Shown one piece after another: positions 1 to 33,361 of a stretch of 33,361 nt of DNA. The notes below the pieces were generated by a model that saw only the letters and a program-made list of their open reading frames with translations, did no database searches and was not told the DNA's origin. Made by a program: the position numbers and the translations under genes. The DNA comes from Saprospiraceae bacterium. Lineage in GTDB: Bacteria; Bacteroidota; Bacteroidia; Chitinophagales; Saprospiraceae. The stretch covers positions 1 to 33,361 of the forward strand of contig JALHQW010000077.1 in the NCBI GenBank assembly GCA_022841745.1, read 5' to 3'. Every line of letters begins with the position of its first letter. Position 1 is the first letter of the stretch.

Positions 1-908
1 CACATTTCGATGCAGCCGACGACGTTGGCCTGGTTGGTGATGTTGAGCTTGCCCGATTCCACGATGAGCGATGCGTCCTTCCCTAGCAGGATTTTGGAGC
101 CGAGCGGGAAGTGGTAGTCCGGCACGTCCGAAATGAGCGTAGAGCCGTCCGTTATAAAGATTACCTGGCCAAAGTTCTGTGTAAGTGCAGGTATCAGCAT
201 ACCACCGCCCGGTGTGTTTGGGTCATTGTCGGTCGCTTCGATACTGATCCGCTTCACGCCGTCTATTATATGCCCGGCGGCCCTTGGGAAAATATTGTCA
301 CAATTGACAACGACAGGAGGGCAACTGGGAGATGAGGGGGTGGTGACCGTGAAAATCCCATCTATCCGGTTCTGGGAGCCGTTTGCGGGGAAATTTGGGT
401 CAACCCTGAAAGTAAGGTATAGTATCCTCATGTCCTCAAAAGGCTGAAGGGTCACCGTGGTTGTCCAAGTCCCGCCAGCAAATGTGAAGCCACCTACGTT
501 TTCAAGCAAGTTGGCAGGACTCAGGAAAGGGCCTAACGGTACGGAAGCCTCGGTAAGCGTTATTGTCACGGGCACTGCAGGCTCGAACGGGTTGGACAGG
601 ATGATTTTGTACCCAATGGCCGAACAGCCTACAATCGGTGTTCCCGGCACATTGCCGTCCACGACGAAGCTGAATGCGTCTTCCACAATATCTTCGGGGC
701 AAATGCCCTGAGAGAATGCATTGTTTATTGTTGTTGTGGATACCAATGCAATCAATATTAAATTGAGGAAATCATTGCTAAAGATGGTTGGTATTTTTTC
801 TAAAAGCTTTTCATGATAAAAAGCGTTTTGGGCACATGCCCGGGATTTGGTGCTTAGCCAAAAATTGGCATAATCCCACCATTTTTTCACCCTATTGAAA
901 CAGTACAT
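1..908 (-). CDS. Secreted protein, N-terminal part (3' end outside window)
   Basis: An open frame without stops runs from an ATG at 908 (minus strand) to the window edge, about 302 codons. Residues around 50-70 form a hydrophobic segment (LILIALVSTTTINNAFSQG) that looks like a signal peptide ending in A-F-S-Q, preceded by an unusually long, mildly basic N-terminal stretch; a GTG at 890 is an alternative start. The mature part is rich in Gly, Pro, Thr, Val and beta-strand-like stretches (PFEPAVPVTITLTEASVPLG, then KILLGKDASLIVESGKLNIT), as in large extracellular adhesin or type IX cargo proteins of Bacteroidota. I recognise no enzymatic motif. The function is unknown; the C-terminal half, which would carry a sorting domain, is not visible. 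Confidence 0.7.
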   Translation of the reverse strand, partial: MYCFNRVKKWWDYANFWLSTKSRACAQNAFYHEKLLEKIPTIFSNDFLNLILIALVSTTTINNAFSQGICPEDIVEDAFSFVVDGNVPGTPIVGCSAIGYKIILSNPFEPAVPVTITLTEASVPLGPFLSPANLLENVGGFTFAGGTWTTTVTLQPFEDMRILYLTFRVDPNFPANGSQNRIDGIFTVTTPSSPSCPPVVVNCDNIFPRAAGHIIDGVKRISIEATDNDPNTPGGGMLIPALTQNFGQVIFITDGSTLISDVPDYHFPLGSKILLGKDASLIVESGKLNITNQANVVGCIEM

Positions 909-1369
909 GCCAGCCCCGGCGAGCCAGGGCAAGGGATGCACCTTCAAAAAAAAGGTGAAAACCGGACTAAAATTAGCCATTTTTTGGCAAAGCCACCACC
1001 TCCCCAAGCAGGTGCAAGTAGTGAGGCCGCCATGCAAGCCCCCTGCCGATTGGTGCAACGACCAATGAGCCAAGGTTCGCCGAAGTGCGGCTTGAGAAAT
1101 TTGGTGAGTCTTGCCTAAATGTACAGGTCGGAAAGGAATTGGGTTTTCCGAGTAAGCAGTGTCTTCTTGGCGCTTTTGTGCTGCCCCAGTTGGCAGGTAG
1201 TCGTTTTCAGGTTTACATCTGATAATATAGGTATGTATCCATTGGTACGGGGGCGGCCTGTGCACCGGTCGCCAGTATTGGTGTTATTTCATACAGGATG
1301 TACAGCATTGGAAGCTGTTTTAGTGTTTCGTTGAGCCTTGAATGCAAATCTAAATAAACCGACCAAAAA
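909..1369. other. Intergenic stretch, no gene recognised
   Basis: This 460-base gap separates two divergent genes. Short open frames exist but none has Bacteroidota-like composition, a signal peptide or a recognisable motif. It contains small hairpins: CACCTT/AAGGTG at 939-957, in the 5' leader of the minus-strand gene, and ATTGGT/ACCAAT near 1053-1070. I see no tRNA or other RNA fold. Confidence 0.5.
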
Positions 1370-1399
1370 TTGCCACCGATAAATTATCGGTTAAATTTG
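1370..1399 (+). promoter_or_regulatory. Bacteroidota-type promoter of the XRE gene
   Basis: TTG at 1370-1372 and TAAATTTG at 1392-1399 are separated by exactly 19 bp, matching the known Bacteroidota sigma factor consensus (TTG, N19, TAnnTTTG). The expected transcription start is near 1406, giving a leader of about 25 nt before the ATG at 1430. This also argues against using the in-frame TTG at 1370 as a start codon. Confidence 0.75.
1376..1390. promoter_or_regulatory. Palindromic operator inside the XRE promoter
   Basis: CCGATAA-A-TTATCGG is a perfect palindrome with 7-bp arms and a 1-bp centre. It lies in the spacer between the -33 TTG and the -7 element, where a bound dimer would block the sigma factor. 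Negative autoregulation by the XRE protein encoded just downstream is the simplest inference. Confidence 0.6.
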
Positions 1400-1429
1400 C
1401 CCTTGAAAATCATTAAAAATTCAAAAAAA

Positions 1430-1852
1430 ATGAGCAAGGAACTGGGTTTCAAGATTAGGCGGATGCGGGAAATCATGGGTGTGAAGCAGGAAGTTGTTGC
1501 GGACGGCCTCGGCATCAAGCAAAGCACCTATAGCGATATTGAGGCAGGCAAGATTGAATTGAAGGCTTCGGACGAAAGGTTCAAGAAATTGGCCGAACTG
1601 ATTGGCACAACAACGGAAACGATAGAAGCTTATGAAGAAGGGGCTACTGTAATTATTGTCAACCACAATGGAGGAGTCGGAACGGCAGCATATAATAACC
1701 AATTCACCATACAAATGATAGACGATTGGCAAAAACTAGGTGATTTGATTGCAATGCCTTTCAAGGAGCAGATAACGCTCCTTAAAGAACAGGTGGCTGA
1801 GCTAAAAGCAGAAAGGGATTTTTTACGCAACTTGGTGGAGAAGGGAAAATAA
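1430..1852 (+). CDS. XRE-family helix-turn-helix regulator with C-terminal coiled coil
   Basis: A 140-residue protein. Residues 1-60 form a Cro/C1-type HTH (LGFKIRRMREIMGVKQEVVA, then IKQSTYSDIEAGKIELK), a sequence-specific DNA-binding fold. The last 40 residues are charged and heptad-like (KEQITLLKEQVAELKAERDF), a probable dimerising coiled coil. I chose the ATG at 1430 because the upstream TTG is the promoter -33 element. The palindrome in the promoter suggests it represses itself. queG follows after a 36-nt gap on the same strand and may be cotranscribed, though nothing else ties the regulator to queuosine. No sensor domain is visible. Confidence is high for the family, low for targets. 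Confidence 0.85.
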   Translation: MSKELGFKIRRMREIMGVKQEVVADGLGIKQSTYSDIEAGKIELKASDERFKKLAELIGTTTETIEAYEEGATVIIVNHNGGVGTAAYNNQFTIQMIDDWQKLGDLIAMPFKEQITLLKEQVAELKAERDFLRNLVEKGK

Positions 1853-1888
1853 ATCACCTTCGCCCCTTCACCGTCAACCGTCCAACGT

Positions 1889-2833
1889 TTGCCATCCAAC
1901 AATAAAAATACCGACCTCATCCGCACCGAAGCCCTCCGCCTCGGTTTCGACTTCATCGGCTTCGCCAAAGCGCAGGCCCTAGACGAGGAGGCTCGTCGCT
2001 TGGAGCAATGGCTGAACCTCGGCCACCACGGGAAGATGGGTTATATGGCCAACCACTTCGAGCTGCGCACCGACCCTACCAAGCTGGTGCCAGGGGCAAA
2101 AACGGTTATCGTGCTCATGCACAATTATGCGCCAAAGGAAACCCAGCAAGACCCCGCAGCGCCCAAGCTCGCCCGCTACGCCTACGGCGAGGACTACCAC
2201 CATGTTTTAAAAGGAAAACTGAAAGACTTGCTGCGTTTCATCCATGAGAACATTGGCGAGGTGGACGGTCGCTGCTTCGTGGACTCGGCCCCGGTCATGG
2301 AGCGGGAATGGGCCAAGCGCAGCGGCCTCGGCTGGGCTGGGAAGAACACGCTCCTCATTCGCCCTGGCGCAGGCTCCTATTTTTTCCTGGCGGAACTGAT
2401 TCTCGACCTCGAACTTTCCTATGATGCCGCCCCCGTCAAAGACCACTGCGGCACTTGCCGCCGCTGCATCGAAGCTTGCCCGACGGAGGCCATCTCGCCA
2501 CAGGGCTACCTGCTGGATGCGTCAAAGTGCATCAGCTACCTGACCATCGAGTTGCGGGAGGAAATACCCACGGAGTTTAAAGGAAAAATGGAAAACTGGG
2601 CCTTTGGCTGCGACATCTGTCAGGAGGTTTGCCCCTGGAACCGCTTTGCGAAGCAGCATGACGAACCTGCGTTCGCCCCACATTCCGACCTGCTGGGCAT
2701 GGGTGAACGGGAATGGCATGAAATGACGGAAGAGGTATTTGCGAAGCTGTTCAGAAAATCGGCGGTGAAGCGGGCGAAGTTCGAAGGCCTGAAGCGGAAC
2801 CTTGCTGCATTGTCGGATGGCCTTTCCCGCTAA
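1889..2833 (+). CDS. queG: Epoxyqueuosine reductase QueG
   Basis: QueG reduces epoxyqueuosine to queuosine in tRNA, the last step of the pathway, using cobalamin and two [4Fe-4S] clusters in the cytoplasm. The 314-residue protein has the short form of the family (no HEAT-repeat tail). Visible signatures are DSAPVMEREWAKRSGLGWAG followed by KNTLLI in the middle (cobalamin/active-site region), the ferredoxin motif CGTCRRCIEACP at about 187-197, and the second cluster motif CDICQEVCPWN at about 240-248. No ATG or GTG precedes the conserved N-terminal region (LIRTEALRLGFDFIGFAKA), so TTG at 1889 is the best start. Assignment is near certain; only the start is open. Confidence 0.95.
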   Translation: MPSNNKNTDLIRTEALRLGFDFIGFAKAQALDEEARRLEQWLNLGHHGKMGYMANHFELRTDPTKLVPGAKTVIVLMHNYAPKETQQDPAAPKLARYAYGEDYHHVLKGKLKDLLRFIHENIGEVDGRCFVDSAPVMEREWAKRSGLGWAGKNTLLIRPGAGSYFFLAELILDLELSYDAAPVKDHCGTCRRCIEACPTEAISPQGYLLDASKCISYLTIELREEIPTEFKGKMENWAFGCDICQEVCPWNRFAKQHDEPAFAPHSDLLGMGEREWHEMTEEVFAKLFRKSAVKRAKFEGLKRNLAALSDGLSR

Positions 2834-2917
2834 AACCCGAAACTTTGTCTTTCCCTATTTATCCCGTATGAAAGGGAACCTTACTCGAATTGCCTTTTAA
2901 AAATGAAGCCTAACCTT

Positions 2918-3373
2918 TCAACTCCAGGCCTGCGGCTTAAGGTTCGTGATTCCCCAAAAATTGTGGATGGACTCAATGGCCCTTTCAAGTTCGTTGAGGT
3001 TCAAGGGTTTGTTCACATACGCATTGGCTCCCATTTGGTAGCAGCGTTCCACGTCCTTGGAATTGTTAGAGGAACTGAAGACGATAACAACGAGGTTCTT
3101 TAAGGCTTCATTTTTTGAAAGGAACTCTAATACCTCGTAACCATTCACCCGTGGCATGTTCAGGTCGAGCAGCACGTAGGAGATTTCTGAAACGTCGTCA
3201 TTGTCCACAAAAGCGATAAAATCCTCACCATTTTCAAAATGGACAATTTCACAATCAATGGATTGGTCTTGGTAAATGATTCGGGTAAGGTCGGCTTCTG
3301 CTTTGTTATCCTCTACAATTATGACCTTTTTGCTTGCTTTACTTACTTGAAACGAATTTGTCTGATTGCTCAT
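2918..3373 (-). CDS. Stand-alone response-regulator receiver protein
   Basis: A single CheY-like REC domain of 151 residues with no output domain. The acidic pair is in VIIVEDNKAEADL, the phosphoacceptor Asp in VLLDLNMPRVNGYEVL, the switch Ser/Thr position in VVIVFSSSNNSKD and the conserved Lys in YVNKPLNLNELE. The first 15 residues are a short polar extension. Such proteins relay phosphate in two-component systems, often with hybrid histidine kinases. No kinase gene is adjacent, so the partner is unknown. It converges on queG and diverges from the esterase lipoprotein gene. Confidence 0.9.
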   Translation of the reverse strand: MSNQTNSFQVSKASKKVIIVEDNKAEADLTRIIYQDQSIDCEIVHFENGEDFIAFVDNDDVSEISYVLLDLNMPRVNGYEVLEFLSKNEALKNLVVIVFSSSNNSKDVERCYQMGANAYVNKPLNLNELERAIESIHNFWGITNLKPQAWS

Positions 3374-3579
3374 TGATCTTGTTAATAAAGGGGAGCAAAG
3401 AAACTCAAAAATTAGTTTGTTGGTGCAGTATTCCGTTGTGGTTTTGACTTTATTTCCCTCAATTTGTCACAGTGGTTGGCAACTTTTGTCGCAACTTCGC
3501 ATTTAGGTAAATTGTTAGGGTTCCACAACAACCCAATTTAATTTTTGAATTTGGCATTCAAAATCACAATCAACGTAAC

Positions 3580-4269
3580 ATGATTTTCCGCACAAGCCTT
3601 TTTATTACTTTATGTTTCATGGTTTTTTCATGCTCCGAAGCTGAAAAAAAATCGGCAACCCTTGAAAACAAGGAAGCAACAGCTGCCGAAGCCCAGGCCC
3701 CTTCCTCAAAGAAAAACATCATTTTCTTTGGGAACAGCCTGACAGCAGGCTATGGCCTCAACGATGTGAGCACAGGCTACGTAGCCCTCATCCAGCAGCG
3801 CCTCGACTCCTTGGGCCTGGCCTACAACGCCGTCAACGCTGGCCTAAGTGGCGAGACCTCGGCTGGTGGCAATGAGCGGGTAGATTGGGTGCTCAAGCAG
3901 CCCGTTGACATCTTCGTGCTGGAACTGGGCGGCAACGACGCCCTCCGAGGCATACAAACCCAAGAGACCATCAAAAACCTCGGCTCCATCCTCCAAAAAG
4001 TGAAGGCAAAATACCCCAACGCCAAGCTCGTACTGGCTGGCATGGAAGCCCCACCGAACATGGGCCAAGCCTACACTTCCGCCTTCCGGGCGATGTATCC
4101 AAAGCTGGCAAAGGAGCATGGAGCCACATTAATACCTTTCTTGCTTGATAAAGTAGGTGGGATTGCTGATTTGAACCAAGGCGACCGGATTCACCCCAAT
4201 GAGAAGGGGCAGGTCATTATGCGGGAGACGGTTTGGGAGGTGATAGCGCCGTTGGTGGTGAGGGGATGA
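3580..4269 (+). CDS. GDSL/SGNH-hydrolase lipoprotein, TesA-like arylesterase
   Basis: A 229-residue lipoprotein. The signal peptide ends in a lipobox (CFMVFSC, Cys18), followed by a polar linker to about residue 45. The SGNH blocks are all present: FFGNSLTAGYGL (block I with the nucleophile Ser), NAGLSGETSAGG (block II Gly), ELGGNDALRG (block III Asn) and DRIHPNEKG (block V Asp-His). This pattern is that of TesA-type lysophospholipase/arylesterases, here probably anchored to the cell envelope. The natural ester substrate cannot be read from the sequence. It converges with the type IX cargo gene across a hairpin at 4316-4350. Confidence 0.9.
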   Translation: MIFRTSLFITLCFMVFSCSEAEKKSATLENKEATAAEAQAPSSKKNIIFFGNSLTAGYGLNDVSTGYVALIQQRLDSLGLAYNAVNAGLSGETSAGGNERVDWVLKQPVDIFVLELGGNDALRGIQTQETIKNLGSILQKVKAKYPNAKLVLAGMEAPPNMGQAYTSAFRAMYPKLAKEHGATLIPFLLDKVGGIADLNQGDRIHPNEKGQVIMRETVWEVIAPLVVRG

Positions 4270-4315
4270 AAATGCCCTGCTCATTGAAACTTGGACCAGA
4301 TTTCATTTTTATTTA

Positions 4316-4350
4316 CAACGGGCAGCTTCCTTTACGAAAGCTACCCGTTG
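4316..4350. terminator. Bidirectional terminator-like hairpin
   Basis: Arms CAACGGGCAGCTT (4316-4328) and AAGCTACCCGTTG (4338-4350) pair at 12 of 13 positions around a 9-nt loop, between the stops of two convergent genes. The one mismatch is a G-U wobble when read from the minus strand, so the minus-strand gene may be the main user. The flanking U-rich tracts are imperfect. Confidence 0.65.
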
Positions 4351-4366
4351 TTAGCTGGTCTTTTGG

Positions 4367-5515
4367 TTATCCTTTTACTAACCTTAAGGCAGGGATTTCT
4401 AAACCTTCACACTGAACCAAATAAGTGCCTGGTGGCAAGTTCGATATATCCTGAGCAAATGAGTTTTGACCCACAACCAAAGCAATTTCTTCTTTTCTTA
4501 AAAGCATTCCATCCAGTGAAAGAATGCAAAGATGAGCTACACTTTCTTTGGGCGATTCTATTTGGACTCTGAATAGTCCTCCTGTAGGATTGGGGTAAAT
4601 ATTGATAGATGCAACAGCGGTTGGTAACATCTCTGCAATGTTTTGTTCATTGTTCAGATAGTTTTCACAGTTGTCGTCTGACGCAAAGGCAGTTGGTTTA
4701 GCTAGGGTGTACATGTCCGTTAGAGTGCTAAACCCTGTTCGTTGCACCCAATTTTCCGTGGAATTGCGAGTAATTGCGCCAGTAGTGACCTTAGACCAAG
4801 ATGTGCCATTGTTCGTGCTACGCCAAATTTCCAACGTACTCTCCGCAGCCCCATTCAATTCAGCATCGAAATAGAACAGCCGAAGCGTTGCATTCAAATT
4901 ACTATTGTTGGTTGGTGCGATTTTGTAGAATCGGTTTATGCTGGTAATTCCAGCCGAAACCGTCTGGCTTTTATGCCCTCTATCAATCTTGGTACTGCCG
5001 AGGTTGGCAGTTGTCGTAATCTGGGCACCAATGTTTGCAACGTTTAAGCTACTGGGTGCATTCAAGCTACGGGTATGCGTAACCGTGCCAGTGGAGGTGG
5101 TAATTAGCCGAGAGTTTTGGTTCTCACCAGATAGTGTAGGACTCGTCCCGGTCAATGTTGCTATTTGACTGCCAAGGTCTAGGTTCTTACCACTTAACTT
5201 TAGCTCGCTGCTAACATTTATACCCTTCAATAACTGTACATCATTGGTAGTTTTGGCGATTTCCAATTTAAAAAAGGAACTAGTCGAACTGCCAGTGATG
5301 GAAGTGTTTGCAGCAGTAGCGGTTCCTGTCATTTTTATGGTACTACTTGCTGCTGTGAAAGTGCCGGAATTGCTGAACTTGCCATTGTCAACCACAATAA
5401 CGGGAGTACCGGAGCAAACCACGCTTGCACCGCTGTTGATAAACAAGCCACCTTGTCCGAAGCAGGCGTTTAGCGCCGGAAAAATCAAAACAAGCATCAA
5501 ATATTTGGATTTCAT
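4367..5515 (-). CDS. Secreted protein with type IX secretion C-terminal sorting domain
   Basis: A 382-residue exported protein. Residues 1-20 are a signal peptide (MKSKYLMLVLIFPALNACFG). Residues 22-280 are low-complexity, rich in Ser, Thr, Asn and Gly, with repeated beta-strand-like segments (FSNSGTFTAASSTIKMTGTA), resembling surface beta-helix or adhesin repeats. The last 75 residues are a type A sorting domain: INIYPNPTGGLFRVQIE, then GTYLVQCEGLEIPALRLVKG at the very end. The type IX machinery removes this domain and exposes or releases the protein. No catalytic motif is visible, so the function is probably structural or adhesive. Confidence 0.85.
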   Translation of the reverse strand: MKSKYLMLVLIFPALNACFGQGGLFINSGASVVCSGTPVIVVDNGKFSNSGTFTAASSTIKMTGTATAANTSITGSSTSSFFKLEIAKTTNDVQLLKGINVSSELKLSGKNLDLGSQIATLTGTSPTLSGENQNSRLITTSTGTVTHTRSLNAPSSLNVANIGAQITTTANLGSTKIDRGHKSQTVSAGITSINRFYKIAPTNNSNLNATLRLFYFDAELNGAAESTLEIWRSTNNGTSWSKVTTGAITRNSTENWVQRTGFSTLTDMYTLAKPTAFASDDNCENYLNNEQNIAEMLPTAVASINIYPNPTGGLFRVQIESPKESVAHLCILSLDGMLLRKEEIALVVGQNSFAQDISNLPPGTYLVQCEGLEIPALRLVKG

Positions 5516-5600
5516 CTTTTCATTTTTTAAATGATGTTAAATTTCTTAAGTCATCCCTTTCTGAAAAAGCAATCGACAAGTTATCCTTTGCTTGACCAAT

Positions 5601-5617
5601 CTCTTTTGTCAAAAGAG
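5601..5617. repeat. Perfect 8+1+8 palindrome in intergenic gap
   Basis: CTCTTTTG-T-CAAAAGAG lies between the start of the type IX cargo gene (5515, minus) and the stop of the collagen-like gene (5742, minus). It could be an operator for the former or a weak terminator for the latter. The rest of the 5516-5741 gap shows no gene I recognise. Confidence 0.4.
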
Positions 5618-5741
5618 GTGCTATGAATACCTAGGCAGCTTGACTACCTTCCACATGAGGGCCAGGGCCAGCAAGTTCTGCGACAAGGAGAATACTGGCA
5701 GGTTTTAGTATTATGCATTTTAGAAGAATCAGCGTTCAGGC

Positions 5742-6983
5742 TTATTGGATTTTTTGAATCATGATTTGAGAATAAGTTTCAAAATCTTGTGCACCATTAT
5801 TAGGACTTGGAAGGGTAACATCAACTCCCAATGATCCGCCGCTCCCAAATACTTTAGTATAATGGTCTAATTTGTATAAGGTGTTAACTTCCGTAACATT
5901 TATCAACCCAGATACAAATGACCTTGTTACTACATTACCTGTCGTGGCTGAATACTCGTCTGTTCCGAATATCTCAATGTTGCCATTCCCTTTCCTAAGG
6001 CAGAGCCGGTGAGAGTCAACTCTATATGCAGGAGCAGAAGCCGTTACGAGATACATCCCTGTCTTGATAAATTTAATATTTCCATTATCCAGAACAACCG
6101 AATTATTTGGACTTGGTAAAACCACATCCGACAATAAACGTTTGGTCCACGCAATAACTGGAAGTGGCAGGTTTTGTGCATGAGGCTTTCTTTCCTCAAA
6201 AATAGCAATGTCAAATGTAGCGGCTGGGCCAGCTGGGCCTGTAGCGCCCGTTGCGCCCGTTGCGCCCGTTGCACCTGTGGCACCTATTGCGCCCGTTGCT
6301 CCTGTTGCACCCGTTGCTCCTGTTGCACCCGTTGCTCCTGTTGCACCCGGAAAACCTTGAGGTCCTGTCATACCAGTAGCTCCAGTAGCACCAACTAATC
6401 CTTGAGCCCCTGTTGCGCCCGTTGCTCCTGTTGCGCCTTGTTGACCAGTTGCTCCTGGAAAACCTTGAAGTCCTGTCATACCAGTAGCACCAGTAGCACC
6501 AGTAGCACCAGTAGCACCGGTAGCGCCAACTGGTCCTTGATCTCCGGTTGCTCCGGTTGCGCCTGTTGGTCCGGGAGGAAGTGAAACAGTGTTGCCACTT
6601 GAAATGGAGAGCTGATTACCCAAAATAGACAACTGCTGCAATTCATTGGTATTTGAAATATCATTAGCTACAATTTGGCCACTACTGTTGATAGTGATGC
6701 CTGAACCATTAGTTAATGATAAATTCGCCCAAGCGGTGCCTTTGCGATACCAGAATGAATTGGTTGTGGTATTGAATATCAACAACCCGGCAGTTGGACT
6801 GGCGATACTGTTCATTTGAGCAGTTGTCATTCGAGGGAAAAGTACGCCTTTAGTAGTAGATTTTACGTCCAACATAGCGCTGGCATTTGGAGTTGTGCCG
6901 TCTGTGTTGATTCCAACACTCTGGGCATTGGTAACGTTTGAAAACAATGCGATAAAACAAATGCAGAAAAAAAGATTTTTCAT
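5742..6983 (-). CDS. Secreted collagen-like protein with C1q/TNF-like C-terminal region
   Basis: A 413-residue exported protein in three parts. Residues 1-20 are a signal peptide. Residues 21-135 ([20 protein letters not shown]) resemble the N-terminal region common in Bacteroidota surface and tail-fibre-like proteins. Residues 138-249 are about 38 uninterrupted Gly-X-Y triplets, mostly G-A-T, with the recurring block GFPGATG; this should form a collagen-type triple helix. Residues 253-413 form a compact beta-rich domain resembling the trimerising heads of bacterial collagens such as BclA (family resemblance, inferred). No type IX sorting domain is present, so how it reaches or stays on the surface is unclear. 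Probable role: surface filament or matrix. Confidence 0.85.
6231..6572 (-). repeat. Collagen-like triplet repeat tract
   Basis: A 9-bp-periodic tract encoding Gly-X-Y triplets. It contains a longer internal duplication: two blocks of about 43 bp at roughly 6351-6393 and 6461-6503 are nearly identical (both encode GMTG-x-QGFPGATG preceded by GATGAT). Such tracts expand and contract by slippage, so length variation between strains is expected. Confidence 0.8.
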
Positions 6984-7359
6984 GATAAAATAATTGAAAG
7001 GTGAAGTTTTGGGTTACAAATGGCAATTAAATTTATTAGGTTTTAGCCTTTGTTTCCAAGTTTTAATATTATTTGACCTTTTGAAAATTCCTCATCTTTA
7101 TTACTGTTATAAACAAGGATGATTTCAATTGCCTGTTAACTAAAACTGAGCACAATGGTACTTCCCTTTCTTCGTGTAAATCCTCCCAAAATTCCCCATT
7201 TCTTAAAGAATCGAAAAATATTTTTTAATTTTATGATTTTGTAAATTATTGAATGCCAGATTTTTAACATCCAAAACTACTTGTTTTCTCTTCTGCTTTT
7301 TTCGAGCAAATTCAGATAACTTCAATGCGAAGAAAAAAAGTCCCCATCTTAGTGGACTT
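6984..7359. other. AT-rich divergent promoter region, no gene
   Basis: These 376 bases lie between two divergent genes. They are AT-rich with no credible coding frame; the in-frame TTG at 7249 of the plus-strand frame precedes a stretch with no homology-like features. On the minus strand, TAAATTTA at 7028-7035 with TTG at 7057-7059 (21-bp spacing) is a weak candidate promoter for the collagen-like gene. Confidence 0.4.
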
Positions 7360-8808
7360 ATGAAAATATTGACACTGCTAAGAACACTCAAGCCCACAGA
7401 ACACGATGAATTCCAACACTTTGTAAAATCCAATTTTTTTAAACTTGGCGAACGTTATGCTAAGTTTTTTAGGCTGCTTTGCAAGCAACATCCAACTTTC
7501 GATGCATCCAAAGCAGACCTAGAAGCCATTTACAAACAGAGTTTTGGAAAAGCGACCTTCAATGATTCGAAACTGTTCAACTTACTATCCGGCCTTAGCC
7601 GCCAAGTCGAAGATTTTCTGGTGGTAAAAATGTTGCTATCGGAGCAAGGAACTTCAGAAAAAGGACGGATTTGGAAAGAACTGCTCGTCAAAGCGCTCGG
7701 CAATCGAAACGCTGGTGCTTATTTTCTAGGAGAAGCCGAGCGACTGATTGAAGAGATCAACTCTCGCCCTGCGAAAGGATTGGAAGACTACCTTTCCTTG
7801 GAGCAGCTTCACCACCAGGTTTATTTCAACCCCGATACCCCCAAGCACAAATTGGACGTACCTAACCTGCAATTGTCGGTAGAGAACCTTGACCTATACT
7901 ATTGTATTGCGAAGCTCCGCAATGCGGCGGAAGAGATGGCGAGGGAACGGCTTTTCCAAGTCCGTTATGAACCGACGTTATTGGATGCGGCACTTGAACA
8001 TACCGCAGCACCCAAATTGCTGGATACCCACCCATTGGCAGCGCTATACAATCGGATGGTTCACCTTTACCTGCATGGTATTAATGAGCAGGATTTCAGG
8101 GCATTTATTTTGTTCTATATCGAGAAACTCCACTTACTGCCCACGAATGACCACCAATTGCTTTTGCATCACCTGCTTAATTATGGCATCCTGCTGCATG
8201 AACAGAATTGTGAGCTGCACGATGAAATGTTGGTGCTTTACAAAATAGCCATTGACGCCAATTTGCTGCTGGATGGCAACTGCATGACCAATACGACCTT
8301 TATCAATATTGTGTTGTTTGCGGCATTGTGCAAGGATTTTGATTGGGGCAGGGCATTCATGGACAAATTCTCTCCATACTTGGAAACAGGCAAGCACCAG
8401 CCTGCCATTGACCTTTCGGAGGCCAATTTATACTACTATCAGGGAATGTTGGATCAGGCACAATCCAGTCTGACCGCCGAAATCTATTATTTACCAGTTC
8501 TGGATGTCCTGGCAAGGGGATTGTTTCTCAAAATCATTTTCGACCGCTATGTGCAGGTAGGTAAGAACTATAAATTACTTGACGACCACCTCAATGCTTT
8601 TGAGCATTTTGTCAACAACAAGCAAATGAAAGCAAGGAAGAAAAACGCTCATCTCAACAGCATTCAGTTTGTAAGAAAAATGGTGGCTGTCAAGTTTGAA
8701 AAACTGGTGGTGCCAGAATTAGACAAAGAGAAACTCCGGTCAATGCTGGAGGGTTTACAGCCGATTGATTCAAGAAATTGGCTGTTTGAAAAAATTGAGA
8801 CCTTGTAA
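7360..8808 (+). CDS. Conserved Bacteroidota hypothetical protein
   Basis: A 482-residue protein from the ATG at 7360 (MKILTLLRTL). It is almost entirely alpha-helical in composition, without a signal peptide or membrane segment, so it is probably cytoplasmic. The N-terminal region (KPTEHDEFQHFVKSNFFKL, then FNDSKLFNLLSGLSRQVEDF) matches my memory of a large family of uncharacterised proteins of about 480-520 residues in Saprospiraceae and Chitinophagaceae. The helical repeats in the middle and C-terminus resemble TPR-like scaffolds. I cannot assign a function. It converges with ppk1 with only about 20 nt between stops. Confidence 0.8.
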   Translation: MKILTLLRTLKPTEHDEFQHFVKSNFFKLGERYAKFFRLLCKQHPTFDASKADLEAIYKQSFGKATFNDSKLFNLLSGLSRQVEDFLVVKMLLSEQGTSEKGRIWKELLVKALGNRNAGAYFLGEAERLIEEINSRPAKGLEDYLSLEQLHHQVYFNPDTPKHKLDVPNLQLSVENLDLYYCIAKLRNAAEEMARERLFQVRYEPTLLDAALEHTAAPKLLDTHPLAALYNRMVHLYLHGINEQDFRAFILFYIEKLHLLPTNDHQLLLHHLLNYGILLHEQNCELHDEMLVLYKIAIDANLLLDGNCMTNTTFINIVLFAALCKDFDWGRAFMDKFSPYLETGKHQPAIDLSEANLYYYQGMLDQAQSSLTAEIYYLPVLDVLARGLFLKIIFDRYVQVGKNYKLLDDHLNAFEHFVNNKQMKARKKNAHLNSIQFVRKMVAVKFEKLVVPELDKEKLRSMLEGLQPIDSRNWLFEKIETL

Positions 8809-8829
8809 AAAGCGAGGAGAAAGCATTAT

Positions 8830-10923
8830 TTATTTGACAGCTTTTAGTTCTCCAAGCCGCTTGAAATACTGGTACGTATCCACCTGTGACTGCAACCTTA
8901 CCCCCTCTGTCTTTCGGTAAATGTTGCGGTGCTCCTGGTCAATGATGCGGGCCTTGGTATTGTCGCTCCATTGCAGTCTAAACACATCTCGAATCTGTTT
9001 TTTGATGGCCTCGTCATAGATGGGAAAGACCGTTTCCACCCGGTAGCTTAGGTTGCGGGTCATCAGGTCGGCACTGGCGAGGTAGATTTCCTCATTGCCT
9101 TCGTTGTGGAACAGGAACACCCTCGCATGCTCCAAATAGCGGTCAACAATGCTGATGATTTGGATATTCTCGCTGACGCCGGGCACGCCGGGCACAAGAC
9201 AGCATATCCCCCTGACTATCAGTCGGATAGGAACACCGGCTTGACTGGCTTTGTACAATTTCAGGATCATTCTTTCATCCTGAATACCATTTAGTTTTAT
9301 GGCAATGCCACAGGGTTTGCCCGCTTTGGCATTGGCTACTTCCCGGTCTATCAGCGATTCGAGTTTTTCCCGCATCTGGAATTGCCCCACCAGTAAGTGC
9401 TCAAAAGGCTTCTCCGGCTGCTTGCCCGTTTCAAGGAAGTAAAACAACCTCGACACCTCGTCTGCCAGCCGGTGGTCGGTTGTGAACACGCTGAAATCAC
9501 CATATATCTTGGCAGTGTCCTCATGGAAATTCCCGGTGCTCAGGTAGGTATAAGTTTGGATGATATCGCCCTCTTTTCGCTCGATCTGCGCCATTTTGGC
9601 ATGTACTTTCACCCCAGGCAAGCTATAGGCCACCCTAACGCCTGCAGCCGTGAGGCGTTCGCCCCAATTGATATTAGCCTCCTCATCGAAACGGGCTTTC
9701 ACTTCGATGAAGGCAAATACATCCTTGCCATTTTCCACGGCTTCCATCAGGGCCTCCATGATTCGGCTTTGCTTCGCAACCCGGTACTGCGTGATCTTAA
9801 TCTTCGTAACGGCGGGGTCGTGCGCCGCTTTTTGAAAAAAATCAACTACGGACTGGTACGAATGGTAAGGGAAAGCCAGCAAGTGATCCTTTCCCCGCAT
9901 GGCGTCAAAAAAATCGGGGGCCTTGGCCAAGGGCTTGTAAGGCAGCGGTGGCAGCGGTTTGTTCTTTAGCTCTGCCAAGCCAAAATCAGGGAACTTGAAA
10001 AAGTCGAAATTGTTGTGGTAGCGACCCTCCACGAGCAGGTCGTTTTTCTTTAGTTCGAATGTTTCGACGAGGAAATCCAACAGTTCCAAAGGCATCTCCC
10101 GGTCATAGACGAAGCGGCTGGCCGGGCCAACGTGCCGCTTTGTCAGGCTCGTTCGGATTTTTGAAAGCAGGTCTCCCGTGAACTCGTCGTCAATGTACAG
10201 CTCGGCATCACGGGTCAGCTTGAACGAATAAGTGTCCAAGATGTCGTAGCCGGGGAACATGTCGCCGAGGCAGTGCCGCACGATGTCGTCGAGCATGATG
10301 ATTTCCCGACGACCATTCAGCGAGGGGAGCTGTATGAAACGGGGCAGGTGGTTGCTCGGCACGGTCACGATGGCAAACTGGGTCGAGTGGTCTTCCTTGT
10401 CCTCCATGTGAACCATGAGGTAGAGCGAGGCATTGTTGATGAAAGGTCGGATTTTGCCCTTCAGCAAGAGTACGGGTTGTACATAGGGCAGCATGTATTC
10501 ATCGAAATACCGCTCCACGAACTGGCGCTGCTTCTCGCCCAATTGCAGCCTTCTTTTCAGGAAGATGCGGTGCTTGCCCAATTCCGGCACGATCTGTTTC
10601 TCGAAAATCTCGCTGAATTCCTGCTGGTGCTGGTTCACGATTTGCTTGATCTGCTTCAGAATCGCCTTGGGGTCGTAGTCGAATACCTGGCGGGTCTTCT
10701 TGCCCACCCGCATCAGGTTGCGGTGGTTGGCCACCCGCACCCGGAAGAACTCGTCGAGGTTGGAAGAGTAGATGGCAAGAAATTTCAGGCGCTCCAATAG
10801 CGGAACTGACGGGTCTTTTGCCTCTTGCAAAACCCGGTAGTTAAACGAAAGCCAACTGATGTCACGGTGGTAGAACGGGTAGCTCTCGTTGCTTTGTTGT
10901 TGTAATTCGGCGCCTGCTGTCAT
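8830..10923 (-). CDS. ppk1: Polyphosphate kinase 1
   Basis: PPK1 reversibly makes inorganic polyphosphate from ATP. The 697-residue length is typical. Seen in order: the N-terminal helical domain (YPFYHRDISWLSFNYRVLQE, LDEFFRVRVANH), the head domain, and two PLD-like catalytic domains with ITQYRVAKQSRIMEAL, the phosphoacceptor motif GVKVHAKMA with His441, and STGNFHEDTAKIYGD with the second conserved His. The C-terminus has the family motif ADLMTRNLSYRVETVFPIYD. The start is followed by a polar stretch and then the conserved helix. No exopolyphosphatase gene adjoins it. Identification is secure. Confidence 0.97.
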   Translation of the reverse strand: MTAGAELQQQSNESYPFYHRDISWLSFNYRVLQEAKDPSVPLLERLKFLAIYSSNLDEFFRVRVANHRNLMRVGKKTRQVFDYDPKAILKQIKQIVNQHQQEFSEIFEKQIVPELGKHRIFLKRRLQLGEKQRQFVERYFDEYMLPYVQPVLLLKGKIRPFINNASLYLMVHMEDKEDHSTQFAIVTVPSNHLPRFIQLPSLNGRREIIMLDDIVRHCLGDMFPGYDILDTYSFKLTRDAELYIDDEFTGDLLSKIRTSLTKRHVGPASRFVYDREMPLELLDFLVETFELKKNDLLVEGRYHNNFDFFKFPDFGLAELKNKPLPPLPYKPLAKAPDFFDAMRGKDHLLAFPYHSYQSVVDFFQKAAHDPAVTKIKITQYRVAKQSRIMEALMEAVENGKDVFAFIEVKARFDEEANINWGERLTAAGVRVAYSLPGVKVHAKMAQIERKEGDIIQTYTYLSTGNFHEDTAKIYGDFSVFTTDHRLADEVSRLFYFLETGKQPEKPFEHLLVGQFQMREKLESLIDREVANAKAGKPCGIAIKLNGIQDERMILKLYKASQAGVPIRLIVRGICCLVPGVPGVSENIQIISIVDRYLEHARVFLFHNEGNEEIYLASADLMTRNLSYRVETVFPIYDEAIKKQIRDVFRLQWSDNTKARIIDQEHRNIYRKTEGVRLQSQVDTYQYFKRLGELKAVK

Positions 10924-11036
10924 TGTTGAGTGGTCAAGTTTTTGGTAAAATGGCGGCTAAAATAGCCATATTCAATTCGTTAGGATGTCATAGACAATCT
11001 TCGCACCGAAATTTAATGCGGCTTTAACCTCTCCAA

Positions 11037-11969
11037 TCAAAACAGCGACATCTGCTGTCCCTGCGTCTCCTGGTCGCTAAGCCTTGGCCCACGGACAGCC
11101 AAGCCGCCCATTGTTTTTGTTTTTTCATAAAATGCTGCCGCAAGGTCGGGGGCCAAAAGGTTGTCAGGTTCATGGGTGAAGAAATAGCACGCCTTCAAGC
11201 CCATTGAAAACCAGTGGCCAAGGCGCTCCGCCCAATCGTCCAATCGGGTAAAATCGGTCGGGTGCAGGTTGTTTCCCACGAACCGGACAAGTACCTTATC
11301 GTTGCTTAGCTGCATGTGCGCCACATCCCTACGCCCGGCCACGTCAGTGATGACCGTACTTACCTCGTACTTGGATAATAACTCAATTAAACGCCCGGTG
11401 TTCAATGGATTGGAAAACCAGTTTTCATGCCTGACCTCCACCGCCAGCGGCAAGTTGAACTGCTTCAAAAAAGCCTCCAATACCCCGATTTTTTCCACCC
11501 CAAAATAAGGCGGCAGCTGGATGAAACAAGGTCCCAGTTTGCTGCCCAGCCCACTCATTGCCTCGCAAAACCGATGGATGAGATCGCCGCTCGTGCCGAG
11601 GTCGGCGGCATGGCTGATGGTCTGCAGCACCTTCGGACAAAAACGAAAATCATCTGCCGCCTCGTCGAACCAATGCTGCACCGTAAAGGTGTCAGGGATG
11701 CGATAATGCGTCGTGTTCAGCTCAATGGTATTGAATTGTCGGGTGTAGTGGCGCAGGTATTCAGGGGTTTTGGCACCCTTCGGGTAAATCTTGCCCACCC
11801 ATTCTTTTACGCTCCAGCCGGTGGCACCAACGTATAACGATTGCGGATTGCGGATTGCGGATTTCGGATTGGGGTGGCTGCTTTTGGCCAAAATTAGGGC
11901 ATTGCCCGGTGGGTCGGGCGGGAGGCGAAAGTCAACTTGGGAGATGTCGGGGAGTTTGCCGAATTCCAT
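11037..11969 (-). CDS. DUF72 family protein (YecE-like)
   Basis: A 310-residue TIM-barrel-like DUF72 protein of unknown function. Signatures are LYVGATGWSVKEWVGKIYPK near residue 52, RQFNTIELNTTHYRIPDTFT, FIQLPPYFG and LAVEVRHENWF. I chose the ATG at 11969 because the opening (MEFGKLPDISQVDFRLPPD) matches the lead-in I remember from other Bacteroidota members. Between that lead-in and the barrel, residues about 33-45 (NPKSAIRNPQS) are encoded by a 7-bp tandem repeat that looks like the intergenic repeats of this genome, retained in frame. A start just before the barrel is possible but has no ATG. Confidence 0.88.
   Translation of the reverse strand: MEFGKLPDISQVDFRLPPDPPGNALILAKSSHPNPKSAIRNPQSLYVGATGWSVKEWVGKIYPKGAKTPEYLRHYTRQFNTIELNTTHYRIPDTFTVQHWFDEAADDFRFCPKVLQTISHAADLGTSGDLIHRFCEAMSGLGSKLGPCFIQLPPYFGVEKIGVLEAFLKQFNLPLAVEVRHENWFSNPLNTGRLIELLSKYEVSTVITDVAGRRDVAHMQLSNDKVLVRFVGNNLHPTDFTRLDDWAERLGHWFSMGLKACYFFTHEPDNLLAPDLAAAFYEKTKTMGGLAVRGPRLSDQETQGQQMSLF
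11839..11873. repeat. Heptamer tandem repeat inside the DUF72 gene
   Basis: Five 7-bp units (GATTGCG three times, then GATTTCG and GATTGGG on the plus strand) lie within the 5' coding part of the minus-strand DUF72 gene. The word type resembles the spacer repeats elsewhere in the window (such as 14907-14933), suggesting that the same process acted inside a gene. Confidence 0.8.
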
Positions 11970-12038
11970 AGCATAAATGATTTTAGGGCAAATAACCTCA
12001 AAAAACACGGGTTATTTCCTATATCGGGAGGCTTGTAT

Positions 12039-12046
12039 TATTTTTG
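12039..12046 (+). promoter_or_regulatory. Bacteroidota -7 element
   Basis: TATTTTTG matches TAnnTTTG. The -33 position has no TTG, so only the -7 box is supported. A start of transcription near 12054 would exclude the ATG at 12054 and favour 12087 or 12093 for the small secreted protein. Confidence 0.45.
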
Positions 12047-12086
12047 ACGTGCAATGAGCCTTCGGGCCGTGTTTTTCATCAAAACT

Positions 12087-12461
12087 ATGAACATGAAAGC
12101 GTTAATCACCATCGGTGTTTTGTTCCTGGCTTCCCTCCCCATTTTTGCGCAGCAAGGCAACAAATGGATGAAGGACGAGAAGAACATCCTCACTGTCACC
12201 ATAACCAAGGATGCCACCAAGGCCGAACTGACCGACTTGAAGGACAAACTCTGGGAGGGCTATAAAATCAAGTTTGAATGCCCAAAGATGGCGTTCAGCA
12301 AAAAGACCGGGAAATTGCGCTACCTCAGCCTACGGGTCGAAATGCCAACGGGCGAGGTAGGCACGGTCGGTACTTCCTTTGCAGCCCCAGGCCAAGTCAT
12401 CGATTTCCATTTTGACCGCAACGACGATGCCTACGATATTTTCGGGGTCTGGACGAAATAG
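12087..12461 (+). CDS. Small secreted protein of unknown function
   Basis: About 124 residues. A signal peptide (MNMKALITIGVLFLASLPIF, then AQQG) is clear; the mature protein is about 100 residues. It contains ILTVTITKDATKAELTDLKD followed by alternating strands and ends in FDRNDDAYDIFGVWTK. The segment with T-K-D-A-T-x-x-E-L followed by a strand resembles a short domain I have seen at the end of Bacteroidota BlaR1/M56-type sensors, but this is only a resemblance. ATG codons at 12054, 12087 and 12093 are possible starts; the promoter position favours the last two. Probably periplasmic or released. Confidence 0.7.
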   Translation: MNMKALITIGVLFLASLPIFAQQGNKWMKDEKNILTVTITKDATKAELTDLKDKLWEGYKIKFECPKMAFSKKTGKLRYLSLRVEMPTGEVGTVGTSFAAPGQVIDFHFDRNDDAYDIFGVWTK

Positions 12462-12546
12462 GCATTCGTCATTTATCGTCAACGGTCATAGTTGCAATTT
12501 ATTGATTTTCAATCATCTGCAATGAATCCAAGTGCCAAATCATAAT

Positions 12547-12603
12547 ATGCAACTCCTCGTCCACCAACTACTGCTCTTGCTATTCCAAACATACTTTCTA
12601 TGA
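12547..12603 (+). CDS. Possible Leu-rich leader peptide, ATGA-coupled
   Basis: An 18-codon frame encodes MQLLVHQLLLLLFQTYFL, with 8 of 18 residues Leu. Its TGA overlaps the ATG of the next gene (ATGA at 12600-12603), the arrangement of translational coupling. It may be a leader controlling the membrane protein, or a chance frame. No promoter or structural evidence supports it further. Confidence 0.3.
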   Translation: MQLLVHQLLLLLFQTYFL

Positions 12604-13979
12604 CGAATCAACTTAACGCCTCAAATAACCAGCTCCATTGGCCTTGGATTTTAGTAGCTGCCTTGATACTCGGCTACTGGTGTTGGTTCAATGGATACCC
12701 ATTTTTTTTCCCCGATACTGGCGCCTACATGAAGGGCGGCTTTTCAGGTGTGCCGGGCAGTTCACGGCCCTTGACCTATGGCTTGTTCCTGCGGCATACC
12801 AGCTTGAAGGACAGCTTATTATGGGTGGTCTATGCCCAGGGAATCATGGCGGCCATTTTTCTGTCGCAATGGCTCAAACAATTCTCGCCCAAGCTATCGC
12901 CGGGTATTTTCGTAGGCACAGCCATCTTCCTTACTTACTGCACCCATGCCTCTTTTTATGTCTCTTTCTTGCTGGCCGATTGTTTTACCCCAATATTTTA
13001 TGGCTGCATCATTCTGTTGCTGACCGTCAAAATGAGCCGTTGGCAGTTGGTGGGCATTTGCCTGCTGGGCTGGGTGTCCATGATGATGCATTATTCGCAC
13101 CTGATGGTCGGCTTGGTTATGGCCGCATTGATGGCCCTGGGCATGGCCTTGCCAAAGGTTAGGGCATGGATGAGTTGGAAACGAATTGGCTTGATTTGCT
13201 TGCTGACTGCCGCTGGCTGGGGTGGCATCTTGGTCATGCACCGCATCGGTGGTGGCCAATGGACGATGATGCAGGCGAGCCATGTCTATTCCATTTCCCG
13301 GCTGCACGAGGTCGGCATTTTGAAACAATACCTGGACAAAGCCTGCCCAGAGGGCAAAAACTGGAGCCTTTGCCAATACCGTGACTCCTTGCCGGAGAAC
13401 CTGCTTTGGGACACCAAAAAAAGCCCCATCTACCTTACCGGCGGTTGGGACGCTACCAAGGAAGAATACAACGCCATTTTAAAAGATATTGCGAAGCAGC
13501 CCAAGCTCATAAAGCGGATGGTGATTGAATCGCTCAACGGGACGGTTAAGCAGTTTTTTTATTTCAAAACGGAGAAGTTGTTTGACAACGCCAAGGGCGA
13601 TATGCTTTATCGCCAAGTGGATAAATACTATCCAAACGAGGTGCAAGCTTTCCAGTTTTCTCATCAAAACGGGTTGCAGGAACTACTTCCCATAGATGGC
13701 TTGAACCAACGGCAATTGTTCTTTTTCTTACTGGCTTTGCTGGTCGCAACGCTATTGGCCAGCTCCGAAAAGTGGAAGCAGTCAGTGCCAGTGGAGTTCA
13801 GGCGGGCCTTCTTTTTGGTGCTGATTTTATTGGTCATCAATGCCTTCGTGAGCAGCACATTCTCGACCATCGTAGCGAGGTACCAGGGTAGGGTAGTGTG
13901 GCTGTTCATCCTTTCAGCTGGTCTGGCAGCGGCTTGGCGGTTGAAGTATGAGTTGGAAACTCGAAAGCATGCAGCTTGA
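12600..13979 (+). CDS. Polytopic membrane protein, possible GT-C-type glycosyltransferase
   Basis: A 459-residue integral membrane protein with about 9-11 hydrophobic helices (first at about 14-30, cluster at 80-220, last three at about 370-450) and one soluble loop at about 225-360. After the first helix comes NGYPFFFPDTGAYMKGG; an Asp in the first extracytoplasmic loop is the usual catalytic position in GT-C transferases that use lipid-linked sugars. The loop contains YRDSLPENLLWD and paired Cys residues (ACPEGKNWSLCQ). Family membership is inference only; a flippase or transporter is the alternative. It may be translationally coupled to the upstream leader frame. A repeat region begins right after its stop. 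Confidence 0.7.
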   Translation: MTNQLNASNNQLHWPWILVAALILGYWCWFNGYPFFFPDTGAYMKGGFSGVPGSSRPLTYGLFLRHTSLKDSLLWVVYAQGIMAAIFLSQWLKQFSPKLSPGIFVGTAIFLTYCTHASFYVSFLLADCFTPIFYGCIILLLTVKMSRWQLVGICLLGWVSMMMHYSHLMVGLVMAALMALGMALPKVRAWMSWKRIGLICLLTAAGWGGILVMHRIGGGQWTMMQASHVYSISRLHEVGILKQYLDKACPEGKNWSLCQYRDSLPENLLWDTKKSPIYLTGGWDATKEEYNAILKDIAKQPKLIKRMVIESLNGTVKQFFYFKTEKLFDNAKGDMLYRQVDKYYPNEVQAFQFSHQNGLQELLPIDGLNQRQLFFFLLALLVATLLASSEKWKQSVPVEFRRAFFLVLILLVINAFVSSTFSTIVARYQGRVVWLFILSAGLAAAWRLKYELETRKHAA

Positions 13980-13980
13980 A

Positions 13981-14128
13981 AGTTGGCAGTTGGCAGTCAG
14001 TGTGCAGTCAAAAAGTCTGCAAGCCTCTTGCCGTTCAACTTGTCCCTGACTGAACAACTGCCTAAGTGACTGCCAACTGCCGAACTGAAAGACTGACTGC
14101 GGACTGCCAGCTGTCGAACTGCCAACTA
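13981..14128. repeat. Word-repeat spacer forming an inverted pair
   Basis: This spacer between convergent genes is built from degenerate copies of AGTTGGC/GCCAACT. The left side (13981-13998, AGTTGGCAGTTGGCAGTC) is complementary to 14068-14086 (GACTGCCAACTGCCGAACT) apart from one extra base, and more copies continue to 14128. It starts at the stop codon of one gene and reaches the stop codon of the other. A large hairpin terminator is possible. Confidence 0.75.
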
Positions 14129-14665
14129 CTCCTTCCCCTTCTCCCCCACAAACTGCTGCTCCTTGTACTTGAACAGCACGTTGAAAGTCGTGAGGCTGCC
14201 ATAGATGCGGGTGATGTATTGCTGCAAATCCACTTTTTCCTCATCGCTGAGCTTGCTGGCGTTGATTTTCTGCTCCATCACCCGGAGGCGGTCACGCACC
14301 ATTACGATTTTATGGAAAAACTGCTCGATGGGCACATCCTTTGGCTTCAGGCTGTCGTCGCCGGGCTTGAGGATCATCATGCCGCCGTCCCAGCGGTCGC
14401 CAAGGTCCACCACTTCGCTGATGTCAGACCAGTGCTTCAGGATTTTCATCAATGATTTTTCCGCTTCGCTAAAAGAGACGGCTGCCTCGGCGGGCACGGC
14501 CTCCATGACCTGCCATTTGTCGTAGTCCTTGCCGACCATTTTAAGGCCATAGGTCATGAAGCAGCATTCGTAGGCTGCCCCGTGCAGGCGGATGATGACC
14601 CCGTCACCGTAGGCCGGATGTTTTACCCTCGAACCGACGCCGAGGAGGGAGGTTGTATCGGACAT
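14126..14665 (-). CDS. Conserved hypothetical protein with N-terminal Tudor/SH3-like motif
   Basis: A 179-residue cytoplasmic protein. Residues 9-50 (VGSRVKHPAYGDGVIIRLHG, then MVGKDYDKWQVME) have the V-x-H-P-x-[FY]-G-x-G-x-V pattern of the small beta-barrel found at the C-terminus of PcrA/UvrD helicases and in CarD-like proteins, which binds RNA polymerase or nucleic acid. The rest is helical and charged (FFHKIVMVRDRLRVMEQKIN), with no catalytic motif. A role near transcription or replication is a guess from the barrel alone. Its stop codon abuts the word-repeat spacer. Confidence 0.75.
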   Translation of the reverse strand: MSDTTSLLGVGSRVKHPAYGDGVIIRLHGAAYECCFMTYGLKMVGKDYDKWQVMEAVPAEAAVSFSEAEKSLMKILKHWSDISEVVDLGDRWDGGMMILKPGDDSLKPKDVPIEQFFHKIVMVRDRLRVMEQKINASKLSDEEKVDLQQYITRIYGSLTTFNVLFKYKEQQFVGEKGKE

Positions 14666-14670
14666 TTTTT

Positions 14671-14707
14671 AAGGATTTAAGGATTGAATGAATGAAGGAT
14701 TGAATTT
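14671..14707. repeat. Word repeat (AAGGATTGAATG type)
   Basis: Degenerate copies of AAGGATT(GAATG) sit just upstream of the Tudor-like gene's start. The same word recurs in the 16107-16220 spacer. The rest of the 14666-14937 divergent gap shows no gene. Confidence 0.5.
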
Positions 14708-14906
14708 GGAGTCCTGGCCTTTCAACGAAAAAAACTCGCTTAGGTTTTATGCAGGGCAAGGAAAGAAAAAATGCAGACTTTTGCAGCGTTTGGCATTGGT
14801 GGATGGTTATCGGTGAATCTTTTCTCCTCTTAGGGGAAGGCAGCCAATGAGTCCATCAAGTTTTTGGATTTAGTCGGTGGGGCATTCGCATTTTCCGGTA
14901 ATTGCC

Positions 14907-14933
14907 CAATCGAAAATCCACAATCGAAAATCC
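14907..14933. repeat. 14-bp tandem repeat just before a start codon
   Basis: Two copies of CAATCGAAAATCC(A) in tandem, ending 4 nt before the ATG at 14938. They occupy the ribosome-loading region, so they could affect translation of the downstream gene. Confidence 0.7.
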
Positions 14934-14937
14934 TTAC

Positions 14938-16113
14938 ATGAATCCAACCCAATACGCTGCCCTCGTGCAGGTGCCTGTTTTTCACAAATACAATTTGCTT
15001 GGCTTGACCACCATCCAGCGGACGCTAATTGCGCTCTCAAAGGCTGGCGTGACCGACGCTTGTGTGGTCAGTGATGAAAACGAGGCCATTCAGCAGCAAC
15101 TGGCCAAACGGGAGATGGACATTCAGCTCCATTTTTTCAAAAAAAATGAAGTCGAAGCCGCCCATCAAAAACTTGTTTCATTGCAGCCCGACATGGTTTA
15201 CCTCTTCCAAGAACCTGTTGCTGTTGACATATCCGTGTTGGAGGATATGAAGAAATCGCCGGGTGATGGGAGTGCGGTAGGCACAAAAGGCTGCATGATT
15301 TACTTAATGCCTTTGGCTGCGTTTCTATCCAAAAAAGACCCACAAAATGGGGCTTTTATGATGCTTGGAAATAGAACCTGCCACCCCGTCCGCTCCGAAG
15401 AGGAACTCCGTGAGGTCAAAGCCCGCATCATCCGCAACCTGACAAAGCCCACCGACGGCTGGGCCAGCCGCTACCTGAACCGACCGATTTCGACCCGTAT
15501 CAGCCGGGTGATGGTTTACACGGGCATCACCCCGAACCAGTTCACGTTCATCACGGGCCTTATTGCCTTCATCCCTGTTTACTTTGTGCTAAAGGGCGGC
15601 TACTGGAACTGGCTCATTGGCGCAGCCATCTATCACCTCGCCTCCGTGCTGGACGGCGTGGACGGCGAGATTGCCCGCATGAAAATGCTGCACAGCAAGT
15701 TCGGCCAATGGCTAGACACTATTTTCGATTTTGCGTCAATGGTGGCCGTGCTCATCGCCCTCGTCATCAGTGTGCAAAACCCGGAACACGACCAGCCATT
15801 TTATATCCAAAATGCAGGCTGGGCAGCACTCATTGCTGCCGTCGGGGCTATCCTTAGCATCGTGGTTTATAATATCCGGTACAAGCGGGAAGGCACGTTT
15901 TACATCCCCTACGCCTACCTCAGCAGTGAAAGCCGATGGGCCAAGGCATTGGCGAAAATCAACAATATCGGCAAGCGGGACTTTTACATTTTCCTGTTCT
16001 TGTTGCTGGCCGTGGTGGGGATGTTCCCATTTGCACTGGTGTACGTGGCGGTGATGGCTATCTTGGTTTTTTTGCTGTCCATTCAAACGCATTTTACGAA
16101 GCCCAAGGATTAG
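14938..16113 (+). CDS. CDP-alcohol phosphatidyltransferase with degenerate nucleotidyltransferase-like N-terminus
   Basis: A 391-residue membrane enzyme. Residues about 175-390 are the CDP-alcohol phosphotransferase domain with the full signature DGVDGEIARM, then G in KFGQWLDTIFD (D-G-x2-D-G-E-x-A-R-x8-G-x3-D-x3-D) and about six helices; it transfers a phospho-alcohol from CDP-linked donor to acceptor. Residues 1-140 resemble a shortened sugar-phosphate nucleotidyltransferase fold (LTTIQRTLIALSKAGVTDAC) but lack the G-x-G-T-R loop, unlike bifunctional CTP:inositol-phosphate cytidylyltransferase/phosphotransferases. The N-domain may therefore be inactive. Neighbours suggest lipid or glycan head-group synthesis. 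The substrate is unknown. The stop codon lies inside a long inverted repeat. Confidence 0.88.
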   Translation: MNPTQYAALVQVPVFHKYNLLGLTTIQRTLIALSKAGVTDACVVSDENEAIQQQLAKREMDIQLHFFKKNEVEAAHQKLVSLQPDMVYLFQEPVAVDISVLEDMKKSPGDGSAVGTKGCMIYLMPLAAFLSKKDPQNGAFMMLGNRTCHPVRSEEELREVKARIIRNLTKPTDGWASRYLNRPISTRISRVMVYTGITPNQFTFITGLIAFIPVYFVLKGGYWNWLIGAAIYHLASVLDGVDGEIARMKMLHSKFGQWLDTIFDFASMVAVLIALVISVQNPEHDQPFYIQNAGWAALIAAVGAILSIVVYNIRYKREGTFYIPYAYLSSESRWAKALAKINNIGKRDFYIFLFLLLAVVGMFPFALVYVAVMAILVFLLSIQTHFTKPKD

Positions 16114-16203
16114 GTTCCCTTCGGAAATGACAAAAAAGGATTGAATCAGTGAATGGTTCCGCCTTCAATCCCTTATTTGTCATTTCCGAAGGGAATCTAA
16201 TCC
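16107..16203. repeat. Near-perfect 39/40-bp inverted repeat
   Basis: Left arm 16107-16145 and right arm 16164-16203 are complementary except for one substitution pair, one A/T difference and one extra G, around an 18-nt loop. The left arm includes the last codon and stop of the CDP-alcohol phosphatidyltransferase gene; the right arm lies upstream of (or inside) the 5' end of the next gene. The core word is CCCTTCGGAAATGACAAA. The hairpin would be very stable in RNA. Confidence 0.92.
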
Positions 16204-16217
16204 TTCAATCCTTTTTC

Positions 16218-17642
16218 TTGAAAAACAAACTCACACTTTACTTCCTTGCCGATGGCGCACGCCCTGACGTCTTCAAGCGCCTTTTGGACGAAGGCCAACT
16301 GCCCAATATCCAGCGGGAAATCATTGACCGGGGCACTTTCCGAACGGCGACTTCTGTGTTTCCGACGACGACTGGGCCAGCCTATCTGCCGATGCTCAAC
16401 GGCGCCTTCCCCGGCACCATGAACGTGACGGGCATCCGCTGGTTCGACAAGGCCGAGTTCTTCAAGGACCGCTGGAGCAAGGCCGCCAAGCGCACTTATG
16501 TGGGGCCGGAGGCATGGCTTTTCAACGACGATATGCCCGCCGAATTCCCAACGCTGCACGAGCAGATGGAGCGTCCTTATAACGTGTTCTCTGTGATAAC
16601 GAGGGGTGTGCCAAAGGAAAATGACCTTGGTGCCACGGGCAAATCATGGATGTATATCAAGGCGCATTATTTCGCCATCAACCACCCGGTGGACGTGTCC
16701 GCCTACGAGCGAATGATGCGGGGCCTCGACCTGAACCCTGAATTTTTTTTCGTGGTTTTCCCCTGCATTGACTGGGGTTCGCACTACCATGCCATTGAGC
16801 ATGAGCAGACGATTTTCTCGTACAAATACCTCGATTTTGCCGTAGGCGAAGCCGTAAAAAAGCTAAAAGAACAGGGCCGCTGGGACGATACCCTCCTCAT
16901 CATCACCTCCGACCACGGCCTCACGGACACGCACACGCACATGGATTTGGCGAGGTTCATGCGCCGCAAAGGGTTCCGCACCTTTGCCCATCCGAATACT
17001 TTTACCATCAAGCCACAAGCCGCTGTGATGATTTCGGGGAATGCTTTTGGGGCGGTTCACCTGCTGGCCAAGGGCCCGGGAATACTACGAGGCGACGATG
17101 TTAAAAATGCTTTTGGCATTGCCAATTTGCAGGAACTGCTGGCTGATCCCGCTGTGGATTTCGTGGCATGGCGTGGCAAAGCCGATGGCGAATTCATGGT
17201 CGCCAACCAGCACGGCGAGGCAGCGATTTTTGGTAAAAACGGCCAAGGCTACCGGTACCAACCCGTTACCGCCGACGTGTTCGGCCTCGGCAACCTGACT
17301 GCCCCCATGGATGCCCAAGCCGCTTTGGACGCCACTTTCCACAGCGATTACCCAGATGCTTTGGTACAGGTAGAGCAGCTTTTCCGTGGCAGCCGAGCTG
17401 GGGACATCGTGGTATCCGCCAATCCTGGCTATGACCTGCGTGACCGCTGGGAAATCCCAGAACATAAAGGTTCTCATGGCTCCCTTCATCGGGAACACAT
17501 GATGGTTCCGTTCCTTTACAACCAGCAAGGTTGGGACAGCCGCAACGCCCGTACCGCCGATATTTACAACACGATTTTGGACTGGATGGGCAAGCCAACG
17601 AGGGAGAATAGCGATGGGAAGTCGCTGATTTTAAAAAGATGA
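16218..17642 (+). CDS. Alkaline-phosphatase-superfamily phosphodiesterase/pyrophosphatase
   Basis: About 474 residues from the TTG at 16218 (MKNKLTLYFLADGARPD). Metal and catalytic residues of the nucleotide pyrophosphatase/phosphodiesterase branch are visible: Asp in LADGARPDVF, nucleophile Thr in VFPTTTGPAYLPMLNG, Asp and His in CIDWGSHYHAIEH, Asp-His in ITSDHGLTDTHTHMDL and the late His in KGSHGSLHREHMM. There is no signal peptide, so the enzyme is probably cytoplasmic. A GTG at 16149 in the same frame would add 23 residues encoded by the inverted-repeat arm, which I regard as non-native. Following the CDP-alcohol phosphotransferase, it may act on a phospho-alcohol intermediate. Confidence 0.88.
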   Translation: MKNKLTLYFLADGARPDVFKRLLDEGQLPNIQREIIDRGTFRTATSVFPTTTGPAYLPMLNGAFPGTMNVTGIRWFDKAEFFKDRWSKAAKRTYVGPEAWLFNDDMPAEFPTLHEQMERPYNVFSVITRGVPKENDLGATGKSWMYIKAHYFAINHPVDVSAYERMMRGLDLNPEFFFVVFPCIDWGSHYHAIEHEQTIFSYKYLDFAVGEAVKKLKEQGRWDDTLLIITSDHGLTDTHTHMDLARFMRRKGFRTFAHPNTFTIKPQAAVMISGNAFGAVHLLAKGPGILRGDDVKNAFGIANLQELLADPAVDFVAWRGKADGEFMVANQHGEAAIFGKNGQGYRYQPVTADVFGLGNLTAPMDAQAALDATFHSDYPDALVQVEQLFRGSRAGDIVVSANPGYDLRDRWEIPEHKGSHGSLHREHMMVPFLYNQQGWDSRNARTADIYNTILDWMGKPTRENSDGKSLILKR

Positions 17643-17652
17643 TTATGGTTTT

Positions 17653-17783
17653 TGATTTAAGATATAAGATAGACGATTTTAGATTTAAGATTTGCTGAAC
17701 ATGACCACATGCAGTCGTGAATCGTAAATTTATCAATCGCAAATTCAATCCAAAACCTTAATTCGTACATCTTATATCTTTAA
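17653..17783. repeat. Word-repeat spacer (GATTTAAGAT type) with inverted pair
   Basis: Degenerate copies of GATTTAAGAT at 17653-17693, then ATCGTAAATTTATCAATCGCAAATT-type words, then ATCTTATATCTTTAA at 17769-17783. The last is complementary at 14 of 15 positions to 17656-17670. This is the third spacer in this block with a private word arranged as an inverted pair. Confidence 0.75.
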
Positions 17784-17808
17784 TTAAAAAAAGAAGAAAA
17801 AAGGTTTG

Positions 17809-18969
17809 ATGACAATCGCCTACATATCCAGCGAGCGCTATCCGCACCACAATACCAACACACAGCAAATCATAAAGAACGTGAGTTCGCTGCGGGCGGC
17901 GGGGGTGAGCATTGATTTGATTTTGCCGAGGCAGGCCAGTATGTACTTTGCAAGCAATACTGAATTGGAAGCTGCAATTTGCCAATATTACAATGTGCCG
18001 CCGGGTTTGGGGATTAAACAAACCGGTGTTTTCCCAGCTACGAACCTGCAAATTGATAAATACCTCCACCCGATATTCGCCATTATTTATTGCCGATTGA
18101 TTAAAAACTATGATGTTATTTATACCCGCAATATTTTTACTGCTATACTATTGGCTTTATTCGGGGTTAAATTCATGTTCGAGACCTACCAGCGATTGGG
18201 CGATACCAAACCTCGTTTTATTAAATTATTGACAAAACAAGCTAAAAAAGGCCGGATGCTCGGTATGGTGTTGCATAGCAATGTGGCTGCTGATTCCATG
18301 CGTGGTGCGGGTTTTCCTTCGGAAAAACTGCTGGTGCTACACAATGGCGTGGATAATTCGGATATGCTGCCCGTTTTATCTAAAAGAGCAGCGAGGCAAA
18401 AATTAAACCTCGATTTAAACGCCCGGTACGTGGTATATACCGGCAATATGCAAAAGAATAAATGCGTGGAGACAGTGGTAGATATTGCGGCATTTACACC
18501 TGAAATCAATTATTTATTGGTGGGTGCAAAGCCCGATGATATTGCCCGTTTAGCCGTCTATTGCGAAGCAAAAAAAGTACAGAACGTACAACTCGTGGAG
18601 CGCCAGCCTGTGAACATGGTTTCGCAGTACCTCTATGCCGCCGATGCGCTCATCATCCCGCCTGCCTCGGCCCCAATGGAGCAGTTCGGTCGCACGGTGC
18701 TGCCGTTCAAGTTGTTCCCCTATTTGGCCGCAGGCCGCCCCATCGTCGCTCCCGACCAAGCGGACATGCGGGAATTGCTGCGAAACAGCGAAAACGGCCT
18801 GCTCGTGAAGGCGGATGCGCCGGAACAAAATGCCTTGGCCATCCGTGCCCTACTTTCCGATGAAAAAATGATGGAAAAACTGGCAGCCAATGCTGCGGAA
18901 ACCGCTCGTTCCCTGACATGGGAGGCAAGGGCGGAGAAGTTCAAGGCATGGCTAACGCTTGAAGCGTGA
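17809..18969 (+). CDS. Family 4 glycosyltransferase
   Basis: A 386-residue GT-B fold enzyme, cytoplasmic or membrane-peripheral. The N-domain begins MTIAYISSERYPHHNTNTQQ with the typical acceptor-side opening; the linker has LLVLHNGVDNSDM; the C-domain has YVVYTGNMQKNKCVETVVDI and the donor-binding region ASAPMEQFGRTVLPFKLFPY followed by LAAGRPIVAPDQADMRELL, equivalent to the GT4 E-x7-E region. It would transfer a sugar from an activated donor to a lipid or growing glycan. Together with the two upstream genes it suggests a surface glycolipid or polysaccharide pathway. Start: ATG at 17809, after a word-repeat spacer. Confidence 0.92.
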   Translation: MTIAYISSERYPHHNTNTQQIIKNVSSLRAAGVSIDLILPRQASMYFASNTELEAAICQYYNVPPGLGIKQTGVFPATNLQIDKYLHPIFAIIYCRLIKNYDVIYTRNIFTAILLALFGVKFMFETYQRLGDTKPRFIKLLTKQAKKGRMLGMVLHSNVAADSMRGAGFPSEKLLVLHNGVDNSDMLPVLSKRAARQKLNLDLNARYVVYTGNMQKNKCVETVVDIAAFTPEINYLLVGAKPDDIARLAVYCEAKKVQNVQLVERQPVNMVSQYLYAADALIIPPASAPMEQFGRTVLPFKLFPYLAAGRPIVAPDQADMRELLRNSENGLLVKADAPEQNALAIRALLSDEKMMEKLAANAAETARSLTWEARAEKFKAWLTLEA

Positions 18970-18974
18970 CTTCA

Positions 18975-19751
18975 CTATTTGTGATACTGGCTCAACTGGT
19001 TGAACAACAGCGTGTTATGGCTCGGCTGCTTGGCGTTGCGCTCCATTAGTTTTCCCTTTTTGTCAAATATCAAATAAGTGGGCAAAGGCAAATAAGCGCC
19101 ATCCCCAAATTGCTGGATGAGTTCGTCTCGAAGCGCATAATTGGAGAGGATGTGGTAGCCAGTCAAGTGTTTGTCCTCAATGACCTTTTCCCAACGTGCC
19201 CTGCGTTCCTCGTCGTCCACAGAGACGTATAGCAGCACGATGTCCTTGCCCTTGGAAAATTGTCCAATGGGCTCATGGTGGTTCATCCCAAACATGCAAG
19301 GCGTGCACCAGGTCGCCCAAATGTCCATATAGACCACCTTTCCTTTGAATTTGCCTACCAGGTCACGTATGCTGCTGATTTCTTCGTCCATTCCCAGTAC
19401 GTTGATGCCCGAAGAAAAGGAATGCCCGGCATTGCCTGGTTGTTCGTTGGTGTTTGTTGACGATGCTGAAATCAGGGATTCCAGTGGCTGGTTGAATTTG
19501 CTGTCCGGGTAATCGGCCTTGAACTTGTCCTTCAACCCTACGAGGATAGGTTCGCCTCTCCCTTTCAATGCGGCGCCCATTAGGATGCCCGCTGAGGCAT
19601 ATGCTTGTACACTGGGGTTTTTTAGGTGCTTCCAAATGAGCCGGTCATATTCGAGAAACTGCTCGCCTCGTGCCACGTCTGCATCGGCGAACTCGCTGTC
19701 TTTTAGGAAGTCGAGTTGGTATTCCCTGATGTACTGTTCCAGGTAAACCAA
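18975..19751 (-). CDS. TlpA-like thioredoxin-domain protein, C-terminal part of a split gene
   Basis: The C-terminal thioredoxin-fold half (258 residues from the first possible TTG start). Residues 120-258 are TlpA/ResA-like, with the active site WATWCTPCMFGMN, the cis-Pro loop GAYLPLPTYLIFD and the strand KGKVVYMDIWATWC. Upstream is a helical linker (YLEQYIREYQLDFLKDSEF). It has no signal peptide of its own. The same frame continues upstream without another stop to a TAG at 19851-19853 and then into the signal-peptide half, so this is one gene broken by one nonsense codon. Separately expressed, this part would stay in the cytoplasm, where a TlpA-type reductase is not expected to work. Confidence 0.85.
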   Translation of the reverse strand: MVYLEQYIREYQLDFLKDSEFADADVARGEQFLEYDRLIWKHLKNPSVQAYASAGILMGAALKGRGEPILVGLKDKFKADYPDSKFNQPLESLISASSTNTNEQPGNAGHSFSSGINVLGMDEEISSIRDLVGKFKGKVVYMDIWATWCTPCMFGMNHHEPIGQFSKGKDIVLLYVSVDDEERRARWEKVIEDKHLTGYHILSNYALRDELIQQFGDGAYLPLPTYLIFDKKGKLMERNAKQPSHNTLLFNQLSQYHK

Positions 19752-19850
19752 GTACCAGTCGCTATTGGCGGCGGGTAGGTCGTTAAGGCAGGTTTCGGTG
19801 TTGATTTTCTTCCAGTAATTGCTCCAACCCGAGTCAAATTTATAGGGCGA

Positions 19851-20471
19851 CTACTTGAGCGCAGCCTTCCAGTGGCGATAGGCCACATTACCAAAAACAC
19901 TATGGTAGTAGGTATCAATATCCTTTTCTACCGCTTTGACGAAATCAGCAGAAAAGCCTTGTTCCTTGTCCGCTTTTTTCAGCAATTTTTTCTCCGATTC
20001 TTGAAAATCGGTGACCGAGGTCCAAGTCTCCTTTGGCGTTTCACCTTGGTTGTAAAACGGGTTGTGAACTTCGTTCAATGCTTTGTTGCCAAGGTCAAGG
20101 CGGGGGAGGCTTTGCAGGTACTTGTTTTGCGCAGCATGTGGCCCAGCAAAGCTGACCGTGCTGACGAGGTCTTTTGCGTCTGCCGATAGTTCAGCTGCAT
20201 CGCCGCCCGGCGATATAAAAAAACGCAGTTTTTGACCCTCTATGCGGAGCAATAGGAACCCACTTGACGCTTCCTTAAAGTCAATTTCGAATTTTCCAGT
20301 TTGGTCAAGTTGGATTTTTTCAGGTTGCGTGGGCAGGTATTTCCCTTCAATGGGGCGCTCAACGAGCACATGCCCAGATTTGGCGTTCTTTACCTGGCCG
20401 ATTAACCGCTCTTGTGCTTGCAGGGCAAACATCACAAGGTAAAATGCCAGCAAAAGCAGTTGTTTCTTCAT
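19851..20471 (-). CDS. N-terminal half of the split TlpA-like protein
   Basis: A 206-residue frame with a signal peptide (MKKQLLLLAFYLVMFALQAQ) and a beta-rich domain (ERLIGQVKNAKSGHVLVERP, then LLLRIEGQKLRFFISPGGDA) like the N-terminal domain of Bacteroidota TlpA-family disulfide reductases. It ends KAALK-TAG; reading on past the TAG gives SPYKFDSGWSNYWKKIN and joins the thioredoxin half in the same frame. The intact gene would encode about 498 residues, normal for this family. I chose the ATG at 20471 because the signal peptide begins there; the longer upstream frame is the shadow of the divergent flavoprotein gene. Confidence 0.85.
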   Translation of the reverse strand: MKKQLLLLAFYLVMFALQAQERLIGQVKNAKSGHVLVERPIEGKYLPTQPEKIQLDQTGKFEIDFKEASSGFLLLRIEGQKLRFFISPGGDAAELSADAKDLVSTVSFAGPHAAQNKYLQSLPRLDLGNKALNEVHNPFYNQGETPKETWTSVTDFQESEKKLLKKADKEQGFSADFVKAVEKDIDTYYHSVFGNVAYRHWKAALK

Positions 20472-20627
20472 GGTAAAACGGAATGAGTCAGCGACGAAAA
20501 TTGCCCCGGCAGTCATACAAAGAAATTTTGGGGTAAAAAGATACGGTTCAATTTTCAGCCAGCTGCAAAAAAATAGCAGGTTCGGATTCAGGAACATTGC
20601 CAATTTTGCTGCCAGAAACAACAATTT

Positions 20628-21896
20628 ATGACTGAACCCATTTCCTGCGATTTTTTGGTCATTGGTGGCGGTGCTGCTGGCTTTTTTGCGGCTATTCGTG
20701 CTGCGGAGGCCAATCCTGGCACGAAGGTCATCATCCTGGAAAAGGGTAGGGAAGTGCTCCAAAAGGTCAAGGTCAGTGGCGGAGGTCGCTGCAACGTCAC
20801 CCATGCCTGCTTTGATGCGAAGGAATTGGTGAAGCACTACCCACGAGGCGGCAAGGCGCTGCACGGCCCCTTTAGCCGATTCCAGCCCGGCGATACCATC
20901 GGCTGGTTCGAGCAGCGGGGCGTCCGCCTGAAAATCGAGGAGGATGGTCGCATGTTCCCCGTCACGGACAATTCCATGACCATCGTCAATTGCCTTTTGC
21001 AGGCAGCCTCCAAAGCGGGCGTCGAGGTCAGAACAGGGGAGAACGCCACCCATTTTGCGAAGCAAGAAAATGAAAACGGCGGCTGGATAGTCGCTACGCA
21101 AAGCGGCCACCAGTACCAAGCCAGCAGCCTGATGATAGCCACTGGCAGCAGCCCACGCATCTGGGAACTGCTCAAAGAACTTGGCCATGCCATCGTACCG
21201 CCCGTACCCTCGCTTTTCACCTTCAACATCAAGGACAAACGCATCGAAGGGTTGATGGGGCTTTCGGTGCCTTCGGCAATGGTCAAGGTCGTCGGTGAAA
21301 AACTGGCTGCCACTGGCCCGCTGCTCATCACGCACTGGGGCATGAGCGGCCCCGGCATTCTGCGGCTATCGGCTTGGGGTGCCCGTATTCTGGCGGAGAA
21401 AAGCTACCGATTCGACATTGAAGTGAGCTGGCTGAACTACGCCACCGAGGAGATGGTGGAGGAACTGAACGAGGCAAAACTGGAGCATGCCAAGAAGCTC
21501 GTTGCTGCGCAATGCCCGTTTCCAAGCCTGCCCCGCCGACTGTGGGAGAGCCTCGTGGCCGCTGCTGGCATTGCCCCCGACCTGCGCTGGGCGGACTTGG
21601 GCAAGGAAAAACTGCGCAAATTGGCGACCGAGCTAGGGGCGGGCCGCTATCTGGTTACGGGTAAAAGCACGTTCAAGGAGGAGTTCGTTACTTCGGGCGG
21701 TGTTGAATTGGATGAAGTGAATTTCAAGACTTTTGAAAGCAAATTACACCCTGGCCTTTACTTCGCTGGCGAGGTGTTGGACATTGACGCCATCACTGGC
21801 GGGTTTAATTTTCAAGCAGCCTGGACGGGTGGGTGGTTGGTCGGTACAGCAGTGGCTAATGACCATCACCACCAACAAGCTCATTTAAATGCTTAG
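20628..21896 (+). CDS. HI0933-family FAD-dependent oxidoreductase (YhiN/BaiN-like)
   Basis: A 422-residue flavoprotein. The dinucleotide-binding motif is CDFLVIGGGAAGFFAAIRAA, followed by the family signature KVSGGGRCNVTH near residue 48. The C-terminal FAD motif is GLYFAGEVLDIDAITGGFNF with QAAWTGGWLVGTA. The central domain contains LITHWGMSGPGILRLSAWGA, characteristic of this family. Its reaction is not settled in general; one member reduces bile-acid intermediates, which says little here. Cytoplasmic. It is divergent from the split TlpA gene, and its 3' end overlaps the convergent lipoprotein gene by 41 bp. Confidence 0.93.
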   Translation: MTEPISCDFLVIGGGAAGFFAAIRAAEANPGTKVIILEKGREVLQKVKVSGGGRCNVTHACFDAKELVKHYPRGGKALHGPFSRFQPGDTIGWFEQRGVRLKIEEDGRMFPVTDNSMTIVNCLLQAASKAGVEVRTGENATHFAKQENENGGWIVATQSGHQYQASSLMIATGSSPRIWELLKELGHAIVPPVPSLFTFNIKDKRIEGLMGLSVPSAMVKVVGEKLAATGPLLITHWGMSGPGILRLSAWGARILAEKSYRFDIEVSWLNYATEEMVEELNEAKLEHAKKLVAAQCPFPSLPRRLWESLVAAAGIAPDLRWADLGKEKLRKLATELGAGRYLVTGKSTFKEEFVTSGGVELDEVNFKTFESKLHPGLYFAGEVLDIDAITGGFNFQAAWTGGWLVGTAVANDHHHQQAHLNA

Positions 21897-22323
21897 CCAA
21901 CCACACCCAAAAAACTATATCAACTCCCGCTCCTATGGATGTGCCTACAAGTGTAGGGGTGTTTGTCCTTTCACCTTGTATTATTTTTTTAATATCATTC
22001 AAAGGAATGGCATAATGCTTTTTATGTCCGGATACATCAAGAATGACCACAGTTTGCAAGGTGTTATCCTCGTTCTCCACTTCATCAATTTTAACAAACC
22101 ACCCTTCTATACTCCTACTGTGTTTCCTCAAAACTTCAACCCTCGTCCCTTGTGGTATGCTATTCAGCTCCTCAATGCTTAATTCATAAGATGCACGTGC
22201 TTTATTCTGTTTATTCGATATTGATGCACCAGCAGCCAAACCAATGATGGTACAGTTTGAAAACAGTGAAATAGCAAAGATAGCTACGAACAGAATACGG
22301 GAAGGATGGAGGAAATTGCGCAT
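21856..22323 (-). CDS. Small lipoprotein, paralogue A
   Basis: 155 residues with a lipobox (AISLFSNC, Cys24), then TIIGLAAGASI, a polar linker, a beta-rich central part (IPQGTRVEVLRK, VVILDVSGHKKHYAIPLNDI) that could be a small barrel, and a hydrophobic C-terminal helix (VGTSIGAGVDIVFWVWLAKH). The same layout appears in the gene just upstream (paralogue B): Cys24, C-T-I-[IL]-G-L, central strands and a late Gly-rich helix. Function unknown; it is envelope-associated. The last 41 bp overlap the flavoprotein gene tail to tail. Cotranscription with paralogue B is likely (34-nt gap). Confidence 0.82.
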   Translation of the reverse strand: MRNFLHPSRILFVAIFAISLFSNCTIIGLAAGASISNKQNKARASYELSIEELNSIPQGTRVEVLRKHSRSIEGWFVKIDEVENEDNTLQTVVILDVSGHKKHYAIPLNDIKKIIQGERTNTPTLVGTSIGAGVDIVFWVWLAKHLNELVGGDGH

Positions 22324-22357
22324 GTTTTAAAATGAAAAATGTTGATGTTAGCTTTCA

Positions 22358-22819
22358 TTATTCTCCAGGGAACGCTTTGCTCAACTGGTAAGCCAACCAC
22401 CCAATAATTGACAAATCAACCGCTAATCCAATAACCCCACCCACTTCGGTAGCTGAATTTTTCTCGTCCTTGGTCGTGATGTACTTGATTTTTTCCAATT
22501 CAATATAGGTATGCTCTTTACGCCCCATTTCATTAAGCACCAAGACCATCCCTCCATCGCCAAACTCATAGGTATCAACTTCTTTCGCAACGAATTTGCC
22601 AAACGCTGGTTCTTCTTTTCCCGTATATACTTTTATCCATGTGCCCTTTGCCAAGGTATCAAGAACAGCTTCGTTTCCAGGGAAATAATAGGTGTCAGCA
22701 ATTTTGTTGTTCCCGACAGCGTCGCCTATGCCAAGCCCTAAAATTGTACAACTTGACAGTATTGAAATTACTATAAAGGAAAGTATCAGGAGTTTTGACA
22801 AGAGAGTTTTCTTTTTCAT
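22358..22819 (-). CDS. Small lipoprotein, paralogue B
   Basis: 153 residues with a lipobox (IVISILSSC, Cys24), then TILGLGIGDAV, a central part KGTWIKVYTGKEEPAFGKFV and MVLVLNEMGRKEHTYIELEK, and a C-terminal Gly-rich hydrophobic helix (VGGVIGLAVDLSIIGWLAYQ). Clearly related to paralogue A but diverged, so an old tandem duplication. The central segment with a threshold of strands ending in I-x-L-x-x-I-K is shared by both. No known family comes to mind. It is probably the first gene of a two-gene operon with a -7 element at 22849-22856. Confidence 0.82.
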   Translation of the reverse strand: MKKKTLLSKLLILSFIVISILSSCTILGLGIGDAVGNNKIADTYYFPGNEAVLDTLAKGTWIKVYTGKEEPAFGKFVAKEVDTYEFGDGGMVLVLNEMGRKEHTYIELEKIKYITTKDEKNSATEVGGVIGLAVDLSIIGWLAYQLSKAFPGE

Positions 22820-22848
22820 TTTATGATCATTTTATTGGGGAACAATTT

Positions 22849-22856
22849 CAAAATTA
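22849..22856 (-). promoter_or_regulatory. Bacteroidota -7 element upstream of the lipoprotein pair
   Basis: TAATTTTG on the minus strand matches TAnnTTTG, 30 nt before the ATG of paralogue B. The -33 TTG is not at standard spacing, so this is moderate evidence only. Confidence 0.45.
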
Positions 22857-22916
22857 AGCACAAGATAAGCTGTAAAATCTACCAATAAGTTGTTCGCACA
22901 ACAAAACCCTATAAAA

Positions 22917-22957
22917 TTCAAAAGCGAACGGATGGCATCCATCCGTTCGCTTTTGAA
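22917..22957 (-). terminator. Strong hairpin terminator
   Basis: A perfect 19-bp inverted repeat (TTCAAAAGCGAACGGATGG and its complement) around a 3-nt loop lies 22 nt after the stop of the choice-of-anchor lipoprotein gene. The minus-strand arm ends in a U-rich stretch (TTTTGAATTTTATAG). It should end the operon that begins with the TonB-dependent receptor. Confidence 0.88.
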
Positions 22958-22978
22958 TACTCGTTTGTAAGGCGTGGC

Positions 22979-24868
22979 TTACTGCACAACCACATTATCC
23001 ACCCGATAACTCGAAGTCTGGCCTGTGGAATTATTGCCCACGTACTTAAACCCAATGGCCACTTTCTGGCCAATGAAGGCAGAAAGGTCAATATCACCGG
23101 AAGGAATCCACTCGTGGTCAACGTTGGGCATGCCAGCGAGTACTGCCGTGGAGATTTCCTCCCAAGTAGCCGTTAGCGGGTCGCAGTTGAAGTCGGTGGA
23201 AATCCAAACCGTGAGGCCGTCGTGTGTCCAGAAAGCCTTGGCCGTTTCAAAGCTCAAAACCTTTGGACCTGTGATGTCAATCAGCGGTGTGATGAGCCAA
23301 GCTGCCATTTCAGGGTTGGTATCGTTGAAGGCTGTTGCCTGGACATAGGTATTGCCACTGAACAACTTTGACTGCCAACGGCGGGTGCCCGTCTCGGCAA
23401 GGTTTGTCCAGCCTGTCAGCGCAATATCCGTGTTGTTGGTGCCAGTCGAAAAATCCTCGGTAAGTGTAGCCACAGTGAGGGGAGGGTTGCCGTTCTGGCA
23501 AGGGTCATTTCCACCACCGCCGCCCCCGCCGCCCGTACCGAGCTTCACGTTGTCCACCCGGAAAGTACCAGTCTGGCCAGTGGTGCCGCTGCCGATGTAG
23601 TGGAAGCCAATGGCCACTTTCTGGCCAACCAATGCGGTTAGGTCTATATCGCCAGAGGCAATCCATTCGTTGCTGGCACTGCTTGCACCTGCGAGCGCCG
23701 CATTCAAAGGCACCCAAGTGGCCGTGGTTGGGTCGCATTCAAAATCCGTGGATATTGAAGCGGTGAAACCATCATGGGTATAAAAAGCGGTAGCTGTTTC
23801 AAAGGTCAGCACCGAAGCAGCAGCGCTCACGTTGATGAGCGGGGTAACGAGCCAAATGTCCATTTCCGGCGAGCTATCGTTGAAGGCCGTTGCCTGGGCA
23901 TAAACATTGCCGCTGAATTCCTTGAACTGCCAAGTGCGGCTGCCCTTCACGTTGTAATTCGTCCAGCCGGTGATGTCCACAGGGTCGTTGTTGGCACCAG
24001 CTTCAAAATCCTCATCTATGCCATCCACGGTGGGCACGGTACCACCTGCGCAGGGGTTTCCACCACCGCCACCGCCATCGCCAGCACAGCGTTCGCCGTC
24101 CATGTCCACGTCGTCCATGTCCCGCACCAGGAACTGGAGGTCGTCCCGGAAGATGCCGAGGATGCCCGTCAGGTTGCCTTTGCCATTGGGGAGGCTGGTG
24201 CCCGCAAAATTGGCATAGCCACTCGTACGCACGATGAGCGAAACGCTGTTGCAATCCACCACATCACGGTTGTACGTGGTGCGGGTCACAGGGTCGGCAA
24301 AGGTGAATGCCGTATCAACGAACTGCACATCCGTTACCGTGACGAGGGTGTTGACATCATTAATGGTCAACTCAGCCAAGGTCTTCACTTTGGCAGCGGG
24401 AGGTGTTGTTTTTATGCCCCGCACCAAGTGGTCGCTGACTTTGATGATGTTTCCCAATTGCCCGTCATCGGTCAGGAAGCCACCCAACTGAATGAGGTTG
24501 TTGTAATCACCGAGCACTAGACCCTTTAATTTGATATACACCTCACGACCCCTTGGATAGAGCGTATAGCTGTCGGAGGTCTCTATTTTTACCATGATGC
24601 CACCCGTCTCGTCTTGAATGACAAAGGCTTGGAACAAGTTGCCGGAGGCATCGTCGGCCACTACCGTGCCTTTTATGATGAGGTCTTCGGCAATGGTCTC
24701 GAACTGGCCAAACACGTGCATGGCCTTTAGCTCCGCAATGGTCGTCGTGACCTTCAGGCCAGGGTCAGCCCCATCGGTTGGTGGCTGGTCGAAGTCTTCC
24801 TTGATACAGGCATTGAATACCAAGCCAAGGAACAAAGTCGGGAGGAAGAATTTGATTAATTTATTCAT
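22979..24868 (-). CDS. DUF5689 lipoprotein with two choice-of-anchor J-type domains
   Basis: About 629 residues from ATG 24868 (MNKLIKFFLPTLFLGLVFNA, then Cys: a lipobox). Residues about 35-250 are the Bacteroidota DUF5689 domain (TTIAELKAMHVFGQFETIAE, GTVVADDASGNLFQAFVIQD). Two tandem copies of an about 155-residue beta-sandwich follow (EDFEAGANNDPVDITGWTNY and EDFSTGTNNTDIALTGWTNL), each with ITGWTN-like opening, T-H-D-G and G-Q-K-V-A-I-G-F, separated by poly-Gly/Cys linkers. DUF5689 proteins usually follow TonB-dependent receptors, as here, and probably work as surface-exposed binding partners. An alternative ATG at 24892 lies in a word-repeat spacer. Substrate unknown. Confidence 0.88.
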   Translation of the reverse strand: MNKLIKFFLPTLFLGLVFNACIKEDFDQPPTDGADPGLKVTTTIAELKAMHVFGQFETIAEDLIIKGTVVADDASGNLFQAFVIQDETGGIMVKIETSDSYTLYPRGREVYIKLKGLVLGDYNNLIQLGGFLTDDGQLGNIIKVSDHLVRGIKTTPPAAKVKTLAELTINDVNTLVTVTDVQFVDTAFTFADPVTRTTYNRDVVDCNSVSLIVRTSGYANFAGTSLPNGKGNLTGILGIFRDDLQFLVRDMDDVDMDGERCAGDGGGGGGNPCAGGTVPTVDGIDEDFEAGANNDPVDITGWTNYNVKGSRTWQFKEFSGNVYAQATAFNDSSPEMDIWLVTPLINVSAAASVLTFETATAFYTHDGFTASISTDFECDPTTATWVPLNAALAGASSASNEWIASGDIDLTALVGQKVAIGFHYIGSGTTGQTGTFRVDNVKLGTGGGGGGGGNDPCQNGNPPLTVATLTEDFSTGTNNTDIALTGWTNLAETGTRRWQSKLFSGNTYVQATAFNDTNPEMAAWLITPLIDITGPKVLSFETAKAFWTHDGLTVWISTDFNCDPLTATWEEISTAVLAGMPNVDHEWIPSGDIDLSAFIGQKVAIGFKYVGNNSTGQTSSYRVDNVVVQ

Positions 24869-24898
24869 TATCAATGAGTTGAAAAGATTCATTGTTTT

Positions 24899-24989
24899 AT
24901 GGTTTCATTGATTCATGGTTTCATGGTTTCATGGTTGTCGAAAGGCGTTGAGACAATGAAGCAATGTACCCATGTGGCAATGAAGCCAT
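24899..24989. repeat. Word-repeat spacer (CATGGTTT type) with inverted pair
   Basis: Tandem TTTCATGG-like octamers at 24899-24936, and CAATGAAGCCAT at 24978-24989, complementary at 11 of 12 positions to ATGGTTTCATTG at 24899-24910. It fills the spacer between the receptor and lipoprotein genes. Confidence 0.7.
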
Positions 24990-24990
24990 T

Positions 24991-27762
24991 TTAAAACCTC
25001 AACGCCCCCATCAGGAAGAAGTTGGTGCCGAAGGCGTAGAAATATTTGGATGGGAACACGTTGATTCCCCTTTCATAATCGGCCCGGTTGAAGCGCAATT
25101 GCTCAAAGCCGCCAGTGATGACCTCTGCATTGAGCAGGTTCGTTACGCCAGCCGTCAGATTGAAGAATACGCCGTCATCGTTCACTTTGAAGGATTTATT
25201 CGCAAAAAGGTCAACGGTGTAGGCACTCGGTATCCGCTCTTGGTTAACGATGCTGTTGTAGAAATCGGAACCCTGTTCCAAGCCGAACACAGCATCTGTG
25301 GTACGACGGAATGGGCTGAAATCCAGGTAGTTGCGGTCGAAATAATTGACGGCAATGCTGGCTGACCAGAAGTTCGGCGAGCGGTATTCGAGCATGAGGT
25401 TCAAGGCAGTTTGCGGCGTATTTGGAACATAAAAATTCTTGAGGTAAATAGTGCCGATTTCGTCCGACACCCCATCGTCGTCCACTACAAATACGGCGTC
25501 CGGCCTGTTGGTGAAAATGTATTCACCTACCGTGCCTGCGGCACTGACCGAAAGGCTTGGCGAGAGTTTGTACTGCAAGGCTACCTCGACGCCCGCATGG
25601 CGGCGGTCAGTATTGGTGAGAATGCTCGTACCGAAAGCAGCCACGTCCTCTTCGAGGAAGAAGCGGTTGAGTTTCAGGCCGTTGTTGAACTGAGTCCAGA
25701 AGAAAGTGGCCCTTGCCTTAATGTCAGGTGTGCGCAGCAAATAGCCAACCTCGCCGCTGGTGACCTCTTCCATGGTTAGACCCGGCACGATTTGGTCACG
25801 CTGCCTTGGCGACACGAAGGCATTGCGAATATCCGGTGCACGCTGCATGTAAGCACCGTTGGCGTACAAGTAGTTGCGGCCATTTATTTTGTAAGTGAGA
25901 CCACCTTTTCCGGCATAGTTGAGGTAATCCTGCTTTTCTGAGTCGCCAAATGACTCATTTGGGAAGCGACCACTGCGGTAGTTGCCCGTTCGCCAGAACG
26001 ACAGTATGGAAGCCTCGGCAGCCAAGAAATAATCCACTTTGCCAAAGCTGAAAAGCGTCTGAATCCAAGATCCTGTGCGCCGCCCTGTGATGTCGTAGTC
26101 CCAACGGTAAGTGTCACCTTGGCGCACAATGGGGTCTGGGTCTTCGAGGTTAAACTCCGGCGCTTGCCCGGGCAGTGGGTTGTCCAAGGCAAAACGGTCA
26201 ACGTTCACGAAGTAGTCGCCGCCGAGTAGGTCTTCCAGCACAGAAAAGTAGTGGGTTTTTTCCTGGTGGAAATTGAGGCCGAAATTGAGTGTCACGTGGT
26301 CGGTCAACACATTTTGGTAAATCGTGTTTGCGCTAAGCCTGTTCAGGTCGGAGCGTTGGTCAGTTAAGACGACCTGCGACATATTACCCGCTGTGCCATT
26401 GAAGGATTGCCCGTTCAGGCGGTTGCCCTCATAGATTTCATCCCATTGGACTTGCATGAGGTAAGGGTTGTTGCGGTAGGCATTTTCTACTTGCTGCGCA
26501 ACTTCCTCGCCGCCATTGCCGGGCAGGCGGTAGTAATCCGGTAATTTGCGGTAATAATCGGGGCGGGGGTCAGGTGCATTGAACCAATCGAGTTGGGTGC
26601 GGCCATAACGCCCGGTCATGTAGCCAATGGCGGTCGTGAGCGTGGCCTTGCTGCTCATCGTCCAGTCGTGGCGCAGGATGCCGAACGGCTGGTGCGTGTT
26701 CACGACCCTTGCGTTTCGGATTTCGCCGTTTTGCCAACCCCAGTTTGGGTTGTAAAAATTGTCGCCAACGAGATCATTCGCCGCCTGGATGGAGGGGCTG
26801 GAAGTGCCCCTTCTGGTCGGTGAACCCACCAGCGTAAAGTTCAATAAATGCTTGTTGTTCAGCTTTTTATCAACTGAGGCAAAGTAGCTCCAGGCATCGT
26901 AAAAAGTGCCCGGCACATAGCCCTCCTCTGCCCAGCGACGGCTACCGGAGAAGGAAAAAGCCCAGCCTTTTTCGCTCATGCCCGTGTTCCAGGTGGCCAT
27001 CAGTCGGCCTGTGAAGGCACGATTGCTGAACATATAGGAAATGCGCTTGCCCACCCGTTGCTCGCTCGCACGGGTATCAATGGCCGCTGCACCGCCCACG
27101 CTACCGAAGCTGTAGGCAAACGGGCTGAGGTCGAAGGTGTTTTCCCGGTTTCGGGTCACGTCGTTCAGGCCGCCCCATTGGCTCCAAAACACGTTTCCGG
27201 TTTCGAGGTTGTTCACCAAAATGCCGTTGAAGAGGGTAGTGGTTTCCGAGTCGTAACCCCTGATTTCGAAGCCGCCCGTGCTAAGGTTGAACGATGCTGC
27301 CGCAATGAAAGGGTCACGGGATGCCGAAAGTACGCCCGAAATATTCTGGTCGCCAAGGTCATCGTCGTCGTCGGAGAGGGTAATGGTCGGAATGCGGTCT
27401 TCGTCCGTCACGATGTCCTTGATATTGGTATCACGGGACTTCGCAGCGGCCTGCAACTGGATGGTTTCCGTTTTATAGCCAGAACTGGTTTTGGTCAAGG
27501 CATCCAAGGTCGTCTGCAAATCGAAAGCCTGAAAGCCGTCCTTAAAGAAGCTGACAGTATAGCTTTCGGCAGGCTGTTTGAACGAAACCCGGAACCTGCC
27601 CTGCTCGTTGGTCGTGACCTCCGATTCGGCAGTGGTGACCGTCACCCCGCTGAGCGGCTTGCCAGTGGCGCCATCCTGAACGATGCCGTAAATGGAAACT
27701 CTTTGGGAAAAAATCAACTGTGCAAAACCTGTGAAAAGAAGGAGTAGAAAGGTTTGTTTCAT
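24991..27762 (-). CDS. TonB-dependent outer-membrane receptor
   Basis: About 923 residues from ATG 27762 (MKQTFLLLLFTGFAQLIFSQ is the signal peptide). Residues about 20-100 are a carboxypeptidase-regulatory-like domain (YGIVQDGATGKPLSGVTVTT). The plug region contains NLSTGGFEIRGYDSETTTLF and GNVFWSQWGGLNDVTRNREN, which match the Bacteroidota TonB-receptor plug. The rest is a 22-strand-type barrel ending in a terminal aromatic strand (FYAFGTNFFLMGALRF). It imports a ligand with TonB/ExbBD energy. It is followed by the DUF5689 lipoprotein and preceded by a TonB C-terminal-domain gene. It is not clearly SusC-type, since no SusD gene is next to it. A good -7 box (27784-27791) precedes it. Confidence 0.93.
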   Translation of the reverse strand: MKQTFLLLLFTGFAQLIFSQRVSIYGIVQDGATGKPLSGVTVTTAESEVTTNEQGRFRVSFKQPAESYTVSFFKDGFQAFDLQTTLDALTKTSSGYKTETIQLQAAAKSRDTNIKDIVTDEDRIPTITLSDDDDDLGDQNISGVLSASRDPFIAAASFNLSTGGFEIRGYDSETTTLFNGILVNNLETGNVFWSQWGGLNDVTRNRENTFDLSPFAYSFGSVGGAAAIDTRASEQRVGKRISYMFSNRAFTGRLMATWNTGMSEKGWAFSFSGSRRWAEEGYVPGTFYDAWSYFASVDKKLNNKHLLNFTLVGSPTRRGTSSPSIQAANDLVGDNFYNPNWGWQNGEIRNARVVNTHQPFGILRHDWTMSSKATLTTAIGYMTGRYGRTQLDWFNAPDPRPDYYRKLPDYYRLPGNGGEEVAQQVENAYRNNPYLMQVQWDEIYEGNRLNGQSFNGTAGNMSQVVLTDQRSDLNRLSANTIYQNVLTDHVTLNFGLNFHQEKTHYFSVLEDLLGGDYFVNVDRFALDNPLPGQAPEFNLEDPDPIVRQGDTYRWDYDITGRRTGSWIQTLFSFGKVDYFLAAEASILSFWRTGNYRSGRFPNESFGDSEKQDYLNYAGKGGLTYKINGRNYLYANGAYMQRAPDIRNAFVSPRQRDQIVPGLTMEEVTSGEVGYLLRTPDIKARATFFWTQFNNGLKLNRFFLEEDVAAFGTSILTNTDRRHAGVEVALQYKLSPSLSVSAAGTVGEYIFTNRPDAVFVVDDDGVSDEIGTIYLKNFYVPNTPQTALNLMLEYRSPNFWSASIAVNYFDRNYLDFSPFRRTTDAVFGLEQGSDFYNSIVNQERIPSAYTVDLFANKSFKVNDDGVFFNLTAGVTNLLNAEVITGGFEQLRFNRADYERGINVFPSKYFYAFGTNFFLMGALRF

Positions 27763-27783
27763 GCTTGTCATAAAATTGAGGCA

Positions 27784-27791
27784 CAAAGGTA
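27784..27791 (-). promoter_or_regulatory. -7 promoter element of the receptor gene
   Basis: TACCTTTG on the minus strand, 21 nt before the ATG at 27762 (22 nt measured from the box edge). The TACCTTTG form is very common in Bacteroidota promoters. No TTG at the -33 distance, so strength is uncertain. Confidence 0.6.
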
Positions 27792-27938
27792 GCAAGCCAC
27801 CTTGTTGTATTGTTTTTTTTATAAAAAATAACCCAAACTTAAAGCCGTTTGGGTCGGTCATCGGTCGTTTGGGTGCCTCAGAGATAGGAAGGGATCAGGT
27901 TTTCCACAGCGATTGTATGGTCAGTTTTCCACAATGTT

Positions 27939-28400
27939 TCAATTCATATCGAATTTGATGGGTAGGGTGAATTGAACCCTCACAGGTATGCCTCTTTGCG
28001 TAGCTGGTTCCCATTTAGGCATAGCCTTCAACAATCGCAACACTTCCTTCCCGCAACCACCCCCAATATCCTTAATGATGGAGAAAGCGGTCAATGTTCC
28101 GTCCTTATCTATTACGAATTTAGCATACACAGTCCCTGTGATTTTTTTGCGCCTTGCTTTTGCGGGGTATTTGATATTGTTGGAAATGTACTCCAACATT
28201 TTCTGCTCGGAGCACTGTTTTTTTAACTGGTGGTCAGTTTCCGTACATCCGGGAAAATAGGGCATGGTTTCATCTGGGCCTCCATCAACTAAGGTGAAAT
28301 CCTCTGCTATTGGTGGCGGCGGAGGTGGTGTTGGGGCTTGTGCCAACAAAACAGAAGCGGCAAGGCCGCTGAGTAGCAAGGTGATGATGCATTTTTTCAT
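27939..28400 (-). CDS. TonB C-terminal-domain protein (energy-transducer-like, secreted)
   Basis: 153 residues: a signal peptide (MKKCIITLLLSGLAASVLLA, then QAP), a short poly-Pro stretch (APTPPPPPPIAEDF), and a TonB C-terminal domain (YPAKARRKKITGTVYAKFVI, then MPKWEPATQRGIPVRVQFTL). The domain normally contacts TonB boxes of receptors. Unlike true TonB there is no clear inner-membrane anchor helix after the signal, so the protein may be a free periplasmic form. The adjacent relic at 28444 carries the last part of a paralogous domain, so the locus once held two copies. Confidence 0.88.
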   Translation of the reverse strand: MKKCIITLLLSGLAASVLLAQAPTPPPPPPIAEDFTLVDGGPDETMPYFPGCTETDHQLKKQCSEQKMLEYISNNIKYPAKARRKKITGTVYAKFVIDKDGTLTAFSIIKDIGGGCGKEVLRLLKAMPKWEPATQRGIPVRVQFTLPIKFDMN

Positions 28401-28443
28401 GAAAAATTGTGAATAAAGTTAACTGGATTCAATGAAGCATTGC

Positions 28444-28515
28444 CTACTCCAACTTGAACTTAAAGGGTAAAACGTACTGCACCCTCACCGGATTGCCTTG
28501 GTGCTGGCCGGGGTC
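28444..28515 (-). pseudogene. Relic of a second TonB C-terminal domain
   Basis: The minus strand ends with PGQHQGNPVRVQYVLPFKFK, then LE and a TAG at 28444. This aligns with the end of the neighbouring TonB-domain protein (QRGIPVRVQFTLPIKF). Homology stops at about 28515, where the sequence passes into a gene relic on the other strand. Confidence 0.75.
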
Positions 28516-28962
28516 TGGGTCGGCGCCTATTTCGACGGCTTCCACGAGACCACCGACGGCGGCGATACCTGGTCGAACGTCGGTGTCGGCAATTACCTCA
28601 ACCGTATCTTCGTGCTCAGCCCCGAACTGGCCTACGCCTCCGGCGAGACCGTTTACAAGTTCGTCGGCCCGCCCCTGCCTTCTGCCACTGGCGAGCCTAT
28701 CCCCAAAAAAGAATTGGACTGGGCCGTGGTCACCGCCGAACAGGGCCGCCACCTGAAAGTCACCTTGAACCTGCGCCAAAGCGGTGCGGTGCAAGTAGGG
28801 CTATACAATATGGAGGGCCGCCTTTTGCAAATGCTGCACAATGGCCGTCTGCCGGAAGGCCAGCACCAGTTGGAGCACCAATTGAACTGTGCGGCGGGGG
28901 CTTATGTCGTTGGCTTGCAGTTGAATGAGGGGATTGGGGGGAGGAGGATTTTGGTGCATTGA
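28510..28962 (+). pseudogene. 3' relic of a BNR-repeat protein with type IX-like sorting domain
   Basis: A GC-rich open frame without its own start (only TTG at 28498). It opens in the middle of a BNR/YCF48-like repeat (FDGFHETTDGGDTWSNVGVG, NYLNRIFVLSPELAYAS) and ends in a C-terminal sorting-like domain (VGLYNMEGRLLQMLHNGRLP, GAYVVGLQLNEGIGGRRILVH minus its last residues). The 5' part of the gene is missing. It was probably a secreted protein; here it is a truncated remnant, joined to the TonB relic within a few bases. Confidence 0.8.
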
Positions 28963-29242
28963 GGGGGAGGAGTTGATGGCGCAATACAAAATGCGCATTG
29001 CCATGTTGTATGGTGTTAGGATTAGTAATGATTTTTTATATTTCGTAAAATGCTATTTTTCAATTTTTTGAAAAAGTTTTCCATAAAATTTTCACAATTT
29101 TTGAAAATGCTTTTTAAATTTGTGGCGATTTATGAAAGGTTCGTATATTATCACGTTAGCCGACACCCAACGAGTAACTGTGCTAAAATCAATCTTCCAA
29201 CAAATTTCAACTTTGGACTGACTTTAAGCAAAAATTAAATTC
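28963..29242. other. AT-rich left flank of the island, no gene
   Basis: Composition switches sharply from GC-rich to AT-rich here. Hairpin-like sequence (ATGGCGCAAT... ATTGCCAT at 28979-29006), GTGTTAGGATTAG and CGTTAGCCGACACCC (29154-29168) occur, followed by ordinary AT-rich leader sequence. The last two look like cassette-boundary words. No coding frame is supported. Confidence 0.5.
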
Positions 29243-29259
29243 ATAAGTTTGAAACTTAT
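29243..29259 (+). promoter_or_regulatory. Promoter -7 box embedded in a perfect palindrome
   Basis: ATAAGTTT-G-AAACTTAT is a perfect 8+1+8 palindrome. It contains TAAGTTTG (29244-29251), a match to TAnnTTTG, 27 nt upstream of the methylase ATG. A repressor bound here would silence the whole operon. No controller-protein gene is in the island. Confidence 0.6.
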
Positions 29260-29277
29260 AGCATAATAAAAATTAGA

Positions 29278-30240
29278 ATGACTGAAAATAAAATTGCAAA
29301 ACCGTTTTTGAAGTGGGCTGGTGGCAAAACGCAACTCATTTTCGACATTGATAAGGCTTTGCCGACAGATATAATACAAACAGATTTTACATACATCGAA
29401 CCGTTTGTTGGTAGTGGTGCGGTACTTTTTTGGATGTTGAACAATTTTCCAAACTTGAAAAGGGCTGTAATTAACGATATTAACGAAGACTTAATAAATA
29501 CATATAGAACCATTGCTTCAAATCCTAACGAACTTATTTCAATTCTTGAAGTTTTGCAAAATGAATTTCACAGTTTGGAGGGAAACGAGGAAAACAAAAA
29601 ACTCTATTACTACCATAAAAGAGAATTGTATAATTCAAGAAAAGAAGAACAAAGTGGACAAGCGGCTTTGTTTATTTTCCTTAATCGTACCTGCTTTAAT
29701 GGTCTGTATAGGGTTAATCGTAAAAATGAATATTATGTGCCAATGGGCGGCTATAAACGCCCGACTATTTGCGATGAAGATAATATTTTAGTGGTAAGTA
29801 AAGCCTTACAAAAAGTGGAAATTTTGTGCGGAGATTTTGAGCAGACTTTAGAATACACAAATAACAATTCTTTGTTTTATTTCGACCCACCATATAAACC
29901 GTTAAGCGAAACTTCAAGTTTCAATTCTTACGCAAAAGATGAATTTAATGACAGCGAACAAATTCGTCTGAGAGATTTTTGCAACAGACTTGACGCTTTA
30001 AATCATACTTGGATTTTAAGCAATTCAGGCGTGAAAGGGAAAGATTTAAACGATAACTTTCTTGACGATTTGTATTCTGACTTTTGCATTCAAAGAGTCG
30101 ATGCAAGACGAAGCATTAACGCTAATCCAGAAAATAGTTATTTGGACGTTACATTCGGTTGGGCTTTCCGTTCCAATCTTTTTGTTCATTCCCTGCAAAA
30201 TGGAATTCCACCTCAATCCCTAACGCAATCAGTTGCATAA
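29278..30240 (+). CDS. dpnM-like: D12-class adenine-N6 DNA methyltransferase (DpnM/Dam-like) with atypical C-terminus
   Basis: 320 residues. Alpha-class Dam family: motif X/I FLKWAGGKTQLI (10-21) and EPFVGSGAVLF (about 41-51), FNGLYRVNRKNEYYVPMGGY (about 140-159), motif IV FDPPYKPLSETSSF (202-215) with DPPY. The PLSETSxFxSY block is shared with DpnM and Dam, which methylate GATC, so GATC specificity is likely but not proven. The usual end (NANP followed by a R-G-x-x-x-E-L-L-I-x-N-Y strand) is absent: after SINANPE (about 279-285) the frame enters a repeat element (30151-30240) and reads LFVHSLQNGIPPQSLTQSVA. This is a C-terminal replacement or frameshift and may inactivate the enzyme. dpnC follows after 1 nt. 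Confidence 0.85.
   Translation: MTENKIAKPFLKWAGGKTQLIFDIDKALPTDIIQTDFTYIEPFVGSGAVLFWMLNNFPNLKRAVINDINEDLINTYRTIASNPNELISILEVLQNEFHSLEGNEENKKLYYYHKRELYNSRKEEQSGQAALFIFLNRTCFNGLYRVNRKNEYYVPMGGYKRPTICDEDNILVVSKALQKVEILCGDFEQTLEYTNNNSLFYFDPPYKPLSETSSFNSYAKDEFNDSEQIRLRDFCNRLDALNHTWILSNSGVKGKDLNDNFLDDLYSDFCIQRVDARRSINANPENSYLDVTFGWAFRSNLFVHSLQNGIPPQSLTQSVA
30151..30240. repeat. Bacteroidota-type repeat/cassette-end element
   Basis: GTTGGGC (30158-30164, matches GTTRRRY) and CCCTAACGC (30218-30226) are imperfect complements at the ends of a partly palindromic stretch (core TTCCGTTCCAATC and TGGAATTCCACC). I remember similar stretches scattered in Bacteroidota genomes, but cannot name the element. 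It supplies the 3' end of the methylase gene and reaches to the dpnC start. Confidence 0.5.
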
Positions 30241-30241
30241 A

Positions 30242-31021
30242 ATGAATTTAGCTTTCAATACATATTTAGCAGAAGGCTATTCAAGCAATTCTCAAATCGC
30301 ACGATTATTGACGGAGAATTGGGTTTTAAATAATTCATATTGTCCGAGTTGTGGAGATTTACCATTAAATGAGTTTGAAAACAACCGTCCTGTTGCTGAT
30401 TTTTATTGTAAAAAGTGTAGTGAAGAATTTGAGTTGAAAAGTAAAAGCGGAAAACTTTCAAATACAATTACAGATGGAGCGTACTCTAAAATGATTGAAA
30501 GAATTAATTCGGAAAATAATCCAAATTTTTTCTTTCTGACATATACAAAACAATGGACAGTAAATGATTTTTTGATAATTCCTAAACAGTTTTTTACCCC
30601 AGAAATCATAATCAAAAGACCTCCATTAGCCGGAACTGCAAGAAGAGCAGGTTGGATTGGTTGTAATATAGATATTTCTAAGATAGCTGGATCAGGGAAA
30701 GTATTTTTAATAAAGAACTCTAAGGTAATTGACCGAGAAATTGTCAATCAATCTTTTAATAAGACATTATTTCTACGCCAAAAATCAAGTGATGCTAAAG
30801 GATGGATATTGGATATTATGAAGTGTGTTGATGAAATTAAAGCAGATATTTTTAACCTTGATGAAGTCTATAATTTTGAACAAAAGCTCAAATTGAAATA
30901 TCCTAGCAACAATTTCATTAAAGATAAAATCAGGCAACAACTTCAAATTCTTCGTAATAAAGGTATAATTGAGTTTGTTGGTCGTGGTAAATATAAAAAG
31001 ATAAAATATGGGAACCTTTAA
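30242..31021 (+). CDS. dpnC: DpnI-type methyl-directed restriction endonuclease
   Basis: 259 residues, close to the 254 of DpnI, and co-linear with it from the first residue (MNLAFNTYLAEGYSSNSQIA versus the remembered DpnI opening). The Zn site cysteines are in YCPSCG (34, 37) and FYCKKC (56, 59). The PD-(D/E)XK centre is complete: Asp53 in RPVADFY, Glu64 and Lys66 in EEFELKSK, the same numbers as in DpnI. The C-terminal winged helix (KDKIRQQLQILRNKGIIEFV, GRGKYKKI) is present. DpnI cuts GATC only when the A is methylated. Everything looks intact and active. Start is ATG 30242; it overlaps dpnD by 14 nt. Confidence 0.95.
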   Translation: MNLAFNTYLAEGYSSNSQIARLLTENWVLNNSYCPSCGDLPLNEFENNRPVADFYCKKCSEEFELKSKSGKLSNTITDGAYSKMIERINSENNPNFFFLTYTKQWTVNDFLIIPKQFFTPEIIIKRPPLAGTARRAGWIGCNIDISKIAGSGKVFLIKNSKVIDREIVNQSFNKTLFLRQKSSDAKGWILDIMKCVDEIKADIFNLDEVYNFEQKLKLKYPSNNFIKDKIRQQLQILRNKGIIEFVGRGKYKKIKYGNL

Positions 31022-31385
31022 AATTGAAATTCAAGAGTTCTTGTCAAGAATTGTTGAAGTTGAAGCTAATTCAATCGATGAAGCAATTTCTAAAGTTCGT
31101 GAAATGTATAAAAATGAAGAAATTGTTTTAGACAGTGAAGATTATACGACAACAGAAATTGAAGAATACAAAGATGAGATGAATGACCCAAGAATTATTT
31201 TAAGAGACAGGCTCATTGAAAATGGTATTTCTATTAAAGATGCTAATCTAATAGCTCTTGATGCAGGAAGTTCACAAGCTTATGTCGACATTGAATATTT
31301 AAAGGATTTTGACCTTTCTGAAAACCTATTCAAAATAGCTTTGAAATTAGTTTCAGAGTTCTATTCGGGAAAGCTCTTCGAATAG
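31008..31385 (+). CDS. dpnD: DpnD/PcfM-family protein
   Basis: 125 residues. The N-terminal 50 residues (FKIEIQEFLSRIVEVEANSI, DEAISKVREMYKNEEIVLDS) match the short domain of the DpnD/PcfM family, the protein encoded after dpnC in the pneumococcal DpnI cassette; its role is unknown. Residues 60-125 are a helical acidic tail. It overlaps the end of dpnC by 14 nt, as expected for a coupled pair. Confident assignment by sequence and context together. Confidence 0.85.
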   Translation: MGTFKIEIQEFLSRIVEVEANSIDEAISKVREMYKNEEIVLDSEDYTTTEIEEYKDEMNDPRIILRDRLIENGISIKDANLIALDAGSSQAYVDIEYLKDFDLSENLFKIALKLVSEFYSGKLFE

Positions 31386-31419
31386 TTGATAGTTAACAAT
31401 TCTCTTATTAGGAGATACA

Positions 31420-32271
31420 ATGGAACTTTTACCAGAATTTGAACATAAGTTTGATATGGTTTTTGCAGATCCGCCATATTTTTTATCGAACAATGGCTTA
31501 TCAATTCAAAACGGACAAATAGTAAGTGTAAACAAAGGGAAATGGGACAAATCTGAAGGATTTGGGTTTATTAACGACTTCAACAGAAAATGGCTTTCAT
31601 TAGTTCGTAACAAAATGAAAGATGATGCTACCATTTGGATAAGTGGAACAATGCACAATATTTTTTCGGTTGGTCAAATTTTGACTGAGTTAGGTTTTAA
31701 AATTCTCAACATTGTGACTTGGGAAAAGACTAACCCACCACCAAATTTTTCTTGTCGTTACTTTACTTATTCGACAGAGCAAATCATTTGGGCAAGAAAA
31801 AGCGAGAAAGTTCCGCATTATTTCAATTACGAATTAATGAAGCAACTCAATGGTGAAAAACAAATGAAAGATGTTTGGAAATTGCCAGCAATCGCAACTT
31901 GGGAAAAATCTTGTGGTAAACATCCGACACAAAAACCACTTTCGGTTTTGACAAGACTTATTTTGGCTTCGACAAAGCCAAATGCTTGGGTTTTAGATCC
32001 GTTTACAGGCAGTTCGACAACAGGAATTGCGGCAAACTTGGCTAACAGACGATTTTTGGGAATTGATCAGGAAGAAATTTTTTTGACCATCAGCAAAAAC
32101 AGAAAACTTGAAATTGAAAATCCAAAAATAGCAGCAACATACAGACAAAAAATTGGTAGTTTAAACGATAAAAAAGAGCTTGAATTGTTCCTCGTTGAAG
32201 AGCCAAGAACAGAATACAAAACAGAGCTAACCCTTCAAAATAAAAAGGGGGATCGGCTAACATCTGTTTAG
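31420..32271 (+). CDS. dpnA-like: DpnA-type DNA adenine methyltransferase, unusual N-terminus
   Basis: 283 residues from ATG 31420. Beta-class order: motif IV DMVFADPPYFLSNNGLSIQN near the start, the target-recognition region (TWEKTNPPPNFSCRYFTYST, GEKQMKDVWKLPAI) and SCGKHPTQKPLSVLTRLILA, then motif I VLDPFTGSSTTGIAANLANR. This is the pattern of DpnA, which methylates GATC also in single-stranded DNA. Homology continues upstream of the ATG (ILLLGDT before MELLPEF, matching a strand in DpnA), back to a TAG at 31390, but that stretch has no ATG, GTG or TTG; ATT at 31399 is the only plausible non-standard start. So it is truncated, or starts unusually. It has a 50-residue C-terminal extension. 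Confidence 0.88.
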   Translation: MELLPEFEHKFDMVFADPPYFLSNNGLSIQNGQIVSVNKGKWDKSEGFGFINDFNRKWLSLVRNKMKDDATIWISGTMHNIFSVGQILTELGFKILNIVTWEKTNPPPNFSCRYFTYSTEQIIWARKSEKVPHYFNYELMKQLNGEKQMKDVWKLPAIATWEKSCGKHPTQKPLSVLTRLILASTKPNAWVLDPFTGSSTTGIAANLANRRFLGIDQEEIFLTISKNRKLEIENPKIAATYRQKIGSLNDKKELELFLVEEPRTEYKTELTLQNKKGDRLTSV

Positions 32272-32375
32272 CAAAATGGCGGCTGACTTGCTTCTATGAA
32301 ACATAAGTGCAAGGTTCAACATTAGGAATTCTATTGAATTTTTGTGCTAAAAGTCCGCCACATCGCAAAGCTGCC
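32253..32375. repeat. Hairpin element at the right end of the island
   Basis: Starts TCGGCTAACATCTG, contains AGCAAAATGGCGG (32271-32283 region), a loop of about 65 nt, and the partial complement CCGCCACATCGCAAAGCTG (32355-32373). Matching arms end in GGCGG/CCGCC with about 13 of 19 positions paired. I remember comparable hairpins next to mobile cassettes in Bacteroidota; this is recollection, not proof. Confidence 0.5.
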
Positions 32376-32381
32376 GGCCCC

Positions 32382-32546
32382 TTACCCCTCCACAAAATAC
32401 ACCTCCTCCTCCCCCTTCGCCGTCCCCTTGCCTCGTGCAGTGCAAGTAAATTTATCCTTCACCAACGCAAAAGTCGCCTCCGAGAAGTACAGCCGGCCCG
32501 GCTCCCCGCTCGACTCCATACGGGCACCCGCATTCAGCGTACACTA
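32382..32546 (-). pseudogene. Relic of a class III adenylate/guanylate cyclase (3' end)
   Basis: The minus strand reads TLNAGARMESSGEPGRLYFS, then EATFALVKDKFTCTARGKG and ends EEEVYFVEG with a TAA at 32382. ARMESSGEPG followed by F-S-x-x-T, K-D-x-F and A-K-G is the unmistakable end of the class III cyclase catalytic domain. A TAG at 32544-32546 and the missing upstream part show it is a remnant. Its 3' end touches the island's right hairpin. Confidence 0.82.
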
Positions 32547-32592
32547 TTTGGCACATCCCCCCAAAAAGAAAAGCATTTATTCAAACTTCAAC

Positions 32593-32620
32593 TATCTTTG
32601 ACCTAATTAAATTGGTCAAA
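32593..32620 (+). promoter_or_regulatory. Promoter -7 box overlapping a palindrome
   Basis: TATCTTTG at 32593-32600 matches TAnnTTTG. TTTGACC (32597-32603) and GGTCAAA (32614-32620) are perfect 7-bp inverted arms with 10 bp between, starting inside the -7 box. This is a good operator candidate for the gene that follows. Confidence 0.6.
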
Positions 32621-32651
32621 TAACCAAACAGCAAAACAATCCAACAAGTAC

Positions 32652-33254
32652 ATGGCCTCAGACCCTCAACCCGTTCAAGCCTCGCCGGAAATGTCAGAAT
32701 TCGAGTGGGGCGACTTGCTCGACGGCATCGAGCGCCAGAAATGCCTCGTGGTGCTTGGGCCTGAAATCTATACAGCAGAGGGGCAGCCGTCCACCGAAAG
32801 ACGCCTCGCCGAGTTCCTGCGGGCGCAGGCCGACCAACTCCGCATCCGTGTTTACGACAACGGCTGGTTTCATTCCCTGCCAATGGGCAACGAAAGCTCC
32901 CCGGTCAGGCAGGTCAAGGCTTTTTACGACCAAGCCTCGCCCAAGGGCGAAGAAATCCTGCGTTCCATCGCCAGTATCAGATTTCCCATTGTGCTTTCCC
33001 TCAATCCCGACGACAAGCTGCGCCGTGCCTTCCAGGGCTATTCGGCTAGCTTCGAGACCTATATCCGCAACGAGCCTTACAGCAAAGACCTGGAGCCGCC
33101 CAACCCCGAAAGGCCCATCGTCTTCAATATGCTGGGTCAACTCGAAGACCGCAACTCACTCGTGCTTACCTACGACGATTTCTACGACTACCTAAAGTCC
33201 TCTTTTGGGGGCAATAGCATGTCGCCCATTTTGATTAGTGCCATTAATCTCTAA
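32652..33254 (+). CDS. Truncated SIR2-like domain protein
   Basis: 200 residues. It resembles the SIR2-like proteins common in Bacteroidota: FEWGDLLDGIERQKCLVVLG opening with a G-P-E-I in place of the Rossmann G-A-G-I, FPIVLSLNPDDKLRRAF (equivalent of S-T-N-Y-D), and IVFNMLGQLEDRNSLVLTYD followed by DFYDYL. The usual K-L-H-G becomes N-M-L-G, so the catalytic His is missing, as in many of this group. The frame stops after GGNSMSPILISAINL, where homologues continue with another domain, so the 3' part is lost. It may be an inactive remnant of a defence or signalling protein. Palindromic promoter upstream. Confidence 0.7.
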   Translation: MASDPQPVQASPEMSEFEWGDLLDGIERQKCLVVLGPEIYTAEGQPSTERRLAEFLRAQADQLRIRVYDNGWFHSLPMGNESSPVRQVKAFYDQASPKGEEILRSIASIRFPIVLSLNPDDKLRRAFQGYSASFETYIRNEPYSKDLEPPNPERPIVFNMLGQLEDRNSLVLTYDDFYDYLKSSFGGNSMSPILISAINL

Positions 33255-33267
33255 CTCCGCTCCAGTT

Positions 33268-33361
33268 TTACGCAATAGGTAGGCTGATTTTGTCGAGCAG
33301 CTTCTGGGTGGCTTTGATGATTTCCGCCCGGTGCCAGTGCCCGTCAATTTTCACCATGCGC
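33268..33361 (-). CDS. 3' end of an unidentified gene (window edge)
   Basis: The minus strand reads MVKIDGHWHRAEIIKATQKL, then LDKISLPIA and a TAA at 33268. This is about 31 codons, in the ordinary codon usage of the host. I do not recognise the family from the fragment. It converges on the truncated SIR2-like gene with only 13 nt between stops, which suggests a deletion brought the two ends together. Confidence 0.55.
   Translation of the reverse strand, partial: RMVKIDGHWHRAEIIKATQKLLDKISLPIA

Follow-up and report, generated by a model that had tools for sequence, protein, structure and literature searches.

DpnI and DpnD in the endonuclease slot of a methylase operon: a probable exchange that also cut both flanking methylase genes

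How can a gene for DpnI share an operon with DpnM-type and DpnA-type methylase genes? DpnI and an active GATC methylase are incompatible in one cell, which makes it a puzzle how a genome switches between the two states. We analysed a window (the whole stretch of DNA under study, 33,361 nucleotides of contig JALHQW010000077.1 from a Saprospiraceae bacterium) in which four packed open reading frames on the plus strand, at 29278-32271, encode in this order a D12/Dam methylase (M), DpnI, DpnD and a DpnA-type methylase (A). The preliminary description of this DNA had reported four packed genes on one strand, as we found, and had seen a conflict between methylases and nuclease. This conflict is real, and among the ways out that it had listed we favour dead methylases. 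DpnI and DpnD sit in the endonuclease slot, and the probable exchange that set DpnI there also cut the end of M and the start of A, which probably spares the host DNA from self-cleavage. The features are as follows.

29278..30132, plus strand: M core, a Dam/DpnM-type GATC adenine methylase, residues 1-285 (PF02086, TIGR00571; best PDB match 2dpm, DpnM)
30133..30240, plus strand: foreign 3' tail of the M frame including the stop, replacing the normal M end (the TAA ends one base before the DpnI ATG)
30153..30231, minus strand: Flavo-1 RNA-like repeat at the M/DpnI junction (36.9 bits, E 2.7e-5, under the Rfam gathering score of 42)
30242..31021, plus strand: DpnI (I), a predicted Gm6ATC-dependent endonuclease with catalytic and winged-helix domains (PF06044, PF17726; PDB 4esj)
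31008..31385, plus strand: DpnD/PcfM-type protein (D; PF14207)
31393..31419, plus strand: unstarted 5' remnant of A (TTA ACA ATT CTC TTA TTA GGA GAT ACA, with an in-frame TAG ahead)
31420..32271, plus strand: A, a DpnA-type beta-class adenine methylase (PF01555, E 3.6e-55; best PDB match CcrM, 6pbd)

The nuclease matched PF06044 at residues 4-183 (E 6.2e-79) and PF17726 at residues 187-256 (E 2e-32), and 151 of 254 residues were identical to the DpnI of the PDB, an alignment that puts the gene inside the DpnI family. The active-site and m6A-pocket residues of DpnI named in PMC4117772 (Asp53, Glu64, Lys66, Leu129, Arg135, Trp138 and Gly140) are kept together with Gln18 and four Cys; all catalytic, zinc and methyl-pocket residues that we checked are present. 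The earlier claim of a full-length homologue with Asp53, Glu64 and Lys66 was thus confirmed. The start is most likely ATG 30242 and not TTG 30233, because the alignment to DpnI begins there. A homologue with 86% identity (222/259 residues) is apparently FcyTI, which cuts Gm6ATC and is more than 1,000-fold toxic in Dam+ E. coli (PMC11037411). The next gene matched PF14207, over residues 4-46 only, and the dpnC-dpnD order of the DpnI system is therefore present, with DpnD as previously proposed. Its residues 1-50 form the DpnD/PcfM-type part, fused to a second small module at residues 57-124; tblastn pieces placed this module in another frame or ORF in three related loci (L021, L057 and L090). 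Carriage of DpnI by phages or plasmids was rejected: there were one partial phage match and one short viral-contig match, and two "plasmid" records of 2.17 Mb with DpnI look like Neisseria chromosomes.

The D12 assignment of M was right as to family (PF02086, E 1.7e-63; TIGR00571, E 1.9e-83), and the DPPY and FVGSGA catalytic motifs are intact, but the gene is not whole. The TIGR00571 match stops at position 256 of 267, leaving out the last 11 model positions. The last ~15 residues are lost, the normal ...EKRGxLxELLITN end being replaced by a foreign tail, and the Dam C-terminal motif is absent, so that the window lacks the complete DpnM-type methylase of a DpnII restriction-modification system. 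The same held elsewhere: the match ended at 240-259 of 267 in all 14 DpnI-linked M tested, as opposed to 267 in 5/5 M tested from loci without DpnI. We collected 81 DpnI loci (80 found plus the window) and sought the Dam C-terminal motif up to 1.5 kb upstream of DpnI; it was seen in 0/81, eight of which offer less upstream sequence. It was present in the M genes of all 21 loci without DpnI, where no DpnI was found.

The second methylase likewise belongs to the DpnA-type family, as claimed, but lacks its start. Intact relatives carry P(F/Y)(F/Y)KSxDKxFxLLxGD at this place. In the window, the frame upstream of ATG 31420 reads back through a ...GDT motif to a TAG with no ATG, GTG or TTG between. 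The first ~14 codons are lost, and compared with A of loci without DpnI the first usable ATG falls at about codon 21; a complete DpnA-type methylase with a start before the GD motif is thus missing. Twelve A genes of the DpnI loci reach amino acid 20 or earlier. Nine of them have the GD motif but no ATG, GTG or TTG before it, and L090 has lost the motif in frame. In L028 a new ATG precedes the motif, and in L075 almost all of the N-terminus is preserved, following a TTG; judging from these reading frames, A is not clearly dead in every locus.

The arrangement recurs in many loci. A 5' part of M is kept in 41/81 DpnI loci, that is, a DpnI-type gene adjoins a truncated Dam-family gene in the window and 40 further loci. 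Among the 79 loci in which M could be assessed, 19 have M near full length but 3'-cut, 22 have 5' stubs (a few resting on weak matches, E 0.004-0.07) and 38 have none. Remnants of A are kept in 35 loci; with 76 assessable, they start at amino acid 20 or earlier in 12, at 21-100 in 11 and after 100 in 12, and 41 loci have none. A 5' methylase stub precedes DpnI repeatedly in Bacteroidota, Ignavibacteriota, Moraxella and Streptococcus; in all of these but Streptococcus, later parts of the second methylase recur as well. DpnI itself carries an in-frame stop in 6/81 loci and is split in L088.

Relatives without DpnI point to what the slot once held. At least 6 of the 21 DpnI-free M loci encode a DpnII-family endonuclease (PF04556, E 1.4e-69 to 2.8e-96). 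In five of these six, M-DpnII-A operons of Bacteroidota (L123, L158, L159, L161 and L162), the endonuclease gene directly follows M and A lies further downstream; in the sixth (L164) it is one small ORF away from M, and there is no DpnA-type gene. The earlier remark that dpnB is missing is correct for the window; however, relatives have dpnB in the slot of DpnI. The window's own genome gave no match to PF04556. Its only other TIGR00571 match above the cut-off adjoins an EcoRV-family endonuclease, and two more D12 genes (C52 and C121) fall under the cut-off.

The gene identities, the missing ends, the M-B-A order in relatives and the recurrence of the arrangement are established. We propose, with a probability of about 0.75, that an endonuclease swap in an M-B-A operon disarmed both GATC methylases and left DpnI safe, while the M frame continues to end where DpnI starts. 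The ancestor would have been an ordinary GATC restriction-modification operon of M (DpnM-type), B (DpnII-family endonuclease) and A (DpnA-type), M-B-A being the probable parent order in view of the relatives. A segment with DpnI and DpnD would have taken the place of B, and the replaced stretch would begin ~15 codons before the end of M and reach ~14 codons into A, so that one exchange clipped both. With both methylases presumably disarmed, the host GATC sites would be unmethylated, DpnI would be safe to express, and incoming Gm6ATC DNA would be destroyed by a DpnI that we infer to be active in the host. The M frame has stayed open as far as the DpnI start, and translation of M probably feeds that of DpnI by coupling, an arrangement shared with the presumed parent M-B operons. 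Elsewhere, what remains of the methylases appears to have worn away on the sides facing DpnI, M shrinking from the 3' end until a 5' stub is left and A from the 5' end until a 3' stub is left.

The junction between M and DpnI has features of its own. The last ~35 residues of the window's M are encoded across the Flavo-1-like repeat, and Flavo-1 at or above the gathering score lay directly upstream of DpnI in 9/15 relatives tested. In 29/41 M remnants the stop codon of the M frame falls between -35 and +10 nt relative to the DpnI ATG, which supports coupling. Among remnants with at least 30 nt of non-M spacer, the frame stops there in 18/27 versus 16/54 for the other two frames, with related loci counted as independent and limits chosen by us. 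A DNA-level search of the own genome found no further copies of the two junction stretches at E ≤ 0.001.

One pair shows recombination within M. Identity between L017 and L018 is mostly 70-90% along M but rises to 95-100% from ~160 bp before DpnI through Flavo-1, DpnI and DpnD, and dS is 0.02 for DpnI versus 0.95 for M; the breakpoint lies inside M. On a tree of 19 DpnI-linked and 13 of the 21 DpnI-free M rows, the DpnI label changes 6 times, at least 3 of them forced by starred branches, and is clustered (shuffled mean, 10.4 changes). The window's M groups with L020 and five DpnI-free M, three of which adjoin DpnII-family endonucleases. In four pairs (L018/L021, L018/L028, L021/L028 and L036/L042) the dS of M is not above that of DpnI. 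Because the label clusters and M dS is not larger in such pairs, a long co-existence of M and DpnI is possible.

The strongest rival, itself unlikely, holds that the 3'-cut M, and perhaps A too, retains a selected function, either as a methylase that is partly active or under tight control, or as a GATC-binding regulator of DpnI, the operon being a working unit. Pairwise dN/dS of M within four DpnI-linked clades is 0.03-0.14, the catalytic motifs are invariant, and the frame is intact in 18/19 near-full-length M, with one frameshift (L020). The tails of the window and several relatives share a GRAFRSNLLFV-like stretch that by eye loosely resembles the lost strand, and tail pN/pS is 0.00-0.14 in three L017/L018/L023 pairs, with short tails of few codons. 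Yet M is a short stub or unseen in 60/79 assessable DpnI loci, and the tail frames differ from locus to locus. AlphaFold2 models of the window's M, resting on 18 related sequences, gave residues 279-320 a pLDDT under 50 and placed no strand there, and over seven pairs tail pN/pS ranged from 0.00 to 1.87, with one undefined, too few codons (29-34) to judge. Furthermore, recombination within M can import sequence shaped by selection elsewhere, and may explain the low dN/dS and the kept core residues. A Flavo-1 tail substituting for the lost strand was rejected, given the strandless model and the small substitution sample. A slightly more doubtful proposal is that the 3'-cut M is a selected partner of DpnI, a folded GATC-binding core without its last strand that would be translated just ahead of DpnI, serving as its leader and perhaps also as the brake or sensor that ties the DpnI level to the GATC state, in a cassette mobile via recombination in the M arm.

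The low dN/dS of M beside DpnI and its kept core residues and catalytic motifs also speak against M being simply dead. Neither dN/dS nor the count of deviations at invariant columns supports a progressive decay of M; such deviations average 0.68 in DpnI-linked M versus 1.5 in 10 DpnI-free M and are not commoner beside DpnI. The window's M deviates at N153 and F262, two columns without variation in the other rows, and at D251 in a nearly invariant column; two such invariant-column deviations are not unusual among the compared M.

It is improbable that the two methylases target a sequence other than GATC and so avoid the conflict with DpnI, an option raised in the preliminary description. In an alignment of the window's M with 17 DpnI-linked relatives, the position of EcoDam Arg137 is Ser, Gly or Lys in DpnI-linked M. 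However, Arg137 is a phosphate contact, and the window's M keeps the equivalents of the residues with which EcoDam reads GATC, Lys9, Leu122, Arg124 and Pro134 (PMC10073500). Ser or Gly also occurs in M adjoining DpnII-family endonucleases, such as L123 and L159, and the window's M groups on the tree with M of this kind. Altered specificity from the missing Arg137 equivalent was therefore rejected.

A suicide-type defence, also suggested earlier, in which separately induced methylation and cleavage jointly kill the infected cell, is very improbable. All genes do lie in one operon, and the DpnI homologue FcyTI is strongly toxic to Dam+ E. coli (PMC11037411). However, the ends of M and A are missing, M is unseen in 38/79 and A in 41/76 assessable DpnI loci, the high share of loci with a stub or no M indicates that DpnI needs no M, and the abutting M and DpnI frames favour joint over separate expression. 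An assembly chimera or chance juxtaposition has a negligible probability: many loci are MAG contigs, but isolates (L018, Flavobacterium cyanobacteriorum; L020, Pelobium manganitolerans) show the same order with matching junctions, as do MAGs from more than one phylum, and chance is excluded because the arrangement recurs in many loci.

The loci thus suggest a one-step switch, in which the arrival of a DpnI-bearing segment eliminates the endonuclease and shortens both methylase genes, whose remaining ends can then act as homology for further exchange. Calling "methylase plus DpnI" operons complete systems can mislead annotation. The layout had been called undescribed. For the M-DpnI-DpnD-A operon this agrees with our search of open-access papers, in which we recognised no description; the principle that a DpnI-type gene truncates a dam gene, however, is in print for Neisseria (PMC4269198, PMC516771).

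A strain of S. pneumoniae carries either the DpnI or the DpnII system (PMC3573125). These cassettes hold the same families (DpnM, DpnA and DpnII endonuclease; DpnI and DpnD), and the DpnI segment stands where a GATC system would be, as in the window. In the window type, however, the parent would have had M and A on either side of the endonuclease, and the exchange lies inside the operon, in the endonuclease slot, leaving a cut M and A on both sides. In S. anginosus (L083), DpnI is preceded by a DpnM stub of 40 residues (E 5e-13 to 2dpm), and no A was seen at this locus. In Neisseria, the DpnI-type gene drg (dam replacing gene, NmeBII) lies in the dam locus, truncating dam in some strains, and each of the 84 isolates tested was either dam+/drg- or dam-/drg+ (PMC516771, PMC4269198). 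There too a DpnI-type gene adjoins a cut Dam-family gene, but it replaced a solitary dam, and the accounts at hand place no DpnII-type endonuclease or DpnA there, whereas the window holds what was a whole restriction-modification operon, now deprived of its endonuclease and of one end of each methylase.

FcyTI from Flavobacterium cyanobacteriorum, by species and identity rather than accession, is apparently the DpnI of L018, with 151 identities to DpnI. It was studied as a stand-alone enzyme, and flanking cut methylases go unmentioned in the available portion of PMC11037411, where 87% of more than 1,000 winged-helix fusion genes have no methylase within three genes. The M-DpnII-A operons of Bacteroidota match the window in the families and the order of M and A, and the M of L123, L158 and L159 rank among those most closely related to the window's M; unlike the window, they have a DpnII-family endonuclease, complete M and A, and no DpnI. 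The recurring stubs tie the pneumococcal cassettes and Neisseria drg to a single theme, and the window operon is a further variant of this DpnI/DpnII and dam/drg exclusion.

The four genes named in the preliminary description were all found at their place and on the forward strand, with matches in Pfam, NCBIfam, PADLOC and PDB sequences:

29278-30240, +, M, a D12/Dam methylase
30242-31021, +, DpnI (best start ATG 30242)
31008-31385, +, a DpnD-type gene
31420-32271, +, A, a DpnA/CcrM-type methylase

The G+C content of this island is 29-35%, against 45-60% in its flanks, which suits a reading as acquired DNA. DpnI is indeed full length; 151 of 254 positions are identical to DpnI, and the active-site, zinc and methyl-pocket residues, as named in the accessible text of PMC4117772, are all kept. 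The related protein of Flavobacterium cyanobacteriorum (L018; L-numbers denote fetched relative loci) shares 222 of 259 positions with the window DpnI and 151 with DpnI. The latter fraction, 151/257 or 58.75%, compares with 58.7% in PMC11037411 for FcyTI, a Gm6ATC nuclease of that species with >1,000-fold toxicity in Dam+ E. coli, and we infer from species and identity, not from accession, that the L018 protein is FcyTI. A cell expressing an FcyTI-like enzyme should not tolerate Gm6ATC. Residues 57-124 of the window DpnD lie in another ORF or frame at L021, L057 and L090, which suggests that two small proteins are fused in the window gene. Just downstream of the operon, an ORF at 32652-33254 with a weak SIR2_2 match (PF13289, 24.2 bits; cut-off 24.5) may be a second defence-type gene.

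The two methylases reported earlier are present, but neither is whole, each lacking an end. The match of M to the Dam model TIGR00571 ends at position 256 of 267, and its last ~35 residues are read through a Flavo-1 RNA repeat match on the opposite strand (below the gathering score). Flavo-1 lies directly upstream of DpnI at or above the gathering score in 9 of 15 hand-picked relatives. Followed 5' from its ATG, the frame of A stays open past the usual GDT motif as far as a TAG, with no conventional start codon on the way. AlphaFold2 models of M (18 sequences, mean pLDDT about 70) predict the core with moderate confidence and leave the tail disordered; such models do not prove M inactive. Between L036 and L042, the M 3' end and Flavo-1, about 200 to 20 bp 5' of DpnI, are 98-99% identical in 90-column windows, compared with 74-97% in upstream M and 78-98% in DpnI, as if this junction had been exchanged on its own or were under RNA-level constraint.

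M was searched twice in 395 genomes each, in the phylum (E <= 1e-60; 16 genomes) and the class (E <= 1e-75; 12 genomes), giving 23 distinct genomes. DpnI adjoins M in two of them, the window's own genome and G023, which at this place resembles L028. The M regions of all 21 others were fetched; none contained a DpnI match, and every M frame carried the Dam-type C-terminal motif, in a search that M stubs would escape but an M short of just 15 residues would not. A DpnII-family endonuclease lies near M in at least 6 of the 21 loci (L123, L158, L159, L161, L162 and L164), and in all of these except L164 it directly follows M, with A further downstream; neighbours were scanned with Pfam at 11 loci, L157-L171 were also compared by BLAST with the L123 endonuclease, and the rest were read by eye. 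Within the stretches fetched, A follows M in 8 of 21 loci, each time with the N-terminal block P-x-x-K-S-x-D-K-x-F-x-L-L-x-G-D. Because DpnI-free relatives show the endonuclease after M and A downstream, the parent operon probably had the order M, DpnII endonuclease, A. These neighbours, together with the retention in window M (aligned to the EcoDam row) of equivalents of the GATC-reading EcoDam residues Lys9, Leu122, Arg124 and Pro134 (PMC10073500, in part), point to an ancestral GATC specificity. At L124, L126 and L168-L171, M is paired with a DUF6996/DUF6997 protein, a type II endonuclease according to PADLOC (families checked at L124 and L126, the other four by similarity to the L126 protein), and, M being of Dam type, these proteins may represent a family of GATC endonucleases that is still uncharacterised. 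The only other TIGR00571 match over the cut-off in the own genome adjoins an EcoRV-family endonuclease (PF09233, E 1e-103) on contig C53 (L002 530-2388); two more (C52, C121) score below that cut-off. Of five other PF01555 matches, the three read have SPPY or DLPY motifs and two are weak.

We favour the reading that DpnI and DpnD replaced a DpnII-family endonuclease between M and A, clipping both methylases. Few genomes of the phylum carry DpnI (PF06044 in 11 of 395, with 9 above the cut-off). A scan of named genomes yielded 192 candidate stretches with 142 relatives, and the best 80 relatives were surveyed with the window. M was near full length in 19, a 5' stub in 22 and not seen in 38 of the 79 assessable loci; some stubs come from weak matches (L027, L043, L056 and L075, E 0.004-0.07). 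A began by residue 20 in 12, at residues 21-100 in 11 and only after residue 100 in 12 of 76, with nothing in 41. What survives is the 5' part of M and the later part of A, the pattern that replacement of the middle by DpnI would leave. No Dam C-terminal motif turned up 5' of DpnI at any of the 81 loci, eight of which have <1.5 kb of upstream sequence. A 40-residue DpnM stub precedes DpnI in Streptococcus anginosus (L083; E 5e-13 to 2dpm), and remnants of both M and A occur at the two Moraxella loci (L053, L058). At L029 (2520-4148), the match to a different DpnA-type methylase breaks off near residue 190, and a repeat-like stretch and then DpnI follow; this is read as a comparable exchange in which A, not M, stands upstream. 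A RhuM-family gene (PF13310) lies between DpnD and A at L125 (3074-4081) and likewise in L028, and in this arrangement A has an ATG before the GD motif; L028 also has a tmRNA gene (4297-4662) shortly 5' of M. The PLSDB entries NZ_CP119142.1 and NZ_CP119140.1, Neisseria gonorrhoeae 'plasmids' of 2.17 Mb, look like chromosomes.

Of 41 M remnants, 29 have the stop of the M frame close to the DpnI ATG, from 10 nt before it to 35 nt after it. Among those with a non-M spacer of 30 nt or more, the M frame stops there in 18 of 27 cases, compared with 16 of 54 for the other two frames (Fisher p 0.0016, too small a value because the limits were self-chosen and the loci are related by descent). Where the endonuclease follows M directly, in five operons, its frame likewise abuts or overlaps that of M. 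Such translational coupling, if retained for DpnI, would explain why the M frame stayed open.

Strong constraint on M was counted against its being a relic. Beside DpnI, dN/dS of M is 0.03-0.14 within clades, deviations at invariant columns are no more numerous than in 10 DpnI-free M, and in some pairs M has diverged no more than DpnI. Also counted against the replacement reading were a usable start of A at L028 and L075, in-frame stops within DpnI in 6 of 81 loci and its split at L088. The constrained M could reflect either a use beside DpnI or recurrent recombination importing M sequence shaped elsewhere, and the data do not separate the two. Direct evidence for import comes from L017 and L018, where dS is 0.02 for DpnI and 0.95 for M; identity in 60-column windows is mostly 70-90% along M and climbs to 95-100% at a point ~160 bp 5' of the DpnI ATG, staying there beyond it, indicating that the DpnI segment moved with the M 3' end as a recombination arm. 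On a tree of 19 DpnI-linked M and 13 of the 21 DpnI-free M, the DpnI label needs six changes (4-6 in bootstraps), of which starred branches force at least three. Clustering of the label persists all the same: shuffled labels need 10.4 changes on average, and 2 of 500 shuffles came out as low. The window M groups with that of Pelobium manganitolerans (L020) and five DpnI-free M, three of which adjoin DpnII-family endonucleases, and another clade holds five DpnI-linked M and no DpnI-free member.

The lack of dpnB in the operon, noted earlier, holds, and the own genome gave no match to the DpnII endonuclease family (PF04556). The window operon is not a DpnII system, since it lacks this endonuclease and both methylases are short of an end. 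It resembles the pneumococcal DpnI system and Neisseria drg in pairing a DpnI-type nuclease with the loss of the host GATC methylase, as predicted here from sequence. The layout had been called undescribed. DpnI-type truncation of dam is known, as drg is inserted into dam and truncates it in some Neisseria strains (PMC4269198 and PMC516771, in part), but the swap within an M-endonuclease-A operon would be new within the literature searched, as would the clipping of both methylases, the broad distribution of the swap and an M frame that stays open as far as DpnI.
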